From NCBI RefSeq assembly GCF_001571385.1, contig NZ_BCNW01000001.1:310001-374000 (forward strand): a DNA stretch of 64,000 bases. The letters are read 5' to 3'. Under the pieces are notes generated by a model. It searched no databases. It was not told the origin of the DNA and saw only the letters and a list, made by a program, of their open reading frames with translations. Position 1 is the first letter of the stretch, and every line of letters starts with the position of its first letter. Source of the stretch: Methanofollis ethanolicus. GTDB taxonomy: Archaea > Halobacteriota > Methanomicrobia > Methanomicrobiales > Methanofollaceae. The translations under genes were made by a program, and so were the position numbers. This document shows positions 1 through 64,000 of the stretch, piece by piece.

Positions 1-1164
1 GACCTCGGCGTCCTCGACCCCGACTACGTCAATATTCTCCCGAACGGCCACGAACCCTTCCTGGGCTTTGCGCTGGTGGACCTCGCCCGCGACCCCGCCT
101 GGCAGGAGCGGGCGCACGAGGCCGGGGCGAAGGGGATACGGGTGATCGCGAATATCGAGACCGGGCAGGAGATGGTCCAGCGCCTCCCGATGGACGATGT
201 CTTCTGGGGCTATACAGGGAACTGGATCATGCAGGAGGCGGTGCTTGCCACGGGGGCGGTGGACGTCTTTGTGGCCGACATGAACTGCTCGCTGCCCCTC
301 GATCCCGTCTATGCGGAGAAGTTCCGCTTCAAACTTGTCCCGGTCTCGGAACTCGTCGCCTTCGAGGGCGTCGCTGACCGCGTGAATTATGACCCGGCAC
401 AGGCGCGGGCGCAGGCGGCGGCCCTCCTTGAGATGGGGATCGAGAACTTTCGGCAGAGGCACGGGAAGGTCGAACCCGTCCGCGGCCTCCCTGTCAGTCA
501 GGCGGTCGTCGGCTTCTCGCCGGAGAGCATCACGAAGGCCCTCGGCGGGAGTCTCGTCCCCCTCCTCGACGCGATCAGGGACGGGTCGATCCGCGGTATC
601 GCGGGTCTCGTCTCCTGCACGACCCTGCGGGACTCGGGCCAGGACGTCCACTCGGTCGCCGTCGCGGAGGAACTGATCAGGCGCGACATCCTGGTGCTCT
701 CGATGGGCTGCGGGAACGCGGCGATGCAGGTCGCCGGCCTCTGCACTCCGGAGGCCGCGGCGAAGGCCGGGCCCGGCCTCAAGAAGGTCTGCACCTCCCT
801 TGGCGTCCCGCCCGTCCTCTCTTTCGGGACCTGCACCGACACCGGCCGCCTCGCCGATCTCGTCGCCGCCGTCGGTGCAGCCCTCGGCGGCGTGCCCGTC
901 GCCGACCTCCCTGTCGCGGCTGTCGCCCCCGAGTACATGGAGCAGAAGGCGACGATCGACGCGATCTTTGCTCTCGCCTTCGGGCTGTACACCTATGTGA
1001 ATCCTGTGCCGACGGTGACCGGCGCCCCGCGCCTGGTGAAACTCCTCACCGCGGACCTGCAGGGGATCACTGGCGGCGTCCTCAGGCTTGAACAGGACGC
1101 AACGGCGGCTGCGGACGGTGTCCTCGGCCATATCGAGGAGAAGAGAAGAGGACTCGGGCTGTGA
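1..1164 (+). CDS. cooS: Carbon monoxide dehydrogenase catalytic subunit-like (CooS), 3' part, altered C-cluster
   Basis: The reading frame is open from base 1, so the N-terminal half (B/D-cluster region) lies outside the window. The visible part matches the C-terminal two thirds of CooS, the Ni-Fe-S enzyme that interconverts CO and CO2. Recognisable elements are NGHEP (family C-cluster His), DMNC, LVSC, MGCGN and FGTC, which place one His and four Cys ligands. The usual CCTGNE segment is replaced by NIETGQE at about 151-171, so the family's remaining C-cluster Cys ligand is absent. The C-terminus (EEKRRGLGL) is family-like. The stop overlaps the next gene by 4 bases. CO oxidation cannot be assumed; altered-cluster homologues have been reported. 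The family call is secure, the activity is not. Confidence 0.88.
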   Translation, partial: DLGVLDPDYVNILPNGHEPFLGFALVDLARDPAWQERAHEAGAKGIRVIANIETGQEMVQRLPMDDVFWGYTGNWIMQEAVLATGAVDVFVADMNCSLPLDPVYAEKFRFKLVPVSELVAFEGVADRVNYDPAQARAQAAALLEMGIENFRQRHGKVEPVRGLPVSQAVVGFSPESITKALGGSLVPLLDAIRDGSIRGIAGLVSCTTLRDSGQDVHSVAVAEELIRRDILVLSMGCGNAAMQVAGLCTPEAAAKAGPGLKKVCTSLGVPPVLSFGTCTDTGRLADLVAAVGAALGGVPVADLPVAAVAPEYMEQKATIDAIFALAFGLYTYVNPVPTVTGAPRLVKLLTADLQGITGGVLRLEQDATAAADGVLGHIEEKRRGLGL

Positions 1165-1478
1165 CGGGAAAAGATACCTGGCCAGTTGCCTGCAGCACCG
1201 CCGACCCCTCGCTGATCTCCGAGGTGAAGGTGGGAAGCAGGCGGGTCATCATCTTCGGTCTCGAAGGGATGCTGGACGGCGTTGCGGCCCTCGGCATCAC
1301 GGACGAACCGGCGCTCCGCGCCGAACTCCTGCGGCAGGCAGGGGAGAGGGGTCGGATACCGTGGGGCCTGGAGGAAGCGGCGACCGACGCCCTCCTCATC
1401 CTGTACCGCCGGAGGCACAGCAGAAATGGCTTTGTAGGGGAGAAGATCTCCCGCTGCGACGACAGGAGAGAGAAATAG
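1161..1478 (+). CDS. Small conserved protein coupled to cooS
   Basis: A 105-residue protein starting at a GTG inside the cooS stop (GTGA overlap), so the two genes are translationally coupled. It has no membrane segment or Cys motif. The core from about residue 22 (VGSRRVIIFGLEGML..VAALGITDEP..RAELLRQ....IP....A..LLILYRRR) resembles, from memory, a small archaeal/bacterial domain of the pattern G-L-D-x-I ... L-G-L ... LLxxVxxRNYIP ... ALxxEY. That domain often occurs beside redox genes and has no settled function. Tight coupling suggests a role with the CooS-like protein, possibly as an accessory factor. This is inference from position. Confidence 0.6.
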   Translation: MTGKDTWPVACSTADPSLISEVKVGSRRVIIFGLEGMLDGVAALGITDEPALRAELLRQAGERGRIPWGLEEAATDALLILYRRRHSRNGFVGEKISRCDDRREK

Positions 1479-1854
1479 TCTCTCCCCCTCGTGCGTGACA
1501 GAAAAAGGATGGGATATCCTGAAAAACGTGCCCCGGAGGGTATATGCAGGACCCTGTTCGGCCCCGTGTATCACCTTTCTGTCCTGCATCTTCAGCCGTT
1601 TCGAGTGCAGAACCGGGCCTTCACGGCATCGTGCCCTGAAGATAAGCCGGCGCCAGTGGCGGCCTTTCTGTACCCGCCGGTCGTGTTGCCGTACAGGCCG
1701 GCGAATGACCGTCCTGGTTCTTATCTTCCGATGGCATCTGTTCGACCCCCGGATGTGGTGTCTCTATCGCCCCTCCAGCTTTCAGCCGTTTCAGCTGGTG
1801 GACTCACCGCACCCCGGCAGGCCGTCCCGTCCCCCCTGAGGCACACACCCATAC
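1479..1854. other. GC-rich intergenic region, no gene recognised
   Basis: About 375 bases without a convincing gene. Open frames here are low-complexity, Arg/Pro-rich and lack family signatures. The segment TTCAGCCGTTTC occurs twice (near 1589 and 1779), and short GCCGGC-containing inverted repeats lie around 1640-1700. A structured RNA or leader is possible, but nothing allows a call. Confidence 0.4.
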
Positions 1855-1873
1855 GATATATAATATATAATAT
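1855..1873 (+). promoter_or_regulatory. Strong TATA-box region upstream of the frameshifted gene
   Basis: A run of alternating A/T (ATATATAATATATAATAT) in otherwise GC-rich DNA, 30-48 bases upstream of the ATG at 1903. This is the right spacing for an archaeal TATA box followed by a short leader. A GGGAGGGG purine stretch just before the start could serve as ribosome binding site. Confidence 0.65.
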
Positions 1874-1902
1874 TTTTGATACTTTGTTTTGCGGGAGGGG
1901 AA

Positions 1903-2228
1903 ATGCACCGCACACTCCGCTGGCGCGAAGTCGGGATAGAGACAAACCTCCGGGCCCTGCGCGACGGTATCGTCATCAGGCGTGCCCGTCTCCCGCCGGA
2001 GAACACCCACGAGATCAGGATGATGGAGCTCTGGCTCTCCTCGATCGAGAATGTCCTCGGGAAGATCGTCGGGGGCTGTACGAGCACCGCATCCACCTCG
2101 ACCCGCCTGTGCCGAAGGGGGATGTCGGGCATGTGAAGGGAACCCTCGTCGAGGCGGTTCTCGGCATTGTCTTCCTCCAGTGCGGGCTGAAGGGGGTTGC
2201 CCGTGCCGCCCGCCTGCTCAGGCCCTGA
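1903..2228 (+). pseudogene. Small hypothetical protein with an apparent frameshift
   Basis: The ATG at 1903 follows a strong TATA box and a purine-rich ribosome binding site. The first frame reads a natural-looking protein (MHRTLRWREVG...IRMMELWLSSIENVLGKIVG), then turns into low-complexity Thr/Ser/Arg after the G5 run at 2071-2075. Adding one G there continues into the next frame as GLYEHRIHLDPPVPKGDVG...VFLQCGLKGVARAARLL, ending at TGA 2226-2228. The joined product would be about 108 residues. I do not recognise the family. The break is either a genuine inactivating deletion, a homopolymer sequencing error, or less likely programmed frameshifting. Confidence 0.6.
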
Positions 2229-2242
2229 TGCCGGGGATCACG

Positions 2243-2250
2243 TTATATAT
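2243..2250 (+). promoter_or_regulatory. TATA box for the iron-sulfur flavoprotein gene
   Basis: TTATATAT lies 31-38 bases upstream of the ATG at 2281, in a GC-rich context, at archaeal promoter spacing for a short-leader transcript. Confidence 0.6.
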
Positions 2251-2280
2251 CCCTGCCCCCTGATGGGGGATCGAAGGGGC

Positions 2281-2835
2281 ATGAAAGTCATCGGTATTGT
2301 GGGAAGCCCCCGCAAAGGGGGCAACACCGACATCCTGGTCAAGCAGGCGCTCACCGGCGCCCATGCGGCCGGGGCAGAGGCCGCCGTCATCTACCTGAAC
2401 GACATGGTCTTCCAGGACTGTCAGGGCTGCGGCTACTGCAAGGGGACGAATGTCTGCCGGTTGAAGGACGATATGTATCCTGTCTATGAGGACCTGATCT
2501 CGGCCGACGGACTTGTGATCGGGAGCCCGGTCTATTTCGGGCAGATGACAGGGAACACCAAGAGTTTCATTGACCGCTGGTATGCTCTCGTGAACCCTGA
2601 CTTCACCTCGCGGCTGCCGCCGGGGAAGAAGGTCGTCCTCATCTTCCCGCAGGGCGACGCCAACCCGTCGATGTACGAGGGGATGGCGACGCACTTTGAG
2701 GTGACGATGACCTTCTTCGGCATTGAGGTGACGGAGATCATCATCGCCCCTGGTCTGCTCGCGGCCGGCGAGGCGCAGGAGAGTGAAGAGTTGATGAGAC
2801 GGGCCTTTGCGGCAGGAAAGAATCTTGCGGAGTGA
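2281..2835 (+). CDS. Iron-sulfur flavoprotein (NADPH-dependent FMN reductase-like)
   Basis: A 184-residue flavodoxin-fold protein. The N-terminus MKVIGIVGSPRKGGNT is the FMN phosphate-binding loop of the NAD(P)H-dependent FMN reductase/ISF family. Residues about 44-56 carry a compact Cys motif, C-x2-C-x2-C-x5-C (CQGCGYCKGTNVC), characteristic of methanogen iron-sulfur flavoproteins that hold a [4Fe-4S] cluster next to FMN. The segment GSPVYFGQMTG is the second flavin-binding region. Such proteins transfer electrons from ferredoxin and have been linked to oxygen/peroxide detoxification. The ATG at 2281 is chosen over upstream in-frame codons because it begins the conserved domain and sits correctly after a TATA box. 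It appears monocistronic. Confidence 0.88.
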   Translation: MKVIGIVGSPRKGGNTDILVKQALTGAHAAGAEAAVIYLNDMVFQDCQGCGYCKGTNVCRLKDDMYPVYEDLISADGLVIGSPVYFGQMTGNTKSFIDRWYALVNPDFTSRLPPGKKVVLIFPQGDANPSMYEGMATHFEVTMTFFGIEVTEIIIAPGLLAAGEAQESEELMRRAFAAGKNLAE

Positions 2836-2902
2836 TCGAAAGCGTCGGTCTGGCACTATCCCTCCCCAAACCTTCAACCCTTTTTCCCCTGCATGGTGAT
2901 GC

Positions 2903-3151
2903 ATGGACATCGACTTTTCGCGGTACGAGAGGGACGAAGAGAGGCGGCGAACAGAGATCGATTTTACGGCGCGGTTTACCGGCCCCATCCCGTCGCGGGC
3001 CGAGATCGTCGACGCCCTCGCCCTCGTCTCAGGGGCCGACCCGTCTTCTGTCGTGCTCGAACGTCTCAGCCCGCGGGCAAAGAAGGGCGAGGTGCGGGGG
3101 AAGGCCAGGGTGTACGACGATGCCGCGGCGCGGTCCGCGGCCGAGCGGTAG
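2903..3151 (+). CDS. Ribosomal protein S24e-like protein
   Basis: An 82-residue protein with the S24e pattern: N-terminal beta strand (MDIDFSRYERDEERRR.EIDFT), the TPSR-like turn (GPIPSRAEIVDALAL), SVVLERL and the GxARVYDD segment. S24e belongs to the small ribosomal subunit body. It is shorter than usual: archaeal S24e runs about 100 residues with a basic tail, while this copy ends soon after ARVYDD. It is also not next to rpoE/spt4/rps27ae, where archaeal rps24e is commonly found. It may be the only copy, a divergent paralogue, or a decayed gene. The ATG follows GCATGGTGATGC; an upstream ATG is out of frame. Confidence 0.7.
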   Translation: MDIDFSRYERDEERRRTEIDFTARFTGPIPSRAEIVDALALVSGADPSSVVLERLSPRAKKGEVRGKARVYDDAAARSAAER

Positions 3152-3538
3152 CCCTCGAGCATATCCCAAAACTCTCATTCGTTCCCCTTTCCCGGGATGC
3201 TGGGCTCTGGAGAATGTATCTCATGTTCGAGTCGATGACTCTCTAGATTCCATGACGAGCGGTGCGGATCCCCGCCTTTCCCGCAATCTGAACCAGGGGA
3301 CTGCCTCGAAGGTCTTCGACCTTCTCGTTGCCCCCGGACCCCCGAAAATAGGATAGGACCGGGGAAGGATAAACCCTGCATATTGAAGTAGACTGCCATC
3401 CGCTCCCTATCGTAATGGTGGGGGGACCGGGGGGTGAAACCCCCCGGAACAGACACAAGATCAGGATTTTTTTCAGAACCAAATACCTATCATTCCATCG
3501 GCGGGACAGAGGGTATGATCGGTTTTGGGATGATCTCT
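3152..3538. repeat. Intergenic hairpin repeat, copy A (reverse orientation)
   Basis: A gap of nearly 390 bases between two convergent genes. A hairpin at 3293-3338 has outer arms CCAGGGG and CCCCCGG and an inner stem CGAAGGTC/GACCTTCTCG. It is the reverse complement of the core seen near 19384 and 35560 (GGGGGTCCGGGGGCAACGAG). A second hairpin, CCGGGGGG-TGAAA-CCCCCCGG, lies at about 3427-3447. No coding potential is seen. Confidence 0.7.
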
Positions 3539-4165
3539 TCAGAAAAATGCCTTCCAGAGGTACGACGCCCCGAAGAGGACGAGGAAGAGACCGCATGCGC
3601 CGAGGACGAGGCGGTACTGCCTCACGCTCATGACCCTCCGTCCCCCTGCCGTGGCGGCGGCGACGAGCCCGAACCACCCGAAGTCTGCGGCCCAGTGGCC
3701 AAGTATGAAGGCGACGGCTACGGCCAGGCCCCCGGCAAGACCGTCGATGAGGAGGCCGGCGCCGACGGTGAGCCACCAGATCCAGAAATAGGGGTTTGCG
3801 GCGCTCGTTATGGCCCCGGCGACGTACGGGTTCCCGGCCGTCTCTCCGGGGTCGGCCTCCAGCACCGCGGTCCTGCTCTCCCTGATCGTCATCGCCCCGA
3901 AGACGATCAGGGCCGCCCCGCCGACAAGGGCGACCGCGGGACCGACCGAGCCGGCGGCGACGCCGAGGCCTGCAACGACGGCAAGGAACACCATCACTTC
4001 CAGTACGGCGTGCCCTGCCGCAACCTTCGGTCCAGCCGTCCACCCCTCCGCGAGCGCGCCCCTGATCGTCGCCACCAGCGTCGGTCCCGGGGCGAGGGCG
4101 CCTGAAAGACCGATAACGAGGCCAATGGCCAGGGCCCCTGCAATACTGTCCATCTCCATTATCAT
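3539..4165 (-). CDS. LysE-family amino-acid exporter
   Basis: A 208-residue, very hydrophobic protein with about six membrane segments. The first helix contains GLSGALAPGPTLVATI, matching the LysE/RhtB signature (G-x-x-x-x-P-G-P), and NPYFWIWW in the middle is the second conserved element. Family members export amino acids or related metabolites by proton antiport. The gene diverges from the trp operon with only 91 bases between starts, so export of tryptophan or an aromatic precursor is a reasonable inference. Substrate cannot be read from sequence. Several Met codons (4165, 4159, 4153) are possible starts; the first is used. Confidence 0.85.
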   Translation of the reverse strand: MIMEMDSIAGALAIGLVIGLSGALAPGPTLVATIRGALAEGWTAGPKVAAGHAVLEVMVFLAVVAGLGVAAGSVGPAVALVGGAALIVFGAMTIRESRTAVLEADPGETAGNPYVAGAITSAANPYFWIWWLTVGAGLLIDGLAGGLAVAVAFILGHWAADFGWFGLVAAATAGGRRVMSVRQYRLVLGACGLFLVLFGASYLWKAFF

Positions 4166-4256
4166 GGGTCATCCTGCTCTATGAACTCTCACCGTACCTT
4201 GTAATGTATCTTTTTGTTCCACAATGTATATCTATGGTCATAACGTACTCTCTCTC
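4166..4256. promoter_or_regulatory. Divergent promoter region, exporter / trp operon
   Basis: An AT-richer 91-base spacer. It holds two AATGTAT direct repeats (about 4203 and 4223), and the second overlaps a TATA-like AATGTATATC about 30 bases before the trpB2 ATG. Such repeats could bind a Trp-responsive regulator as in other archaea, but no known operator sequence is matched exactly. Confidence 0.5.
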
Positions 4257-5615
4257 ATGCAGACGAAGATCCTCCTGGACGAGGACGCCATGCCGAAAGC
4301 CTGGTATAACATCCAGGCCGACCTGCCGACACCTCTTGCCCCGCCCCTTCACCCGGGCACAGGAAAGCCGGTGACGCCCGACGACCTTGCCGCCATCTTT
4401 CCCCGCGAGCTGATCAGGCAGGAGATGACGACCGAGCGCTCTGTCCCCATCCCCGACGAGGTGCGGGACATCCTGAGGCTCTGGAGGCCGAGCCCCCTGT
4501 ACAGGGCGCGGCGCCTCGAACAGCACCTGAAAACGCCGGCGAGGATCTACTACAAGTGGGAGGGGGTCAGCCCGCCGGGCAGCCACAAGCCGAATACGGC
4601 GGTGCCCCAGGCCTACTACAATATGAAAGAGGGAATCGAGCGTCTCTCCACCGAGACCGGGGCAGGGCAGTGGGGTTCGTCCCTCGCCTTCGCGACCGCC
4701 CTCTTCGGGATGGACTGCACCGTGTACATGGTCAGGTCGTCCTATGACCAGAAACCATACCGGAAGAGCATGATGCATGTCTACGGGGCCGAGTGCATCC
4801 CGTCCCCGAGCGAAAAGACGGACGCGGGCAAAAAGGTTCTTTCCGACCACCCGGACACCCCGGGGAGCCTCGGCATCGCGATCTCCGAGGCGGTGGAGGA
4901 CGCGGTGAACCACGCGAACACGAACTACGCCCTCGGTTCGGTTCTGAACCATGTCTGCCTCCATCAGACGGTTATCGGTCTCGAGGCGCGGGAGCAACTC
5001 GCGATGGCCGACGCCTATCCGGACATGGTCATCGGTTGTGTCGGCGGCGGTTCGAACTTCGCTGGCCTCTCCTTCCCCTTTGCCGGGGACAAACTCCGCG
5101 GTAAACACCCGGAGACCGACATCGTCGGCGTCGAACCCGCCGCCTGCCCCACGCTCACGAAGGGGCTCTATGCCTATGACTATGGCGACATCGCGGGTCT
5201 CACACCTCTCCTGAAGATGTTCACCCTGGGCCACGACTTCGTACCGCCAGCGATCCACGCGGGCGGGCTGCGGTATCACGGCGTCTCACCCCTCGTAGCC
5301 CACCTCGCCAAAGGCGGGGCAATGCGGGCCGTCGCCTACCACCAGAACGAGGTCTTCGAGGCGGCCATCACCTTCGCGAGGACGGAGGGGATCGTCGTCG
5401 CCCCCGAGGCAGCCCATGCCGTGAAGGCGGCGATCGACGCCGCCCTCGCCTGCCGGAAGACCGGGGAGGAGAAGGTGATCCTCTTCAACAACTCGGGCCA
5501 CGGCAACTTCGACTTCGCAAGTTACGATGCCTATCTTGCGGGCGGCCTCCCCGACTACGAATACCCGGCCGAGTTGATCCGCGAATCTCTTGCGCACCTG
5601 CCGAAGGTGGGGTGA
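4257..5615 (+). CDS. trpB2: Tryptophan synthase beta chain-like protein, TrpB2 type
   Basis: A 452-residue fold-type II PLP enzyme of the TrpB2 branch, longer than ordinary TrpB and starting [19 protein letters not shown], a typical TrpB2 N-terminus. The PLP lysine is K111 in GSHKPNTA; the phosphate-binding loop is GCVGGGSNF; the end contains NNSGHGNFD. TrpB2 enzymes condense indole with serine but generally do not complex with TrpA like TrpB1, so they are proposed to act alone in indole rescue or with another substrate such as phosphoserine. It is the first gene of the trp operon and is followed 10 bases later by trpE. The ATG at 4257 is preferred over 4224 because the upstream codons overlap the promoter. 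Confidence 0.92.
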
Positions 5616-5625
5616 TGCCGGTGGA

Positions 5626-7152
5626 ATGGATCCTGCCGTAAACGGCGTAACAGAGATCTTCAGGCCGGGCTATCAGGAATTCCTTGCCGCCGCGGAGGGG
5701 GGGTCCCGGCCCCTCATCATCCCCCTCTGCCAGGAACTCCCTCTCCCCCCGGCGACGCCGCCGGAGGTCTACGCTGCGCTCTGCACAGGCGCCGGTTTCC
5801 TCCTGGAGTCGATGGAGGGAAGTGACCGGAGTGCCCGCTACTCAGTGATCGGGGTCGACCCCGTGCTCAGTCTCTCCCTCAGGGAGACAGCGGAGATCGC
5901 CGGCGTCGACCCTTTCGTCCGGATCGCCGCCTCTCCTGATGGGGCCGATCCTGTCGAGATGGTCAGGTCGGTCCTTGGCCGGTTTACCGTCGCCGATGTC
6001 GGCGCCCCGCGGTATTTCGGGGGTTTTGTCGGCTACTTCGCGTACGACCTTGTCCACCGTTTCCATCCTAAGGTCGGGCCTGGCCGCCATGCCGGCCCTG
6101 ACACGCCCCTGGCCAGACTTCTCCTTGCACAGGACTGCATCGTCTTCGACCACCTCGCTGGCAGGATGTACGTCTTCTCCAGCCCCCTGCTGACCGAAGA
6201 CACAGACCCTCACAGGGCGTACAAGAAGAGCCGGGCGAGGATCAGGGCGCTGGTTACACAGATCCGGATCCTCGAACCGGAGGAACGGAAACCCCGACCA
6301 GAAGCCGCAGGGATTGACCTCCCCTGCCGTTCGACCTTCTCGAAGGAGGCCTTCGAGGCCGCCGTCCTGAAGATGAAGGAGCACATCGTGGCAGGCGACA
6401 TCTTCCAGGGCGTCCTGTCCAGGCGGATCGACTGCGACTATCCGGGCGACCCCTTCGCTATCTATGAGGCGCTCAGGGCGATCAACCCGGGCCCATACAT
6501 GTACTTCCTGGACTTCGGGAACCAGCAGGTCGCCGGCGCAAGTCCCGAGATGCTCGTCCGCGTGGAGAAGGGGACGGTCACGACCGTCCCGATAGCCGGG
6601 ACGCGGCCGAGGGGCGCGACATCCGAAGAGGACGACCGCCTCGAAGCAGACCTCCTCGCCGACGAGAAAGAACGGGCCGAGCACACCATGCTCGTCGACC
6701 TCGCCAGAAACGATCTCGGCAGGGTCTGCACCTACGGGTCGGTCCGCCTGTCCGCGTTCATGGACGTCGAGAAGTTCTCCCATGTCCAGCATATCGTCTC
6801 CACGGTTGAGGGGTCGCTCGACGACCGCTACGACTGTTTCGATGCCTTCGCGTCGTGTTTCCCGGCCGGCACCGTCTCAGGCGCACCGAAGATCAGGGCG
6901 ATGCAGATCATCGACGACCTGGAGCCCTGCCCCCGCGGCATCTATGCCGGTGCGGTCGGGCATGTCGGCTTCGACGGGGACATGGACGTCGCCATCGCGA
7001 TCAGGACCGTGGTCGTCGAGAACGGGACGGCGTCGGTCCAGGCCGGTGCCGGCATCGTCGCCGACTCCGTCCCTGAGAACGAATGGGAGGAGACGAAGAA
7101 CAAGGCTGCGGCCATGCTCCGCGCCATTGCATACGGGAGGAGAGACCTATGA
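5626..7152 (+). CDS. trpE: Anthranilate synthase component I
   Basis: A 508-residue chorismate-utilising enzyme that, with TrpG, converts chorismate and glutamine to anthranilate. The N-terminal regulatory domain has LLES at residues 59-62, the classic tryptophan feedback-binding motif. The chorismate-binding domain contains GDIFQGVLSRR, SPEMLVR, PIAGTRPRG, LVDLARNDLGR and FPAGTVSGAPK. The start at 5626 follows a GGTGG purine stretch and lies 10 bases after the trpB2 stop. It overlaps trpG by 4 bases. Confidence 0.96.
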   Translation: MDPAVNGVTEIFRPGYQEFLAAAEGGSRPLIIPLCQELPLPPATPPEVYAALCTGAGFLLESMEGSDRSARYSVIGVDPVLSLSLRETAEIAGVDPFVRIAASPDGADPVEMVRSVLGRFTVADVGAPRYFGGFVGYFAYDLVHRFHPKVGPGRHAGPDTPLARLLLAQDCIVFDHLAGRMYVFSSPLLTEDTDPHRAYKKSRARIRALVTQIRILEPEERKPRPEAAGIDLPCRSTFSKEAFEAAVLKMKEHIVAGDIFQGVLSRRIDCDYPGDPFAIYEALRAINPGPYMYFLDFGNQQVAGASPEMLVRVEKGTVTTVPIAGTRPRGATSEEDDRLEADLLADEKERAEHTMLVDLARNDLGRVCTYGSVRLSAFMDVEKFSHVQHIVSTVEGSLDDRYDCFDAFASCFPAGTVSGAPKIRAMQIIDDLEPCPRGIYAGAVGHVGFDGDMDVAIAIRTVVVENGTASVQAGAGIVADSVPENEWEETKNKAAAMLRAIAYGRRDL

Positions 7153-7730
7153 GAGTGCTCATCATCGACTGCTATGACAGCTTCACCTACAACCTCTACC
7201 AGCAGGTAGGAAAACTCGGCGGGGAACCGGTCGTCGTTAAGAACGACGCCCCACCTTCGGTGCTCAGGGACGTCGACTGCGACCGGATCATCCTCTCGCC
7301 CGGACCGGGAACGCCCGAGGACTCGGGCCTCTGCCTCGACGCCCTCAGGACCATCTGCTGCGACATCCCGACTCTCGGGGTCTGCCTCGGCCACCAGGCG
7401 ATCTGCACCGCTTTCGGCGGGCGGGTGACCCGGGCAGGGCGCCTGATGCACGGCAAGACTTCCCGGATCACCCACGACGGCACCGGGATCTTCGACGGGG
7501 TCCCCGACCCGTTCTCGGCCACCAGGTACCACTCGCTGGTTGCGGACCGCGCCAGCCTTCCCCCTGGACTCGAAGTCACGGCGACGAGTCTGGACGACGG
7601 CTATGTGATGGGCGTCCGGCACCGCGATTATCCCATCGAGGGCATCCAGTTCCATCCCGAGAGCATCCTCTCCCCCGAGGGGGACCGGATCATCGAGAAC
7701 TTCCTCGCCGGAAAGGGGGTGCCGGCATGA
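7149..7730 (+). CDS. trpG: Anthranilate synthase component II (glutamine amidotransferase)
   Basis: A 193-residue class I glutamine amidotransferase that supplies ammonia to TrpE. The catalytic triad is visible: C79 in GVCLGHQA and H169/E171 in FHPESIL. The oxyanion region is [12 protein letters not shown]. The ATG sits in an ATGA overlap with trpE, so the two subunits are translationally coupled. The adjacent trpE makes anthranilate synthase more likely than the aminodeoxychorismate paralogue. Confidence 0.96.
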
Positions 7731-8743
7731 TCAGGGAGGCGATCGGGACCGTGACCACGGGCCGCGACCTCACCGACCAGGAGGCCGGTGCGGTCATGGA
7801 GGAGATCCTCGGCGGCGGGGCGACCCAGGCACAGATGGGCGCTTTCCTTACGGCGCTCAGGATGAAAGGGGAATCTGTGCCGGAGATCGCCGGCTTTGCG
7901 CGGGCGATGCGCGGGGCGTCTGTCAGGATCAGGCCGAAGGTCACCGGCGTCCTTGTCGACACCTGCGGCACCGGCGGGGACGGCGCCGGCACTTTCAACA
8001 TCAGCACCGCGGCGGCTTTCGTCGTTGCCGGCGCCGGCGTGCCTGTCGTGAAGCACGGCAACCGGAGCGCGACGAGCAGGTGCGGTTCGGCCGACGTCCT
8101 TGCCGCGCTCGGTGTGTGCCGGGATATAGAACCAGAACGCGCCCGCACGATCGTCGAGGAGATCGGGATTGTCTTCCTCTATGCACCGGCATACCACCCG
8201 GCCCTCGGCCGGGTGGCCGGGCCGAGATCAGAACTTGGTATCAGGACGGTCTTCAACCTCCTCGGCCCCCTTGCAAATCCGGCCGGGGCTGAAGCGCAAC
8301 TCGTCGGGGTCTACAGCCCTGCCCTCACCGAAACGGTCGCCGGCGTGCTGAAGAGCCTCGGCGTCAGGCGGGCGATGGTGGTCAACGGCAGCGGGATCGA
8401 CGAGATCAGCACCGCCGGGCCGACCAGGGTCTCGGAACTCCGCGAGGGTGAGGTTCGCAGCTACACTCTCCTCTGCGAGGACTACGGGATCCCCCCCGCA
8501 TCCCTCTCCGACCTTGCCGGCGGCGACGCCGCGGAGAACGCACGGATCCTTGAGGGTGTGCTCGACGGCGAACACGGGCCCGCCCGCGACATCGTCCTCC
8601 TCAACGCCGCCGCAGGGATCTATCTCGGGGGAAGGGCCGGAGACCTGGCTGAGGGCCTTCGCCTAGCGGAAGCGTCGATCGATTCGGGAAAGGCGCGGGA
8701 GAAACTCGACGCCCTTGTCGGGGCGACGGGGAGCGCCCGATGA
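7727..8743 (+). CDS. trpD: Anthranilate phosphoribosyltransferase
   Basis: A 338-residue enzyme that transfers phosphoribose from PRPP to anthranilate. The PRPP/Mg motif GTGGDG is at 81-86, followed by NIST and KHGNRS at 109-114, all diagnostic for TrpD. The length is normal. ATGA overlaps at both ends (trpG upstream, trpC downstream) keep it in the coupled series. Confidence 0.96.
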
Positions 8744-9501
8744 TCCTGGACGATATCCTCGCCCGCACCCGCGAGCGCGTGGCCGGACTGGAGGCCGACG
8801 GCCACATCCCCGACCGCCGGGCATCAGGGCGGTTCAGCCTGACGAAGGCGATCCGCTCCTCCGACCGGAGGAACGCGGTCATCGCCGAGGTGAAGTACGC
8901 CTCGCCCTCGCGCGGCACCATCCGCATGTCAGGCTCCCCGGAGGCGCTGGCGGCAGACCTTGTCGCCGGCGGCTGCGCCGGGCTCTCGGTGCTGACCGAG
9001 CCCTTCTTCTTCGGGGGGAGCACCGAGAACCTCAGGCATGTCCGTGAGGTCGCGCCCGTCCCGATCCTGCGGAAGGACTTCATCGTCGACGAACTCCAGC
9101 TCAGGGAGACGGCGACGATGGGTGCCGACGCCGTCCTCCTCATCGCCGGCGTGCTCGGCCGCGACCTCGGACGGTTCGTGGACCTCGCCCTCTCCCTCGG
9201 CCTTGAGCCCCTGGTGGAGGTGCGGAACAGGGAGGATGCCGGACGTGCCCGCGCCGCCGGGGCCGAACTGGTCGGGATCAACAACCGCGACCTCACCACG
9301 ATGACCGTCGACCTGCACACCACACAGAGGCTCGCCCCTCTCGTCGGCGGCGACGGTCGTCTCGTCGTCTCTGAGAGCGGCGTCGTCTGGCCCTGCGATG
9401 TCAGGGCCCTGCGGCCGTACTGCGACGCCTTTCTTGTCGGTTCGGCCCTCATGTCCTCGGCGCATCCGGGAAAGAGGCTGGAGAGGCTCGTATGCGCGTG
9501 A
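8740..9501 (+). CDS. trpC: Indole-3-glycerol-phosphate synthase
   Basis: A 253-residue (beta/alpha)8 enzyme closing the indole ring from carboxyphenylaminodeoxyribulose phosphate. Motifs are [12 protein letters not shown] (K52), [10 protein letters not shown] (K112), GINNRDL and VSESGV, matching the catalytic lysines and phosphate site. It overlaps trpD by 4 bases and trpF by 10 bases. Confidence 0.96.
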
Positions 9502-10060
9502 AGATCTGCGGGGTCACGCGGGTCGCGGACGCCGTCGCCGCCGAAGAGGCCGGGGCCGACGCGATCGGCGTCGTCCTCTTCTCAGACTCGCCGCGCTCGA
9601 TCTCCCCTGAGAAGGCGGCAGAGATCTTCGCCGCGCTCGGCCCCTTCACGGCCAGGGTCTGCGTCTCTCGGACGGCCGACCCGGCAGAACTCGCCGCGAT
9701 CCTCGCCCTCGGCCCGACGGCGGTGCAAATTTATCACGACCTTTCGGTGCCGCCCGGCGTGCGGGCGGTCAGGGCGACCGCCGACGGGAGACTCCCTGCC
9801 GGCAGGTGCGACGCCGTCCTCCTCGACCGGAGCGAGGGCACAGGGAGGCAATACGATCTGAATGAGGCCAGGTCTCTCGTCCTGCGGTCGCCCGTCCCGG
9901 TCGTCCTCTCTGGCGGGCTTACGCCGGAAAACGTCGGCGAGGCGGCGAGAGACGTGCGCCCGTACGCCGTGGACGTCTCGTCGGGCGTCGAAGACCGGCC
10001 GGGCATCAAGAACAGAAAGAAAATGACTGAGTTTATCATGGCATGCAGGAGCATATCCCC

Positions 10061-10064
<4 letters not shown>
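9492..10064 (+). CDS. trpF: Phosphoribosylanthranilate isomerase
   Basis: A 190-residue (beta/alpha)8 isomerase. The catalytic Cys is C6 in KICGVT and the general acid is probably D112 in [16 protein letters not shown] and DVSSGVE form the phosphate-binding end of the barrel. It is shorter than many TrpF proteins, mostly in the loops. It overlaps trpC (10 bases) and trpB (ATGA). Confidence 0.94.
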
Positions 10065-11232
<1,168 letters not shown>

Positions 11233-11236
<4 letters not shown>

Positions 11237-12033
11237 GCAGGATCGACGCCCTCTTCTCAGGCCTGGAAAGACCGGCCTGCATCGCCTATCTGGCGGGCGG
11301 CGACCCTGACCCGGAGACCTCCCTTGCGGCGGTGCGGGCGGTCGTCGACGCCGGCGCGGACATCATCGAGATCGGCGTGCCTTTCACCGACCCCATCGCC
11401 GACGGTCCGACGATCAGGCGGGCGGACAACCGTGCCCTTGCGGCCGGGACGACGCCGGACCGGATCTTCGAGCTGGTGCGGGCCGTCAGGGCGGGGACTT
11501 CCGTCCCGATCGTCCTGATGACGGCGTACACCATCGTCTATGTCCGCGGCGTCGACCGCTTCTACCGGGAGGCGGCGGAAGCAGGAACCGATGGGGTGAT
11601 CATCCCAGACATGCCCCCGGAGGAGTCTGGGGACGCCGTCGCCGCGGCCGGGCTGTACGGCCTCGACCAGATCTTTCTCGTGGCCCCGAACACCCCTGAA
11701 GAGCGCCTTGACCTGATCCTGGAGCATGCAGGCGGGTTCCTCTATCTCGTCTCCGTGCAGGGGGTCACCGGTGCGAGGTCCGGCCTCCCGCACGGCATCG
11801 AGGAGAGGATCGCCGCGTTGCGGTCGCGTACCGCTCTCCCCATCGCCGTGGGCTTCGGCATCTCGGGCCCCGAGCAGGTGCGGGCGATCGCGGCCGCGGG
11901 TGCCGACGGCGTGATCGTCGGCAGCGCGATCGTGGCAATCGTCGAGAAGCATCTTGGAGACAGAGAGGCGATGTGCGCCGAACTGAAAGAGTTCGTCGCC
12001 GGCCTCTGCGGGGCTGTCAGGGACGGGGCCTGA
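11233..12033 (+). CDS. trpA: Tryptophan synthase alpha chain
   Basis: A 266-residue barrel that cleaves indole-3-glycerol phosphate to indole and glyceraldehyde-3-phosphate. The catalytic residues are E46 (EIGVPF) and D57 (DPIADGP), equivalent to Glu49/Asp60 of the bacterial enzyme. VQGVTGAR and [10 protein letters not shown] are the phosphate-site loops. ATGA overlap with trpB favours stoichiometric production of the complex. It is the last trp gene. Confidence 0.96.
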
Positions 12034-12041
12034 AGAGGAAC

Positions 12042-13139
12042 ATGACGACGATCGGCCTTGTGATCAACCCACTCGCCGGCCTCGGTGGAACGGTCGGCCT
12101 GAAGGGGACGGACGGGACGGCGGACGAGGCACGGTGGCGGGGTGCTGTGCCGCGGGCGCATGAGCGTGCCGTCGAGGCCCTCCTCTCTCTCCGGGGCCTC
12201 CCCCTCCGCGTCCTCGCCTCTGCCGGTGCGATGGGCGCCGACGCCCTGGATGCCGCGGGCATCAGGGAGTACGAGGTCGTCCATAGTGCCACAGGCAGGG
12301 AGACGACGGCCGACGACACCCGCACCGCGGTCAGAGCCTGTATCGATGCCGGCGCCGACCTCCTCCTCTTCTGCGGCGGTGACGGCACGGCGCGGGACGT
12401 CGCGGCGGCCGCGGGGAAGACCCCCATTCTCGGCATCCCCGCGGGCGTGAAGATGTACTCGGGCGTCTTTGCCGTCCGTCCCTCTGCAGTGGGCGAGGTC
12501 CTTGCCGGGGACTACGCCCTCCGCGAGGCCGAGGTGATGGACATCGACGAGGAGGCGTACCGGCGGGGCGACCTCCGGGCCCGCCTCTACGCGACGGTCA
12601 GGGTGCCCTTCCTCCCCGGCCGGGTGCAGTGCGGAAAGGAGGTCTCCTTCGGGGACGAGGCCGCCGCCCGAGACGGCATCGCCCGCTTCATGGCCGACCT
12701 GATCCGGGCCGGTGGGTGCGTGGTCCTCGGGGCCGGGGGGACCACCGCCGCGATCGCCAGAGAGGCCGGGATCGAGTCGACCCTCCTCGGCGTGGACGTG
12801 GTCGTGGACGGAACATGTGTCGCCTCAGACGTCGACGAGTCGACCCTCCTCGCGCATGTCGGGCGTGCCGACCGGTGCCGGATCATCGTCAGCCCGATCG
12901 GGGCGCAGGGTGCTGTCCTCGGGAGGGGCACCGGGCCGATCACCCCCGCGGTGCTCAGGGCCGCGGGGCCCGAGAACCTCGTCGTCGTCGCCACGCCCGG
13001 CAAACTCGCCGCAACGCCGACCCTCTTCGTCGACACCGGCGACCCGGCCCTCGACGCCGCCTTCGGAGAGAGAATATCCGTCATCTGCGGCTACCATATC
13101 GCGAGGCTGATGCCCCTCATCAGGCCGGCGGAGGAGTGA
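12042..13139 (+). CDS. ATP-NAD kinase family protein
   Basis: A 365-residue protein of the NAD kinase/AcoX-like group (COG3199 type). It begins TTIGLVINPLAGLGGTVGLKG, has the kinase GGDGTARD motif near residue 111 and a second Gly-rich PIGAQGAVLGRGT segment. The likely activity is phosphorylation of NAD or a related diol. The start at 12042 follows AAGAGGAA, 8 bases beyond the trpA stop, so it is probably co-transcribed with trp. A functional link to tryptophan is not evident. The U-rich run after the gene probably ends the operon. Confidence 0.85.
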   Translation: MTTIGLVINPLAGLGGTVGLKGTDGTADEARWRGAVPRAHERAVEALLSLRGLPLRVLASAGAMGADALDAAGIREYEVVHSATGRETTADDTRTAVRACIDAGADLLLFCGGDGTARDVAAAAGKTPILGIPAGVKMYSGVFAVRPSAVGEVLAGDYALREAEVMDIDEEAYRRGDLRARLYATVRVPFLPGRVQCGKEVSFGDEAAARDGIARFMADLIRAGGCVVLGAGGTTAAIAREAGIESTLLGVDVVVDGTCVASDVDESTLLAHVGRADRCRIIVSPIGAQGAVLGRGTGPITPAVLRAAGPENLVVVATPGKLAATPTLFVDTGDPALDAAFGERISVICGYHIARLMPLIRPAEE

Positions 13140-13244
13140 CCGTACCCTCGACACCTGTCCACCGATCCCGGTCGTCTCTCTCCTTGTGTCCCTCCTCTTT
13201 CAGGCCCGTGCTCTATGTCCGCACACTTTTGCTCGCGTCCTGTC

Positions 13245-13262
13245 TTTTTTTTGTGTTTTTTT
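13245..13262 (+). terminator. U-tract terminator after the trp/NAD-kinase operon
   Basis: Two consecutive T-runs (CTTTTTTTTG then TGTTTTTTTG) about 105 bases downstream of the last stop. Archaeal RNA polymerase terminates at such tracts without needing a stem. Confidence 0.6.
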
Positions 13263-13316
13263 GCACTTCTGTCAAGAAAATTTGTACCCTATGGATAGCA
13301 TTATCTGATCTCCTGC

Positions 13317-14162
13317 ATGACGCCCTGCATGGACCCTCAGGTCACCGAGATCACCGTCCTCCCGGGACGGGACAAGAACGGCGAGACCGAGCACTTCGAC
13401 CGGATCGTCATCAGGCCGGGCGAGACACTCGCCATCGTCGGCCCGACCGGGTCAGGAAAGAGCGCCTTCATCAACGACATCGAGGTCTTTGCGAGGAACG
13501 ACACGGTCACCGGACGGACCGTCCTGGTCAACGGGGAGGCGCCGCCCGACGACTATGTGCGTGACCCGGCGAAAAAACCGGTCGCCCTCATCACCCAGAA
13601 CACCCGCTGCCTCGCCGACCTCGGGGTTGCGGAGTTCCTCGGGATGCACCTCTCGGCCCGCGGCATCGGGGACGAAAAGGTCGTGGAAGAGACGATCGCC
13701 CTTGCAAACGAGTTCACCGGCGAGAAAATCGCGCACGGGACAGGGATGACCTCTCTCTCCGGCGGGCAGACCAGGTCCCTCATGGTGGCTGACGCGATCC
13801 TCATCGGGAGCACGCCCGTGATCATCCTGGACGAGGTCGAGAACGCCGGGATCTTCAAGGACAGGGTGATCGAGGTCCTCCGCACCTACCGGAAAGCCGT
13901 GGTCTTCGTCACCCACGACCCCCTCGTCGCCCTGATGTGCGACCGGCGGATCGTGATGCGGAACGGGACGGTCGTCAGGGTCATAGAGCGGACAGGCCGC
14001 GAGGACGAGGCCCTCTCCGCGGTGAAGGCGATGGACGACATCCTCTGCCGCCTCAGGGAACGGATCCGCGCCGGCGAGGCGATCGTCGGCGGCCTGCCTG
14101 CCGCTTTCACCTCCGAAGAGGTGCACGCGGCTCTCACCTCGGACTCGGTGCATGCCCTATGA
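13317..14162 (+). CDS. Stand-alone ABC-type ATPase of the CoM gene cluster
   Basis: A 281-residue soluble ABC ATPase: Walker A GPTGSGKS at 42-49, Q-loop LITQNT, signature SLSGGQTRS near 144, Walker B VIILDEVE, and H-loop THD. There is no membrane segment and no permease gene nearby, so it is probably not a conventional transporter subunit. It heads a run of overlapping genes ending in cysteate synthase and ComDE. Its ATPase may drive assembly or reactivation of a metalloprotein, as the methanogen ABC protein AtwA does for methyl-CoM reductase; this is inference. M5 (13329) is an alternative start. The stop overlaps the next gene (ATGA). Confidence 0.8.
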   Translation: MTPCMDPQVTEITVLPGRDKNGETEHFDRIVIRPGETLAIVGPTGSGKSAFINDIEVFARNDTVTGRTVLVNGEAPPDDYVRDPAKKPVALITQNTRCLADLGVAEFLGMHLSARGIGDEKVVEETIALANEFTGEKIAHGTGMTSLSGGQTRSLMVADAILIGSTPVIILDEVENAGIFKDRVIEVLRTYRKAVVFVTHDPLVALMCDRRIVMRNGTVVRVIERTGREDEALSAVKAMDDILCRLRERIRAGEAIVGGLPAAFTSEEVHAALTSDSVHAL

Positions 14163-14866
14163 AACTCCTTGTCATTGCAGGACCACCGTCTGCGGGCAAG
14201 ACCGCGGTCGTCCGCCAGGTCCTCAGGAGCCTCGGGCCTGAGGAGAAGGCGGCCTACCTCAAGATCGACGTCGTCAGGGCCTTCGAGGACGAGGAACTCG
14301 CGGCCGAGTTCGGCATCCCGGCACGGAAGGTCTACTCGGGCGACCTCTGTCCCGACCATGCCGGGATCATGGTGATGGCCGACGCCCTCCGCTGGGCCGA
14401 GGCCGAGAAAGCTTCTCTCCTCATCGTGGAGTCCGCAGGTCTCTGCCTCCGCTGCTCACCGTACGTCACCCAGGCCCTCGGTGTCGTCGTCCTCAGTGCC
14501 GTCTCCGGTATCCACGCCCCCCTGAAGATGGGTCCGATGATCGGCCTCGCCGACGTGGCGGTCGTCACCAGGATTGACCTGGTCTCCCAGGCCGAGAAGG
14601 AGGTCTTCAGGGAGGGGATCAGGGAGGTGGCCCCCGAGATCGAGATCGTCGAGACGAACGCGGTGCAGGGGACGGGCATGCGCTACCTGCTCAGGAGGAT
14701 CAAAGAGGCCGACGAGGTGACGGACGCCGGCACCATCGAACTCCGCGGCGTCCCGCCCCTCGGTGTCTGCACTGTCTGCGTCGGCAAGAAAGAGATCGGG
14801 TGGCAGCACCATTTCGGCGTCGTCCGGAGACTCGGGGACGCCGGCACGCTCTTCCGGGGTGAGTAG
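14159..14866 (+). CDS. HypB/CooC-like P-loop GTPase
   Basis: A 235-residue nucleotide-binding protein of the SIMIBI class. The P-loop is GPPSAGKT at 8-15, followed by LKIDVVR, IVESAGLCLRC and a VVTRIDLVS base-recognition-like segment (T-x-x-D). Two Cys pairs, CLRC near residue 99 and CTVC near 205, could bind a metal or Fe-S cluster, as in HypB/CooC metallochaperones. It starts in an ATGA overlap with the ABC ATPase. With the neighbouring Fe-S protein and marker 16 it suggests a metallocluster maturation unit. Exact function is unknown. Confidence 0.78.
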   Translation: MKLLVIAGPPSAGKTAVVRQVLRSLGPEEKAAYLKIDVVRAFEDEELAAEFGIPARKVYSGDLCPDHAGIMVMADALRWAEAEKASLLIVESAGLCLRCSPYVTQALGVVVLSAVSGIHAPLKMGPMIGLADVAVVTRIDLVSQAEKEVFREGIREVAPEIEIVETNAVQGTGMRYLLRRIKEADEVTDAGTIELRGVPPLGVCTVCVGKKEIGWQHHFGVVRRLGDAGTLFRGE

Positions 14867-15478
14867 ATGGTCTGGCAGCCTCCCGGAAAGAACTGCGGCC
14901 TCTGCGGGGCGCGAACCTGCGATGCGTTCATGGAGATGGTTGCCGCAGGGGAGCGTTCCGTCTCCGACTGCCCCTTCTCCGAGGGCGAGGCCTGCGTCGC
15001 CGCGCCTGACACCGTCTACACGGGGCGGGACATCGTCGGCAATGCCTACGACTTCGTCCTCGACCCCCTGCCCGGCGAACCCACGGCCCGGAAGATCGTC
15101 CTCCCCTTCAGGCCCGACCTCGTGGAGAGGTGGGGGATCGCGGAGGGCGAGATCGTCGTCGGCCGCCCGATGGGCGCGGGGTGCCCGGTCCAGCACGTGA
15201 TCCGGGTGGTCGAGGCCGACCCCATCACCGGCCTCATCACCGGCCATGTCGTCGGCCCTGAGTTCTCCCGCGGTCGGGAGTACCATGACGTGCGGGCCTA
15301 CCACATGATCGGCTTCGAGGGCCTCGCCCGCCCTGTCGCCCACCCTCCGGTCTTCGGGAAACGCCAGCGTTTCCTCCCGGGCTTCTGCATGATGGCCCTC
15401 GCCCACACCGGGGTTATCAATATGATTGTGGAGCGCCCAGAGGGGCTGCACGTACGGGTGGAGGACGTCATCATATGA
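14867..15478 (+). CDS. [4Fe-4S] domain protein of the CoM gene cluster
   Basis: A 203-residue protein whose N-terminus has Cys at 10, 13, 18 and 35 (NCGLCGARTC ... DCPF). This is the (Fe-S) domain pattern of the acetyl-CoA synthase corrinoid Fe-S protein and RnfB. The remaining residues form a compact beta-rich domain with VVGRPMGAGCPVQHVIRV and a C-terminal GFCMMALAH. The gene starts directly after the GTPase stop and overlaps marker 16 by 4 bases. It probably donates electrons or carries a cluster for its neighbours. It occurs in methanogens beside marker 16; the role is not established. Confidence 0.78.
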   Translation: MVWQPPGKNCGLCGARTCDAFMEMVAAGERSVSDCPFSEGEACVAAPDTVYTGRDIVGNAYDFVLDPLPGEPTARKIVLPFRPDLVERWGIAEGEIVVGRPMGAGCPVQHVIRVVEADPITGLITGHVVGPEFSRGREYHDVRAYHMIGFEGLARPVAHPPVFGKRQRFLPGFCMMALAHTGVINMIVERPEGLHVRVEDVII

Positions 15479-16701
15479 AGACCATCGCGGGAATCGAGGA
15501 ACGGATCCGGGACGGCAGCGCTGTTGTCCTGACCGCAGTTGAACTGAAGAAACGGATCCGGGAAGGGGAGAGGCTGACGCCTGAAGACGTCGACGTCGTC
15601 ACCTGTGGGACCTGCGGTGTGATGTCAGGGACGACGGCGGTCCTCTCCATGCCGGTGGCCCAACCGGGCACTTTCTTCCGGGCCGACACCGTCAGCCTGA
15701 ACGGTGTCCCGGCCTTCCCGGGCCCCTGCCCGAACGAGCGCCTCGGCCTGGTGGACATGGTCGTCTACGGCACCTCTCACAGCGGGCAGAGGTACGGCGG
15801 CGGCCACCTCATCGCCGACCTGGCGGCAGGAAAGGACGTCGATGTCCTGGTCACGGCGGGGGGACGGGAGATCTCGCGCACGGTCACGATCGAGGACTGC
15901 ACCGTCGCCCGCCTGGTCACGACCAGGAGCGCCTTCAGGAACTATACCGCCTACGTGAACCGCGAGCCCTCTGAGGTCAGGACGATCTTCTCGGCCGCGG
16001 GTATGCGGGGGCCGTGTGCCGAGGCCTCGGTCAGCGGCTGCGGCGAGATCAACCCGATCGAGAACGACCCTTCCCTCAGGTTCATCAGGGCGGGTGGGCG
16101 GGTGCTCGTGAACGGGGCGCCCGGTTTCGTGATGGGTGAGGGGACGCGGAGCACGCCGGAAAAGCCGAACATCATGGTCTTCGCCGACATCAGGGAGATG
16201 AACCCCCGCTACTGCGGCGGCTTCGTCACATCGGCAGGGCCTGAGTGCATCACGAGCATCGCCGCGGCGATCCCCGTCCTGGACGAGGCCGGGCTCTTTG
16301 CCCTCTCCGTTCTCGACGAGGCGATCGCACTGCCCGTGGCCGACATCAGCGACCGCCGCCCCTTTGCGGCGGCGACCTACGGGGACGTCTGGCAGGGCAC
16401 CGACCGGCGTGTCACCTACGACCCGGCTTCCTGCCTCTTCTGCGAGCCCTGCGTTGCCGGGGGTATCTGCCCGACCGGCGCCTTTGCGACCGGGAAGGGG
16501 ATCGACACGGCCCTCTGCGTCTCCTGCGGGGCGTGTGCGGCATCGTGTCGCGGCGGCGCTGTCTCCGCCACCCTCGGGACCATTACCGTCTGCGACAGGC
16601 GGGTGTCGATCACCCTCCGCCAGTCCGACAGGAACCGTGCCGAGGCACTCTGCGAGGACCTGCGCCAGAGGATCCTTGACCTGGGGTTCCCGGTGAGGTG
16701 A
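15475..16701 (+). CDS. Methanogenesis marker 16 metalloprotein (DUF39 plus ferredoxin domain)
   Basis: A 408-residue protein made of a DUF39-type domain (about 1-315) and a C-terminal two-cluster ferredoxin domain (CLFCEPCVAGGICPTGAF, CVSCGACAASC). DUF39 conserved points seen are CGTCGVMSGTT (C44, C47), GGGHLI and SGCGEINPIEND. Relatives of DUF39 form homocysteine from aspartate semialdehyde by inserting sulfur into an aldehyde. Marker 16 is a paralogue restricted largely to methanogens. It is encoded here directly before cysteate synthase and ComDE, whose product is sulfoacetaldehyde. A parallel thiolation giving coenzyme M is an attractive inference. ATGA overlap with the Fe-S gene. Confidence 0.88.
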   Translation: MKTIAGIEERIRDGSAVVLTAVELKKRIREGERLTPEDVDVVTCGTCGVMSGTTAVLSMPVAQPGTFFRADTVSLNGVPAFPGPCPNERLGLVDMVVYGTSHSGQRYGGGHLIADLAAGKDVDVLVTAGGREISRTVTIEDCTVARLVTTRSAFRNYTAYVNREPSEVRTIFSAAGMRGPCAEASVSGCGEINPIENDPSLRFIRAGGRVLVNGAPGFVMGEGTRSTPEKPNIMVFADIREMNPRYCGGFVTSAGPECITSIAAAIPVLDEAGLFALSVLDEAIALPVADISDRRPFAAATYGDVWQGTDRRVTYDPASCLFCEPCVAGGICPTGAFATGKGIDTALCVSCGACAASCRGGAVSATLGTITVCDRRVSITLRQSDRNRAEALCEDLRQRILDLGFPVR

Positions 16702-16703
16702 CA

Positions 16704-17981
16704 ATGATGCGACCGTACACCCTCCTCTGCCCCGACTGCGGGGAAACTGTCGAGGACCACTACACCCTCTCCTGCCCCTCCGGGTGTAGGGCCCTCGTCC
16801 GCACCGTCTACCGAAAAAAGACCCTTGATATCAGGGACGAACCCGGTGTCTTCAGGTTCTCCGACTGGCTCCCTGTCGAGGGGACGATCAAGTCCGCAGC
16901 AGGGCCGGTCACCTTCCGCTCCACCGCTCTTGCCCGAGATATTGGCCTCAGGAATCTCTGGATAGGCTTTTCCGGCTACTGGCCCGAGAAGGGGGGGAGG
17001 GTTCTCACCTGTTCCTTCAAGGAACTCGAAGCCCTCCCGACGATGGTGCGGGTGCGGGAGACGGCCCGCGGCCGAACCCTCGTCGTCGCCTCCGCCGGGA
17101 ACACAGGCCGCGCCTTCTGCCAGACCGCGGCCCTGACCGGGATGCCGGTCGTCGTCGTCGTGCCGGAGAATGCCGTCGCCCGCCTCTGGACGACGGTGGA
17201 GACCGACAGAGTCTGCCTGGTCACGGTGGACGGCGACTATGCCGACGCCATCGCGGTGGCGAACGGCCTCTGCTCTGTCCAGGGTTTGATCCCGGAGGGC
17301 GGGGCGAAGAATGTCGCCCGGAGGGACGGCATGGGCACGGTGATGCTCGACGCCGCTGTCACCCTGGGCCGGATCCCCGACCACTATGTCCAGGCCGTCG
17401 GGAGCGGGACCGGGGGCATCGCTGCCTGGGAGGCTTCGATGAGGCTTCTCGGCGACGGCAGGTTCGGGGACCGTCTGCCGCGCCTGCACCTCGCGCAGAA
17501 CGCCCCCTTTGTCCCGATGGTCAGGGCATGGCAGGCAGGCAGGCGCGAGATCATCCCTGAAGAGGATATGCCCGATGCACGGGCGTCGATCGCGGCGGTT
17601 TATTCTGATGTCCTGACGAATAGAAGTCCGCCTTATGGTGTCGGCGGCGGCGTCTTTGACGCCCTCACGGCGACAGGAGGATCGATGTATTCGGTGGAGA
17701 ACAGAGAGGCTGAGGATGCGGGACGGCACTTCGCCGAGGCCGAGGGGATCGACCTCGACCCGGCGGCCGCGGTGGCGGTGGCCGCCCTCAGGCAGGCGGT
17801 GGAGTCGGGGAAGATCGGGCGCAACGATGCCGTCCTCCTCAACATCACCGGCGGCGGCTACCGGCGCGTGGCCGAGGAGCATGAGCGCTACAGGATCGAG
17901 CCCGCGTTCAGGGTCGCTCCAGACGTGGACGCGGCCGTCCTCGGGGCGAGGGTGCTCGGGCAGGTGAGAAACCGTGCATGA
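16704..17981 (+). CDS. Cysteate synthase
   Basis: A 425-residue threonine-synthase-like PLP enzyme. The N-terminus has a zinc-ribbon-like CPDCG...CPSGC. The PLP lysine lies in TCSFKELEALP, followed by ASAGNTGRAF, GSGTGG and NITGGG motifs. In Methanosarcinales/Methanomicrobiales this paralogue makes L-cysteate from phosphoserine and sulfite, the first step of their CoM route. The adjacent ComDE supports cysteate synthase over threonine synthase. The marker 16 stop overlaps a GTG at 16698; ATGs at 16704 and 16707 sit after a GAGGTGA ribosome binding site, so the exact start is uncertain by a few codons. Confidence 0.9.
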   Translation: MMRPYTLLCPDCGETVEDHYTLSCPSGCRALVRTVYRKKTLDIRDEPGVFRFSDWLPVEGTIKSAAGPVTFRSTALARDIGLRNLWIGFSGYWPEKGGRVLTCSFKELEALPTMVRVRETARGRTLVVASAGNTGRAFCQTAALTGMPVVVVVPENAVARLWTTVETDRVCLVTVDGDYADAIAVANGLCSVQGLIPEGGAKNVARRDGMGTVMLDAAVTLGRIPDHYVQAVGSGTGGIAAWEASMRLLGDGRFGDRLPRLHLAQNAPFVPMVRAWQAGRREIIPEEDMPDARASIAAVYSDVLTNRSPPYGVGGGVFDALTATGGSMYSVENREAEDAGRHFAEAEGIDLDPAAAVAVAALRQAVESGKIGRNDAVLLNITGGGYRRVAEEHERYRIEPAFRVAPDVDAAVLGARVLGQVRNRA

Positions 17982-19095
17982 AGACCTCGTCGCCGACCTC
18001 CTCGCCGAAAAGGGGATCGACCTTGTCGCCTCCCTCCCCTGCGACCGCGCCGGCGACCTCTGCTTCCTCCTCTCGGAGCGCTTCCCGACCGTCGGGCTGA
18101 TGCGGGAGGAGGACGGCGTCGGCGTCTCTGCCGGGGCGGTGCTCGCCGGGAAGAGGCCTGTGGTCGTCATCCAGAGTTCGGGTCTCGGGAACATGCTCAA
18201 CGCGGTCCTCTCTCTCACCGTCACCTTCGCCCTGCCCCTCCCGATACTGGCGAGCTGGCGGGGGGTGTACAAGGAGAAGATCCCGGCCCAGATCCCCTTC
18301 AACACCCGCCTCCCCGCGATCCTCGAAGCGGCGGGCATCCCGTATACCGTCGTCCAGGACGCCGGCGAGATCCGGAAGATCGGCGAGGTGATCGACGACG
18401 CTTTCCTCCATTCCCGCCCCCATGTCGCCCTCATCTCGCCGAAGGTCTGGGAGGGGGGGAAGTGCGAGGTCTGCCGCGACCTGCCGCCGCGGCCCTGCCG
18501 TCCCTGCATCGTCGGAGAGCGCCCGGTCCCCTCGCCGGTGACCGAGAGGTTCGGGGCGATCAGGGCGATCGTCCCCCACCTCGGAGACGCCGCCGTCGTC
18601 TGCAACATCGGGGTGCCGAGCAAGGAGCTCTACGCCGCGGGCGACCGCCCGCTCACCTTCTACATGCTCGGCTCCTACACCCAGGCCTCGGCTATCGGCC
18701 TCGGCCTCGCTCTCTCGACAGACAGGCGGGTCGTCGTCATCGACGGCGACGGCAGCCTCCTCGGGAGCGCCATCCTCCCGGTCATCGCGGCGAGCGCCCC
18801 GAAAAACCTCACCGTCGTCTGCCTGGACAACGGCACCTTCGGCTCGACGGGCAACCAGCCCACCTGTGCCTGCACCGGTGCCGACCTCGAAGTCGCGGCG
18901 ATCGCCGCAGGCTTTCGCCGGACCTGCACCGTCGCCGACGAGGGGGCAATCGTGGCGGCCCTGGACGACCCCTCCCCCGGCCCCGCCTTTGTCAGGGTGC
19001 TGATCAGGCCGGGCAACGCGGACGTGCCCAATATCCCTCTCTCCCCCGCGGAGATCAGGGGCCGCTTCATGGCCGCGGTGAAGGGGCGGGAGTGA
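17974..19095 (+). CDS. comDE: Sulfopyruvate decarboxylase, fused alpha and beta domains
   Basis: A 373-residue TPP enzyme converting sulfopyruvate to sulfoacetaldehyde for coenzyme M. The N-terminal half (about 1-165) is the pyrimidine-binding ComD part, with the catalytic Glu in LMREEDGVGVSAG. The C-terminal half is the ComE part with the TPP/Mg motif GDGSLLG and LDNGTFGSTGNQPT. Some methanogens encode the halves separately; here they are one polypeptide, so stoichiometry is fixed. It starts at GTG 17974 within the cysteate synthase 3' end (8-base overlap) and is the last gene of the cluster. Confidence 0.93.
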   Translation: MHEDLVADLLAEKGIDLVASLPCDRAGDLCFLLSERFPTVGLMREEDGVGVSAGAVLAGKRPVVVIQSSGLGNMLNAVLSLTVTFALPLPILASWRGVYKEKIPAQIPFNTRLPAILEAAGIPYTVVQDAGEIRKIGEVIDDAFLHSRPHVALISPKVWEGGKCEVCRDLPPRPCRPCIVGERPVPSPVTERFGAIRAIVPHLGDAAVVCNIGVPSKELYAAGDRPLTFYMLGSYTQASAIGLGLALSTDRRVVVIDGDGSLLGSAILPVIAASAPKNLTVVCLDNGTFGSTGNQPTCACTGADLEVAAIAAGFRRTCTVADEGAIVAALDDPSPGPAFVRVLIRPGNADVPNIPLSPAEIRGRFMAAVKGRE

Positions 19096-19317
19096 GGATC
19101 AGGTCTGTCTCTGTTTTGGCTCAGGGGGGATTTTCCTGTTCTGAAGTGGCGGTGCCGGGGACGAAGCCCCGGTACCTCTGTGGGAGAGGCAGGAGATCGG
19201 CGACCTGTCCGGGGGGTTTCGGTGAAGACCGATAGTCTTCTTGACTCCCCACGGTCGCCACTCGAGAATCAGAAATTTTCTCAAGGTCGCTAAAGTTCGC
19301 ACCCTGCCATTAGAATA

Positions 19318-19550
19318 TGGATGGGATGGCAATCTCCCTTCTCAGGATCTCTATTCTTTCTTCCCCGGTTCTATCCTAAGATCGGGGGTCCGGGGGCAAC
19401 GAGAAAGCCATCAGGCTTTCGAGTAGTCCCCCGGTGAGCAGTATGGGGAAGGCGGTGGATCGGTTACACTCCTCCGGGGGGCTGTTGCCCCCCGGTCCCC
19501 CCGCGTTAGGATAGGCAGGGATACGGCAATCTCCCTCCTCATGATTCTCT
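19318..19550 (+). repeat. Intergenic hairpin repeat, copy B
   Basis: The 535-base gap between convergent comDE and argB has no gene. Hairpin 1 (19384-19434) has outer arms CCGGGGG/CCCCCGG and an inner stem GAAAGCC/GGCTTTC. Hairpin 2 (19474-19495) is CCGGGGGG-CTGTTG-CCCCCCGG. A tail GGCAATCTCCCTCCTC (about 19525) recurs near 19327 (one mismatch) and in copy C near 35692. Upstream, a GCCGGGGACGAAGCCCCGG hairpin lies at about 19154. Confidence 0.75.
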
Positions 19551-19605
19551 GATCAATCTTCCCCGGTTCTCTTCTCATTTCGAGGCAGGGAGCGCTTCGG
19601 CCCCC

Positions 19606-19618
19606 CTCAAAAAAAGGA
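19606..19618 (-). terminator. U-tract terminator of the arg operon
   Basis: A run of seven A on the plus strand (19609-19615), read as CTCCTTTTTTTGAGG on the minus strand, begins 13 bases after the argB stop codon. Confidence 0.65.
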
Positions 19619-19630
19619 GTATCTCCCCTC

Positions 19631-20500
19631 TCACTCGGTGATCATCGTGCCGACGCCGGCATCGGTGAAGAGTTCGAGGAGGATGGTGTGGGGCTTGTTG
19701 CCGTTCACCACATGCGCGAAGGGCACGCCCCCTTTCACCGCCCTGACGCAGGAGTCGATCTTCGGGATCATGCCGCCCGCGATCGTGCCGTCTGTCATCA
19801 GGTCTTCGGTCTCGATCGCCCTGAGATGGCGGTAGACCTGCGTCCTCTCCCTGTCCATCACGCCGTCGACGTCAGTGAGGTTGATGAGCTTGAACGCGTT
19901 GAGGGCGATGGCGATCTCGCCGGCCGCCGTGTCCGCGTTGATGTTCAGGCTCCGGCCCGCCCTGTCGATCGCGATCGGGGCGATGACCGTGATATAGCCG
20001 TTCGCGAGCAGGGTGGTGATCAGTTCGGGGTTGATCTTCTCGATCTCGCCCACGTATCCGAGGTCGACCTCCTGCTCCTCCTCGCCCACCTTCACCTTCT
20101 GGTTGGCGATCTTCTTCGCGATGATGACATTGCCGTCGTTCCCCGAGATGCCGACCCCCTGTGCGCCGCACCGCGCCAGGACCGAGACGATGCCATCGTT
20201 GATCTTGCCGACCAGCACCATCTGCGCGATCTCCAGGGTCTCGGCGTCGGTGATCCGCAGGCCGCCGACAAACTGCGGCTCCTTGCCGAGGGCCTTCATC
20301 TTCTCGGTGATCTCGGGGCCGCCGCCATGGACGACGACGACCCGCATGCCCACATAGTGGAGGAGGACGATGTCCCTGATCGCGTTTTCGAGCATCTCCT
20401 GATCGACCATCGCATGGCCGCCGAGTTTGATCACGATCGTCTTGCCGTGGAAGTGCTGGATATAGGGCAGCGCCTCCATCAAGACTTCTTCGCGCCTCAT
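19631..20500 (-). CDS. argB: Acetylglutamate kinase
   Basis: A 289-residue amino-acid kinase phosphorylating N-acetylglutamate in arginine synthesis. Motifs are [11 protein letters not shown] (phosphate loop), [17 protein letters not shown] and GGMIPKI. The ATG at 20498-20500 overlaps the argJ stop (ATGA), which decides the start over a longer upstream frame. It is the last gene of the minus-strand arg operon. Confidence 0.96.
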
Positions 20501-21648
20501 GTCGTATACTTCCCGTTGATCTCGACGTATTTCTCGGTGAGGTCGCAGCCCCATGCGGCGGCCGCACCCGCGCCCGCGGCAAGGTCCAGGGAGAAGACGA
20601 CGGTCTTCCCGTGCATCGCCGCCTTTGCCCTGACCAGATCGGAGACGATCACCCCGCCCTTCACGAGGGGTGTCTCCTCCGCGCCCTCACCTATGGTGAG
20701 GGAGATGGCGTCGGGGTCGAAGACGACACCGGCCCTGCCGGCCGCGGCGACGACGCGGCCCCAGTTCGGGTCCTCGCCGTAGACCGCGGTCTTGACGAGG
20801 GGAGAGGCGACGACGGTCCGCGCCACCTGTTCGGCCGCCGCCTCGTCAGGGGCGCCGGTGACCCGCACTTCGAGCATCTTCGTCGCCCCTTCGCCGTCCG
20901 CGGCGATCTGCTTCGCGAGGGAGACACAGCAGGCCTCCAGAGCCGCATCGAATGTCTTCCTGTCCACGGGGCCGGCACGGCCGGTTGCGGTCACGAAGGC
21001 GCAGTCGTTTGTGCTCTCGTCCCCGTCCACGACGACGCGGTTGAAACTCCGGCGCACCGCGGAGCGGAGGGACTCCTGCAACTCTGCCGCTCCGATCTTC
21101 GCGTCGGTGTAGATGAAGGCGAGCATCGTCCCCATGTTCGGGGCGATCATCCCGCTTCCCTTGCAGATGCCCGCGACGGTAAAGCCGTCGCCTTCGACGA
21201 GAGCGTGCTTCTCGACCAGGTCCGTCGTCATGATCGCCCGCGCCGCCGCCACTTCGGCCTCTGCCGACGAGACGAGATGCGGGGCGACCTCCCGGCACTG
21301 TCTGTCTATCCGTTCGAGGTCGAGATAACGCCCGATCACGCCGGTGCTGGCCACGCCGACCCTGTCCTCCGGGAGGCCGAGGGCCGCTGCCGCGGTCCCG
21401 GCCATCTTCACGGCGTCCTCATACCCCCTCTTCCCGGTGTAGGCATTCGCACATCCTGAATTGACGACGATCGCGTCGAGTTTCCCGGCCGCGACCCTCT
21501 CCCGCATTAACTGGACCGGGGCCGCACACACCCGGTTGGAGGTGAACGTCGCCGCCGCGGTGCCGCTCGCCCGGATCACCGCAAGCCCGTACTTCCCCTC
21601 CTTGATCCCCCAGGCTTCCACGCCCTGGACCGCACAGATACTCTTCAT
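20497..21648 (-). CDS. argJ: Glutamate N-acetyltransferase / ornithine acetyltransferase
   Basis: A 383-residue ArgJ precursor. The self-cleavage site is visible in [16 protein letters not shown], with Thr174 becoming the nucleophile of the beta chain. [10 protein letters not shown] and DPNWGR are other family motifs. The enzyme recycles acetyl groups from acetylornithine to glutamate and may also use acetyl-CoA. The cleavage residue is preceded by Gly rather than the more common Ala. It lies between the CBS gene and argB. Confidence 0.96.
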
Positions 21649-21653
21649 GCTTC

Positions 21654-22139
21654 TTATTCCTCCTTCATCTCGTATGAGGCGCCAAGCCCCTGCACGATGT
21701 CGCGGCGTGCGACAATCCCGACCAGCCTCTTCTTCTCCACGACAGGCAGGCGGGAGATGCCCTCCTTCAGCATCACGGCCGCCGCCTTCTCGATGTCGTC
21801 CTCAGGGGCGATGGCGATCGCGGGCATTGACATCACCTGGCGGACCTGCGTCTTCCCGACGTCCGAGAGGGCCGCCTTCGTCTTTTCCATGTTTATCATT
21901 TCCCTGATCGGCACTTCGATGAACTCGAAGGGCGACGGGAGCCAGAGGTCTTCGGAGACCCCGCCGGTCTTCAGGAGGGAGAGGATGTCGGCCTCCGTGA
22001 CCATCCCGACCAGTTCGTTCCCGTCCAGCACAGGCAGGCCGCTGATGTCGTGCCTCCGCAGGAGGGAGGAGGCGTGCCTGACCGTGTCTCCGACCTGGAT
22101 CGTCACCGGGTCGGGCGTCATGATCTCGCGTACTTTCAT
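21654..22139 (-). CDS. Two-CBS-domain protein in the arg operon
   Basis: A 161-residue protein made of a tandem CBS pair: domain 1 about 1-58 (VREIMTPDPVTI...GLPVLDGNELVGMVTEADIL) and domain 2 about 98-155 (VMSMPAIAIAPEDDIEKAAAVM...RLPVVEKKRLVGIVARRDIV). CBS pairs bind adenine nucleotides and sense energy state. The gene sits between argC and argJ with 5 and 14 base gaps, so it is co-transcribed. It may regulate the pathway by an unknown partner. The ATG at 22139 begins the first domain exactly. Confidence 0.88.
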   Translation of the reverse strand: MKVREIMTPDPVTIQVGDTVRHASSLLRRHDISGLPVLDGNELVGMVTEADILSLLKTGGVSEDLWLPSPFEFIEVPIREMINMEKTKAALSDVGKTQVRQVMSMPAIAIAPEDDIEKAAAVMLKEGISRLPVVEKKRLVGIVARRDIVQGLGASYEMKEE

Positions 22140-22153
22140 GTTTCTTTCCTCCG

Positions 22154-23140
22154 TCAGGGCAGGCACGCCGGAGCCTTCAGGCCGTCGTCCTCGACATAGC
22201 CGCACATGATGTTCATGTTCTGGATCGCCTGGCCGGCCGCACCCTTGACCAGGTTGTCGATCGCGGAGACGACGACGACGCGTTCGCCCTCGCTCTCCAT
22301 CCCGATGTCGCAGAAGTTGCTGCCGCGCACGGCCGGCAGGGTCGGCTTCTGGAGGCGGACGAAGTGCTCGCCCGCGTAGAACTTTCTGTACAGGGCCTCC
22401 ACCTCGTCCTGGGCCATCGGCTCGTCCAGGATGATATGCGCTGTCGTCAGGATCCCGCGGTTCACCGGCACCAGGTGCGGGGTGAAGAAGCAGTGGGCAG
22501 GCGACCCGAGTCTGGACAGTTCCTGCTTCATCTCGGCGAGGTGGCGGTGGCTCGTCCACTTGTACGCGTTCACGCCGTCGGCCACATTCGGGTAGTGGGT
22601 CGTCGCCGAGGGGTTGTCGCCGGCGCCCGAGACGCCGGTCTTCGAGTCGTAGATGACGTATTTTGCGTATTTCGCCAGGGGCGCCGCCGCAAGGGTCGCA
22701 CCCGTCGGGAAGCACCCCGGGTTCGAGACGAACTGTGCCCCTTTCACCTCGTCCCTGTGGAGTTCCGGGATACCGTACGGCGCCTTGAAATAGGCGGTGT
22801 GAGTGACCCCGTAGACCTTCTCGTAGACGTCCTTCGGCAGCCTGTAGTCCGCCGAGAGGTCGACTGTCCTGATCCCACGCTCAAGGAGTGTTCCCGCGAA
22901 GTTCATCGCCGCGGTGTGCGGCACGGCAAGAAAGACAAAATCGGCATCAATATCCCCGGCCTTCGGGTTGGTGAAGGTGAGGTCGGTGTAGCCCCGCAGG
23001 TGCGGGTGCTGGTCCGCGACCGGTCGCCCTTCCAGCGCCCTCGAGGTGGCGACTGTCACCCGGGCAGAAGAATGGCTCTGGAGAAGGCGGATAAGTTCTC
23101 CGCCGGCGTAGCCTGACGCCCCAACGATAGCGACATCCAT
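22154..23140 (-). CDS. argC: N-acetyl-gamma-glutamyl-phosphate reductase
   Basis: A 328-residue NADPH-dependent reductase forming N-acetylglutamate semialdehyde. The Rossmann start is [18 protein letters not shown]. The catalytic Cys is C143 in [21 protein letters not shown] and HRHLAEM follow as expected. It is the first gene of the minus-strand arg operon (argC-CBS-argJ-argB). Confidence 0.96.
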
Positions 23141-23232
23141 ACAGGAGATTATACCGGAGAAAAAACTTAATGGTTTGGAATTGTCGGGCCGCGCCCCTCC
23201 GGGGATGGGGAGGAAACGCCGTTACGGACGGA

Positions 23233-24135
23233 TCATGTGTGTGCCGTGGCGTCGAAGAGCGCCTTCGCAAGATCGTCGATCAGATCTCTGTTCTCCAGAC
23301 CGGCGAGGAGGTCGGCGGGCAGTGCGGCGGCCCCGTACCTCGCCCCCGCGTACGCCCCGCAGATGAAGGCGATGGTGTCGGTGTTCCCGCCGACATTGGC
23401 GGCGACATAGAGGAGGTTTTCCGGGGCGTCGTATCGGCCCATCAGGAAGAAGGCGATCGGGACGGTCTGGTAGATCGAGACGTCGCTGCCGATGACGGGC
23501 AGTGCCGCTTCAAGGCTGATCCCCTCCTCCTGGAGGGAGACCGCTCGCTTGATACGGATGCCGAGTTCCGTGTCCTCGGCCGCCGCCGTCTTCAGGGCGA
23601 GGGAGACGGGGTCGGGGGCGCCGTACACGGTGGCGGAGAGGAGGCAGGCGATGGTGACCGCCCCGGCAAGGGCGGCAGGATGGGTGTGGGTGACGGCACA
23701 GGCCTTCGCAAGGCGGCCGGAACGCTCGACCGGGTCATCGTACCGCAGGGCGAAGGGGACGGCAAGGGGGATGCAGCCCGCGGTGTCGGAGTTGACGCCT
23801 GTCTGACCCGGTCCCTGTGTGACAAGACGCTCACAGGCGGCCATCACCGACCCGTCGGGGAAGCGAAGGTCGCTCTCCGAACAGAGGCGGGCGAGGTCGC
23901 GGGCGTACCTCTCCTCGGAGTACTCTCCCGCGGCAAGGAGGGAGGCGACGAGGAGCATGATCTGGGTGTCGTCGGTGTACTGGCCGGGTTCGAGGCGAGC
24001 ATTCGGGTGCCACCGCCATGCCTTCCTGTACCCCCTGTACAGGTGCGAGAGGTTCATCGGCGAACTCTCGCCAGGCATGCCGAGGGCGTCCCCCACGGCC
24101 GCCCCCAGCATGCATCCCCTGAATCGATCGAGCAT
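23233..24135 (-). CDS. ADP-ribosylglycohydrolase family protein
   Basis: A 300-residue all-helical protein of the ADP-ribosyl-[dinitrogen reductase] hydrolase family. Motifs: GAAVGDALGMPGE at 11-23, YTDDTQ at 53-58 (metal ligands), and GGNTDTIA near 260 (second metal site). Members remove ADP-ribose from proteins or nucleic acids using two Mg ions. A DraG role needs a partner DraT and nitrogenase, neither visible here, so the substrate is unknown. The start at MLDRFRG is chosen because upstream codons are AT-rich and lie in the promoter. Confidence 0.9.
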   Translation of the reverse strand: MLDRFRGCMLGAAVGDALGMPGESSPMNLSHLYRGYRKAWRWHPNARLEPGQYTDDTQIMLLVASLLAAGEYSEERYARDLARLCSESDLRFPDGSVMAACERLVTQGPGQTGVNSDTAGCIPLAVPFALRYDDPVERSGRLAKACAVTHTHPAALAGAVTIACLLSATVYGAPDPVSLALKTAAAEDTELGIRIKRAVSLQEEGISLEAALPVIGSDVSIYQTVPIAFFLMGRYDAPENLLYVAANVGGNTDTIAFICGAYAGARYGAAALPADLLAGLENRDLIDDLAKALFDATAHT

Positions 24136-24315
24136 CGATCCGTATTGGTGGAGAGGATACCATAAGCCCTTCGTCTTTGTTCGGACGACGGGCTTTTTTC
24201 TGAAACATTTTTCATTTTTTATGAAAATTTCTGCACATATTTTCGTGCGGCCATGTTCGTGCCCCCACAAGAGGAATATACCGCCCGGTCGATATCGGGT
24301 GCGAGCTGATCACGC

Positions 24316-26982
24316 GTGGTTGATATCCCGGAGAGTGAAACCCTCTGGCACGCCCTGTCTGAGTCTGAGTCACTCCTGAAAGCGGGTTCGTCACCGGAGG
24401 GTCTCTCCCGCGGAGAGGCGGCCAGACGTCTCGCCCTGTACGGGAGAAACGCCCTCCCCGAGAGGGCACCTCCCTCCTTTCTCACTGTCTTCCTCCGCCA
24501 GTTCAAAAGCCCTCTCATCTTCATTCTCATCATCGCCGGAACCGTTTCATTCCTGCTTGGCGACCATACGGACGCCCTCTTCATCTTTGCGGTCATCCTG
24601 ATCAACGCCGCCCTCGGCGTCGTCCAGGAGTGGAAGGCCGAACAGAGTGCGGCGGCCCTCCGGGTCCTCCTCAGGATCACGGGTCGGGTGCGGAGGGAGG
24701 GGAGAGAGAGCGGTGTCCCCGCGGAGGAGATCGTGCCCGGCGATATTGTCCTCCTCGAACCGGGCAGCCGTGTCCCTGCCGACCTCAGGATTCTCAGAGA
24801 GAACGTCCTCTCTGTCGACGAGTCCCTCCTCACCGGTGAGTCGGTGCCTGCCGGCAAGGTCGCGGATCCCCTGCTCCCTGACGCCCCCCTGATGGGGCGG
24901 GCGAACATGGCCTATGCCGGGTCCACCGTCGTATCCGGGCGGGGGAGCGGGGTCGTCGTCGCCACAGGCACAGGGACCGAGGTCGGGAAGATCGCGACGA
25001 CTCTCTCCGCGATGGAGACGATGAAACCTCCCCTCCTCATCAGGATGGAGCAGTTCTCTCGCTGGGTGGGGATACTCGTCGTCGGGGCGAGTGCGGTTCT
25101 CGGCGTGGCCGCTCTTCTCCGGGGCATCGAGCCCGTCGAGGTCTTCTTCCTGGCCGTTGCCCTTGCGGTCTCCGCGATCCCCGAGGGCCTGCCTGTGGCG
25201 ATCACCGTCGCTCTTTCTCTTGGCGTCAGCAGGATTGCGACGCGCAACGTCGTCGTCAGGAACCTGGCGGCGGTCGAGGGCCTGGGGAGTTGCACCTGCA
25301 TCGCCAGCGACAAGACCGGGACGCTCACGGTCAACGAGCAGACCCTGACGCAGATCGTCCTCCCTGACAGACGGCGCTATACGGTGCTCGGCGAGGGCTA
25401 TCGCGGCGAAGGCCGGATCGTTGCGGCGGACGGTTCATCTCCTGCAGAGGCGGATTATCTCAGGCTGCAGGGGATGATCCGGGCGTCCGTCCTCTGCAAC
25501 GAGGCGGTGCTCGTGCGGCGGGACGGGGATTGGGAGCACTATGGCGACGCCATCGACGTGGCATTCCTTGCTGCCGCCTACAAACTGGGCCTTTTCCCGG
25601 AGACAGTGCGGGAGGAGGAAGCCATCCTCGCCGACATCCCTTTCGAGCCCGAGCGGAGATATGCGGCCGCGTTCTACCGGGAGGACGGGAGGATCCTCGT
25701 CGCCATGAAAGGCGCTCCTGAGGTGGTGATCCCCCGCTGCCCGACCGCCCCGCCTGGTGCCGGGGAGGAGGCCGCCCTCCTTGCGGCCCGAGGTTTCAGG
25801 GTCATTGCCGTGGCTTCCGGTGAGGTTGCGGGCGGCGTTGACCTCCCCTTCGACGAGGGGGACATCCCGCCTCTTTTTTTCCTTGGCCTCGCCTGCTTCA
25901 TCGATCCCCTCAGGCACGATGCGGCGACAGCGGTGGAGACCTGCAGGCAGGCCGGGATCAGGGTGGTGATGGTCACCGGCGACCACCCGGCGACGGCGCT
26001 GGCGATCGCGCGTGACCTTGGCATTGCCTCGTCTGAAGGCGACATCGTCACCGGGGAGGACCTGGCAGGGGCCGGGTCGCCGGACAGTCCTGCATTCCGT
26101 GACCTGGTCGCGAAGGCGCAGGTCTTCTCCCGCGTCGCCCCCCTCCAGAAGTCCGCGATCGTGGAGGGGCTTCAGGGGGAAGGGCACTATGTCGCCGTGA
26201 CCGGTGACGGGGTGAACGACGCCCCGGCCCTCAGGCGGGCGAACATCGGTGTTGCCATGGGTTCAGGGACAGACCTCGCGAAGGACACTGCCTCGATCAT
26301 CATCACCGACGACGCCTTCTCCTCGATCGTCTCCGGGATCGAGGGTGGCCGGGCGACCTATGACAACATCAGGAAGGTCACCTATCTCCTCATATCCACC
26401 GGGGCCGCTGAAGTCCTCCTTTTCACCCTCGCCCTCCTTGCGGGGCTGCCCCTCCCCCTCCTTGCCGTACAACTCCTCTGGCTGAACCTGGTGACCAATG
26501 GCATCCAGGACGTCGCCCTCGCCTTTGAGGGTGGCGAACCCGACGTGATGGGGCGGAGGCCGCGGTCCCCCAGGGAAGGGATCTTCAACCGCCTGATGGT
26601 CGAAGAAACCCTTGTCTCGGGCTCGTACATCGGCGTCACCGCCTTCCTCCTCTGGGTGTGGCTGATCGGGGGTGGTTGGGGTGAGGAAGCGGCGCGAAAC
26701 GTCCTCCTCCTCTTCATGGTCCTGATGGAGAACGTCCATGCCTTCAACTGCCGTTCTGAGTGCGGGTCTATTTTTCGGATCCCTGTCGGCCGGAATCCGT
26801 TTCTTATCGTCGGCGTGATGGCGGCGCAGGGCATCCATATCATTGCGATGCAGGTTCCGGTGATGCAGGGCGTCCTTGGTGTCGCCCCCGTCTCTCTCCC
26901 CCTCTGGCTCTCCCTGCTTACAATCGCCCTCTCTCTGGTCTTTGTTATGGAAGTCTACAAGTATCTCTGCCGGAAACGGTGA
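24316..26982 (+). CDS. P-type cation-transporting ATPase (P2-like)
   Basis: An 888-residue P-type ATPase with an N-terminal cation-ATPase domain and about ten membrane helices. LLTGES is in the actuator domain. PEGLPVA (M4) is near residue 289, the phosphorylated Asp lies in ASDKTGTLT near 332, and TGDGVNDAP is near 627. M6 reads NLVTNGIQDVALAFE. The Ca-ATPase D in NLVTD is replaced by N, so calcium specificity cannot be assumed. Start is GTG at 24316. A cation diffusion facilitator follows, suggesting a metal-homeostasis locus. Confidence 0.92.
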   Translation: MVDIPESETLWHALSESESLLKAGSSPEGLSRGEAARRLALYGRNALPERAPPSFLTVFLRQFKSPLIFILIIAGTVSFLLGDHTDALFIFAVILINAALGVVQEWKAEQSAAALRVLLRITGRVRREGRESGVPAEEIVPGDIVLLEPGSRVPADLRILRENVLSVDESLLTGESVPAGKVADPLLPDAPLMGRANMAYAGSTVVSGRGSGVVVATGTGTEVGKIATTLSAMETMKPPLLIRMEQFSRWVGILVVGASAVLGVAALLRGIEPVEVFFLAVALAVSAIPEGLPVAITVALSLGVSRIATRNVVVRNLAAVEGLGSCTCIASDKTGTLTVNEQTLTQIVLPDRRRYTVLGEGYRGEGRIVAADGSSPAEADYLRLQGMIRASVLCNEAVLVRRDGDWEHYGDAIDVAFLAAAYKLGLFPETVREEEAILADIPFEPERRYAAAFYREDGRILVAMKGAPEVVIPRCPTAPPGAGEEAALLAARGFRVIAVASGEVAGGVDLPFDEGDIPPLFFLGLACFIDPLRHDAATAVETCRQAGIRVVMVTGDHPATALAIARDLGIASSEGDIVTGEDLAGAGSPDSPAFRDLVAKAQVFSRVAPLQKSAIVEGLQGEGHYVAVTGDGVNDAPALRRANIGVAMGSGTDLAKDTASIIITDDAFSSIVSGIEGGRATYDNIRKVTYLLISTGAAEVLLFTLALLAGLPLPLLAVQLLWLNLVTNGIQDVALAFEGGEPDVMGRRPRSPREGIFNRLMVEETLVSGSYIGVTAFLLWVWLIGGGWGEEAARNVLLLFMVLMENVHAFNCRSECGSIFRIPVGRNPFLIVGVMAAQGIHIIAMQVPVMQGVLGVAPVSLPLWLSLLTIALSLVFVMEVYKYLCRKR

Positions 26983-27049
26983 CCTGCCCTCCGCGCTAAC
27001 GGATCACAAACCCTATCCCGATTGAGCGCAAATCGTAAAAGTTATCGAC

Positions 27050-27066
27050 GGGCGGCATATCCGCCC
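27050..27066. promoter_or_regulatory. Perfect palindrome upstream of the CDF gene
   Basis: GGGCGG-CATAT-CCGCCC, a 6+6 inverted repeat with a 5-base spacer, 50 bases upstream of the CDF start and 67 bases after the ATPase stop. It could be a metalloregulator operator. An alternative is a small hairpin ending the ATPase transcript. Confidence 0.5.
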
Positions 27067-27115
27067 TCATGCTGTTGGTGATATCATTCGGAGAGAACCT
27101 GAATCTGCGGATGTC

Positions 27116-28045
27116 GTGAAGCAGAAGACCGCACGTCTCTCGGTCGTTTCGAACACACTCCTTGTGGTGACGAAACTCGCCGTAGGGTGTGCGATCGGAT
27201 CGGTCGGTATTATCTCCGAGGCGATCCATTCCGGGATCGACCTTGTGGCCGCGGGTATTGCCTTCCTGTCCATAAGAAAGGCGTCAGAGCCCGCTGACGC
27301 CTGCCATCGTTTCGGCCACGGGAAGTTCGAGGACTTTTCCGGCCTCATCGAGGCAATCCTCATCTTCGTGGCGGCCGCTCTCATCATCAGGGAAGCGCTC
27401 GGAACCCTCCTTACGGGAAGCCACGGCCTTGCCATGGATGCCCTCGGATTCGGCATGGCCGTGATGCTCCTCTCGGCCGGCGTGAACTGGTATGTCTCGG
27501 CCCGCCTGATGCGGGCGGCGAAGGAGACCGAGTCGATCGCCCTTGAAAGCGACGCATGGCACCTGCGGACCGACGTGTACACCTCCCTTGCGATGCTTGC
27601 CGGGCTTGTCGCCATCAGGCTTACCGGCCTTGTCGTCCTCGACGCCGTCTTCGCCCTCGGCGTCGCGGTGATCATCATGAAGGCGGCCTTTGACCTGACG
27701 CGGCGGGCCTTCTCCGACCTCACCGACCATGCCCTCCCGCCCGAGGAGGAGGAGCGGATCCGGCAGATCATCTGTGACCATTCTTCGGATGTGGTGGACT
27801 TCCACGCTCTCAGGACAAGGCGGGCCGGTTCGGAGCGCTTCATCGACCTCCACCTCGTCGTCTCTCGGGCTGATAGTCTTCAGACAGCCTATGACCTGGT
27901 GAAACATATCGAGTCCGACATCGGGCTTGAGTTTCCCCGGGCTAATGTCTCGATCCGGGTCGAACCCTGCCCGGCAGAGTGTGCGCACTGCCCCTCGATC
28001 TGTCACTCCGGCAAAGAGGAACCGGACCGGCGGCACGGCGCATGA
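27116..28045 (+). CDS. Cation diffusion facilitator transporter with Cys-rich tail
   Basis: A 309-residue CDF protein with six predicted membrane helices. The two transport-site motifs are AIHSGID in helix 2 and DAWHLRTD in helix 5 (H-x3-D form, usual for zinc/divalent metals). FGHGKFEDFS lies between helices 2 and 3. A cytoplasmic C-terminal domain (about 205-290) ends with CPAECAHCPSIC, four Cys that could bind metal. The start is GTG 27116; the ATG just before it is followed by a stop. The family drives efflux of Zn, Fe or Mn by proton antiport. It lies 133 bases after the P-type ATPase. Confidence 0.92.
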   Translation: MKQKTARLSVVSNTLLVVTKLAVGCAIGSVGIISEAIHSGIDLVAAGIAFLSIRKASEPADACHRFGHGKFEDFSGLIEAILIFVAAALIIREALGTLLTGSHGLAMDALGFGMAVMLLSAGVNWYVSARLMRAAKETESIALESDAWHLRTDVYTSLAMLAGLVAIRLTGLVVLDAVFALGVAVIIMKAAFDLTRRAFSDLTDHALPPEEEERIRQIICDHSSDVVDFHALRTRRAGSERFIDLHLVVSRADSLQTAYDLVKHIESDIGLEFPRANVSIRVEPCPAECAHCPSICHSGKEEPDRRHGA

Positions 28046-28080
28046 AAATAGTTTGAATGGTCTGGATCAGAGATGGCCCT

Positions 28081-28290
28081 TCAGACCATCTTCGTCCCCC
28101 AGACCGTGTGTTCGTACCGTTGCGCCTTTTCCGCCCCCCGAGTACAGAAGAAGGTGTACTTCAGCCCCATATCCCGTGCAACCGGGCATGTCGGGCAGAT
28201 GCACATCGATTTCAACTTCTCAACTGCCGCCTGAACGTCTTCAGGCGCCATATTTTTCATTGCCTGGACTTTCTCCTCAAAGGTGTCCAT
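28081..28290 (-). CDS. DUF2769-type small Cys-rich protein
   Basis: A 69-residue protein with a helical N-terminus (DTFEEKVQAMKNM) and a Cys motif C-x-C-x2-C (CICPTCP) plus a later Cys (FFCTRG). This matches the DUF2769 pattern of methanogens, probably a small metal- or Fe-S-binding protein. Function is unknown. It is convergent with the CDF gene, 35 bases apart. Confidence 0.75.
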   Translation of the reverse strand: MDTFEEKVQAMKNMAPEDVQAAVEKLKSMCICPTCPVARDMGLKYTFFCTRGAEKAQRYEHTVWGTKMV

Positions 28291-28370
28291 CGTGTCTTCC
28301 CCGCCAAGAGGGGATACACACGCTATAAAAAGATGTCTCTGGAAAAAAGGAGGAAGTTGCCCGCGCGCCT

Positions 28371-28847
28371 TCAGGCCCCGTGCAGACCGGTGAGGTCTTC
28401 AAGGACCTTTGCCACGTCGATCCAGATCACAAGGCCGGTCGCATCGGTCTCGTCGCTCTTATTCTCCCGTGTCTTGATGATCCCTTTCACATAGGCCTCG
28501 CGGCAGAGGCCTGCGTCCATCTTCTCCACGTCGGCCTCAGTGACCTGCATCACGGCGCTGACGTCGTCGACGATGATCCCGAGGTTTGAACCGCCGGTCG
28601 CTTCCGAGACGAGGACGATGATCTTCCTGTTCTCTGTCTCGGATCTGGTCTGGACGTTGAGGAGGGTGGCGAGGTCGATGATGTTCGTGATCTCGCCCCT
28701 CAGATTGATGACGCCGGCGATGTGGGAGGGCGCCCTGGGCACGGGAGTGATCGGGATCATCTCCACGATCTCCCGTGCCAGGTGGATATCGAGGGCATAA
28801 TACTCGCCGCCGAGTTCGAATTTCACCACGTCTACTGTTTCTGCCAT
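28371..28847 (-). CDS. cheW: CheW chemotaxis coupling protein 1
   Basis: A 158-residue CheW with VVKFELGGEYYALDI, REIVEMIPITPVPRAPSHIAG and VINLRGEITNIIDL, the standard scaffold motifs that link receptors to CheA. It lies 10 bases downstream of a soluble MCP and is therefore its partner. A near-copy with the same neighbour order is at 31090. Confidence 0.93.
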   Translation of the reverse strand: MAETVDVVKFELGGEYYALDIHLAREIVEMIPITPVPRAPSHIAGVINLRGEITNIIDLATLLNVQTRSETENRKIIVLVSEATGGSNLGIIVDDVSAVMQVTEADVEKMDAGLCREAYVKGIIKTRENKSDETDATGLVIWIDVAKVLEDLTGLHGA

Positions 28848-28857
28848 GTTCTGACCC

Positions 28858-30840
28858 TCAGAGGGTGAATTTGTCGAGTCTCTTCTTCAGGTTTTCGGCG
28901 AGGCCGGCCATTTCCTGGGCGCCGCCGCCGACCTCCTGGGCCGAAGCACTGACCTCCTCGGTGAGGGCGGCCATGTTCTCGATGCCCTTGATGTTCTGCT
29001 GGACCTCTGTTCTCGTCCGCTCCATCGCCTCCATCGCACGGTTGGTGGCGCTGGCCTGGTCCTCGGTGGCCTTCGCGATCTCGCCGATGTTCTGGTTCGC
29101 CTCTTTCGATGCCTTTGCGATGGTGTTCAGCGCCTCGATGGCCTTCTCCACGCTCGAGATCCCGGAATTGATCTCACTGTAGGCCGACTCCATGTTCTCT
29201 GCGGTCTTGTCAGTGGTGGTCTGGATAGTGGAGATGAGGTTCTCGATATCGTTTGTCGCCTTCTTCGATTCGCCTGCAAGGTTTCTGACCTCGCCTGCGA
29301 CGACGGCAAAGCCCCGGCCGTGCTCGCCCGCCCGTGCCGCCTCGATCGCGGCATTGAGGGCGAGGAGGTTGGTCTGGTTGGAGATGTCGTTGATGAGCTT
29401 CACGATCTTGCTGATCTCCTGCATCTGGTCGTTGAGCCGGGTGATCTCCTCGACGCTCTTCCGTGCGATCCCCTCGACGCCCCGCATCTTCCCGGAGGCT
29501 TCCTTGCCGAGAATCTCTGCCTGGTCGCCGAGTTCGGCAGCTTCGCCGGTCTTCTGGAGGACGTCCTGAGAGGTGCTCGCGATCTCCTCCACGGAGGCGG
29601 AGAGGTCGGCCATCGTCCGTGCAATCTCCTCGATGTTCTCCAGGCTCTTCCTCGCCCCTTCCGCGGACTTCTGGCTTGTCGTTGCGACCTGCTCGATCGC
29701 CTTCGCGATGTCCTCGGCGCTCCGGCTCGTCTCTTTCGTCCCGTCGTCGACCTGACTGGCGACCGTGGCGATCTCTGTCAGTGTCTCCTTCAGGGACTCG
29801 CGGGCCTGCCGGTAGTTCAGTTTGAGTTGCTTGAGGGGGTCGCCGTCCTCGATCTTGACGAGGGCGGTGAGGTCGCCGGCGGCCATGGTGTCCATCGCCT
29901 TCCGCATCTCCTCAGCGCTCTCCGCAAGGAGGCGGGCCTGTTCCTGTGCCTCTTTCTCTGCCTGTTTGAGGGCGGTGATGTCCTGGATGATCTCGATATG
30001 GCCGATCTTCTCCCCCTCTTCGTTCTTCAGATATGCGACGTCGAGCTGGAAGCTTGCGCCGTCCTTCTCGAAGAGGGTCTTGATCTCGTCCTTTCCGCTC
30101 CGGCGGAGTTTGATGACACCGCACTCCTCCTCGTTGCAGAGTGGTCCCTTCGTTGCCATGCAGCAGGTGCCGCAGTCTCTCACGCGGTCCCTGCCCCACT
30201 GGTCTTCCCAGAACTTGTTTATGAAGGTCCAGTTCATGTTCATGTCGGTGACGCTGATGGGGAGGGGTAGTCGGTCGATGATGGCCTCGTACCATTCTGC
30301 CTTTTCCTGGGCCTCCTTCTCCGTCTGTTTGAGGGCGGTGATGTCCTGGACGATCTCGATGTGGCCGATCTTCTCGCCCTCTTTGTTCTTCAGGTATGCG
30401 ACGTCGAGCTGGAAGCTTGCGCCGTCCTTCTCGAAGAGGGTTGTGATCTCGTCCTTTCCGCTCCGGCGGAGTTTGATGATGCCGCACTCCCCCTCGTTGC
30501 AGAGCGGTCCCTTCGTTGCCATGCAGGAGATGCCGCGGTCTCTCACGCGGTCCCTGCCCCACTGGTCTTCAAAACCCTTGTTTATGAAGGTCCAGTTCAT
30601 GTTCATGTCAGTGACGGTGATGGGGAAGGGTATCCTGTCCAGGATGGCCTCGTACCATTCTGCCTGCTCCCGCGCTTCGCTGATCTGTTGTTCGTGTTTC
30701 TGCATCCTCTCCAGGCATTCCCTGAGGGGAGACAGGACCGGCCGCAGGGCAGGGTCTATGTCCTCTTCGCCGATCTGCCGGGAGAAGTCCCCTGCAGCTG
30801 CGGATTCCAGTATGTGTGCGATTTCGTTGACATCAATCAT
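28858..30840 (-). CDS. Soluble methyl-accepting chemotaxis protein with two PAS domains
   Basis: A 660-residue receptor without any membrane segment, so it senses inside the cell. Two PAS domains (about 60-175 and 185-300) are near duplicates. Each holds a Cys cluster: [14 protein letters not shown] in the first, [18 protein letters not shown] in the second. PAS domains of this kind may bind metal, heme or respond to redox state. A HAMP-like stretch precedes the signalling hairpin, whose tip has [20 protein letters not shown]. The C-terminus carries methylation-type helices. The nearly identical PAS copies point to recent internal duplication. It precedes CheW 1. Confidence 0.93.
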
Positions 30841-30922
30841 TTTTACCCTCTATCTTTGTTTTATGTCTTGTCTCGTGCTCACTCTGTTTCGAATGACGGC
30901 GAGTTCCTGGCATGGTGGCGTT

Positions 30923-30966
30923 GTGCACGATGTGCACCTTTTTCCGGATAATATATCTCTATCCGG
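30923..30966. promoter_or_regulatory. Inverted repeats at the MCP 1 promoter
   Basis: The gap between cheW 2 and MCP 1 is AT-rich. CCGGATA-ATATATCTC-TATCCGG (30944-30966) is a perfect 7-base inverted repeat enclosing a TATA-like ATATAT. Two GTGCAC palindromes, 9 bases apart, lie at 30923 and 30932 near the expected transcription start. These look like operators for a dedicated regulator. Confidence 0.55.
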
Positions 30967-31089
30967 CGATGATATTTATTAATTCCTATTTTTTAAATTT
31001 TTCATTCTGTACGTTTTTTATGTTTTTAAGTACTATATATGACTATTTTGCGATCTGGGTTTGGCAAAGGTGGATGATCCTATCCCCTC

Positions 31090-31551
31090 TCAGCCTGCGG
31101 TTGCGAGGCCCCCGAGGACCTTTGTCATGTCGATCCAGATCACGAGGCCCTTTTCCTTGATGTCATCCCCGCCGATCTTGATGATCCCCTTCACGAATGC
31201 CTCATGGCAGAGCGACGCGTCCATTGTCTCCACGTCATCCTCGGCAATCTGCATCACCGAATGGACGTCGTCGACGATGATCCCGAGGTTGGACCCGCTC
31301 GCGACCTCAGGGACGAGGACGATGATCTTCCTGTTCATCACGTCCCCTCTGTCAGGGAGCTGGAGGAGAGTGGTGAGGTTGATGATATTCGTGATCTCGC
31401 CCCTCAGGTTGATGATCCCGGCAATATGGGGCGGTGCCCGCGGCACGGGGGTGATCGGGATCATCTCCACGATCTCCCGTGCCAGGAGAATGTCGAGGGC
31501 ATATCTGGTGCCCCCGATCTCGAATTCCACGACGTCGATGGTCTTTACCAC
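31090..31551 (-). CDS. cheW: CheW chemotaxis coupling protein 2
   Basis: A 153-residue CheW paralogous to the one at 28371. They share REIVEMIPITPVPRAP, INLRGEITNII and SNLGIIVDDV. It starts 15 bases downstream of MCP 2, mirroring the other pair. No cheA, cheY or cheR is in the window, so both pairs must plug into a kinase encoded elsewhere. Confidence 0.93.
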   Translation of the reverse strand: MVKTIDVVEFEIGGTRYALDILLAREIVEMIPITPVPRAPPHIAGIINLRGEITNIINLTTLLQLPDRGDVMNRKIIVLVPEVASGSNLGIIVDDVHSVMQIAEDDVETMDASLCHEAFVKGIIKIGGDDIKEKGLVIWIDMTKVLGGLATAG

Positions 31552-31566
31552 GGTCTATCCCCGCCT

Positions 31567-33720
31567 TCAGACTTTGAACCTGTCCATCTGCTTTTCGAGA
31601 TCGGCCGCCAGGTCATGGAGTTCGTGGGTGGCGCTGTTGATCTCCTGGGTGGAGGCGCTCGTCTCCTCCGCAAGGGCTGCCAGATCTTCGATCTGTTCGA
31701 GGCTCGACCTCGTCAGGTTGTTGCCGTCTTCGACGATCTGAACGACGGCATTGCTCGTGTTCGCCTGGTCCTCGATGGCCTTCGCGATCTCGCCCATGTC
31801 GTGGGTTACCGAGACCGCGCCCTCGACGATCCTGTTCAGGGCGACGATCGCCTTGTTCACGCTCTCGACACTGGAGGCGATCTCGGTGTTTGCCGAGTTG
31901 ATCGCTGTGGCCGTCTTCTCGCTCTTTGACTGAATGGAGGCGATGAGGTTCTCGATGTCGTTTGTGGCCTTCTTCGACTCTCCCGCGAGGTTCCTCACTT
32001 CACCCGCGACGACAGCGAAGCCGCGGCCGTGCTCGCCCGCCCGTGCCGCCTCGATCGCGGCATTGAGGGCGAGGAGGTTAGTCTGGTTGGAGATGTCGGT
32101 GATGAGCTTCACGATCTTGTCGATCTCGTGGATCTCCTGGTTGAGCTGGGTTATGTTGACCACGCTCTCGCTGGCGATCTTTTCGACGACCGTGATCTTC
32201 GTGTTGGCGTCATTGCCGAGCTTCTCCGCGTCCCTGCCCATTTCGGCGACATTCTGGGCCCTCTCAAGGACTTCCTGCGAGGTGCTCGCGACCTCCTCGT
32301 TCGAGGCCGAGAGGTCGCTGAACTTCTGGGTGATCTCCTCCATCTTGGTGAGGGTCTTCTTGCCGAGGTCGGCGCACCGCTGACTGGTGAGGGCCACCTG
32401 CTCCGCTGCCTTGGCGATCTGGTCCCCGCCCTTGCTCGCTTCGAGAGTACCGAGCTGGACCTGTTCGGCTGCCTGCTTGACCTGCCTGAACGCGCCGCTG
32501 CCATTGACTGATATCTGGTTCAGGGAATCCCTGAAGCGCTTGAATTCTCCGGAAACCTCGATGTCGTCGGAGAACGTCTTCGTGTAGTCGCCGTCGGCGA
32601 TGGCCGCCGAGACCCGCATCCCCTCGTCCAGGGGCTCATGAATGGCGTCGAGGAGGCCGTTGACACCGGAGACCACCTCGGCGAAGGAGCCCTGGTGGCG
32701 GGAGACGTCGGCCCTGACAGAGAGTTTCCCTTCCTGGCCCGCTTTTGCGAGCATCTCGACATCCCTGACCAGGGCTGCAAGCCCCTCGCCCATCCCGATC
32801 AGTGCAGGGAGCATCCTGTCGTTCTCTGAACGCTTCCCGACCTTCTTGAGTTCATCGCGGTCGGAGAGGTCACCCTGAGAGATGTTGGTGGCGACCCTGA
32901 CAACGACGAGAAGGCGCTCGCGGACAGTGTTCACTGCGTCGGCGATGTCGGCATATACACCGGTATACTGCCCTTCGACCTTTTTCGTGTAGTCGTTCGC
33001 GGCGATCCTCTGGAGGACGGCATCGCATTCCCCGAGGGACTCGAGGCCGTCGACGCACCGGTTGATGCTCTCCTTGAGCTTCTTGAAGTCGCCCCTGTAA
33101 TCGGCCGTGATCTTCTCGGGGGTCTCGCCCCGCCCGATCTGGTCGATCACGGCGATGGTCGGCGGAAGGGGTTCGGTGACCGCATCGATGATCTCGTTGA
33201 CGCCCTTCGCGATCTGGAGGAGTTCGCCCTCGCCGTCAAGTTTCGCCCTGACAGAGAGGTTTCCGTTTCTGATCCCGTCGGCCACGCCGAGGAGGTCTTT
33301 GATCATTCTGACTTCGCCGGTGACGTCGGGGAAGTATTCGACGGCCCCGATGGTCGTGCCGCTGCCGTCCCTGTACGGGACGCCGGTGCACTTGATCACC
33401 CGTCCGTCCCCGAGGTCGTTGGTGATGGTGTTGACCTGCCCCTCCTTCATCGCGACATGACAGGGGCATTCCTTCGAGTTGCAGAGGCCTGTCCTGTAGA
33501 GGTCATAGCAAGGTTTGCCGATGCAGTCCTCCTGCCTTTTCCCGAGGAGGTCCGCGGCCGCCCTGTTGATGTAGAGGACGTTGAAGTCAGTGTCTATGAT
33601 GTGGGCCGGGAGGGGGATCTGGTCCATGCCCGCGGCCAGGTTCTCGTTTCTCCTGATCTCCTTCTCCAGTCTGGTGATCTTTTTCTGACAATCTTCGATG
33701 GTGGGTTCTTTCTCTGGCAT
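31567..33720 (-). CDS. Soluble methyl-accepting chemotaxis protein with Cys-rich PAS domain
   Basis: A 717-residue receptor with no membrane helix. An N-terminal coiled coil (1-30) leads into a PAS domain (about 35-140) with the Cys pattern [15 protein letters not shown]...CPC. Three to four HAMP-like repeats follow (about 150-400; e.g. [27 protein letters not shown]). The signalling domain is about 430-717 and has a tip identical to MCP 1. The poly-HAMP arrangement is common in methanogen cytosolic receptors. It is the first gene of its cassette. Confidence 0.92.
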
Positions 33721-34091
33721 GATGATCTCCTGTCTGATTTTTGCTCTGGAGGGCGATTGTCGCCGTTTTCAGCTTCCCATCACCGGAGGGTGCCGTGTGT
33801 GCGTGGGGTCAGACATCGGGCTCCGGCCGCATGGGCCGGGGCGCTCCGGGATATCTGATCATCTACCAAGTATGATATTTAATAGATCGCATTTTATCTG
33901 CTCGATTATTTCGTACTCTGTATCTTTTTGAATGCGTATATTGGGGATATCCGTGCCCCGATGTCTTTTCTACGCCTTTTTTGAAAAAGATAAGAATTTT
34001 AACGTGTTTTAACATCTCTATTTCTTTTTAAAGATGTCATTTGGGTTTATTTCGTCAAAAAAGTGGCAATATATGGCAGATTCTGCCGGCC
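33721..34091. other. AT-rich intergenic region with promoter and terminator signals
   Basis: About 370 bases without a gene. On the minus strand an ATTAAATATC element (about 33868-33880) could be the TATA box for MCP 2. An A6 run at 34057-34062 reads as a U-tract 30 bases after the end of the DUF362 gene and is a likely terminator. Confidence 0.5.
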
Positions 34092-35282
34092 TCACCTGAG
34101 GAGGGACGAGAGGAGTTTTCCCGCGAATCCCTGTCGCAGCGCGATAGCCCTGTTTTCACACATCTCGTGGCAGCAGTAGCAGCGGATGCAGGCGGATTCG
34201 TCGATCACGGCCCTCCCCTCCTCGATGCTGATCACCGCGACCGGGCAGGCGCGGACGCACCTCCCGCAACCCGTGCACTTTTCGGGATCTGGCACCGGCG
34301 TCGGCCTGATCTCCGTCCCCTGCCGTCGAAAGAAGGAGAGGATCTGCCTGTTGAGGAAGGGGATGGCCGGGGCCGCGGGGTGGGTGGACGCCTTCCTGAA
34401 GTCGGAGACCGTCACTGCCGCCGGGTCGTCGCCGATCACCCCGACCTCCCTGAAGTCCTTCCTGACCCATCCGCGCTCCTCGGCACCCCTGATCGTACAG
34501 ATGTCGGCCGGGTCCAGTCCCATCAACCTGGCGGTGACGATGTCGACCGCCGTCGCGTCCGCACCGGCGAGGAGCGCCCCGATAGGCCGCGGCGATCCCG
34601 ACATCGGGCCGTCCCCCTCCATCCCGACGACCGCGTCCATGATCTGGAGGGCCGGGCGCACCAGGGTGTTGAGGTCGAGGAGCATCCCCGCAAATTCCTG
34701 CGGGTCCCTGAACCTCGCGTGGAAGACCGGTTTTTCAAGACCGGGGATCACGCCGAAGAGGTTCTTGACGGCGCCGGAGTAGCCGGTGAAGAGGTGGGTC
34801 TTCGCCTTCGAGACGACGACGATCGCGTCGGCATCGCGTGCTGCGTCAATGATGGAGAAGCGCTTCATCACCTCCCCCTCCGGGAAGGGGACGGCCTTCG
34901 ACGAGGTCGCGGTGGAGAGGGAGACCCCCGGGATTTCGGCCGCCCCGGTAAAGCCGGATCTTTCATATGCCTTTTCAAGGTTCCGCGAGGTATAGCGGGT
35001 CCCCGCCCCTGGCGAGTCGGCGATGACGACCGTGCAGCCGTGGTCTGCAAGCAGGCGTGCGACCGCCTTCACGACCGCAGGGTGGGTGGTGACCGCCTGC
35101 CTGGGCTCCGCGCCCATCAGGAGGTTGGGCTTGAGGAGCACCCGACTCCCCCGCGGTACGAAGGCCCCGACCCCGCCGAGGAGGCCGACCGCCCTTTCCA
35201 CCGCGGCATAGACCTGTTCTTCGTCGTACGTCCGGCAGTGAACGAGAGCGACATCTTTTGTCGGGGGATCTGCTGGCGTCAT
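34092..35282 (-). CDS. DUF362 protein with two-cluster ferredoxin domain
   Basis: A 396-residue protein with an N-terminal DUF362 domain (about 10-300; VLLKPNLLMG, ADSPGAGTRYTSR, KTHLFTGYSGAVKNLFG) and a C-terminal ferredoxin domain (CTGCGRCVRACPVAV, CIRCYCCHEMC). DUF362 proteins are common in anaerobes and of uncertain function; an electron-transfer role is likely from the clusters. The start MTPADPP is preferred over an ATG 42 bases upstream, which encodes an unconserved extension. Monocistronic on the minus strand. Confidence 0.87.
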   Translation of the reverse strand: MTPADPPTKDVALVHCRTYDEEQVYAAVERAVGLLGGVGAFVPRGSRVLLKPNLLMGAEPRQAVTTHPAVVKAVARLLADHGCTVVIADSPGAGTRYTSRNLEKAYERSGFTGAAEIPGVSLSTATSSKAVPFPEGEVMKRFSIIDAARDADAIVVVSKAKTHLFTGYSGAVKNLFGVIPGLEKPVFHARFRDPQEFAGMLLDLNTLVRPALQIMDAVVGMEGDGPMSGSPRPIGALLAGADATAVDIVTARLMGLDPADICTIRGAEERGWVRKDFREVGVIGDDPAAVTVSDFRKASTHPAAPAIPFLNRQILSFFRRQGTEIRPTPVPDPEKCTGCGRCVRACPVAVISIEEGRAVIDESACIRCYCCHEMCENRAIALRQGFAGKLLSSLLR

Positions 35283-35324
35283 CGTACCAACTCTTTGTTC
35301 TGGCCGGAAAAAAAGGATCTCCAT

Positions 35325-35818
35325 CGAGCGGGGTGGGGGTTTGGGGGGAAACTTTTTGCCACGCGCACTTTAGAGAACAGAGGTGGTTCTGGAGTCTGTT
35401 TGTTCGATGTCCCGCGCCGGGGGACTATCGCCCCCGCCCTCGAAAGCCTCTGGCTTTCTCAAGCTCGCTCCGCTCGCACCCCGCTCATGATAGGTGGGGA
35501 TAATAGCCATCTCACTCTTCGAAACCCGTGTTCGCACTTCCCTGGCCCTATCATAGGTCGGGGGTCCGGGGGCAACGAGAAGACGAAGTCTTCGAGGCAG
35601 TCCCCCGGCGGGCAGTAAGGGGAAGGCAGTGGATCAGCATCCTGTCCGGGGGACTACGCCCCCGGCCCCCCGCTCAAGATTGAACCGGTGGATGGCAATC
35701 TCCCTCCTCAGGATGAGACTGTTCGCTCTTACGAGATGTTGTCCTTATCCCCAACCTTAGATTTGGAGGAGGATGTCACTCCTCCCCCCAGAATAGTTGA
35801 CGGTCTTCCCGAGACTCT
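35325..35818. repeat. Intergenic hairpin repeat, copy C plus partial copy
   Basis: A gap of nearly 500 bases without genes. Copy C runs from about 35548 to 35717: hairpin 1 (35560-35608) has outer arms CCGGGGG/CCCCCGG and inner stem GAAGAC/GTCTTC; hairpin 2 (35646-35665) is CCGGGGG-ACTACG-CCCCCGG, then GGCAATCTCCCTCCTCAGG. A partial copy at about 35415-35470 has CCGGGGG-ACTATCG-CCCCCG and stem GAAAGCC/GGCTTTC. Confidence 0.75.
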
Positions 35819-36064
35819 TCACCGCTCTTCACGGACCATCGTGATCGCTTTCTTCGGGCAGACATTGGCGCAGACGCCGCAGCCCTTGCAGAAATCGAGG
35901 TCGATATTCAGTTCCTCGTCGATCACGCCGTCAGGGCAGTGGATAGCGCAGATCCCGCACTGGTTGCACTTCTCCCTGTCCACCACCGGGCGGAAGACCC
36001 GCCACGACCCGGTAAGCCCGCAGGCCCCGGCCTTCGGTCTGCTCAGTGCAAGCCGCTCTCTCAT
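35819..36064 (-). CDS. porD: Pyruvate:ferredoxin oxidoreductase delta subunit
   Basis: An 81-residue ferredoxin-like subunit with two [4Fe-4S] motifs, CNQCGICAIHCP and CKGCGVCANVCP, preceded by the subunit-specific GSWRVFRPVVD. It passes electrons from the TPP/Fe-S core to ferredoxin. The ATG at 36064 overlaps the porC stop (ATGA), which selects it over a longer frame. Last gene of the operon. Confidence 0.93.
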   Translation of the reverse strand: MRERLALSRPKAGACGLTGSWRVFRPVVDREKCNQCGICAIHCPDGVIDEELNIDLDFCKGCGVCANVCPKKAITMVREER

Positions 36065-36588
36065 ATGACCATCTCCTCGTAGGCGGCCTCGGCCACCTGC
36101 ACGTTCCTCTCGTCGGAGAACATCTCCCTGATCGCCTGTTTTGCCGACGCGAAGGAGACGATGCCGAGCCTTGCCGCCGCCCCCAGGAAGGGAGTGTTCA
36201 CGATCGGCGTCCCCGCGATCGCCAGGTTCTTTGAGAGGGCGATGCCGGTGAGGTCGACGTGGCACGAGGCAAATCCCGGAAACTCGTGGGGGTGCTCTGA
36301 GTTGACGAGCACGCTTCCACCCTCCTTGAGTCCCTGGAGGACGTCCACCGTCTCCATCACCGAGGCGTCGAGGACGACGACCATGTCAGGGTTCCTGATC
36401 TGGGAATAGATCTTGATCGGGGCGTCGTCGATCCGCACGAAGGAGACGACAGGTGCGCCCCGGCGCTCTGCCCCGTAGAAGGGACATGCGGTGGCGTGCT
36501 TCCCGTCCCTGAACGCCGCAAGGGCGAGGAGACGGGCCGCAGTCACGCCGCCCTGCCCGCCGCGGGAATGGATCCTGATCTCGTACAT
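36061..36588 (-). CDS. porC: Pyruvate:ferredoxin oxidoreductase gamma subunit
   Basis: A 175-residue subunit beginning YEIRIHSRGGQGGVTAARLLA, the signature of the 2-oxoacid oxidoreductase gamma family. FYGAERRGAPV and NTPFLGAAARLG are conserved. It starts at 36588, sharing a base with the end of porA, and overlaps porD. Confidence 0.93.
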   Translation of the reverse strand: MYEIRIHSRGGQGGVTAARLLALAAFRDGKHATACPFYGAERRGAPVVSFVRIDDAPIKIYSQIRNPDMVVVLDASVMETVDVLQGLKEGGSVLVNSEHPHEFPGFASCHVDLTGIALSKNLAIAGTPIVNTPFLGAAARLGIVSFASAKQAIREMFSDERNVQVAEAAYEEMVI

Positions 36589-37694
36589 TACTCGCTCACC
36601 CCGAACCACATCTCTTCACCGATCTTCCGGTCCCGCACGAAGCCCGCGATATCGTCGTAGGTGACCTCCTGACCGCCGAGGCCGGCGATCACGTTGTAGC
36701 ACTCGACGCCGGTCTTCGCCCGGATCGAGGCCGCCACCACGCCGCCGAAGCCGAAGGAGTAGTCGCGGTCGATGACCACGACCTCCTTCCCCTTCAGGTC
36801 GAGGTCGGGGAAGGGCCTGAACCAGCGCAGGCGCATCGAACCGGCCTTGATACCCTCCTTGCGGAGGATGTCGACGGCCACCTCGGCCTCCTTGCCGAGG
36901 GTGCCCATCGAGACGACCACCACATCCGCGTCCTCGCAGAGGTAGTCCTCTGTCGGGCCGTATTTCCGTCCGAACCGACGTGCGAACTCCTCCTCCGTCT
37001 CGCGGATCACGTCCCGTGCGTCCCGCATCGAGCGCTCGATGTCCCACCTGAACGTGAAGTAGTCGGCAGGCCCGGTCATCGGCCCATAGCCCATCGGGTT
37101 GTTCACGTCGATCGCATGGGGCAACTTCATCGGTGGGATGAAGTCTCCCAGTTCCACGGTGTCCAGGGACTGCATGATATGGGAGAGGGAGAAGCCGTCG
37201 AGGTTAACCATTACCGGCAGGAGGACGCGCTCGTCCTCGGCGATACGGAAGGCCATCAGGGTGGCGTCGTAGGCCTCCTGGACAGTCCCGACAAAGACCT
37301 GCAGCCAGCCTGTGTCGCGCTGAGAGAAGGCATCCGTGTGCTCGGCCCAGGTGTTCCAGCCAGGCCCGAGGGCGCGGTTCACGTTCGCCATCACGATGGG
37401 CAGGCGGGCCCCCGCGGCCCAGTGGAGCATCTCGTGCATGTACAGCAGGCCGTGGGAACTCGTCGCTGTAAAGGTCCGCACCCCTGTCACCGATGCGCCG
37501 ATACACGCGGCCATCGCCGAGTGCTCGCTCTCCACCGGGATGTACTCGGTCTCGATCTCCTTGTTGGCGACGTAGTTTGCGATCTGTTCGATGATCTCGG
37601 TCTGCGGCGTGATCGGATAGGCGGCGACGACAGACGGGTGCGCCTGTTTCACCGCCGCGGCGACGGCCTTGTTCCCTGTTGAGATGATCAGCAT
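36588..37694 (-). CDS. porA: Pyruvate:ferredoxin oxidoreductase alpha subunit
   Basis: A 368-residue subunit. AAYPITPQTEIIE is the domain I signature, EHSAMAACIGASVTG binds TPP pyrimidine, and LPIVMANVNRALGPGWNTW plus SQRDTGW are pyruvate-type alpha features. The complex makes acetyl-CoA and CO2 from pyruvate, or fixes CO2 in the reverse, biosynthetic direction in methanogens. The start 37694 overlaps the porB end by 7 bases. Confidence 0.93.
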   Translation of the reverse strand: MLIISTGNKAVAAAVKQAHPSVVAAYPITPQTEIIEQIANYVANKEIETEYIPVESEHSAMAACIGASVTGVRTFTATSSHGLLYMHEMLHWAAGARLPIVMANVNRALGPGWNTWAEHTDAFSQRDTGWLQVFVGTVQEAYDATLMAFRIAEDERVLLPVMVNLDGFSLSHIMQSLDTVELGDFIPPMKLPHAIDVNNPMGYGPMTGPADYFTFRWDIERSMRDARDVIRETEEEFARRFGRKYGPTEDYLCEDADVVVVSMGTLGKEAEVAVDILRKEGIKAGSMRLRWFRPFPDLDLKGKEVVVIDRDYSFGFGGVVAASIRAKTGVECYNVIAGLGGQEVTYDDIAGFVRDRKIGEEMWFGVSE

Positions 37695-38578
37695 ATTCCT
37701 TCCTCCTCTTTCCTGATCCTCTCCAGGTTCTTGTTCAGGGCCTGCTGGAGTTTGGCGATGATCTCGGGGGTCGCCTTCTTGAAACGGCCCTGGCCCTTCA
37801 GGTATTCTTCGAGGGGCAGCGGGTTCTTCATCGCGGCCTTCGAGGGCCCGGAGACAGTCAGCTTCCCGTACTCGCGTTCCCAGAGCACCCACGAACCGGT
37901 CTTCACCGCGAGTTTGCCCATCTCGATCGTGCGGTCAGACTCGTAGCGCCAGCCCGGCGGGCAGGGCGCAAGGATGTGGATGAACTTCGGCCCTTCAATG
38001 GAGAGCGCCTTCTTGACCTTCTTGTACAGGTCGAGGGGGTAGGAACTGCACGCCGTCGCCATGTAGGGTGGATTGTGGGCGGCGACGATCCTGTCGAGGT
38101 CCTTCTTGAACTCACCCTTGCCGCCCGGCGTCGTCGTCGTCAGGGCGCCGAGGGGGGTGGCGCCCGACCGCTGCATGCCGGTGTTCCCGTAGGCCTCGTT
38201 GTCGTAGCAGATGTACAGAAAGTCGGTGCCGCGCTCGAATGCGCCGGACAGCGCCTGGATGCCGATGTCCACCGTCCCTCCGTCGCCTGCATAGGCGATG
38301 ACGTTTGTCTTCTTCCCCGCGCTCCTGAACGCCTTGCTCATGCCCGAGGCGCAGGCCGCCGCCGCTGCGAAGGCGATGTTGTACACCGGGACATTGAAGG
38401 ACGTGTTCGGGTACACCCCCTGGATCACCGATGTACAGCAGGCCGGGATGACAAGGACCGTGTCGGGCCCCGCGGCCTTCAGGACATAGCGAAGACAGAG
38501 GGAGGAACTGCACCCTGCACATGCGGCTGTGCAGGTCTTGATGTACTCCTCTTTCGGAATCTCAGAAATAGTGCTCAA
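37688..38578 (-). CDS. porB: Pyruvate:ferredoxin oxidoreductase beta subunit
   Basis: A 296-residue TPP-binding subunit. Cluster ligands are in CAGC (20, 23), CC (47-48) and CPPGW. The TPP/Mg motif is GDGGTVDIG...NEAYGNTGMQRSGATP, typical of pyruvate enzymes. It is the first gene of the unit, giving transcription order porB-A-C-D. Confidence 0.94.
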   Translation of the reverse strand: MSTISEIPKEEYIKTCTAACAGCSSSLCLRYVLKAAGPDTVLVIPACCTSVIQGVYPNTSFNVPVYNIAFAAAAACASGMSKAFRSAGKKTNVIAYAGDGGTVDIGIQALSGAFERGTDFLYICYDNEAYGNTGMQRSGATPLGALTTTTPGGKGEFKKDLDRIVAAHNPPYMATACSSYPLDLYKKVKKALSIEGPKFIHILAPCPPGWRYESDRTIEMGKLAVKTGSWVLWEREYGKLTVSGPSKAAMKNPLPLEEYLKGQGRFKKATPEIIAKLQQALNKNLERIRKEEEGIC

Positions 38579-38764
38579 CTCCTCACCAGTGATAGTTGCT
38601 CATTATCGATCATTACATTTGTCGGGGGACTCTTGTAGGTTGCTATTATGGACGTACATAATTTGGGTGCGCGCTGACTTGGGCTTGTTGGTTCGGATCG
38701 CCAGATCTCCCGGCGAAATCCATCAGCCATAAATGCTGAAGACACGCACTCTCCCCGGGAAATT

Positions 38765-39355
38765 ATGACCGAAGAACATGTCCACGATGACGCGGCGGAC
38801 GGCACCGTCCCTCCGGCAGACCTCCCTCAGCCATCACAGTCAGTCCCGGTCGAGCAACCGACGGCGCCTCCCCCGGCCCCTGAACCCGTGAAAAAGGGCG
38901 GGAGGAAGAGGGTCGTTCTCGGCGTCCTGGGACTTCTGGTGATCCTCGTCGCTGCGGCGGCATTCACCCTGGACGTCGAGATCGGGGACCCGACGCCGGG
39001 AGCCACCTACCCGTACATGACGACCTACAATGCCTGGTTCCCTGACGGCGAACCTGTCACGATCGGGAATGTCAGGATGATGGTCCTCAGCTATGACAAT
39101 GAACTCATTCTCGACGCCAATGGCAACAGGGAGAAACTCGTCGTCGGCGACGAGAAGGAAGTGGCAGAGCACCATGCCAGCATGAAGGTCTTTGGCGTCA
39201 CCCTCCTGTCCACAGACTTCAAGATGCTCATGAAGTACAGGGGGCTTGTCGAGGGAAAGGAGAACTTCTTCCTCTCTGTCAAGACCTCACGGCAGGTCCC
39301 TGAGTTTGTCGTCGGCCTGCTCCTCCCGAAGGAGATCCAGGCTCAGCCCGCGTAG
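38765..39355 (+). CDS. Membrane-anchored protein of unknown function
   Basis: A 196-residue protein with a Pro-rich acidic N-terminus (about 15-45), one membrane helix (about 49-69, VVLGVLGLLVILVAAAAFTL) and a 125-residue beta-rich domain predicted outside the membrane (NAWFPDGEPVTIG..MMVLSYDNELILDANGNREKL). I do not recognise the family. The ATG at 38765 follows GGGGAAATT. Its last 69 bases overlap the 3' end of convergent truA. Confidence 0.75.
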   Translation: MTEEHVHDDAADGTVPPADLPQPSQSVPVEQPTAPPPAPEPVKKGGRKRVVLGVLGLLVILVAAAAFTLDVEIGDPTPGATYPYMTTYNAWFPDGEPVTIGNVRMMVLSYDNELILDANGNREKLVVGDEKEVAEHHASMKVFGVTLLSTDFKMLMKYRGLVEGKENFFLSVKTSRQVPEFVVGLLLPKEIQAQPA

Positions 39356-40129
39356 GGCTGCAGTCACCCTCTTTTTTAACCTGAAGTCCTGTTCCCGCTC
39401 GACATGTGCCCTCTCAGCCTTTGGCGAGGGGGGGAGGGGAGTGAAGGAGAAAGGATACGCGACGTCGATGAGGATCAGACCGCCGGGTGGTGCTGCCGGC
39501 ACACGCGCCGCTCCCTCTCCTGCCAGCAGGGCCCTGATCCCGCCGGCATCTATCTCCCCTCTGCCGACCGCGGCGAGGGCGAAGGCCATGCACCGCACCA
39601 TGTTCCAGAGAAAACTCTCGGCCGTCACCGTAAAGACGCAGAAGCCGTCTTCATCCGCGACATGGGCCGCCATGATGCGGCGGACAGGGGTGCGCTCGCT
39701 CTGCCGGGAGAAGAGGGAGAAGTCGTGTTCGCCCACGAACTCCTGCGCCGCGTCGTCCATCGCAGCCGTGTCGCCTGGGTGCTCGACAAAATAGTAGCGG
39801 TACGTCCGTGCGGCGGCTTCCTTTCTCGGGCTGAAATGGTCATGCACCTCTGCCCACCCTGTCGTCCAGATGTCGGCCGGGAGTTCGAAACGCAGGGCCG
39901 CCACCGCCCTCTCCGGCTCGGCGGTTGTGAAGGCGCAGACCTGCCCTGCGGCATGGACGCCGCGGTCGGTCCTGCCGGCGAAGGCGAACCTTGCCTCCTT
40001 CGGGTTCGCGAACAGGCCGATCTCTTTACACGCCGCGATCACGTCGCCCTCCACAGTGCGCACGTTGGGCTGGACCTGGGAACCGTAGAAGTCGTCCCCC
40101 CAGTAGCCGATCCTGAACGCAAGCCTCAT
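39287..40129 (-). CDS. truA: tRNA pseudouridine synthase A
   Basis: A 280-residue TruA that modifies U38-40 in tRNA anticodon arms. MRLAFRIGYWGDDFYGSQVQPN is the N-terminus, the catalytic Asp is in FAGRTDRGVHA, and FLWNMVRCM is the C-terminal family motif. After GLILIDVAYPF the protein runs about 50 more residues (charged, Leu/Arg-rich) into the convergent neighbour, so the tail may be a lost stop codon. The ATG overlaps the PHP gene stop (ATGA). Confidence 0.93.
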   Translation of the reverse strand: MRLAFRIGYWGDDFYGSQVQPNVRTVEGDVIAACKEIGLFANPKEARFAFAGRTDRGVHAAGQVCAFTTAEPERAVAALRFELPADIWTTGWAEVHDHFSPRKEAAARTYRYYFVEHPGDTAAMDDAAQEFVGEHDFSLFSRQSERTPVRRIMAAHVADEDGFCVFTVTAESFLWNMVRCMAFALAAVGRGEIDAGGIRALLAGEGAARVPAAPPGGLILIDVAYPFSFTPLPPSPKAERAHVEREQDFRLKKRVTAALRGLSLDLLREEQADDKLRDLP

Positions 40130-40791
40130 TTCGGGATCCTGGCCTGAATCTTCTTCCAGGAACTCTTCAGGGACTGGGTGGTATATGAGCGGAGCGGGGT
40201 CATCTTCCCGCCTGCCGCGGTTTTTCCGGTGCGGATCGCCTCCAGGATGGCGTCGGGGTTGCGGTCGGCATTGACGAGGGTGTAGCCGTAGCCGACAAAG
40301 CGGGCCTGGTGTGCGTCGCTCCCTCCGACCGCGGGTTTTCCGAGGTTCCGGGCGACCATTGCCGCCTTTCTGTTCGCGGTCCCCATGATGTACCTGCTGT
40401 TGAAGACCTCGATGGCGTCGACGAGGGCCGGGCCGGCCCTGAGTTTCAGGCCGACGCCGTGGCGCCACATATGGTAGGGGTGGGGGAGGATGAGGACAGC
40501 GCCCGCCTCACGGGCGCGGTGTACGGCCTCAAAAAAGTCCATGCCCTTCGGAAAGGCTTTTGTGACGCCGAGGGCAAGGAGGTGCCCCTGTTTTGTCGAG
40601 ATCTCCGTCCCGGGTATGACGATCACGGACGTCCGACACTGGAGGGCATGGAGAGCCCCCTCCACGGTGTCGTGGTCGGTGATCGCAACCGCGTCGAGCC
40701 CGACGGCCTCGGCCTGTCTCAGTATATCCTCGACGCTGCTCTCGCCGTCACGGGAATATCTGGTATGGATGTGCAGATCACATCTCAGCAT
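40126..40791 (-). CDS. PHP-domain metal-dependent phosphoesterase
   Basis: A 221-residue PHP protein. DLHIHTRYSRDG (5-16), AITDHDTVEG, PGTEIST, LPHPYH and VGGSDAH are the four metal-binding motifs of the family, which hydrolyses phosphoesters such as RNA nucleotides or histidinol phosphate. No polymerase domain is attached, so it is a stand-alone phosphoesterase of unknown substrate. Upstream of and coupled to truA. Confidence 0.9.
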   Translation of the reverse strand: MLRCDLHIHTRYSRDGESSVEDILRQAEAVGLDAVAITDHDTVEGALHALQCRTSVIVIPGTEISTKQGHLLALGVTKAFPKGMDFFEAVHRAREAGAVLILPHPYHMWRHGVGLKLRAGPALVDAIEVFNSRYIMGTANRKAAMVARNLGKPAVGGSDAHQARFVGYGYTLVNADRNPDAILEAIRTGKTAAGGKMTPLRSYTTQSLKSSWKKIQARIPK

Positions 40792-40833
40792 GGGATCAGA
40801 TCATTTTAGGTCTCCGCCCTCTTAAGGAATGGT

Positions 40834-42243
40834 ATGCGGATCCTCCTTCCCACAGGCGAGGCGACCGCCGGAGTCGTCCGGAAGGCCGCGGAGGGCTTTG
40901 ACGCCGACGTCATCGTCACCGGCGAGATCGCCGCGTTCCTGACCCCGGAACGTCTTCGGGATCTCGTCAAAGCCGGAGACTATGATCTCGTCCTGGTCTC
41001 CGGGATGTCGACGGCCTCCTTTGCCTCTGTCGAGGAGGAAACCGGCGTGCCTGTCTATCGCGGTCCGCGTCATGCCACGGACCTCGCCATGGTTCTCCCC
41101 CTCCTCGGGAAGGTCGCCCTCTCCAGGGATGTCCCTGCCGACGAACTCTTTGCCGCGGAGAGACGGGACGCGGCGTACCGCCGCCTTTCCGTTCTCGAAG
41201 ATGCCGCGGAGCCTGAGATCGTCCTGCGGGGAACGAAGATCGGCGGCGGGTCGCGGATGAAGGTCCTTGCCGAGATCATGGACGCCCACCGCCACCCCTC
41301 CTTGAGATACGCCGTCGAGGATTTCTTTGCGAGGGGTGCCGACATCGTCGACCTCGGCTTCGGCTTCGACGCGACGCCCGCCGACGTGGAGAGGTGCTTT
41401 GCGGCCCTCGATGGGATCGAGGGGCCTCTTGCCGCGGACACACAGGACCCGACCCTGATCAGGGCGGCGCTCTGCCGTGCCGATCTGGTCCTCTCCCTCC
41501 ACGAGGGGAACATCCCCCTCGTCGGGGAGGAGGTGGCAGTGGCCGGTGCCGCCGTGGTCGTCGTGCCGGGCGCGGCCAGCCTTGCGGCGAACCTCCGCGC
41601 CGCACAGGACGCCGGCATCTTCGCCCTCATCGCCGACCCTCTCCTCCAGCCTGCGGGCTCAGGATTTGTCACCTCGCTCTGCGGCTTTTCCGATCTTGGC
41701 GTGCCCCTCTTCTTCGGCGCCGGCAACGTCACCGAACTCATCGACGCCGACTCGGTCGGCGTGAACGCCCTGCTTGCGGCCTGCGCCTTCGAGGTCGGGG
41801 CCTCTGTCGTCTTCACCTCAGAGCACTCTGACAAAACGAGGGGATCGGTCGCGGAGATGCGCCTGGCGACCGAGATGATGGCAGTGATGGGCGACCACCC
41901 GTACCCGAAGGACCTTGGCATCGACCTCCTGGTCCTCAAGGAGAAGAGACGGCGGCACGAGCCCCTTCCTGCCGGCGAACCTCAGGACGTCCCTCCCGCC
42001 CCTGCTGCGTTCACCCCTGACCCCGCCGGAAATATCAGGATCGTCGTCGAAGACGGCTGGATCCTTGCCGAGCACCTGGGCACGGTCTACCGTGGCAGGA
42101 CGGCCGCCGACCTCGCCGCCGCCCTGCTGGAGGGGGGACGCGTCACCCGCCTCGACCACGCCGCCTATCTCGGCCGGGAACTGGCGCGGGCCGAGATCGC
42201 CGTTCAGTTCGGCAGGAGCTATGTGCAGGACGGTCCCCTCTGA
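40834..42243 (+). CDS. Dihydropteroate synthase-like protein
   Basis: A 469-residue archaeal DHPS-related protein. The N-terminal domain (about 1-130) is archaea-specific; residues about 140-350 form a pterin-binding-type barrel (GADIVDLGFGFDATP, DTQDPTLI, GNVTELIDADSVGVNA). A C-terminal extension follows. In methanogens this family is a candidate in tetrahydromethanopterin synthesis, though the condensation with a ribosyl-aminobenzene precursor also needs another enzyme. The start at 40834 is 42 bases from the divergent PHP gene. It leads an operon with JAMM and RibL. Confidence 0.9.
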   Translation: MRILLPTGEATAGVVRKAAEGFDADVIVTGEIAAFLTPERLRDLVKAGDYDLVLVSGMSTASFASVEEETGVPVYRGPRHATDLAMVLPLLGKVALSRDVPADELFAAERRDAAYRRLSVLEDAAEPEIVLRGTKIGGGSRMKVLAEIMDAHRHPSLRYAVEDFFARGADIVDLGFGFDATPADVERCFAALDGIEGPLAADTQDPTLIRAALCRADLVLSLHEGNIPLVGEEVAVAGAAVVVVPGAASLAANLRAAQDAGIFALIADPLLQPAGSGFVTSLCGFSDLGVPLFFGAGNVTELIDADSVGVNALLAACAFEVGASVVFTSEHSDKTRGSVAEMRLATEMMAVMGDHPYPKDLGIDLLVLKEKRRRHEPLPAGEPQDVPPAPAAFTPDPAGNIRIVVEDGWILAEHLGTVYRGRTAADLAAALLEGGRVTRLDHAAYLGRELARAEIAVQFGRSYVQDGPL

Positions 42244-42293
42244 TCCTCCGATGCAATCATTGATTGGCCATGCCGCCCAAGTTCCATAGACCT

Positions 42294-42665
42294 ATGAAGA
42301 TCAGGGGTATCTCCGCCGACCTCCTCGACCTCCTCCTCAGGCTGGGGGCCGAGCATCACCCGAACGAGTTCGCCGCCATCCTCAGGGAAGAGAACGGCAT
42401 CATCACCGAACTCGACCTCGTGCCGGGCACGACAAGCAACGAGGAGAGCGCGAGCGTCTTCCTGGACATGCTCCCCCTCGGCACCCACAACACGGGAAGC
42501 GCCCACTCCCACCCGAACGGCGTCCTCTATCCTTCGGACGCCGACCTCTCCTTCTTCCCGAGGACAGGCCGTTGCAACCTGATCATCGGCTGGCCGTACG
42601 GCCCCGATGACTGGGCCTGCTTCACCGCGGACGGTCAACCCTATGACCTCGAGGTGGTGGAATGA
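42294..42665 (+). CDS. JAMM/MPN+ family metallopeptidase
   Basis: A 123-residue protein with the complete JAMM zinc motif: E25 upstream, then H71-x-H73-x7-S81-x2-D84 (HSHPNGVLYPSDAD). Archaeal relatives remove ubiquitin-like SAMP modifiers or act in sulfur-carrier processing. Start at MKIRGIS is preferred; ATG 42270 and TTG 42264 upstream are alternatives. The gene lies between DHPS-like and ribL with ATGA overlap to ribL. Confidence 0.88.
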   Translation: MKIRGISADLLDLLLRLGAEHHPNEFAAILREENGIITELDLVPGTTSNEESASVFLDMLPLGTHNTGSAHSHPNGVLYPSDADLSFFPRTGRCNLIIGWPYGPDDWACFTADGQPYDLEVVE

Positions 42666-43084
42666 AGCGGATCGTCGCCACCGGCACCTTCGACATCCTC
42701 CACCCCGGACACCTCTTCTACCTGGAGGAGTCGAAGAAACTCGGCGACGACCTCCACGTGATCGTGGCGCGGGACGTCAATGTCCGCCACAAGCCAAAGC
42801 CCATCATCCCGGAGGAGCAGCGCCTCGCGATGGTGGCGGCCCTGAAGCCGGTCGACCATGCCCGCCTCGGCGACCAGGCCGATATGTTCGCCCCTATCAG
42901 GGAGATCGACCCCGACGTGATCACCCTCGGCTTCAACCAGTTCTTCAAGGAGGACGATCTTGAGCGGGCCCTGCGGGAGCACGGCCTGCGGGCCCGCGTG
43001 GTGCGGATAGGCCGATACGAGGGGCCTCTCTCCTCCTCGTCCCAGATCGTCGGGCGCATCCTTGCCGAGCGGGGCCATCCCTGA
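42662..43084 (+). CDS. ribL: FAD synthetase (FMN adenylyltransferase), archaeal RibL
   Basis: A 140-residue nucleotidyltransferase. The HxGH site is H14-P-G-H17 in FDILHPGHLFYLE and the second motif is SSSSQIV near the C-terminus. Archaeal RibL transfers AMP from CTP/ATP to FMN to make FAD. The length matches the family. Cysteines typical of some RibL proteins are absent here. Confidence 0.9.
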   Translation: MKRIVATGTFDILHPGHLFYLEESKKLGDDLHVIVARDVNVRHKPKPIIPEEQRLAMVAALKPVDHARLGDQADMFAPIREIDPDVITLGFNQFFKEDDLERALREHGLRARVVRIGRYEGPLSSSSQIVGRILAERGHP

Positions 43085-43124
43085 CCCGCCACTCTTTTAT
43101 CCCCGGCCGCCGACCCCCTCTCCG

Positions 43125-43817
43125 ATGGACCTGAAAGGAGGTACGCTGTTTGTGGAGGATCCGGCACTCGACCGCGCCCTCAGGCTCGGCATCCCTCTCC
43201 TGATGTACCCCCTGTACGTCCTGGCCCTCGCCCTTGCCTTCCCTGCCCTGGCCCCGGTCTACCTTGCCCTTGTTGTCGCATATATCGTCCCACCTGTCGG
43301 GGGCGAGGCCCTCATCCCGGTTGCGGCGGCCCTTGGCTACCCCTGGTGGCTCACCGCTGCTTCCTTTGCCTGGGTGGACATCGCCGGCTGCCTCTTCATC
43401 GTCCTGAACGCCGACCTCCTTATGGCCCTCCCGTACGTCGGCCCTGCCCTCTCCCGCACTGCCGGTGTCGCCGGTACCTTCTTTGAACGCCACCCCGCGT
43501 TGCGCCGCCTCTCCTATCCGGGACTCGTCCTCTTTACCGTCCTCCCCTTTGCGGGCTCGGGCGGTGTCGGCGGGGCGTTTGCCGGCCAAGTGCTCGGGAT
43601 GAGCAGGCGTGCGGTGGTCGTCTGCGTCTCGGCCGGCTCGGTCGTCGGGTCTACTCTCCTCGCTCTCGGTGCCGGTGCCGCCGCGTCTCTCCTCAGGGAG
43701 TATTGCGCTGCGGGTACGGTGGTCGTCGCGCTCGTCCTCGCCGGTGCTTCTGTTCTTGTCCTGTGTCGTGTGGCGCTCCTTCATATGGGTGGGCCGCCAA
43801 TCTCTCGTGACAGATGA
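43125..43817 (+). CDS. COG2426-like small multidrug-export-type membrane protein 1
   Basis: A 230-residue hydrophobic protein with about five to six helices. PPVGGEALIPVAAALGYPWW and FTVLPFAGSGGVGGAFAG match the COG2426 pattern (two repeated P-x-x-G segments). The substrate is not known; the multidrug label is historical. It overlaps its paralogue downstream by 4 bases, and the two may form a heteromer. ATG 43125 is after CTCTCCG; upstream codons are not protein-like. Confidence 0.8.
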   Translation: MDLKGGTLFVEDPALDRALRLGIPLLMYPLYVLALALAFPALAPVYLALVVAYIVPPVGGEALIPVAAALGYPWWLTAASFAWVDIAGCLFIVLNADLLMALPYVGPALSRTAGVAGTFFERHPALRRLSYPGLVLFTVLPFAGSGGVGGAFAGQVLGMSRRAVVVCVSAGSVVGSTLLALGAGAAASLLREYCAAGTVVVALVLAGASVLVLCRVALLHMGGPPISRDR

Positions 43818-44506
43818 CCGGGATCCTCTCCCTCAGGGATGTCACCTTTCATGCGAATCCGTTGGCCGACAGGGCGATCAAACTCGCCCTTCCCTTCGGG
43901 CTCGGCGCCCTCCTCCTCCTTGTGCTCTACCTCACGAGGTCCTATCAGGAGTTCCTGACCCTTGCCGGGTTGCTCTTCGTGTACCTTGTGCCCCCGGCCG
44001 GGAAGGAGACGGTGATCCCGGTCGGGATCGGCCTTGGCGAACCCTGGTGGCTCATAGCCGCCTGCACGGTGACGGTGGACCTCTGCTGTTCCCTCTTCGT
44101 CGCCCTCAACCTCGACCTCACCCTGAAGATCCCGGTGCTCGGCCCATTCCTCGGGAAGTTCATGGCCGGCGGTAGGGCATTTCTCGATGCCCGCCCCTGG
44201 CTTGAGCGCCTCTCAACCGCAGGTTTGGTCGTCTTCGTGATCGTTCCCTTCCAGGGGTCCGGGGGGATGAACGCCACGATACTCGGGAGGATCATGGGCT
44301 TCACCGCGCAGCGTGCAGTCGGGTGCGTTCTCATCGGGAGCTTTGTCAGCAGTTACGCCATCGCCCTTGGGGCAGACGCCGTCATCGGTCTCTTCAGGGA
44401 GGACCCGACCCTCGGCCTCGGCGCTCTCGGCCTGATCGCCCTGCTGATCGTGGGACTCTGGTTCCTCTGGAAGAGGTATGCCTCCTCTCTCGATTGCGAA
44501 GGCTGA
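43814..44506 (+). CDS. COG2426-like small multidrug-export-type membrane protein 2
   Basis: A 230-residue paralogue of the preceding protein. It shares VPPAGKETVIPVGIGLGEPWW and FVIVPFQGSGGMNATILG at the same positions. The tandem arrangement, equal length and coupling suggest an ancient duplication giving a two-subunit carrier. Confidence 0.8.
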   Translation: MTGILSLRDVTFHANPLADRAIKLALPFGLGALLLLVLYLTRSYQEFLTLAGLLFVYLVPPAGKETVIPVGIGLGEPWWLIAACTVTVDLCCSLFVALNLDLTLKIPVLGPFLGKFMAGGRAFLDARPWLERLSTAGLVVFVIVPFQGSGGMNATILGRIMGFTAQRAVGCVLIGSFVSSYAIALGADAVIGLFREDPTLGLGALGLIALLIVGLWFLWKRYASSLDCEG

Positions 44507-44566
44507 ACTTCCGGGTTCAACATATTCTTATCCGACCCTGACAGAGGCATTCCTGGTGATTATCAG

Positions 44567-45316
44567 ATGATGAGAAAAGCAGCCGTGCTCATTCTCTGTC
44601 TCCTCCTCGTTACGCCGGCCCTTGCGGTCCCCGGCAACGGGAACGGGAACGGTCAGGCGAAAGCAGGAAACGGTGTCCCTGTCCTCCAGGAGGAGGATGC
44701 AGGTGACGAGCCGGACCAAACAGTCAATGCGACACCTGAACCGACGAAGGCGCCGGGGAATGGCAAACACATCGTTGCGAAGGTGAGCGCCGCTCCCGGA
44801 CAGGTGAAGAAGAACGCCACCCTCCACGAACGCCTGAGGGAACGGGTCAACCAGACCGCGGACGACCTGGAGAACGAGACCGGCACTCTCCCCCCTGAGA
44901 AGCAGAAGGTCTGGAAGAACCAGAACGAGGTCCGCCTTGCCGTCCACACCTTCCTCGCCCTCGGCGAGATGGACGGCGGCATCGGGAAGAACGTCTCGGC
45001 GATCGCCCGTACCTTCAACAACTCGATCCAGACCCGCGTCCGGGCCGAGGAGCAGATCCAGGCGCGGCCGGGCTGGATGCGTTTCCTTGCCGGCGGCGAC
45101 GAAGCCGCGGCCGAAACCCTCTTCCAGAACCTGAACCAGAGCCGAGACCAGATCCGGGAGATGCAGCGCCTGGTGGAGAACTGCACCTGCGACAATGAGA
45201 CCCGCACCCTTCTCCAGGACCAGTTGAGGGTGATGGAGGAGGAGCAGGAGCGCCTCCGGGCCCTCGCCGAGAACGAGACCGCGGACAGCGGGGTTATCGG
45301 CTGGATCTGGAAGTAA
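44567..45316 (+). CDS. Secreted, Asn-sequon-rich protein
   Basis: A 249-residue protein with a signal peptide (KAAVLILCLLLVTPALAVPG, cleavage near 20) and no membrane segment after it. A Gly/Asn linker precedes a helical, coiled-coil-like region (about 80-245). Ten N-x-S/T sequons (NAT, NQT, NET, NVS, NNS, NQS, NCT) predict heavy archaeal N-glycosylation. Similar secreted proteins occur in Methanomicrobiales without a known function. It ends GVIGWIWK. Confidence 0.75.
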   Translation: MMRKAAVLILCLLLVTPALAVPGNGNGNGQAKAGNGVPVLQEEDAGDEPDQTVNATPEPTKAPGNGKHIVAKVSAAPGQVKKNATLHERLRERVNQTADDLENETGTLPPEKQKVWKNQNEVRLAVHTFLALGEMDGGIGKNVSAIARTFNNSIQTRVRAEEQIQARPGWMRFLAGGDEAAAETLFQNLNQSRDQIREMQRLVENCTCDNETRTLLQDQLRVMEEEQERLRALAENETADSGVIGWIWK

Positions 45317-45919
45317 GTCCTCTCGGTCTTGTGAAATCTGGCATGAGTCCCTGAGGGAGACTCAAGCATCTCGCATGAAAATTGTTCTGAGGAGTTCGTC
45401 TGGTCGACGTGCCTTCCCGCACGCTCGCGCCGGGGGCGCTATCGAAGATCAAAGATCTTCTCACGCTCCCTCTGGTCGTTCCCCCGGGCCCCCGGGATTG
45501 CGATAGGACCGAGAATGCAGAGGGCGGATCGTTCTGAAGGTGGTTTTGTCCTCTCCATCTCCACCATGGGGTGCTCATTGAGAGTCAAAACCTCATGCAA
45601 ACCCGGAAAACGGATCTTCTGGATCATTTCCATGGTCGTCCCTCGGGCTCAGGTCGATATATCCCCCCGGATCCTTTTGAGGGAATGCGCGGATCAACCG
45701 CCTTCCCCCTACAGTTCGCCGGGGGCTCTCAAGCTCGCTGGCGCTCGCTGCCCCCGGGAGCGAACAGGATTTCCTGAGGAGGAAGGTTGCAATCCCACCC
45801 CTATCCTGAGCGGGGAACGAGCGGCAGCGAGTTCGAGAAAACCGAAGGTTTTCAAGTGACCGGGGGCGTAGTCCCCCGGAGCAGGAACTCCATAAAAGGA
45901 ATTCTCCTGGATCACGTTC
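45317..45919. repeat. Intergenic hairpin repeat, copies D1 and D2
   Basis: A 600-base gap between convergent genes. D1 (about 45426-45515) has inner stem GAAGATC/GATCTTC at 45444-45460 and CCCCCGGGCCCCCGGG. D2 (about 45700-45880) has inner stem GAAAACC/GGTTTTC at 45837-45853 and hairpin 2 CCGGGGG-CGTAGT-CCCCCGG at 45860-45879, preceded by GCTCGCTGGCGCTCGC. No gene recognised; short open frames are not protein-like. Confidence 0.72.
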
Positions 45920-46159
45920 TCACTCTTTTTTCTCTGTTCCCGCCCGTGCGGCCATCCGTGCGATCCAGATCGTGGCAAGCACGGCCAGGATCGTGACAAC
46001 GATCGCATAACTGAACTGTGCCGCGAGGCTCTCCGTCGTCCCGAAGACCTCGACGAAGAGCGCCTGGATCGCGCCATTCCACGCCAGCGCGGCGACCAAC
46101 CCGAACGCGGCCGTAATCAGGTCGGAGATTTTGTCGAGCACTTCTCCGTAGAAACCCAT
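45920..46159 (-). CDS. DUF5654 small membrane protein
   Basis: A 79-residue protein with two helices: an amphipathic N-terminal part (VLDKISDLITAAFGLVAALAWNGAIQALF) and a membrane helix (about 48-70, SYAIVVTILAVLATIWIA). The motif AAFGLVAALAWNxAI is the DUF5654 signature. Function is unknown; family members often neighbour stress or membrane genes. The start lies 95 bases from the divergent AAA gene. Confidence 0.8.
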   Translation of the reverse strand: MGFYGEVLDKISDLITAAFGLVAALAWNGAIQALFVEVFGTTESLAAQFSYAIVVTILAVLATIWIARMAARAGTEKKE

Positions 46160-46173
46160 AGTTGTGCATACTC

Positions 46174-46194
46174 GCCATTGTATATAAATATACA
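46174..46194. promoter_or_regulatory. Divergent TATA region, DUF5654 / AAA ATPase
   Basis: TTGTATATAAATATAC lies between the two divergent starts, 15-35 bases from DUF5654 and 60-80 from the ATPase gene. Confidence 0.55.
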
Positions 46195-46254
46195 GATTCA
46201 AAAAAGAGAAGCGCTTTATTTCCCTCGAGGCAATACCCGATCCTGAGATGCACG

Positions 46255-47505
46255 ATGAAGATTTCAGGAATTTCTCTCAGGAACTTCAAGAGTTTCCGGG
46301 CCGCATCGGCCGTCTTCGGCCCCTTCTCCGTGATCATCGGCCCGAATGCCGCCGGCAAGTCGAACTTTGTCGACGCCTTCACCTTCCTTTCTGACTGCGC
46401 ACGCGAGGGCTTTGCCAATGCCGTATCCCTCCAGGGGGGCGGGGAGTATATCCGGAACCTCCGCGCTCCTCCCGGTGAAACGACCGGGATCTCGGTCTCC
46501 CTCGACGCCGCCGCAGACCCGGCGAAGGTGCGCTTTTTCCGGGACGGGGGCCGGGTGATCGAGGCGTCGGCCCTGCGGGGCACCTATGAGATCACACTCG
46601 CCTGCGCCGGAGGCGGTTGCACGGTGGCCGAGGAGCGGATCACGGCGTCGTGCACCTATACTGTCGTGGACGGCAACGGCCGGCCCTCGTCTCCGGGCGA
46701 GGGAGAGATCACTCTCGTCAGGTCGGCCGACGGTGCGGTCGGCTGCACGGTGATACCGCCAGGCCTCGCGCCTGAACCCGAGTGCACCCCCCTGATGCCT
46801 GCGAAGCTTGCCCCAGACGAGTCGATCCTGGAGAGCCCTGCGATCTACCCGACCTTCTCGCCCCTGGTCTCCCGTGTCGGAGGTTTCTTCCGCGAGATCG
46901 GCCACTATGACCTCGACCCCCGCCTGGCAAAGAGGGCCGCCGAGATCCCGGGCCGTGCCGAACTCGAGCAGGACGGACGCAACCTCGCCCTGGTGCTCAG
47001 GGCGATCCTGGCGGACCCGGAGAAGAAACGCCGCGCCTGGTCATTCGTCCGCGACCTCCTCCCCTTCATCGAGGAGATCAGGGTCGATGTCATCGCCGAC
47101 CGCTCTCTCATCGCCACGGTGAAGGAGGAGTACACCGCCGGCGCCGCAGTCCCCTCTTTCCTCCTTTCGGACGGGACGATCAACCTCACCGCTCTTGTTG
47201 TCATCCTCTATTTCGAGGAGAAACCGGTGGTCATCATCGAAGAACCTGAGAGGAACATCCACCCCCACCTGATCGCGAAACTCGTCACGATGATGCAGGA
47301 CGTCGCCTGTCACCTGGGGCGGCAGGTGATCGTCACCACTCACCACCCCGAGGTTGTGAAGTACGGCGGCAGGGAGAACATCCTCCTCCTCAGGAGGGAC
47401 AGGGAAGGTTACTCGGCCATCTCCCGCCCCTCGGAACGGATAGATCTCGAAGTCTTCCTGGAGAGCATGGGGATCGACGAACTCTATGTCCAGAACCTCC
47501 TCTGA
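46255..47505 (+). CDS. OLD-like AAA ATPase (RecF/SMC-type) of a two-gene module
   Basis: A 416-residue ABC/AAA_21-type ATPase. MKISGISLRNFKSFR is the RecF-like opening, Walker A GPNAAGKS is at 29-36, Walker B VVIIEEPERNIHPHL is near 325, and the H-loop VTTHHPE is near 360. A short insert between Walker A and B forms the typical split head. Such proteins pair with nuclease-like partners in OLD, Gabija and PARIS defence systems. The partner here follows 9 bases later. The start follows an ATG in another frame at 46248. Confidence 0.85.
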   Translation: MKISGISLRNFKSFRAASAVFGPFSVIIGPNAAGKSNFVDAFTFLSDCAREGFANAVSLQGGGEYIRNLRAPPGETTGISVSLDAAADPAKVRFFRDGGRVIEASALRGTYEITLACAGGGCTVAEERITASCTYTVVDGNGRPSSPGEGEITLVRSADGAVGCTVIPPGLAPEPECTPLMPAKLAPDESILESPAIYPTFSPLVSRVGGFFREIGHYDLDPRLAKRAAEIPGRAELEQDGRNLALVLRAILADPEKKRRAWSFVRDLLPFIEEIRVDVIADRSLIATVKEEYTAGAAVPSFLLSDGTINLTALVVILYFEEKPVVIIEEPERNIHPHLIAKLVTMMQDVACHLGRQVIVTTHHPEVVKYGGRENILLLRRDREGYSAISRPSERIDLEVFLESMGIDELYVQNLL

Positions 47506-47514
47506 GGCGGGCCG

Positions 47515-48057
47515 ATGGCGGAAAAACCCCTCTATTTTTTTCTCGAAGGGCCGGACGATGAGCGTTTCTTCGACCGCGTCGTCGCCCCCCTCTTTGCAGC
47601 ACGAGGCTATGAGACGAAGGTCTGGAAGTACGCCTGCGAGAAGAGGCTGCGGACGATGAACCTCGTCAGAGCGCTGAGAAAGGCTGGTTTTTCCTATGTC
47701 TTTGTCAGGGACATCGACAATACTCCCTATGCCGGTCGCCGGGTGCAGGAGACGCTGTACTCTTTCGGCCACGCGATGGAGGCCGAGATGGTCGTCATCG
47801 TCATCGCCGAGATCGAGAGCTGGTACCTCGCCGGCGTGGGGAAGGAAGAGGCGGCCGCGCTCGGCCTCCCCGCCCTCCCCTTCAGGACCGAGCGGATCAC
47901 GAAGGAGGCCTTCAACGCCCTCATCCCCCGGGGTGTCTCTCGCATTGCGTTCATGCAGGCAGTCCTTGACGGTTTCGATGTCGGGCTTGCGAAGCGGCGG
48001 AACCGGTCCTTCCGGTATTTTATGAACTGGTTCGTCGAGGGAGGGCGCGTACCGTGA
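47515..48057 (+). CDS. TOPRIM/DUF4276-like partner protein
   Basis: A 180-residue protein with features of the TOPRIM-like nuclease group: acidic E10 in FLEGPDDERFF, an RDIDN segment near residue 66, and IAEIESWYLAG near 99. The order Glu, then D-x-D, then E-S-W resembles DUF4276/TOPRIM partners of AAA ATPases. Together with the upstream gene it resembles a split OLD nuclease. Activity is inferred; family assignment is from motif spacing only. Confidence 0.7.
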   Translation: MAEKPLYFFLEGPDDERFFDRVVAPLFAARGYETKVWKYACEKRLRTMNLVRALRKAGFSYVFVRDIDNTPYAGRRVQETLYSFGHAMEAEMVVIVIAEIESWYLAGVGKEEAAALGLPALPFRTERITKEAFNALIPRGVSRIAFMQAVLDGFDVGLAKRRNRSFRYFMNWFVEGGRVP

Positions 48058-48112
48058 GAAATGGGAGCATTTTTCCGCTGGAGGAAGAAAGGATCATCTG
48101 CTGGACGACGCC

Positions 48113-48622
48113 ATGACGATGGGAATGCAATACTTCAAGCCGGCAGAGATTGCCGACCTCGCCGGCCTCCCCGAGGCCGAGGTGCGGGAGTACCTGGCCG
48201 CTCACCCCGACCTCTTTCACTCCCGGAGCATCGGGCCGGTGCGCCTGTACACTGCGGCGGCCGTCGAGACGGTGAAAAAACTTGCCCGGGCGGAGAAGGA
48301 AGGAAAGAGCCCGGAAGAGGCGGTCGAACCTGTCGACGACGAGGGGCCGGAGCCCGTGCCCTCGCCGGTGGTGCAGGCCTATGCCGAGGCCCGTGACCTC
48401 AAGGACGTGGTGGCACGGCAGGATGCCGAGATCGCCGCCCTCCGTTCCGGGATGGAGGACCAGAGGCAGGTCCTTGAGGCCAGGATCGCCGCTCTTGAGG
48501 AGGCGCTTGCGGCCGAGAAGAGGACGACCTCCCTCATCTCGGAATGGGTCGAGTATTTCGATTATGAAGTGGCGCTCCTCAAGCGCCCGCTTCTTCAAAG
48601 GCTCTCTGGAAAAAAGATTTAA
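48113..48622 (+). CDS. MerR-like helix-turn-helix protein with coiled coil
   Basis: A 169-residue protein. The first 60 residues (FKPAEIADLAGLPEAEVREYL....IGPVRLYTAAAVETVKKL) resemble a MerR-type winged helix. A Pro-rich linker and a coiled coil (about 95-150, DAEIAALRSG...ARIAALEEALAAEKR) follow. It may regulate transcription or tether a complex. It lies 55 bases after the TOPRIM-like gene, possibly in the same unit, and its stop overlaps the stop of the convergent PEGA gene. Confidence 0.72.
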   Translation: MTMGMQYFKPAEIADLAGLPEAEVREYLAAHPDLFHSRSIGPVRLYTAAAVETVKKLARAEKEGKSPEEAVEPVDDEGPEPVPSPVVQAYAEARDLKDVVARQDAEIAALRSGMEDQRQVLEARIAALEEALAAEKRTTSLISEWVEYFDYEVALLKRPLLQRLSGKKI

Positions 48623-49527
48623 TTTTCCCGCCGCAGCAGGAGGAAAGCCCCGCAGATGCAGAGCGCCCCGAGCACCGCGAAGGGTGAGAGCGGGGACTGT
48701 GTGGGGGTCACCGGTATGAGGGTGGTGTCGATCTCGACAGTCTCTCCTTTTGCCGGGTACTGGCTGATCCCGACGGACTGCGGCGCGTAGCCCTCGGCGC
48801 TGACGGTGACAGTCTTGTACGGCGTGCCTGTCACGTAGACCGGGACGAGGAGCTGGCCATTTTTGATCTCGCCCTTGACCTCGCCGTCAAAGGCGACCTT
48901 TGCCCCCTCGACATTGGACTTCACGAGAAATGCGCCCATGTCGCCGCCGATCGGCGCCTGCTGGAGGGTCGCCGTGATGGTGACGGTCTCGCTCTTTGCC
49001 GGGACGTCGGTGACCGGTGCGGTGTAGGTCTCGTATCCGTTGGCCTCGACGCTGATGGTCTTGTACGGCGTGCCGGTCACATAGACCGGGACGACGAGTT
49101 CGCCGTTTGCGATCTCGCCCTTGAGGTCGTTGTCGAAGTAGACCTTTGCCCCCTCGACATTGCACTTCACGAGGTACGCGCCCATGTCGCCGCCGATCGG
49201 TGCCTGCTGGAGGTTGGCGTTGATGTCGACGGTCTCGCCCTTGGCCGGATACTCGACGATCGAGGTGGTGTAGGTCTCATAGCCGTCTGCCTCGATGCTG
49301 ATGGTCTTGTACGGCGTGCCTGTCACGTAGACCGGCACCAGGAGGCGGCCGCTCGTGATCTCGCCCTTGAGGTCGTTGTCGAAGTAGACTTTTGCGCCGT
49401 CGACGTTGCAGTGAACGGCATAATATCCCTGGTCGCCGCCGATCGTCTCTGCCGCGGCACTGACGGCGGCAGGGACGCTGCAGACGAGAAGGGCGATGCC
49501 CAGAATCAGGATCTGCGTTCTGTCCAT
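48619..49527 (-). CDS. Surface protein with three tandem PEGA domains
   Basis: A 302-residue exported protein: signal peptide at 1-24 (ILILGIALLVCSVPAAVSA), three near-identical 82-residue PEGA repeats at 29-110, 111-192 and 193-272 (each with GAKVYFDNDLKGEI, VPVYVTGTPYKT, GYETY), and a C-terminal membrane helix (about 280-298) ending RREN. PEGA domains are beta-sandwiches on archaeal and bacterial surfaces, thought to bind other S-layer or envelope parts. The 246-base repeats are highly conserved in DNA. The start MDRTQ is chosen because it opens the signal peptide. Confidence 0.88.
   Translation of the reverse strand: MDRTQILILGIALLVCSVPAAVSAAAETIGGDQGYYAVHCNVDGAKVYFDNDLKGEITSGRLLVPVYVTGTPYKTISIEADGYETYTTSIVEYPAKGETVDINANLQQAPIGGDMGAYLVKCNVEGAKVYFDNDLKGEIANGELVVPVYVTGTPYKTISVEANGYETYTAPVTDVPAKSETVTITATLQQAPIGGDMGAFLVKSNVEGAKVAFDGEVKGEIKNGQLLVPVYVTGTPYKTVTVSAEGYAPQSVGISQYPAKGETVEIDTTLIPVTPTQSPLSPFAVLGALCICGAFLLLRREN
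48710..49443 (-). repeat. Three tandem 246-base coding repeats
   Basis: Units at about 49443-49198, 49197-48952 and 48951-48710 encode the three PEGA domains. The phrases encoding VPVYVTGTPYKT and FDNDLKGEI recur nearly base for base, indicating recent duplication or gene conversion. Confidence 0.8.
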
Positions 49528-49589
49528 GTTTATGCAAAAGCATTGACTCTTAAGAATTCTTTCGATCTGATGCGTGCACACGCAATTGA

Positions 49590-49603
49590 GAGGATATATA
49601 TCC
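49590..49603 (+). promoter_or_regulatory. TATA box upstream of the 49626-50627 unit
   Basis: GGATATATATCCC, a near-palindromic AT box, 24-36 bases upstream of the ATG at 49626. The same TATATATCCCTG string occurs before the iron-sulfur flavoprotein gene near 2245. Confidence 0.5.
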
Positions 49604-49625
49604 CTGTGTGTGCGAGGCAGGATAC

Positions 49626-49814
49626 ATGGAGACGATGGAGGAGGTCGGTCGGCAGGTATTTTTGTTATGTTTTTCTGCCCTTCGGCCGCCCCCATTGCTA
49701 TTCTTCGCCTGCGGCAGGGTGACCGACCTCGACCTGCCTGCATGCACGGAGATGCTCGCCCCCTTCATCGCGGGGCACCCTGACCCCTGGCACCGGGATA
49801 TCGGAGGGCTCTAG
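49626..49814 (+). CDS. Possible short ORF before the methyltransferase gene
   Basis: A 62-residue frame (METMEEVGRQ ... DPWHRDIGGL) that ends in TAG immediately before the ATG of the methyltransferase gene, in the same frame. The second half (VTDLDLPACTEMLAPFIAGHPDPWH) looks protein-like. It may be a small separate protein or an N-terminal part separated by a stop codon. No family recognised. Confidence 0.35.
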   Translation: METMEEVGRQVFLLCFSALRPPPLLFFACGRVTDLDLPACTEMLAPFIAGHPDPWHRDIGGL

Positions 49815-50627
49815 ATGGGTCTCGACGCCGCGGCAGCGCTGGCGATGGCCTGGTCGGCCGCGCTGTACGACGGCGGGCCTGTGCGAGAGTTCCTCGACGC
49901 CCTTGATCTCTCGCCCGCCTATGGCCTCCTGAAGAAGTGCGAGGAGGTCTGCCCGTGGTACGGCGAGGTCGTCCTGAACGGGCGGCACATGATCGCCTGC
50001 CTTCTTGGGCAGGCGCTGGAGAGGGCAGGCGAACCCTGCAGAGTCGTGGTCCCGGCGGCAGGGATGAACCCCCTGGCCTTCGAGGTGCTGGAGCGCTACC
50101 CCGACCGGGTCTCCTCGGTCGTGGAGGTTGGTCGTGCCGGGATGGAGGAGAAACGCGCCCTCTACGCGAGGGTCGCCCCTGACCTCGCCGCCCGGATCTC
50201 CTGTGTTCAGGCTGATATCCCCTCTGTGCTTTCTTTTCCCTTTGCGGTCGGGGAACCGACGGTCCTTGTCCTCGAAGGGGCGAGTTATTATCCTGACCGG
50301 GCCACCCTCGCCGGCATCCTCGGTTCATTCTGCTCTGGAACAGGGAAGAACCACGTGATCGCGGAGTACTTCGCTCCCTGCCAGATGGTCGCCCTGCGCA
50401 GGCGGGCGGTCCCGCGGGCCGTTCTCTCCTGCCTCAAGGAGAGGTCGGGCCTGCCCGCCATCTCCCTGTACACGCCGGGCATGATCGGGTCGGTGATCCG
50501 GGACGCAGGTGGGCAAGTCGAGGCACATTACTCGATGGCCGCGATGGAGCGCCTCCGTTGCGGCGAGAACCATTTTTTCCGGTCTGACGAGGATGGCTGG
50601 ATCTGGTGTACGGCCGGTCGCCTGTAA
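49815..50627 (+). CDS. Class I SAM-dependent methyltransferase, LCMT-like
   Basis: A 270-residue protein resembling the leucine carboxyl methyltransferase/O-methyltransferase group. CRVVVPAAGMNPLAFEVLERYPD is the SAM-binding region, VVEVGRAGMEEKRALYARV the acidic-loop part, and TVLVLEGASYYPD the post-motif. The glycine-rich loop is degenerate (AAGMNP). The substrate is unknown. The ATG follows GGAGGG at good spacing. An in-frame TAG sits directly upstream. Confidence 0.7.
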   Translation: MGLDAAAALAMAWSAALYDGGPVREFLDALDLSPAYGLLKKCEEVCPWYGEVVLNGRHMIACLLGQALERAGEPCRVVVPAAGMNPLAFEVLERYPDRVSSVVEVGRAGMEEKRALYARVAPDLAARISCVQADIPSVLSFPFAVGEPTVLVLEGASYYPDRATLAGILGSFCSGTGKNHVIAEYFAPCQMVALRRRAVPRAVLSCLKERSGLPAISLYTPGMIGSVIRDAGGQVEAHYSMAAMERLRCGENHFFRSDEDGWIWCTAGRL

Positions 50628-50633
50628 TGTCAC

Positions 50634-50642
50634 CATATATAT
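50634..50642 (+). promoter_or_regulatory. TATA box of rlmH
   Basis: CATATATATC, 37-45 bases before the rlmH ATG and immediately after the methyltransferase gene, giving rlmH its own promoter. Confidence 0.55.
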
Positions 50643-50678
50643 CTGGAAGGGGGCACGAAGGGTACAGGGGCCCTGAAG

Positions 50679-51158
50679 ATGCAGGTGAGTGTCGTTGCTG
50701 TTGGAAAGGCGAAAGAGCGGTATATCGAAGAGGGGATTGCAGAATATGAGAAACGCCTCCGCCCCTATGCGAACTGCGAGATCGTCGAGGTGAAGGACGA
50801 GCGGGTGCCGAAGAACGCCTCGCCGGCAGAGGAGGCGAAGGTGAAGGAAGAGGAAGGGGAGCGGATCCTTGCGGCGGTCCGTGGTGGCGCCCTCCTCGTC
50901 GCCCTCGACAGTGCCGGCGAGATGTGGTCGAGCGAGGACCTTGCGGCCCGCCTGCGTACCTGGGAGATCTCCGGAACGCGGGAGGTGTGTTTTGTGATCG
51001 GCGGGCCTCTCGGTCTTTCGCAGGCGGTGCTGAACCGTGCCGATCTCCGCCTCTCTCTCTCGCGGATGACCTTCCTCCACACCATGGTCAGGGTGATCCT
51101 CCTCGAACAGATCTACCGGGCCTTCAGGATCGTGCGAGGCGAACCGTACCACAAGTGA
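50679..51158 (+). CDS. rlmH: 23S rRNA (pseudouridine-N3)-methyltransferase RlmH
   Basis: A 159-residue SPOUT methyltransferase. VGKAKERYIEEGIAEYEKRL opens the domain, FVIGGPLGLS is the SAM/knot glycine loop, LSRMTFLHTMVRVILLEQIYRA and the C-terminal RGEPYHK are diagnostic for RlmH. It methylates pseudouridine 1915 in helix 69 of 23S rRNA. Length is normal. Confidence 0.94.
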   Translation: MQVSVVAVGKAKERYIEEGIAEYEKRLRPYANCEIVEVKDERVPKNASPAEEAKVKEEEGERILAAVRGGALLVALDSAGEMWSSEDLAARLRTWEISGTREVCFVIGGPLGLSQAVLNRADLRLSLSRMTFLHTMVRVILLEQIYRAFRIVRGEPYHK

Positions 51159-51387
51159 TCCTCCTCGCGGTTCCTCTCTCCCCGATGGGCCGGGTGGCAT
51201 ATGTCCCGTTATATACTTCTTTTTTCATCTCAATGCCCTTAAAACCTGACCGTCGCTCTCAATTTGACACTTTGCTCTGATTTCTCTTTTCCTTGAAGAT
51301 GACAGGATCAAAAAATTTATACCTGTAGGTCAGAAAAATGTACTTCGGGGACAGTCGGAGACCGGCTACCCTACGTGAGGAATCAGC

Positions 51388-51855
51388 ATGAGCCAGGATA
51401 TACCAGAGGAAGACTTCAGTGAACTGAGCGATTACATCAGGCAGATGGTGAACCGCGCACAGGACGAATACGAGAACAAGCCCGTCGCGTTCGGAATTTA
51501 TATGCTGATCCGGGACGGCCACTGCCATGTCCTCCCGCCCACGTGGTCCCCGATGAAGGCGCTGACCGACGGTGAGGGGGCCGGGGCGAACGAACCTGTG
51601 GTGGAGGTCCACCAGGTCGGCAGCGAGACTGTCGTGACCGCAGCGCTTCCTGGCGTGACTGCCGACGGCGTCAGGGTCTGGCAGGAGGACGCCTCCCTCC
51701 ACATCGCCGCGGAGGACGGCGAACGGCGGTACTACACCACGGTCGCCCTCCCCTCCCCGGCCCTCGCGGTGGCGCGGATGTCCTTCAAACATGGTGTCCT
51801 CGAAGTGGTGGTCGGCCCGTCGGGCATGGCCGAGATCGGGGATTGTATAGAATAA
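51388..51855 (+). CDS. Hsp20/alpha-crystallin-like protein
   Basis: A 155-residue protein with an acidic helical N-terminus (about 1-65, including GIYMLIRDGHCHVLPPTW) and an alpha-crystallin-like beta domain (about 70-145; VTAALPGVTADGVRVWQEDASLHI, MSFKHGVLEVVV). Hsp20 proteins hold unfolded proteins. It lacks a clear C-terminal I-x-I motif, which may limit assembly; a gas-vesicle GvpH-like role is possible but no gvp genes are present. A TATA-like AATTTATACC lies 70-78 bases upstream. Confidence 0.78.
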   Translation: MSQDIPEEDFSELSDYIRQMVNRAQDEYENKPVAFGIYMLIRDGHCHVLPPTWSPMKALTDGEGAGANEPVVEVHQVGSETVVTAALPGVTADGVRVWQEDASLHIAAEDGERRYYTTVALPSPALAVARMSFKHGVLEVVVGPSGMAEIGDCIE

Positions 51856-51856
51856 T

Positions 51857-51866
51857 TCTTTTTTAC
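51857..51866 (+). terminator. U-tract after the Hsp20-like gene
   Basis: TTCTTTTTT begins 2 bases after the stop codon, a typical archaeal terminator run. Confidence 0.55.
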
Positions 51867-52075
51867 GTCCGGAGCGAGGGGGCATGCCCGGCTCCTCCCC
51901 CCTTCACTCCTGGCTCGCTCATCCATTGCATAGCGCCGGCATCGTTTTTTTAAGAGATTTCTTTCTCTATACTTTCTTGTTTTTCTCATTCGATGATATT
52001 ATCAAAAAAATATTCCGGAATTTTTATATCGTGGTGAATTCTAGTGTCGCACAAGAATATATTCTCGCGGGCAGG

Positions 52076-52360
52076 GTGGTTGTGGTGTCAGGCGGCACAA
52101 TTGGGCGTCAGGAATGCTGGAATAAAAAATTCGGGGATGCGGGAAAGGGGAGGTGTGCGGTCTGCGGGAAGACGATCTACCGGAATGCCCTGCCTGACTC
52201 CAAGTGGGCCTGGGAGCCCGGGCAGAGCAGGGCGCCCTCCTTCCCCGGGGGGGACGGTCCCCGGCGGAACGGTGTGCCTCTCTGCACGGCGTGCAGCTGT
52301 CGGGTGTCCCGGAGAGGGCCCGACGACTATGCGGCGCTGGGCATGATCCTGCTGCTATGA
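52076..52360 (+). CDS. Possible small Cys-rich (zinc-ribbon-like) protein
   Basis: A frame with two Cys pairs, CAVC near residue 24 and CTAC near 68, with bulky protein-like residues between (YRNALPDSKWAWEPGQ). Start is uncertain: GTG 52076 is used; the frame is open further upstream through AT-rich, hydrophobic-looking DNA. C-terminus DDYAALGMILLL. It could be a small zinc protein; no homologue recognised. Low confidence. Confidence 0.4.
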   Translation: MVVVSGGTIGRQECWNKKFGDAGKGRCAVCGKTIYRNALPDSKWAWEPGQSRAPSFPGGDGPRRNGVPLCTACSCRVSRRGPDDYAALGMILLL

Positions 52361-52478
52361 TGCGTCTCACCGATGGAAAGTCCCTGCCTTCTATGACGTT
52401 TAAATCTTTTTATTCCCTCGCAAATCTGTTTAAATGAGGATTATGTTTTTATCCGGCCAGAACCAACGTTAGGAAATT

Positions 52479-53984
52479 ATGAAAGACTCTGAGATCTTGA
52501 TGAATCCCAACGATCTGGTTCGTTTTCTCAAGAAGGATCCGGCGGAGTTTACCAAGGAAGACATCATCCACTTCTGCGAGGAAAATGCGATCGAGATGGT
52601 GAACTTCCGGTACGCCGCGGAGGACGGCCAGCTCAAGACCCTCAACTTCATTATCTCCTCGAAGGAACACCTCGACACCATCCTCTCCGACGGCGAGCGT
52701 GTCGACGGCAGCAACCTCTTCTCCTTCATCGAGGCCGGGAGCAGCGACCTGTATGCGATCCCCCGCTACCGCACCGCGTTCATGAACCCCTTCACCGAGG
52801 TGCCCACGCTGGAGATCCTCTGCTCCTTCTATGACAACGAGGGCAAGCCCCTGGAGAGCTCCCCCGAGTACGTGCTCCGCAAGGCGAACGAGGAGTTCAC
52901 CCGCCAGACCGGTGCCGTCTTCAAGACCCTCGGCGAACTCGAGTATTATGTAATCAGCCCGCGCGAGGACCTCTACCCCGGCCGCGACCAGAAGGGCTAC
53001 CACACGGCCGAGCCCTTCGCGAAGTTCGAAGACCTGCGGAACGAGGCGATGAAGTTGATCGCCCGCGCCGGCGGCAAGATCAAGTACGGCCACTCCGAGG
53101 TCGGCTGTTTCTGCAACGAGGACACTTACTACGAGCAGCACGAGATCGAGTTCCTCCCGGTGCCGGTGGAGCAGGCGGTCGAGCAGATCATCCTGGCGAA
53201 GTGGATCCTGCGCATGCTCGGCTACCGCTACGGCGTCGACATCAGCTATGCCCCGAAGATCACTGTCGGCAAGGCAGGGAGCGGCATGCACTTCCACATG
53301 CTCGTCGAGAAGGACGGCAGGAACCTGATGGTCGAGGACGGCAAACTCAGCTCCATGGCCAGGAAGATGATCGCCGGCATCCTCGACGCCGCGGACGCGA
53401 TCACGGCCTTCGGCAACTGCATCCCGACCTCGTACCTCCGCCTGGTTCCCCACCAGGAAGCCCCGACCTACATATGCTGGGGCGACCGCAACCGCTCTGT
53501 CGTGGTCCGCGTGCCCCTGGGCTGGACCTGCGGCTCAGATATGACCCGCGACGCCAACCCCTGCGGCTACCACTGCGCCGCCGCGAGGCCGTCCAAGCAG
53601 ACGATCGAGTACCGTGTCGCGGATGGCTCCTGCGATCCCTATCTCACCGTCGCCTCCCTGATCATCGCCTCCCTCCACGGCATCAATATGCCCGACGCCC
53701 TCAAGCAGGCCGAGGATCTCTATGTCATCGGCAACATCTTCAGGCCCGAGTTCAAGGATCGTCTCGACACCTTCAGGCAGCTCCCGGCATCGTGCTTTGA
53801 GTCGGCCGACGTCCTCGCCGCCAGGCGTGCGATCTTCGAGGAGAATGGCATCTTCCCGGCAGGCATGATCGACAACAGGATCCAGACCCTGAAGGCCTTC
53901 AACGACAAGGGCCTCAGCGAGAAGCTCTACGGCAACACGGAAGCGATCCGCGAGCTCGTCGAGACGTACATCCACGTCGCATAA
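52479..53984 (+). CDS. Glutamine synthetase family protein, divergent
   Basis: A 501-residue enzyme of the glutamine synthetase fold, longer than ordinary GlnA (about 445). LGELEYYVI and GHSEVGCFC...QHEIEF hold the metal-binding Glu residues, GKAGSGMHFHM the metal His, NRSVVVRVP the substrate Arg, and YRVADGSCDPYL replaces the usual EFRxxDxxANPYL. The N-terminal extension (1-100) is atypical and the adenylylation loop Tyr is absent. It may ligate ammonia to glutamate or to another acid. TATA and a GGAAATT leader precede the start. Confidence 0.85.
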   Translation: MKDSEILMNPNDLVRFLKKDPAEFTKEDIIHFCEENAIEMVNFRYAAEDGQLKTLNFIISSKEHLDTILSDGERVDGSNLFSFIEAGSSDLYAIPRYRTAFMNPFTEVPTLEILCSFYDNEGKPLESSPEYVLRKANEEFTRQTGAVFKTLGELEYYVISPREDLYPGRDQKGYHTAEPFAKFEDLRNEAMKLIARAGGKIKYGHSEVGCFCNEDTYYEQHEIEFLPVPVEQAVEQIILAKWILRMLGYRYGVDISYAPKITVGKAGSGMHFHMLVEKDGRNLMVEDGKLSSMARKMIAGILDAADAITAFGNCIPTSYLRLVPHQEAPTYICWGDRNRSVVVRVPLGWTCGSDMTRDANPCGYHCAAARPSKQTIEYRVADGSCDPYLTVASLIIASLHGINMPDALKQAEDLYVIGNIFRPEFKDRLDTFRQLPASCFESADVLAARRAIFEENGIFPAGMIDNRIQTLKAFNDKGLSEKLYGNTEAIRELVETYIHVA

Positions 53985-54010
53985 GATCTCAGAATACTCC
54001 TCCCGATACA

Positions 54011-54017
54011 ATCTTTT
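54011..54017 (+). terminator. U-tract after the glutamine synthetase-like gene
   Basis: CTTTTTTC 27 bases after the stop codon; typical archaeal termination run. Confidence 0.5.
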
Positions 54018-54127
54018 TTCGGGGTGGGTGGAGGCTCTCTTTTTCTCGGAAAAAATACGTCGTCCACGCTGAGCAGGGCGTGCACATTGCCGTCGCTTCT
54101 GCATAGCTACGGTTCTTTTGGCCTCCT

Positions 54128-54540
54128 ACCCGGTGCTGGCGTCCTGCTCTTGCAGAGGCGGCCCGCCGCGGGCGTATGTCGCTGTGTCCTGGCCAATGCC
54201 GTTAGCCTCCGAGACACCCACTGCCGAGCCGATGACGGCATAGCGCGGGCCGAAGATCTTGGTGAGGTGTGGCCCACGGCCGGCCACGTGTCGTTCATGA
54301 AGCGGCCTCAGGGGAAACTGCTCTCGATAGCGATGGCAGTGTAGCCGTGCCTCTCCACCAGGCGCTGGAAGAGTTTGTTGCGGAGCAGGAGGCTCTCCTC
54401 GCCGCCGTGGAGCGCCTCTCCGAAGCTGAGCAGTTCGACCGACGGATCGAGGGAGGCGATGAGCGTGCCGATGGCGGCGTTGAAGGTTTCGGGCGAGTCG
54501 ATGGAGAACGGGATTGCTTCTTGTTGGAACCGCGTTTAGA
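54128..54540 (-). pseudogene. Erythromycin esterase family gene remnant
   Basis: On the minus strand from about 54530 the frame reads IPFSIDSPETFNAAIGTL, then LLSFGEALHGGEES, LLRNKLFQRLVERHGY and AIAIESSFP, the N-terminal core of erythromycin esterase-like proteins (normally about 400-450 residues). It stops at TGA after SSFP. In another frame the downstream part reads HLTKIFGPRYAVIGSAVG, a C-terminal segment of the same family. So the middle of the gene is deleted and the frame is broken. Such enzymes hydrolyse ester bonds and occur with stress genes. It is a dead relic at the edge of the AT-rich island. Confidence 0.8.
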
Positions 54541-54799
54541 GTGTGGTGTGATCAGGTTTCATCTCCCGGATTCAGGATGGTAAGACCCTAAAGAAAATTC
54601 CTTGCTCTTGTTGAGGTCCCCTCTGATCCCGCGCAGGATCGCAGGTTTTCTGCCCCCATGTATCGTCTGCTGGGGACTAACATGAAGCCTTATCCTTCTT
54701 GAAAATCCTCTGATAGGATCCAGAACTGGGAGTGACACACTATGTAGAAATTGTTAGGGATAGTTCCTGCAGAGCAGGAAAATTAATTTTTGGAGGATT
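54541..54799. other. Transition region at the island edge
   Basis: About 260 bases without a gene in which base composition falls from GC-rich to AT-rich. No tRNA, direct repeat or integrase was found. It contains the 3' flank of the helicase operon; a T-rich minus-strand terminator is not obvious. Confidence 0.5.
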
Positions 54800-57700
54800 C
54801 TAATCTCGCAGGAAGTGTTTTATAATCTTATCTACCTCTTCAAAGGCTTTTGGGAGTGCATTTTTTACTACCTTATCTGACAAATATATGGTGCTATCTT
54901 TCTTCTCTGATAGGAGCCACATAGCAGGATACACCACGAATTGGATTGATTTGTTCGGTAAAATAACTGACATGCTCCCTTTCTCGGGGGGTAATTGAAT
55001 CTCAGGATGAGCATCAGCAAGCAAATGTTTGAGTGGGATGATAATTTCATGTTGCTCATCGATGCTCAAGGGTTTTGGGAGGTTGCCATATCTACCCCAG
55101 CTCAGGAGATCAAGGGCTGCAAGACGATCCAATTTTTCATGCACTCTCTGGTTCCAGTAATGTTTGAGACAAGAGTGACATGCTGTAGCACACCTTTTGT
55201 CGCAGTTCAAGACATTCTGAATACTCTGGAGTAGTGGATCAATCATGCTCCAAAGGCCAGTGGCGTATCCCGCTCCACTTGATAGACTGTCATAGATGTA
55301 AATATCAACAAACGTTTTATCTTCCGTTTCGTGAACTCTGTGACCACCTTTAATGTCTTTGAAATCAACATCCAGAGTCCGGCTTGCAGCAAGTAAGAAA
55401 GCCTCGGTGAGTGTTGTTGCAGCGCTTGATATCCACATTCCGGAGTATTCGGTGTTTATTAGGGACTTATCCAGTTCAAACTCAAAGACAATCATATCTG
55501 TTGCAAATGTGTGACCAAGATACACATTTACCGGATCATGAATGCACCTTGCACCTTGGATAGAGTATGGTCGGCCAATATTCTTCAATACTTTTGATTC
55601 GGGATCCTCATCACTTTGTTCTGCAACCTCTGCAGCACCGCACTTCTGGCATACATTAAATCCGTGTCCTTTCACGCCCTTGTTGATGATTCTGATCTTA
55701 TCAGATCGGACTGCGGCCATTATGTGCTGACACCCAATGTCTTTCATGTCATTGCGGTCAGGTGTTGCAAAATAGCATGGCTCCTCTGCATATGACTGTT
55801 CAATTTCTGCGTGTGCTTCTGGGATTGGCTTTCCGTCTATGGGAGCAAAACCCCATGGTCGAAGCATCTTCCGTTTCTTCTCTTCTGAAATTGGTTCTCC
55901 ACAGAATGGGCACACTCCCCCTATTGGATATTTTGTATCAGTCCAGCCACATTCTGGGTTTGGACATAGATACAAATCGGACAGATAATTAGGATCGTCA
56001 AAGTACGGTCGTGCTTGATTTTCACGCCTATTGCCTTTTCTGAACTTTGAGTGGAAACTGTATATGCCGCCGACTTTGTAGGTTTCTTTGTTTACAACGA
56101 TTACTTTTCCTGGGGCATATTCACTAATTGCAATGTCAAGTGAACGGTCTGGTCTCTGGATTATCTTATTCCCAGATCCGTTTTCAATGTAGAAACCTAC
56201 AACGTTTTGGGGGAATGAGTAGGTTGGTAAGATCCCCTCAAAACTCAAGTGATCCAGAAGACTGGTTTTTTGTTCTTTTTCCGCTTTGCCCTCGTAAAGG
56301 TCGCGGTTTTTGAACACATCATCTCGGATTCTCTCTAATTCTCTTATGAGTTCTGATATAAATTTCTGATGAGAACTTTCATCTGTTTTTTGGATAGATA
56401 GAATTGTTTCCTCTAGTTCTGGTTTAAACCAGAATGTTTTCAGAAACTCTATAAACTCATTGTAGTAGTTATCGAAGAATGATAATACTGGATATTCGTA
56501 CAAATCCGTCCCTTTTTCATTCAAAAATTCACATAGGATAAGCAGATTCACATGACGCTGAAGGAGTGTATTATTGTCTACATCAATCCATGGGCTGCTG
56601 ACATCTCCTGAAATTATTTTCTCGGGATGATTGAAGTACCAACCGTCATGGGGGCCATTTTGAGCATAGGTGACAATTGTTGATATTGACGTTCCGCGTC
56701 TTCCTGCACGTCCTGCTCTCTGCTGGTAGTTCTCTCGCATTGGTGGAACATTCCGAAGACTGATCGCTGTCAGAGACCCGATGTCAATACCTACTTCCAT
56801 CGTTGTTGTACAACTCAGAACATCAATTGGAAACTCATCGTCCAAGACAAGGTTCTGGAACCGCATCTCGTAATTTTCTGTCGTAGACCATATGTCATCC
56901 CGCTGATCTTTGTAGGATAGTTGTGCCGTATGTTCTTCCGTATTGATGGTATGAATCAATTTCCCAGAACCTTCAGCGATTGCATCAAGAACAGGGTCTC
57001 TCCAGAACTTGTATCGTTCAAGATCCTGATCACTCATCTCATAGATATCAGGTGAACCACAATGTGCACATTTCCCGAACAGAGTGTATGGGAAAATATT
57101 GGAACAGGTTCTGCAGCGGTACCACTTATGTGTGTCCTTGAATTTTAACGCAATTTTTTCCAAAATCAGGAAATATCTGCCTTCCTCCTCTCCACTTCCG
57201 CGATCAAGGAAGGTGTTGGAAAGTATAGACACAATCCAATCAATCTGATAATAAGTATATTTATTTGCCAATATTTTCTTGAATCTGGATGGTACTTTTT
57301 TTAGGTCTTTTTCCTTTACACCAAACCTGCTGCCATATTTACGAAGGGAGATATTGTACCGTATTTGATCTGAAATCTGGTTTCCGATAGCAAATGAGTT
57401 TGTACAATGATAGTGGGCCCAAGCAGCAAAAAGGGCAATAAATTCCTCTTCAGACATCTGGATGTCATGTTCCTTGAATGATTCAAGACAGCCTGTAATA
57501 TCATCCTCGTAACTGGGTTCCATCCAACCCAATCCAAGATCTGTCAAAGACCTGAAAGGTGAACAGAGATTTTTCAGGAGTTGTTCAGAAAACAGTCCTG
57601 GCTTGTTCCTGTAATCATTAGTGATTCTATCATATATTATCGGTTTTTTCTGTCTTTCTGCTCTTTCAATAGTACGTTTGATCTTTTCTAGATCTTTGTT

Positions 57701-60118
57701 AAAGAGGGTCTTGTCCCCTCCATAGAATAGACGTAAATGATTTTGGTATGATATTTCCAAAAATGCGGGATAGAGCATATCAAGTGTGACAACATTATCA
57801 TTATCCTTGGCCCACTCCTGCAATCGAGTGGCCGCCAGAACTAAAACAGCTCTTGCAGCCTGATCATCTGCTGTCCGGGTCATATCTTTGGCAAGTACCG
57901 CCGCTCTTTGTCTACTGTCTGAGAAGACAAGGACTTTCCTCCCGGCATTTGGTTGTTGTTTAAGTTTTTCTTCGTTAAATAGTGCAGGCGGTTGAACCGA
58001 CAGTTGTGATGAAACAATGTTGTAAAAAGGTTCATTTCCCTTCGTAGAAAAATCGGAAAGTGCGTAATTCCTCAATTGTTTTTCACACTTGGGACAGGAG
58101 TAAAATGTCAGTTGTTCTGGCTTTCCTTTTACTGGCTTAAGAGAGTAGCAAACCTCTAAGAATCCATCTTCTTCGGCATGAATGTTGTTAAAATGGATGA
58201 AACCAGTCTTTGCATCAAGCCACCCGTAACGGATATCTCCCTTTTTTCTATGATAATTCTGCGGGATGATGTAGAGATGTACTTCCTTCAACTCTTTCCC
58301 AAATATTTCTCCGTGAGTACGCCAGAGATAGTTCTTTTTCTTGGAATCCCCCCCATTGAGCAAGTATCCTTTGAGGAATAGGGCTCCACATCTTCTATCA
58401 TTGACTAACTCATAGATTTTTCCACCGCAGTGAGGGCAGGTGTCCCACTCACTGTCTGAGTAAATCTTACCGAGAGTGATACCGTCGCCAGCATGCTTTT
58501 CTGGGCAGTTCGGATTTGTACATGCGTACAATCCCTGTAGGCCACGAAAAAACATGTGAAGTCTTGCAGGAAAGAGAACCTGCCTGTCTTTTTTAGCAAG
58601 TGGTAGTAGTGATAGAAGAACTTGTGTTGCCGAAAGTGCAGTTTTGGTATCATCATGTGGGAACGCAATCTCTGCAAGTTCGGTGATCCCGGTAGCGTTT
58701 CCTGCTGTTTGATTTATTATCCGTTGTATGGGACTGTATTTTGGCAATGTTTCAAATAACCATACTTCTAGTTCCTTGATAGTATCATATGGGGGCCTTG
58801 TCCCATCAATTTCTTGGAAAAATCTGTGGATTGCTAGTACTTTTGTTGTATCATCAAGCTGGAAATCATCTAGAGGGAAATTACTTATCTTATTTGCAGA
58901 GAAATCAACGGGATTTAGGAGATCGATCTTTTTATTTGTTCCAATTATTATCGAGAATGTATCCTTCTCCGATGAAGTGATCTCCCTTAGATATTTTTTT
59001 AGTTCGATTTTCTTTTCCTCGGTATCAACAGGAATACTTGCGCTGGTGAGAATAAACCGTACTTTATCGCGCGTAATTCCTAACTTGTACATTAGCCGGC
59101 GAATGAGGAGGGCCACCTCTCCTCCCGCCGATCCACGGTACATATGTGCTTCATCGATGACTATCAGGAGTTTGTTCTCCGGAGATTCGTTTAACCAGTC
59201 CTTTGTGTTTGACCAGAATGGCTGTTCGATCTGCCGAATCAGCATGTATTGGAGCATTGAGTAATTTGTGACGAGAATATCTGGGCAATAATCCTGCATT
59301 TCCTTACGGGTGATTAATTCCGCATCCCGCAGAGCAGGTTGATGAATCCCCTTTTTTAGATTTGCAGTATAGGTTTTCAGATCATATTTTGAGGGATACT
59401 TCCCCAGCGATTTGAGCTCCGCGATCAACTCGGGACTACGGTCGATCAGGTCGCGTTCCAGTGTTTTTGCCAGTTCTGTATTCTTTTCTTTTACAGGTTC
59501 ACCGGGATATGGTGTCCTACCCGTGTACATTCCGAATTGAGGAATACGAGTATGTGCGCCACCAGTATACTCCGTAAAAAGTGTGTAATATTCTCCACCG
59601 TAGTCCCCGATCATTTTCCGCAAACGACCAATCTGATCTGCGACCAGTGCATTCATTGGGTAGAGCAGCAACGCCCTAATGCCTCTTTTATTCCACGAAT
59701 CTGGACATGTTTTTGCTTCATTCGCAAGATTTGCGACAAGAGGCCACATGAAACACTCGGTCTTTCCAGAACCTGTGCCTGTTGTCACCAGAATGTCGCT
59801 CCCTTGGTAAAACTCTTCAAGCGCCTTAACCTGGTGACTATAAGGATCTTTGAAAACCCCTAAATTTTTGGTACTCATTTGAAAAAGGAAATCCTTGATA
59901 TTTTGAGGGATATCGACATTAATCAATCCATCTTTTGATATCTGGTATGTTTGATTTGATTCTATGTAGGGATCTTTGTAAATTGAGTCTTTTTCATCTA
60001 AAAGATCTTTTGATGCGCTCAAAAGAAGATCGTTCTCACCAAAGTATTGTGCCCCGATGTAGTCCTTCAATTTTGCAACAAGTTCATGGTGTATATGTTG
60101 AGCACTATATTCAGCCAT
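54800..60118 (-). CDS. DruE-like DEAH helicase with DUF1998 domain
   Basis: A 1772-residue superfamily 2 helicase. Walker A GTGSGKT is at 114-120, LLYPMNALVADQ (motif Ia) near 152, DEAH at 322-325, TSASIP (motif III) near 362, and the motif VI QRAGRAGRRG near 1130. Zinc-ribbon Cys pairs occur near 533/562, 1003/1018 and 1389/1404. The DUF1998-type C-terminus has CDKRCATACHSCLKHYWNQ near 1646 followed by the HEKLDRLAALDLL helix. Size and architecture match DruE of Druantia antiphage systems, and more distantly MrfA/YprA repair helicases. It is the last gene of an AT-rich four-gene operon and overlaps its neighbour by 8 bases. DruE-like is a family-level statement. Confidence 0.85.
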   Translation of the reverse strand: MAEYSAQHIHHELVAKLKDYIGAQYFGENDLLLSASKDLLDEKDSIYKDPYIESNQTYQISKDGLINVDIPQNIKDFLFQMSTKNLGVFKDPYSHQVKALEEFYQGSDILVTTGTGSGKTECFMWPLVANLANEAKTCPDSWNKRGIRALLLYPMNALVADQIGRLRKMIGDYGGEYYTLFTEYTGGAHTRIPQFGMYTGRTPYPGEPVKEKNTELAKTLERDLIDRSPELIAELKSLGKYPSKYDLKTYTANLKKGIHQPALRDAELITRKEMQDYCPDILVTNYSMLQYMLIRQIEQPFWSNTKDWLNESPENKLLIVIDEAHMYRGSAGGEVALLIRRLMYKLGITRDKVRFILTSASIPVDTEEKKIELKKYLREITSSEKDTFSIIIGTNKKIDLLNPVDFSANKISNFPLDDFQLDDTTKVLAIHRFFQEIDGTRPPYDTIKELEVWLFETLPKYSPIQRIINQTAGNATGITELAEIAFPHDDTKTALSATQVLLSLLPLAKKDRQVLFPARLHMFFRGLQGLYACTNPNCPEKHAGDGITLGKIYSDSEWDTCPHCGGKIYELVNDRRCGALFLKGYLLNGGDSKKKNYLWRTHGEIFGKELKEVHLYIIPQNYHRKKGDIRYGWLDAKTGFIHFNNIHAEEDGFLEVCYSLKPVKGKPEQLTFYSCPKCEKQLRNYALSDFSTKGNEPFYNIVSSQLSVQPPALFNEEKLKQQPNAGRKVLVFSDSRQRAAVLAKDMTRTADDQAARAVLVLAATRLQEWAKDNDNVVTLDMLYPAFLEISYQNHLRLFYGGDKTLFNKDLEKIKRTIERAERQKKPIIYDRITNDYRNKPGLFSEQLLKNLCSPFRSLTDLGLGWMEPSYEDDITGCLESFKEHDIQMSEEEFIALFAAWAHYHCTNSFAIGNQISDQIRYNISLRKYGSRFGVKEKDLKKVPSRFKKILANKYTYYQIDWIVSILSNTFLDRGSGEEEGRYFLILEKIALKFKDTHKWYRCRTCSNIFPYTLFGKCAHCGSPDIYEMSDQDLERYKFWRDPVLDAIAEGSGKLIHTINTEEHTAQLSYKDQRDDIWSTTENYEMRFQNLVLDDEFPIDVLSCTTTMEVGIDIGSLTAISLRNVPPMRENYQQRAGRAGRRGTSISTIVTYAQNGPHDGWYFNHPEKIISGDVSSPWIDVDNNTLLQRHVNLLILCEFLNEKGTDLYEYPVLSFFDNYYNEFIEFLKTFWFKPELEETILSIQKTDESSHQKFISELIRELERIRDDVFKNRDLYEGKAEKEQKTSLLDHLSFEGILPTYSFPQNVVGFYIENGSGNKIIQRPDRSLDIAISEYAPGKVIVVNKETYKVGGIYSFHSKFRKGNRRENQARPYFDDPNYLSDLYLCPNPECGWTDTKYPIGGVCPFCGEPISEEKKRKMLRPWGFAPIDGKPIPEAHAEIEQSYAEEPCYFATPDRNDMKDIGCQHIMAAVRSDKIRIINKGVKGHGFNVCQKCGAAEVAEQSDEDPESKVLKNIGRPYSIQGARCIHDPVNVYLGHTFATDMIVFEFELDKSLINTEYSGMWISSAATTLTEAFLLAASRTLDVDFKDIKGGHRVHETEDKTFVDIYIYDSLSSGAGYATGLWSMIDPLLQSIQNVLNCDKRCATACHSCLKHYWNQRVHEKLDRLAALDLLSWGRYGNLPKPLSIDEQHEIIIPLKHLLADAHPEIQLPPEKGSMSVILPNKSIQFVVYPAMWLLSEKKDSTIYLSDKVVKNALPKAFEEVDKIIKHFLRD

Positions 60119-61169
60119 TCTGTATCACCCGAATGTTTAGATTCTCCAGAAGTTTTGTGACGATTGGAAGGAATACAGGCGATGTAATAAATTCTGTTCT
60201 GTCCAGAATGTTTCGAACCGGCCAAGCTATCATGTAGAGCAACATTTCCTCTCTCCCGGGAAGAGTAGAGTGCAGCTTGATTTTGATTGCGTCTTTGTAG
60301 GTCGTTATTGTGGCCTGTACCTGATTATCATTCAAATGTCGAAGACCATACATGAATCTACGAACTTCGTGTGTTTTTATGATATAATCCGGAAATGCCA
60401 GGGTATATATCTTGTCATTTTCGTTTTTAGCAATTCCATAGTCAGCAAGGTTATTTCGATACACCGTTAGTTCCCACGGATGATCCAGTGATTGTTTCCA
60501 GGAATCAGAGAAGATTAGTTTTGAAAGCGGGTCAAAATATTTTCGAACATCAGATATGATGGGGTTTAGTGTATATTTCCCATTAGCATATCTACTGTAC
60601 TCAAGAACGGTGTCTTTTGCATCAATTTGTGGTATCAAAAAAAGTTCTTCAAGCGAGTACGCATTTTTTTCGGAAATCCTATTAACATACCATCCAAGCC
60701 CATGTATCTCTCCATCTTTTCCGAATGATGTTCCGCGGAGTAAAAACAAATCATCGGCAATTCTTGCGAATTTATCTGGGGGTAATTGAATTGTGTTGTC
60801 CGGTCCAGATACAAGAAATCCAGCGTATTCCAGTCTCTCTTGGATCTTTTTTGCTGGCTGAAAATCCGGTTTATCCTCAGGATAAAACCATTTCTTCACG
60901 TCTGGATAGAGATCTAAATAGGCAGAAAGGATGATATTGCATTTTCTGGTCACATGATGTTTTGTGTACAGTGTGTCTTTTGTGTCCTGATATTCCTCTC
61001 TGTCCTCAATACATCTGTCTAAAACTGCTGTTTTTATCCATTCTGAAATGGCGGAATAAAGCACCCGGGCAATATAGGCGTTTTTGTCTTCACAGGAAAA
61101 GCGAGATATCCCCAGTCCCTGTGCTATAATCTCATGGGGATATTGGATCATAGAGTTATTCTCCTCCAA
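60111..61169 (-). CDS. Unknown protein of the helicase operon
   Basis: A 352-residue protein with mixed alpha/beta composition and no signal peptide, membrane segment or Cys cluster. Visible patches are HEIIAQGLGISRF, a basic TKHHVTRKCNIIL, the GLGWYVNRI region, and a C-terminal LLYMIAWPVRNILDRTEFITSPVFLP. I do not recognise it. It overlaps the 835-residue gene by 14 bases (or starts 4 bases after it if M7 is used) and the helicase by 8, so it must belong to the same system. Confidence 0.75.
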   Translation of the reverse strand: MEENNSMIQYPHEIIAQGLGISRFSCEDKNAYIARVLYSAISEWIKTAVLDRCIEDREEYQDTKDTLYTKHHVTRKCNIILSAYLDLYPDVKKWFYPEDKPDFQPAKKIQERLEYAGFLVSGPDNTIQLPPDKFARIADDLFLLRGTSFGKDGEIHGLGWYVNRISEKNAYSLEELFLIPQIDAKDTVLEYSRYANGKYTLNPIISDVRKYFDPLSKLIFSDSWKQSLDHPWELTVYRNNLADYGIAKNENDKIYTLAFPDYIIKTHEVRRFMYGLRHLNDNQVQATITTYKDAIKIKLHSTLPGREEMLLYMIAWPVRNILDRTEFITSPVFLPIVTKLLENLNIRVIQNG

Positions 61170-63663
61170 GGAGTCCCACTATGATCTCTTTGAGGTCTTT
61201 TCTGCTAAGATTCTCTAGTCTTTGGTTTAGTTCTTTTGTAGTCCCTAACAATTTGCAATATGATGCAAGCTCCAGAAGAAGTACCCCCTCCACGTTTTCT
61301 TCATCTTTTTCGTCATCTGTTTCGATAAAATCAGAGAGTATTGCAGTTCTAGTCAGATTGTACCCATTTGTTGTATTCAGTCCTTTTGAAATCTTAACTG
61401 CTCTCTGATACAAATCCTGAAATCCCTTTGAACTTCTTTCGATAGTTACTGTACAAATCCCAGGATACAAGGCATTGGCTGCAATGGAGGTTATCATATC
61501 TTCTGAATTGATGAGGACCATATATCCTAGGGCACTTGGCGGAAGTATTCGCATGTTTTCTGAGAAATCAAGTGAAAACAGGATGTATTTTTCGGGGTTT
61601 TCATCAAGAATGTCCTTTGCGAGATGCGTATAACAATATTCGTCAATGGAACCGATGACATTTTGAAGAAGAACAATATTTCCTCTACTCTTTTTCACAG
61701 TGTTTAACAGTGAAGAATAGTTGTTGTAACCAGTTGGAACAGAAATAACCTCAGGTGTTTGTGAGTGGAGTGTAACTGAAATGGCATTAGCCATGAGATT
61801 TGCCTTACATCCTGTAAGGAGGAGAGGAGTTCTTGTCACATATGCTCCAGCAATGAGCTTAGCTAAGATCTCAGCATATTTATTGTCAGTTCCAATGTTC
61901 TGAAGATTGTTCTTCAGATCATCGATTAGATCTTTTATATTCTCACTCTCGATCGGTTCTGATCCGTGACAATCTTTTGCCGGCTGCACTAAAAGATCTG
62001 AATTTGGCGAGGAGGCAACACTTATTTTTTCGTAATCCTCTGATGGAATTACCCCTTTAAACAGCGCCAAATCGCCGAGGAAGTTCCCTGGATTATGCTG
62101 GATGCTCCTAAGTTTCTGCTCACAATAGGTTTTTAACTGGTCATTTATTTTTTCTAAATCTTGCTTCTTTTGTTCCAGTTGCGAGAATTTTTCTTGAATC
62201 TGTTTTTTTTCTGAAATATCTTTCTCAAGTTGTTTCTTTGATACTTCTAATGAGTCTATGTCCTTCTGGATTTTGCGAGTTTCCTCACGGAGTGACTCAA
62301 GATCTTTCTGGATAGTGTTCTGTTGATCCGCTCTAAACTGTTCGCCCTCTTTGGCGATCGCCTGCATTTGTTCTTTTTTAAATGCAACAATTCCCTCATC
62401 GGCAATCTTTTTTAGATCTTCTTTGTACCTGTGGAGTTCCTGTTTTATGTGGCATTCTTGCTCTGATCTGAGTCTTTCCCCTTCTGATTCAACTGTTTTC
62501 TTGAGTGATTTTAATGCATCCGTTTCAGCTGTTTTTTCCGCATTTATTACAAGTATTTCACTATTGATTTCATCGATTATGTTCTTTAGGTCGCTAACTT
62601 CTCTCTCTAAAGCCTCTTTCTGCTCAAATAATTCTTGATTTGCGATACGTTGTATTTTATCAACGTATTCTTCGTTGATCTTCGGGACGTTTTCAATAAC
62701 CCCTCTTACAAACTCCTCAACTTTATCGTCAGTATTGAGATATGCATTTATTATGTCAGTTTGTAACTCTAACCTTTGCTTTACTTCTGGAGACAGTATA
62801 AATTGTGGCTGTAATTCTGGATTTGATAGGGCCTCGGTGACAATTTTGTTCACGAGTTTCTTCTCACCCTCTGAGTAATTCAAGCGAGATGCGATGCGGT
62901 AAAAATATCCTGCAAAACGAGTTGAATCATTATGGAGGATAAGAGGATCTAACTTATCCTGCTGACCGAATTTCATTTTTTTGTAGATGAACCTTCGAGT
63001 CAGGTCTGAACTGTTATCTGGGATTGAATTTGTGTATACTGGATCAAAAGAATCAATAACGTCTGCTCTTATGATTCTATATCGATCCAATGACCTTCTG
63101 TCGGTTACAAATAGCAACTCATTATACCGTAGACAGGATGTTGCTCTCGTTATTTCAACACAGAAGTAATGTTCTTCATCGCAGTCATAGACTACGAGGA
63201 GGTTTTCTGAAAATGTATCCGGGACAACAATACCATTCTCCAACATCTGTGCGAGTGCATCCTCAGAATCCATCACCAGTCTCCTATGTCGTAGGGATCC
63301 TGGCGAAGTTTCAGGATTCTGCAAGAAGATTAACTCGTAATAATTATATTTGCAAGGGGGTTTAGGATGATGTGAATAGGGGGCTGCGTCATAAAACTCA
63401 GAGTTGGCATTTTCTTTCCACATCCAGATGCCTACATTGTCATGCCCCCATTGATTAGAATTTTCCTCTAACTTAATCGGTATGAGCATGTGCCCGTTGT
63501 CTGGATTGGTGTAGATCGTACCTATGGTATTTACTCGACCTTTTTTACCCCACTCATTTGTGGAAATGTCTGCTATCCTCAAGATTTTGAAATTATGGTC
63601 GTCAAATGTCACCGAAATCCCGATACAGCAACGTAATTTGAAATCTTTTTTTGGATTTGCCAT
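61156..63663 (-). CDS. 835-residue coiled-coil protein with a degenerate AAA-like module
   Basis: An AT-rich gene encoding an N-terminal beta-rich domain (about 1-300, WGHDNVGIWMW, RRLVMDSEDALAQML), a long coiled coil (about 330-530; repeated EVSDLKNIIDEINSE, KKQLEKDISEKKQIQEKFSQLEQKKQDLEK) and a C-terminal domain (about 600-835). The latter has TPLLLTGCKANLMANAIS where a P-loop would be, but without the G-K-T core, and a helical tail. It could be a structural scaffold or a degenerate AAA+ ATPase, analogous to SMC-like scaffolds in other defence systems. No named family recognised. Confidence 0.78.
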   Translation of the reverse strand: MANPKKDFKLRCCIGISVTFDDHNFKILRIADISTNEWGKKGRVNTIGTIYTNPDNGHMLIPIKLEENSNQWGHDNVGIWMWKENANSEFYDAAPYSHHPKPPCKYNYYELIFLQNPETSPGSLRHRRLVMDSEDALAQMLENGIVVPDTFSENLLVVYDCDEEHYFCVEITRATSCLRYNELLFVTDRRSLDRYRIIRADVIDSFDPVYTNSIPDNSSDLTRRFIYKKMKFGQQDKLDPLILHNDSTRFAGYFYRIASRLNYSEGEKKLVNKIVTEALSNPELQPQFILSPEVKQRLELQTDIINAYLNTDDKVEEFVRGVIENVPKINEEYVDKIQRIANQELFEQKEALEREVSDLKNIIDEINSEILVINAEKTAETDALKSLKKTVESEGERLRSEQECHIKQELHRYKEDLKKIADEGIVAFKKEQMQAIAKEGEQFRADQQNTIQKDLESLREETRKIQKDIDSLEVSKKQLEKDISEKKQIQEKFSQLEQKKQDLEKINDQLKTYCEQKLRSIQHNPGNFLGDLALFKGVIPSEDYEKISVASSPNSDLLVQPAKDCHGSEPIESENIKDLIDDLKNNLQNIGTDNKYAEILAKLIAGAYVTRTPLLLTGCKANLMANAISVTLHSQTPEVISVPTGYNNYSSLLNTVKKSRGNIVLLQNVIGSIDEYCYTHLAKDILDENPEKYILFSLDFSENMRILPPSALGYMVLINSEDMITSIAANALYPGICTVTIERSSKGFQDLYQRAVKISKGLNTTNGYNLTRTAILSDFIETDDEKDEENVEGVLLLELASYCKLLGTTKELNQRLENLSRKDLKEIIVGLLGGE

Positions 63664-64000
63664 TACTTTTCAATCTCCTGATAGAATTCAGAAATAAGAT
63701 GGTCGTACGCCTTCTGTGGTATTTTACCAGATCGTAATGTCTGGCTGAGATAACTACTGACTTTAGGATACTTTTCAAGATGGTCCAGAATATATTTCAC
63801 TTTCACGGGGGTCGATATAAACGTACCTCTCATTAGAATGAGTTCCTGATACGTTTCTTCGTCTTTCTTTACCGCGTATCTTCCCTTTGGCTGGATGTGT
63901 TTGGGAATGCTTACCTGATGTATCGCGTCAAGTCCATGAAGTACGCAAATATTATCTCCTTCGGAGAGGTTTGGAAATGCAAGAATAGTCTGTTCATTCC
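63663..64000 (-). CDS. Unknown protein, 3' end only
   Basis: The minus-strand frame is open to the window edge, giving the last 111 residues (ending FYQEIEK). It contains VLHGLDAIHQVSIPKHIQPKG and RGTFISTPVKVKYILDHLEKYPKVSS, predicted helices with a basic character. It shares one base with the next gene (TAATG), so it is translated in the same operon. The N-terminal portion, and hence its family, lies outside the window. Confidence 0.65.
   Translation of the reverse strand, partial: NEQTILAFPNLSEGDNICVLHGLDAIHQVSIPKHIQPKGRYAVKKDEETYQELILMRGTFISTPVKVKYILDHLEKYPKVSSYLSQTLRSGKIPQKAYDHLISEFYQEIEK

Follow-up and report, generated by a model that had tools for sequence, protein, structure and literature searches.

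Coenzyme M (CoM) is a small sulfur cofactor on which all methane formation by archaea depends, and the closest described system for its synthesis is that of Methanosarcina acetivorans, in which Chadwick et al. (PLoS Genet 2025, PMC12068725) identified MMP16 as the main CoM synthase (ComF). Deletion of MMP16 in this organism causes a CoM-dependent growth defect that is restored by complementation, is associated with a CoM-starvation transcriptome and, when sulfide is omitted, results in full CoM auxotrophy; cysteate synthase, ComDE and MMP16 are all required for CoM (PMC12068725). The same authors found that the conserved core cysteines of MMP16, which had been presumed to be catalytic, are dispensable, and proposed that L-ASST may act as a backup in M. 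acetivorans and that COG1900 enzymes may substitute for each other. Earlier work, as cited in PMC12068725, is described there as having obtained conversion of sulfoacetaldehyde to CoM by E. coli carrying MJ1681. In a later paper (PMC12713407), the step is still described as one that may proceed without an enzyme or may be due to MA3299.

Genes for an ATPase, a nickel-binding-type GTPase and a COG2000 Fe-S protein (here called the triad) have been recorded beside CoM genes without a role being assigned to them (PMC12068725), and a literature search that reached few subscription papers retrieved no other paper on this triad. In the current work, the name COG2000 is adopted from PMC12068725, where such a gene sits beside identical partners.

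A six-gene coenzyme M operon in Methanofollis ethanolicus

The window, being the whole stretch of 64,000 nucleotides analysed here, contains six plus-strand genes at positions 13317-19095, with neighbouring genes in the ORF listing abutting or overlapping by 4-8 bases:

13317..14162, plus strand: soluble ABC-type ATPase, triad gene 1 (PF00005)
14159..14866, plus strand: HypB/UreG-type GTPase with an extra C-terminal CxxC...H, triad gene 2 (PF02492; start set from homologues)
14867..15478, plus strand: COG2000 Fe-S protein, triad gene 3 (PF04060)
15475..16701, plus strand: MMP16/ComF, coenzyme M synthase (TIGR03287, 530.4 bits; PF01837, 321.7 bits; function as in PMC12068725)
16698..17981, plus strand, GTG start: cysteate synthase, O-phosphoserine plus sulfite to L-cysteate (TIGR03844, 658.8 bits)
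17974..19095, plus strand, GTG start: ComDE, fused sulfopyruvate decarboxylase, sulfopyruvate to sulfoacetaldehyde (TIGR03845, 200.6 bits; TIGR03846, 232.2 bits)

Homologues suggest that the real start of the ATPase is the ATG at 13329. An NAD-kinase-like gene (window 11973-13139) ends 177 bases upstream of the operon, and the next long ORF downstream of ComDE that was taken as a gene lies on the opposite strand. Among the loci fetched, an NAD-kinase-like gene also adjoins the triad in one genome of the same genus (L071). A transaminase for the conversion of cysteate to sulfopyruvate is absent from the six-gene cluster.

Identical genes in identical order were observed in 14 of the 14 Methanomicrobiales MMP16 loci for which flanks were available (L033-L043, L067, L070, L071), and again in many named genomes retrieved by a separate route, so that the arrangement is not a product of chance. 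The closest named relative of the COG2000 protein belongs to an uncultured Methanofollis (95% identity). The six-gene CoM module proposed in the preliminary description of this DNA was thereby confirmed by ORFs, family models and conserved gene order. The locus resembles the cs-comDE-MMP16 cluster of M. acetivorans (MA3297-MA3299), in which cysteate synthase, a fused ComDE and an adjacent MMP16 constitute a type 2 pathway, but it differs in that the genes here form a single run behind the ATPase-GTPase-COG2000 triad.

MMP16 as the probable coenzyme M synthase

The MMP16 protein scored 530.4 bits against TIGR03287 (cut-off 363.95), covering profile positions 1-386 of 391, and its residues 16-404 correspond to the PF01837 HcyBio (DUF39)/COG1900 domain (321.7 bits), which upholds the DUF39 membership first proposed for it. 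The protein carries C189 within an SGCGE motif, and a fused C-terminal eight-Cys ferredoxin part with conserved cysteines from C320 to C358. The two enzymes which act before it were likewise assigned by family models: cysteate synthase exceeds its TIGR03844 cut-off (658.8 versus 324.9 bits), which places the operon in the type 2 CoM pathway, and both ComDE halves exceed theirs (TIGR03845, 200.6 versus 147.95 bits; TIGR03846, 232.2 versus 221.5 bits).

A second PF01837 protein is encoded elsewhere in the host genome (C1:1634264-1635277) and has the CBS domains of the usual L-ASST form. MMP16 shares with L-ASST (COG1900a, MA1821-22 type) the COG1900/PF01837 domain, aldehyde-to-thiol chemistry and a ferredoxin partner; unlike L-ASST, it has neither the MCSSG cysteine nor CBS domains, and has instead the SGCGE motif and the fused ferredoxin part. 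At the position where the L-ASST of the same genome reads MCSSG, MMP16 reads MSGT (S51), and it thus lacks the cysteine that corresponds by position to the essential Cys54 of MA1821 (PMC12068725) and by which L-ASST is recognised, a difference that agrees with the distinction drawn in that paper.

The locus is very probably a translationally coupled type 2 (phosphoserine-type) CoM operon with MMP16 as the synthase, and by analogy the Methanofollis orthologue would act as M. acetivorans MMP16 does. This reading of the operon and of MMP16 is already known and is not new. The preliminary description had suggested MMP16 as the enzyme converting sulfoacetaldehyde to CoM, a suggestion supported by the M. 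acetivorans genetics (PMC12068725) and, as that paper presents the earlier work, by MJ1681 in E. coli; its statement that the final step lacks a well-established enzyme is out of date given PMC12068725. Its further idea that the neighbouring Fe-S protein is a partner of MMP16 is unproven. Considering that MMP16 has an eight-Cys ferredoxin part of its own, there is no need to assume that the COG2000 protein supplies its electrons, and the distribution of the two proteins also speaks against a strict partnership, many MMP16-positive genomes being without COG2000 and some COG2000-positive genomes without MMP16.

Conserved residues of the triad proteins

Invariance was determined over 91 distinct homologues for the ATPase, and over 94-104 distinct sequences for COG2000 and the GTPase. 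The Walker A, LSGGQ and Walker B (DE.ENAG) residues of the ATPase are invariant across its 91 homologues.

The GTPase matches PF02492 with 44.4 bits (gathering score 20.7), and its structure matches are HypB and UreG (E about 1e-9). It falls far below the cut-offs of both specific families, namely HypB (TIGR00073; 66.5 versus 121.2 bits) and UreG (23.5 versus 204.2 bits). As in the HypB/UreG nickel-chaperone GTPases, a Cys-Pro-(Asp)-His metal motif is present within a G-domain of the same family, the CPDH motif of the triad GTPase aligning with the CPH motif of UreG, and its Cys and His being invariant in 94 sequences. Unlike these chaperones, the triad GTPase has an extra invariant CLRC and a C-terminal CxxC...H, the invariant residues being C64, H67, C96, C99, C204, C207 and H218.

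The COG2000 protein contains an invariant [4Fe-4S] set (C10, C13, C18 and C35) in an N-terminal PF04060 domain like that of the corrinoid/iron-sulfur protein gamma subunit (40-44% identity over about 40 residues; match to 4djd, E 5e-7). It differs from that subunit in having no corrinoid domain and in continuing into a beta-rich domain that lacks a clear structural match and carries a second invariant Cys/His set (C106, H110, C174 and H180). Foldseek with the predicted model (mean pLDDT 88) gave no match at E <= 0.001. In a further structure comparison, the best hit (Z 5.3, 63 residues aligned) was to a barrel found in an ATP synthase subunit, and was taken to reflect a common arrangement only.

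Co-occurrence of the triad with coenzyme M genes

A profile search for MMP16, COG2000, McrA, cysteate synthase, ComE and the GTPase was performed on 177 Halobacteriota-type genomes, i.e. of the phylum of the window. Among the 101 MCR-positive genomes, MMP16 and ComE were both present in 77, ComE only in 5, MMP16 only in 0 and neither in 19, an association with p = 2.6e-16 when kinship is ignored. Cysteate synthase and ComE were both found in 46 of the 47 MCR-positive genomes with the triad (scored by COG2000, kinship again ignored). As many as 36 genomes that are MCR- and ComE-positive, Methanosarcina-type genomes included, are without COG2000, so that CoM synthesis does not, as a general rule, depend on the triad; the search of the Methanosarcina-type genomes G105 and G120 found no COG2000.

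Two stricter roles were considered for the triad. That of an obligate MMP16 maturation factor was rejected on account of 33 MCR- and MMP16-positive genomes without COG2000, and is also contradicted by G046 and G033, which have COG2000 and no MMP16. That of a partner specific to cysteate synthase was weakened by Methanopyri and a Jordarchaeum bin, where MMP16 and the triad are present and no cysteate synthase exceeds the cut-off. The Jordarchaeum bin (G178; L123, L172) has MMP16 above cut-off, with SGSGE in place of SGCGE, and no McrA, and may represent a binning error.

Separately, a cysteate-synthase-like gene adjoins a ComDE-like gene in eight genomes that have neither McrA nor MMP16 (G022, G029, G036, G115, G137, G160, G168 and G129); seven of them belong to one family, which we would guess to be Archaeoglobus-like.

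Genomic contexts of the triad

The ATPase-GTPase-COG2000 set stays together as one fixed unit across two distinct layouts of the CoM operon. The first is the Methanomicrobiales order (ATPase-GTPase-COG2000-MMP16-cysteate synthase-ComDE). In the second, which occurs in several Methanosarcinaceae-like genomes and in Methanothrix, the order is cysteate synthase-ATPase-GTPase-COG2000, and ComD-ComE often come next; any MMP16 gene on that stretch has the opposite orientation.

A one-contig Methanoculleus-type genome (G003, of the genus group of G066) retains a remnant of the operon. McrA is present, and a profile search of this genome found neither MMP16 nor cysteate synthase. At C1:613869-615294 (L178:7870-9295) it carries a split ATPase and a single open frame in which the beginning of the GTPase is fused, in frame, to the end of ComDE. 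The simplest reading of this locus is an internal deletion of the six-gene operon, from which it follows that the triad and the CoM genes decayed together.

Triads located away from CoM genes were found in G155, as second copies in G167 and G171, and in bacterial bins, and a comparison of the neighbours of these standalone triads revealed no single common partner. Two Clostridia bins (L109, L118) have triads with common surroundings (a TrmO-like gene and a CbiQ-type transporter), a Deltaproteobacteria bin (L114) has a split triad within a cluster that includes NeuB-type sugar genes, and a Bacteroidetes bin (L132) also carries the triad. In G009 (L156), the genes for the GTPase and COG2000 are separated by one for a class V aminotransferase.

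GTPase-ATPase pairs that are paralogous to those of the triad and lack COG2000 have as neighbours solute-binding proteins and DUF364/DUF4213 heavy-metal-chelation genes, in some cases together with BtuC/FecCD-type permease genes; in two genomes (L179, L180) such pairs directly follow mcr/mtr genes. The latter position, the likeness of the GTPase to nickel chaperones, and the location of the second triad copy of G171 (L160) near a RamA-like corrinoid activase would all fit a triad that matures methyl-CoM reductase, Mtr or another nickel/cobalt enzyme and whose link to CoM synthesis is one of co-regulation only. We consider this unlikely, as the mtr-adjacent pairs are a separate paralogue without COG2000, COG2000 is missing from 54 of the 101 MCR-positive genomes, and the G003 remnant decayed alongside the CoM genes while mcrA remained.

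In the Methanoregula-type loci L153 (G046), L106, L107, L116 and L119 (the last being CP121470, recorded as a complete chromosome), the triad directly precedes cysteate synthase and ComDE, no MMP16 gene intervening. The corresponding genomes (G046, G185-G188) contain no MMP16 above cut-off anywhere, and each retains one L-ASST-like protein. In G046, an HTH gene and a gene for an SsuA-like sulfonate-binding protein adjoin the triad. The retention of the triad next to cysteate synthase and ComDE in genomes that have no MMP16 would fit a role in supplying sulfite, the sulfur substrate common to cysteate synthase and ComA, as opposed to one in the last step; the Methanopyri, which have the triad and no cysteate synthase above cut-off, would fit a need common to both pathways. 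Such a sulfite-supplying role appears improbable, given that the analysis recognised no domain for the oxidation of sulfite or sulfide and that, L-ASST being present in the MMP16-less genomes, the last step is common to these genomes too.

As to MMP16 itself, it is highly improbable that it is a second homocysteine-forming L-ASST which acts on aspartate semialdehyde and lies in the CoM operon by chance, since, despite the shared PF01837 family and the possible mutual replacement of COG1900 enzymes in M. acetivorans (PMC12068725), the same genome also encodes a distinct COG1900 protein that is full-length and has the CBS domains usual for L-ASST, the TIGR03287 scores differ widely (530 bits for MMP16 versus 160), MMP16 tightly co-occurs with ComE, and its deletion gives a CoM phenotype in M. 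acetivorans.

Proposed pathway and meaning

In the proposed pathway, with MMP16 as the synthase, cysteate synthase would make L-cysteate, which a general aminotransferase encoded elsewhere would convert to sulfopyruvate; ComDE would decarboxylate the latter to sulfoacetaldehyde, and MMP16 (ComF) would then form CoM by exchanging the aldehyde oxygen for a thiol, with the sulfur coming from a donor and the electrons passing through its ferredoxin part. Within the triad, the GTPase may serve as a metal carrier, together with the ABC-type ATPase, and COG2000 may be the Fe-S metal protein that they serve.

The invariant metal-ligand residues, the CPDH motif of the GTPase and the paralogues near metal-chelation and transport-like genes lead us to infer, tentatively and at somewhat less than even confidence, that the triad is a metal- or redox-delivery module which provides CoM synthesis with metal, electrons or sulfur. 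The more specific proposal, that it is a new nucleotide-driven metal/redox delivery module for CoM formation which works with MMP16, or with L-ASST where MMP16 is absent as in the Methanoregula-type genomes, is doubtful.

The last enzyme of CoM synthesis is known by genetics from one species, and the triad marks a possible place of a missing partner. A natural test of L-ASST as the main CoM synthase is offered by the genomes of the Methanoregula type, which have cysteate synthase, ComDE and L-ASST and no MMP16.

Follow-up and report, generated by a model that had tools for sequence, protein, structure and literature searches.

Repeat copies in the window

The window is a 64,000 nt stretch of the Methanofollis ethanolicus genome (C1:310001-374000; the genome comprises 2.71 Mb in three contigs). 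A self-repeat map of this stretch revealed repeat blocks at 3157-3537, 19199-19570, 35411-35730, 45323-45636 and 45758-45899. Judged by the ORF lists only, the copies all seem to be intergenic, and three of the four sites appear to lie between convergent gene ends. An earlier sequence-only reading had given the repeats too short an extent; for example, its locus at 35548-35717 is part of the block at 35411-35730. The copies are composed of G-rich hairpins, here termed slots, and of smaller hairpin units, here termed cassettes, which occupy two fixed sites: site A is the slot loop, and site B is the adjoining junction GGGG/GTCCGGGGGC. The copies themselves, and slots with an empty or short loop, are given without strand.

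The first copy, W1 (3157-3537), matches a TSD-flanked element at 601317-601935 (74% over 384 nt). It includes the TIR-like sequence GGCTCTGGAGAATG (3203-3216), a minus-strand cassette, GAGAAGGTC-GAA-GACCTTCGAG (3305-3326), located by pattern search, and an empty slot hairpin, CCGGGGGGTGAAACCCCCCGG (3427-3447), located by the slot scan. The second copy, W2 (19199-19570), also matches TSD-flanked elements. Its site-A slot hairpin on the plus strand (19390-19434), recognized in the sequence and by both the slot scan and the pattern search, is filled with GAAAGCC-ATCA-GGCTTTC, and the slot scan identified an empty slot hairpin, CCGGGGGGCTGTTGCCCCCCGG, at 19474-19495.

W3 (35411-35730) is the copy at the originally noted locus; over 35537-35639 its identity to several TSD-flanked elements is 81-83%. 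Sequence inspection and the slot scan defined a left-arm slot hairpin with a short loop, CCGGGGGACTATCGCCCCCG (35417-35439). It is followed by a site-B cassette on the minus strand (35440-35478), consisting of the hairpin GAAAGCC/GGCTTTC (35442-35458) and the mini-hairpin CTCGCTCCGCTCG (35464-35476). The same two approaches defined a plus-strand site-A slot in the right arm, CCGGGGG..CCCCCGG (35566-35608), filled with GAAGAC-GAA-GTCTTC (35579-35593), for which a DNA fold of -10.4 kcal/mol (z -2.36) was predicted, and a further empty slot hairpin, CCGGGGGACTACGCCCCCGG (35646-35665).

The fourth site holds W4a (45323-45636), which has a TIR-like left end and matches the TSD-flanked element 1994150-1994644 (75% over 302 nt), and an element part, W4b (45758-45899). 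The slot scan detected two minus-strand slots here, one with a mini-hairpin plus the cassette GAAGATC/GATCTTC (45430-45487) and one with a mini-hairpin alone, CTCGCTGGCGCTCG (45719-45757). W4b contains a plus-strand site-B cassette seen in the sequence, GAACGAGCGGCAGCGAGTTCGAGAAAACC-GAA-GGTTTTCAAG (45816-45857), and an empty slot hairpin, CCGGGGGCGTAGTCCCCCGG (45860-45879), that was also found by the slot scan.

All five stem types listed in the sequence-only reading are present in the window and perfectly paired: GAAGGTC/GACCTTC at 3307-3323, GAAAGCC/GGCTTTC at 19403-19421 and 35442-35458, GAAGAC/GTCTTC at 35579-35593, GAAGATC/GATCTTC at about 45443 and GAAAACC/GGTTTTC at about 45839. The architecture that it drew around these stems requires revision. 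The outer arms are not constant, as one of them is decayed in the copy near 3300, and the variable stem is not always enclosed by them, as the hairpin near 35440 and 45845 adjoins CCGGGGG/CCCCCGG. The supposedly constant second hairpin is the same type of slot with an empty loop, and is less constant than was claimed.

The element family

The repeats are decayed copies of a non-coding MITE that is present in several Methanofollis genomes. On sequence evidence, the window copies are decayed members of this family: they are 66-82% identical to intact TIR-bounded elements, and their ends are at best degenerate. The TIR reads GGCTCTGTAGAA ... TTCTACAGAGCC. The M. ethanolicus genome contains 69 exact 12-mer ends, and a search for the TIR with at most one mismatch found 66 places; the reversed control gave zero in both cases. 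Of 100 candidate pairs of ends in this genome, 36 had an exact TSD at a length of 8 bp. The corresponding number was 1-3 at lengths of 5-7 or 9 bp, and zero at 10-11 bp. At least seven of the eight TSD positions matched in 49% of end pairs, against 1.8% with shuffled flanks. Elements with exact TSDs are 169-954 bp long in M. ethanolicus. One MITE is inserted within another MITE copy, with the TSD CATGAAAC. For the insertion at 1865232-1865765, a relative has the matching site uninterrupted (L151, 94% over 119 bp). The family therefore shows three of the marks by which a MITE is recognized, namely a TSD of fixed length, TIRs and short, non-coding sequence in multiple copies.

The TSDs of the M. 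ethanolicus elements are mostly AT-rich, for example GATTTTTC, CTTTTTTT and GAAAAAAA. The cassette hairpins themselves are the target of several insertions (CGAAAATC, GATTTTCT and GTCAGAAC), and the MITE thus re-invades its own copies.

Our comparison set consisted of 12 genomes of the family Methanofollaceae, all of one genus, which were examined as stretches; some of the relatives are fragmentary MAGs. TIR ends numbered 356 in G007, 265 in G006, 102 in G003, 41 in G001, 16 in G008, 14 in G005 and 4 in G010, with 0-1 in the remaining genomes. The counts in G007 and G006 each suggest more than 100 MITE copies, by a good margin. Cassettes were well above the control in M. ethanolicus, G003, G005, G007, G008 and G010. 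When genome contigs were scanned with a DNA pattern for one cassette form, the sole match was a Methanofollis MAG, and a search of viral contigs for the cassette and TIR patterns found no copy. The element on the 4.7-kb contig C2 of M. ethanolicus (C2:2879-2948) appears identical to one at C1:2556999-2557068; this identity perhaps reflects a collapsed or duplicated assembly repeat.

Slots, cassettes and folding

G-rich slot hairpins make up the interior of the element, which is nearly palindromic: its right arm is an inverted copy of the left. A slot has the form CCGGGGGC-GTAG-TCCCCCGG, or a similar form with CAAAAG or CGTCAG. The empty short loop CGTAG, common to many copies, suggests that the empty slot may be the ancestral state.

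The typical cassette consists of a mini-hairpin and a longer hairpin of 6-7 bp, each bounded by CGA/GAG, and at site A its orientation is the same in 25 of the 26 scorable inserts. The inner arms of the longer hairpin are drawn from few types (GACC, GAC, AATC, AACC, AGCC, AAAC and GGTC). Those of the mini-hairpin, mainly GC/GC, CC/GG and AC/GT, pair in 75/89 cases compared with 29.7 after shuffling. Approximately two dozen cases of a double hairpin nested within or between cassette parts were observed, with nesting up to three levels, and in several of them the insert splits the 5' arm, as in GAGAA^..^GGTCGAAGACCTTCG (L121).

When 35411-35730 is folded as DNA, the left slot is predicted to pair with the right one, with the cassettes as hairpin branches. 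Single slots fold with z values of -2.4 to -2.8. The fold of the whole element exceeds that of shuffled sequences only modestly, both as DNA (z -1.59) and as RNA (z -1.06 and -2.14), and G-rich composition therefore supplies much of the stability.

Pairing and covariation of the cassette stems

A pattern in which only GAGAA and TTCGAG were fixed, with any inner arms allowed, occurred at 189 places in the genome-wide scan, compared with 4 for the reversed control, and BLAST returned 46 and 67 matches dispersed over the M. ethanolicus genome; one BLAST-based repeat map sampled 386 kb of this genome. The expectation of the sequence-only reading that further copies exist, with paired inner arms, was thereby borne out: the inner arms were perfectly complementary in 104 of the 124 scored M. 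ethanolicus matches, that is, pattern matches with an inner length of 9-14. Covariation was measured in 45 distinct 22-mers, non-pairing ones included. The score was 0.401, compared with 0.182 +/- 0.017 when the 3' letters were shuffled; none of 500 shuffles reached 0.401, and sliding the register reduced the score to 0.01-0.13. In the same set, 45 cells with both sides changed were observed against 15 expected.

One proposal is a selected RNA structure: the hairpins would belong to small RNAs, to terminators or to the 3' ends of mRNAs, with stems that co-evolve by compensatory substitution. The highly significant pairing and covariation are in line with this proposal, as is the apparent position of three of the four window copies between convergent gene ends in the ORF layout. 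However, a search of the window against Rfam at gathering thresholds gave no match, and the whole element folded as RNA is only modestly better than its shuffles. The wobbles in the stems also argue against it. When each distinct module whose stem departs from Watson-Crick pairing at a single position was counted, six had G-U and six had A-C, the latter being G-U on the other strand; neither strand is thus preferred, and selection on an RNA from one strand would favour one kind. Moreover, the inverted-repeat build of the element places cassettes on both strands, which speaks against a single functional RNA strand.

The lack of strand preference is what would be predicted by quasipalindrome correction, in which strand switching during replication copies one arm onto the other and generates paired changes without selection. 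This process would also account for stems that are mostly perfect in M. ethanolicus despite their differing sequences. The two proposals make predictions about how a given stem changes between species, and for this the orthologous copies of sister species are informative.

Orthologous loci in sister species

For M. ethanolicus loci, counterparts that align at about 86-97% were identified in G005, G008 and G010. Automatic stem scans took in coding hairpins or kept few module stems, and slots were therefore compared directly, at approximately ten informative loci. At these orthologous loci, cassettes were shown to change as units, by gain, loss or exchange. Compared with the M. ethanolicus locus at 2368 kb, L248 has an extra 41-nt unit of mini-hairpin plus hairpin, flanked by GGGGG and CGTAG and present only in the relative. 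Both sides align apart from the unit, and there is no flanking duplication beyond one base. Because the bases specific to the ortholog are retained in the flanks of L248 (TTCGGGGG), the probable event is that the unit by itself was inserted or excised. At 15.6 kb (L125/L146), the relative alone carries an additional array of 149 nt with the 8-nt direct repeat CGGGGGCA. Cassettes differ at both sites A and B at 1239 and 1619 kb (L133 and L135) and at site B at 551 kb (L225), and a cassette has been exchanged at 1536 kb (L217).

The slot near 1645.6 kb has three fillings in three species: GAAAACC-GAA-GGTTTTC in M. ethanolicus, GAAGGTC-GAA-GACCTTC in G008, and in G005 GAAAGTC-GTTA-GGCTTTC together with another unit. 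The orthology of the G008 allele is based on its position beside one common gene and on similar flanks. M. ethanolicus and G008 differ here by three stem base pairs (six bases), and the loop and immediate flanks are identical. A six-base change in the stem with constant loop and flanks would not be compatible with point mutation at a divergence of a few percent; it looks like ectopic conversion from another copy whose loop and flanks are the same. The exchange at 1645.6 kb and the L248 unit point different ways, and for this reason we retain both the conversion route and the insertion/excision route.

Orthologous module stems seldom drift base by base, and where they do the changes are one-sided, as in GAAAATCTTTGATTTTC vs GAAAACCTTTGATCTCC at 1619 kb. 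A strict set of 92 orthologous stem pairs contained three one-sided changes and no compensated change; this set supports shuffling only weakly, because it is small and missed the swapped slot at 1645.6 kb.

These observations weigh on both proposals. Co-evolution of an RNA by compensatory substitution is difficult to reconcile with unit gain, loss and exchange at orthologous loci and with base-by-base changes that are few and one-sided, and we regard it as quite unlikely to be the source of the pattern. Quasipalindrome correction predicts single paired changes; orthologs instead differ in blocks of paired changes, which match the alleles AACC, GGTC, AGCC and GACC that are common in the pool, they also gain or lose whole cassettes, and one-sided changes persist in them. 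As the principal cause it therefore seems unlikely, although it may act together with swapping.

Exchange of hairpin units as the probable explanation

We estimate a probability of roughly three in four that the differences among the hairpin stems are best explained mainly by whole-unit swapping of DNA hairpins in the MITE interior. The unit changes at orthologous loci, together with wobbles that show no strand preference, lead us to this explanation of the pattern as mostly the shuffling of ready-made DNA hairpins. In this model, the cassettes come from a small pool, and units are gained, lost or replaced at the two fixed sites. The change would occur at the DNA level: the dispersed copies, of which there are many, could exchange units by ectopic conversion or hairpin-promoted template switching, or the cassette itself may be mobile. 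The observed covariation would then arise when different cassettes are compared as though they were one hairpin.

The sequence-only reading had taken covariation to be the hallmark of selected structure. The covariation itself stands, but the inference of selection does not, because the aligned stems are mostly different cassettes, and stems at orthologous loci change by gain, loss or exchange of whole hairpins. It is conceivable that part of the covariation could reflect selection for DNA or RNA structure. The hairpin structures are kept intact, perhaps as extruded DNA, and the fold may have some role, for example in replication or mobility.

We tentatively raise a more specific possibility, which we consider doubtful at present: that cassettes are mobile double-hairpin elements of 40-50 nt, which would insert precisely into the loops or stems of other hairpins and recognize DNA structure over sequence. 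If true, mobile cassettes would nest hairpin in hairpin by a mechanism that has no prior description. More generally, strong base-pair covariation can arise without the co-evolution of one RNA, via unit exchange of hairpins among repeats, which calls for caution in covariation-based RNA discovery where genomes are repeat-rich.

Transposases and related elements

An autonomous partner with the same ends was not found among the transposase families searched (IS6, IS1595, ISL3 and IS256). Transposases of the IS6, IS1595 and ISL3 families were absent from the 12 Methanofollis genomes. IS256 gave 32 matches in G011, but the ends of these elements bear no relation to the TIR. As candidate parents, long stretches bounded by TIRs were inspected in G001 and G003, and they have no evident transposase ORF. 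G011 itself holds approximately 30 near-identical IS256-family copies (L270 and others) of 387 aa, with the ends GACAGTGTAACGAA/ACACTACC, and is without the MITE. In M. ethanolicus, a broken IS256-family fragment (C1:1901578-1901778) is located within 1 kb of two elements bounded by TIRs.

The hairpin structure and the GTAG in the slot loop, which is the tag of one REP superfamily, could indicate REP/REPIN-like palindromes mobilized by a Y1 (RAYT, TnpA-REP) single-strand transposase. REP/REPIN sequences associated with RAYT, which are GTAG- and CGTC-tagged (PMC3733652, PMC3116915), are likewise dispersed short palindromes with a GTAG motif. In contrast, the Methanofollis element has TIRs and an 8-bp TSD, which point to a DDE-type transposase, and its tag is in the loop rather than at the hairpin foot. 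Y1 (PF01797) is absent from the cassette-rich genomes of M. ethanolicus, G003, G005 and G010, and present in four genomes with few or no cassettes. Since the M. ethanolicus genome has no Y1 transposase, explanations of the REP type fail, and we consider them highly improbable.

Prokaryotic MITEs are known in archaea, including Sulfolobus, Halobacterium and Haloquadratum, and are characteristically foldable (reviewed in PMC10969869). Like QMITE2 of Coxiella and the Sulfolobus MITEs, the Methanofollis element is short, TIR-bounded, flanked by target duplications and present in many copies; it has no evident transposase ORF, and its transcripts would be foldable (PMC10969869). Unlike them, it has G-rich slots and two fixed sites with exchangeable, nested cassettes. 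A limited literature search found no published description of the family, and a MITE family with nested, exchangeable hairpins is now documented in a methanogen genus.

Pneumococcal BOX elements are composite modular repeats with a variable middle part, in which the modules are arranged in tandem. The Methanofollis element is similarly modular with a variable middle, but BOX modules are not known to be nested in hairpin loops.

The nearest likeness of the cassettes is to the double-hairpin elements (DHEs) of fungal mitochondrial DNA, which were first described in Allomyces (Paquin et al. 2000, as cited in PMC10085805 and PMC2800124). DHEs are tiny paired hairpins, two adjacent and GC-containing, which are scattered, vary in presence between close species and are proposed to move without flanking duplications. 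The cassettes likewise comprise two adjacent hairpins, with conserved CGA/GAG ends, and vary in presence as units (L248). No flanking duplication is reported for Allomyces DHEs, and the 41-nt Methanofollis insertion likewise has none beyond one base. DHEs are mitochondrial, whereas the cassettes occupy fixed sites inside a transposable element of an archaeal chromosome, and the likeness drawn here is a functional one. The Methanofollis MITE family represents a natural system for following the origin and movement of mobile hairpins across sister species.

Throughout the genome, cassette stems typically lie between a CGA and a GAG (e.g. 35576-35596 of the window), an arrangement that would give tandem G.A/A.G mismatches on one strand. 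Together with mini-hairpins of the GCGAAGC type, these flanks are reminiscent of unusually stable small DNA hairpins.
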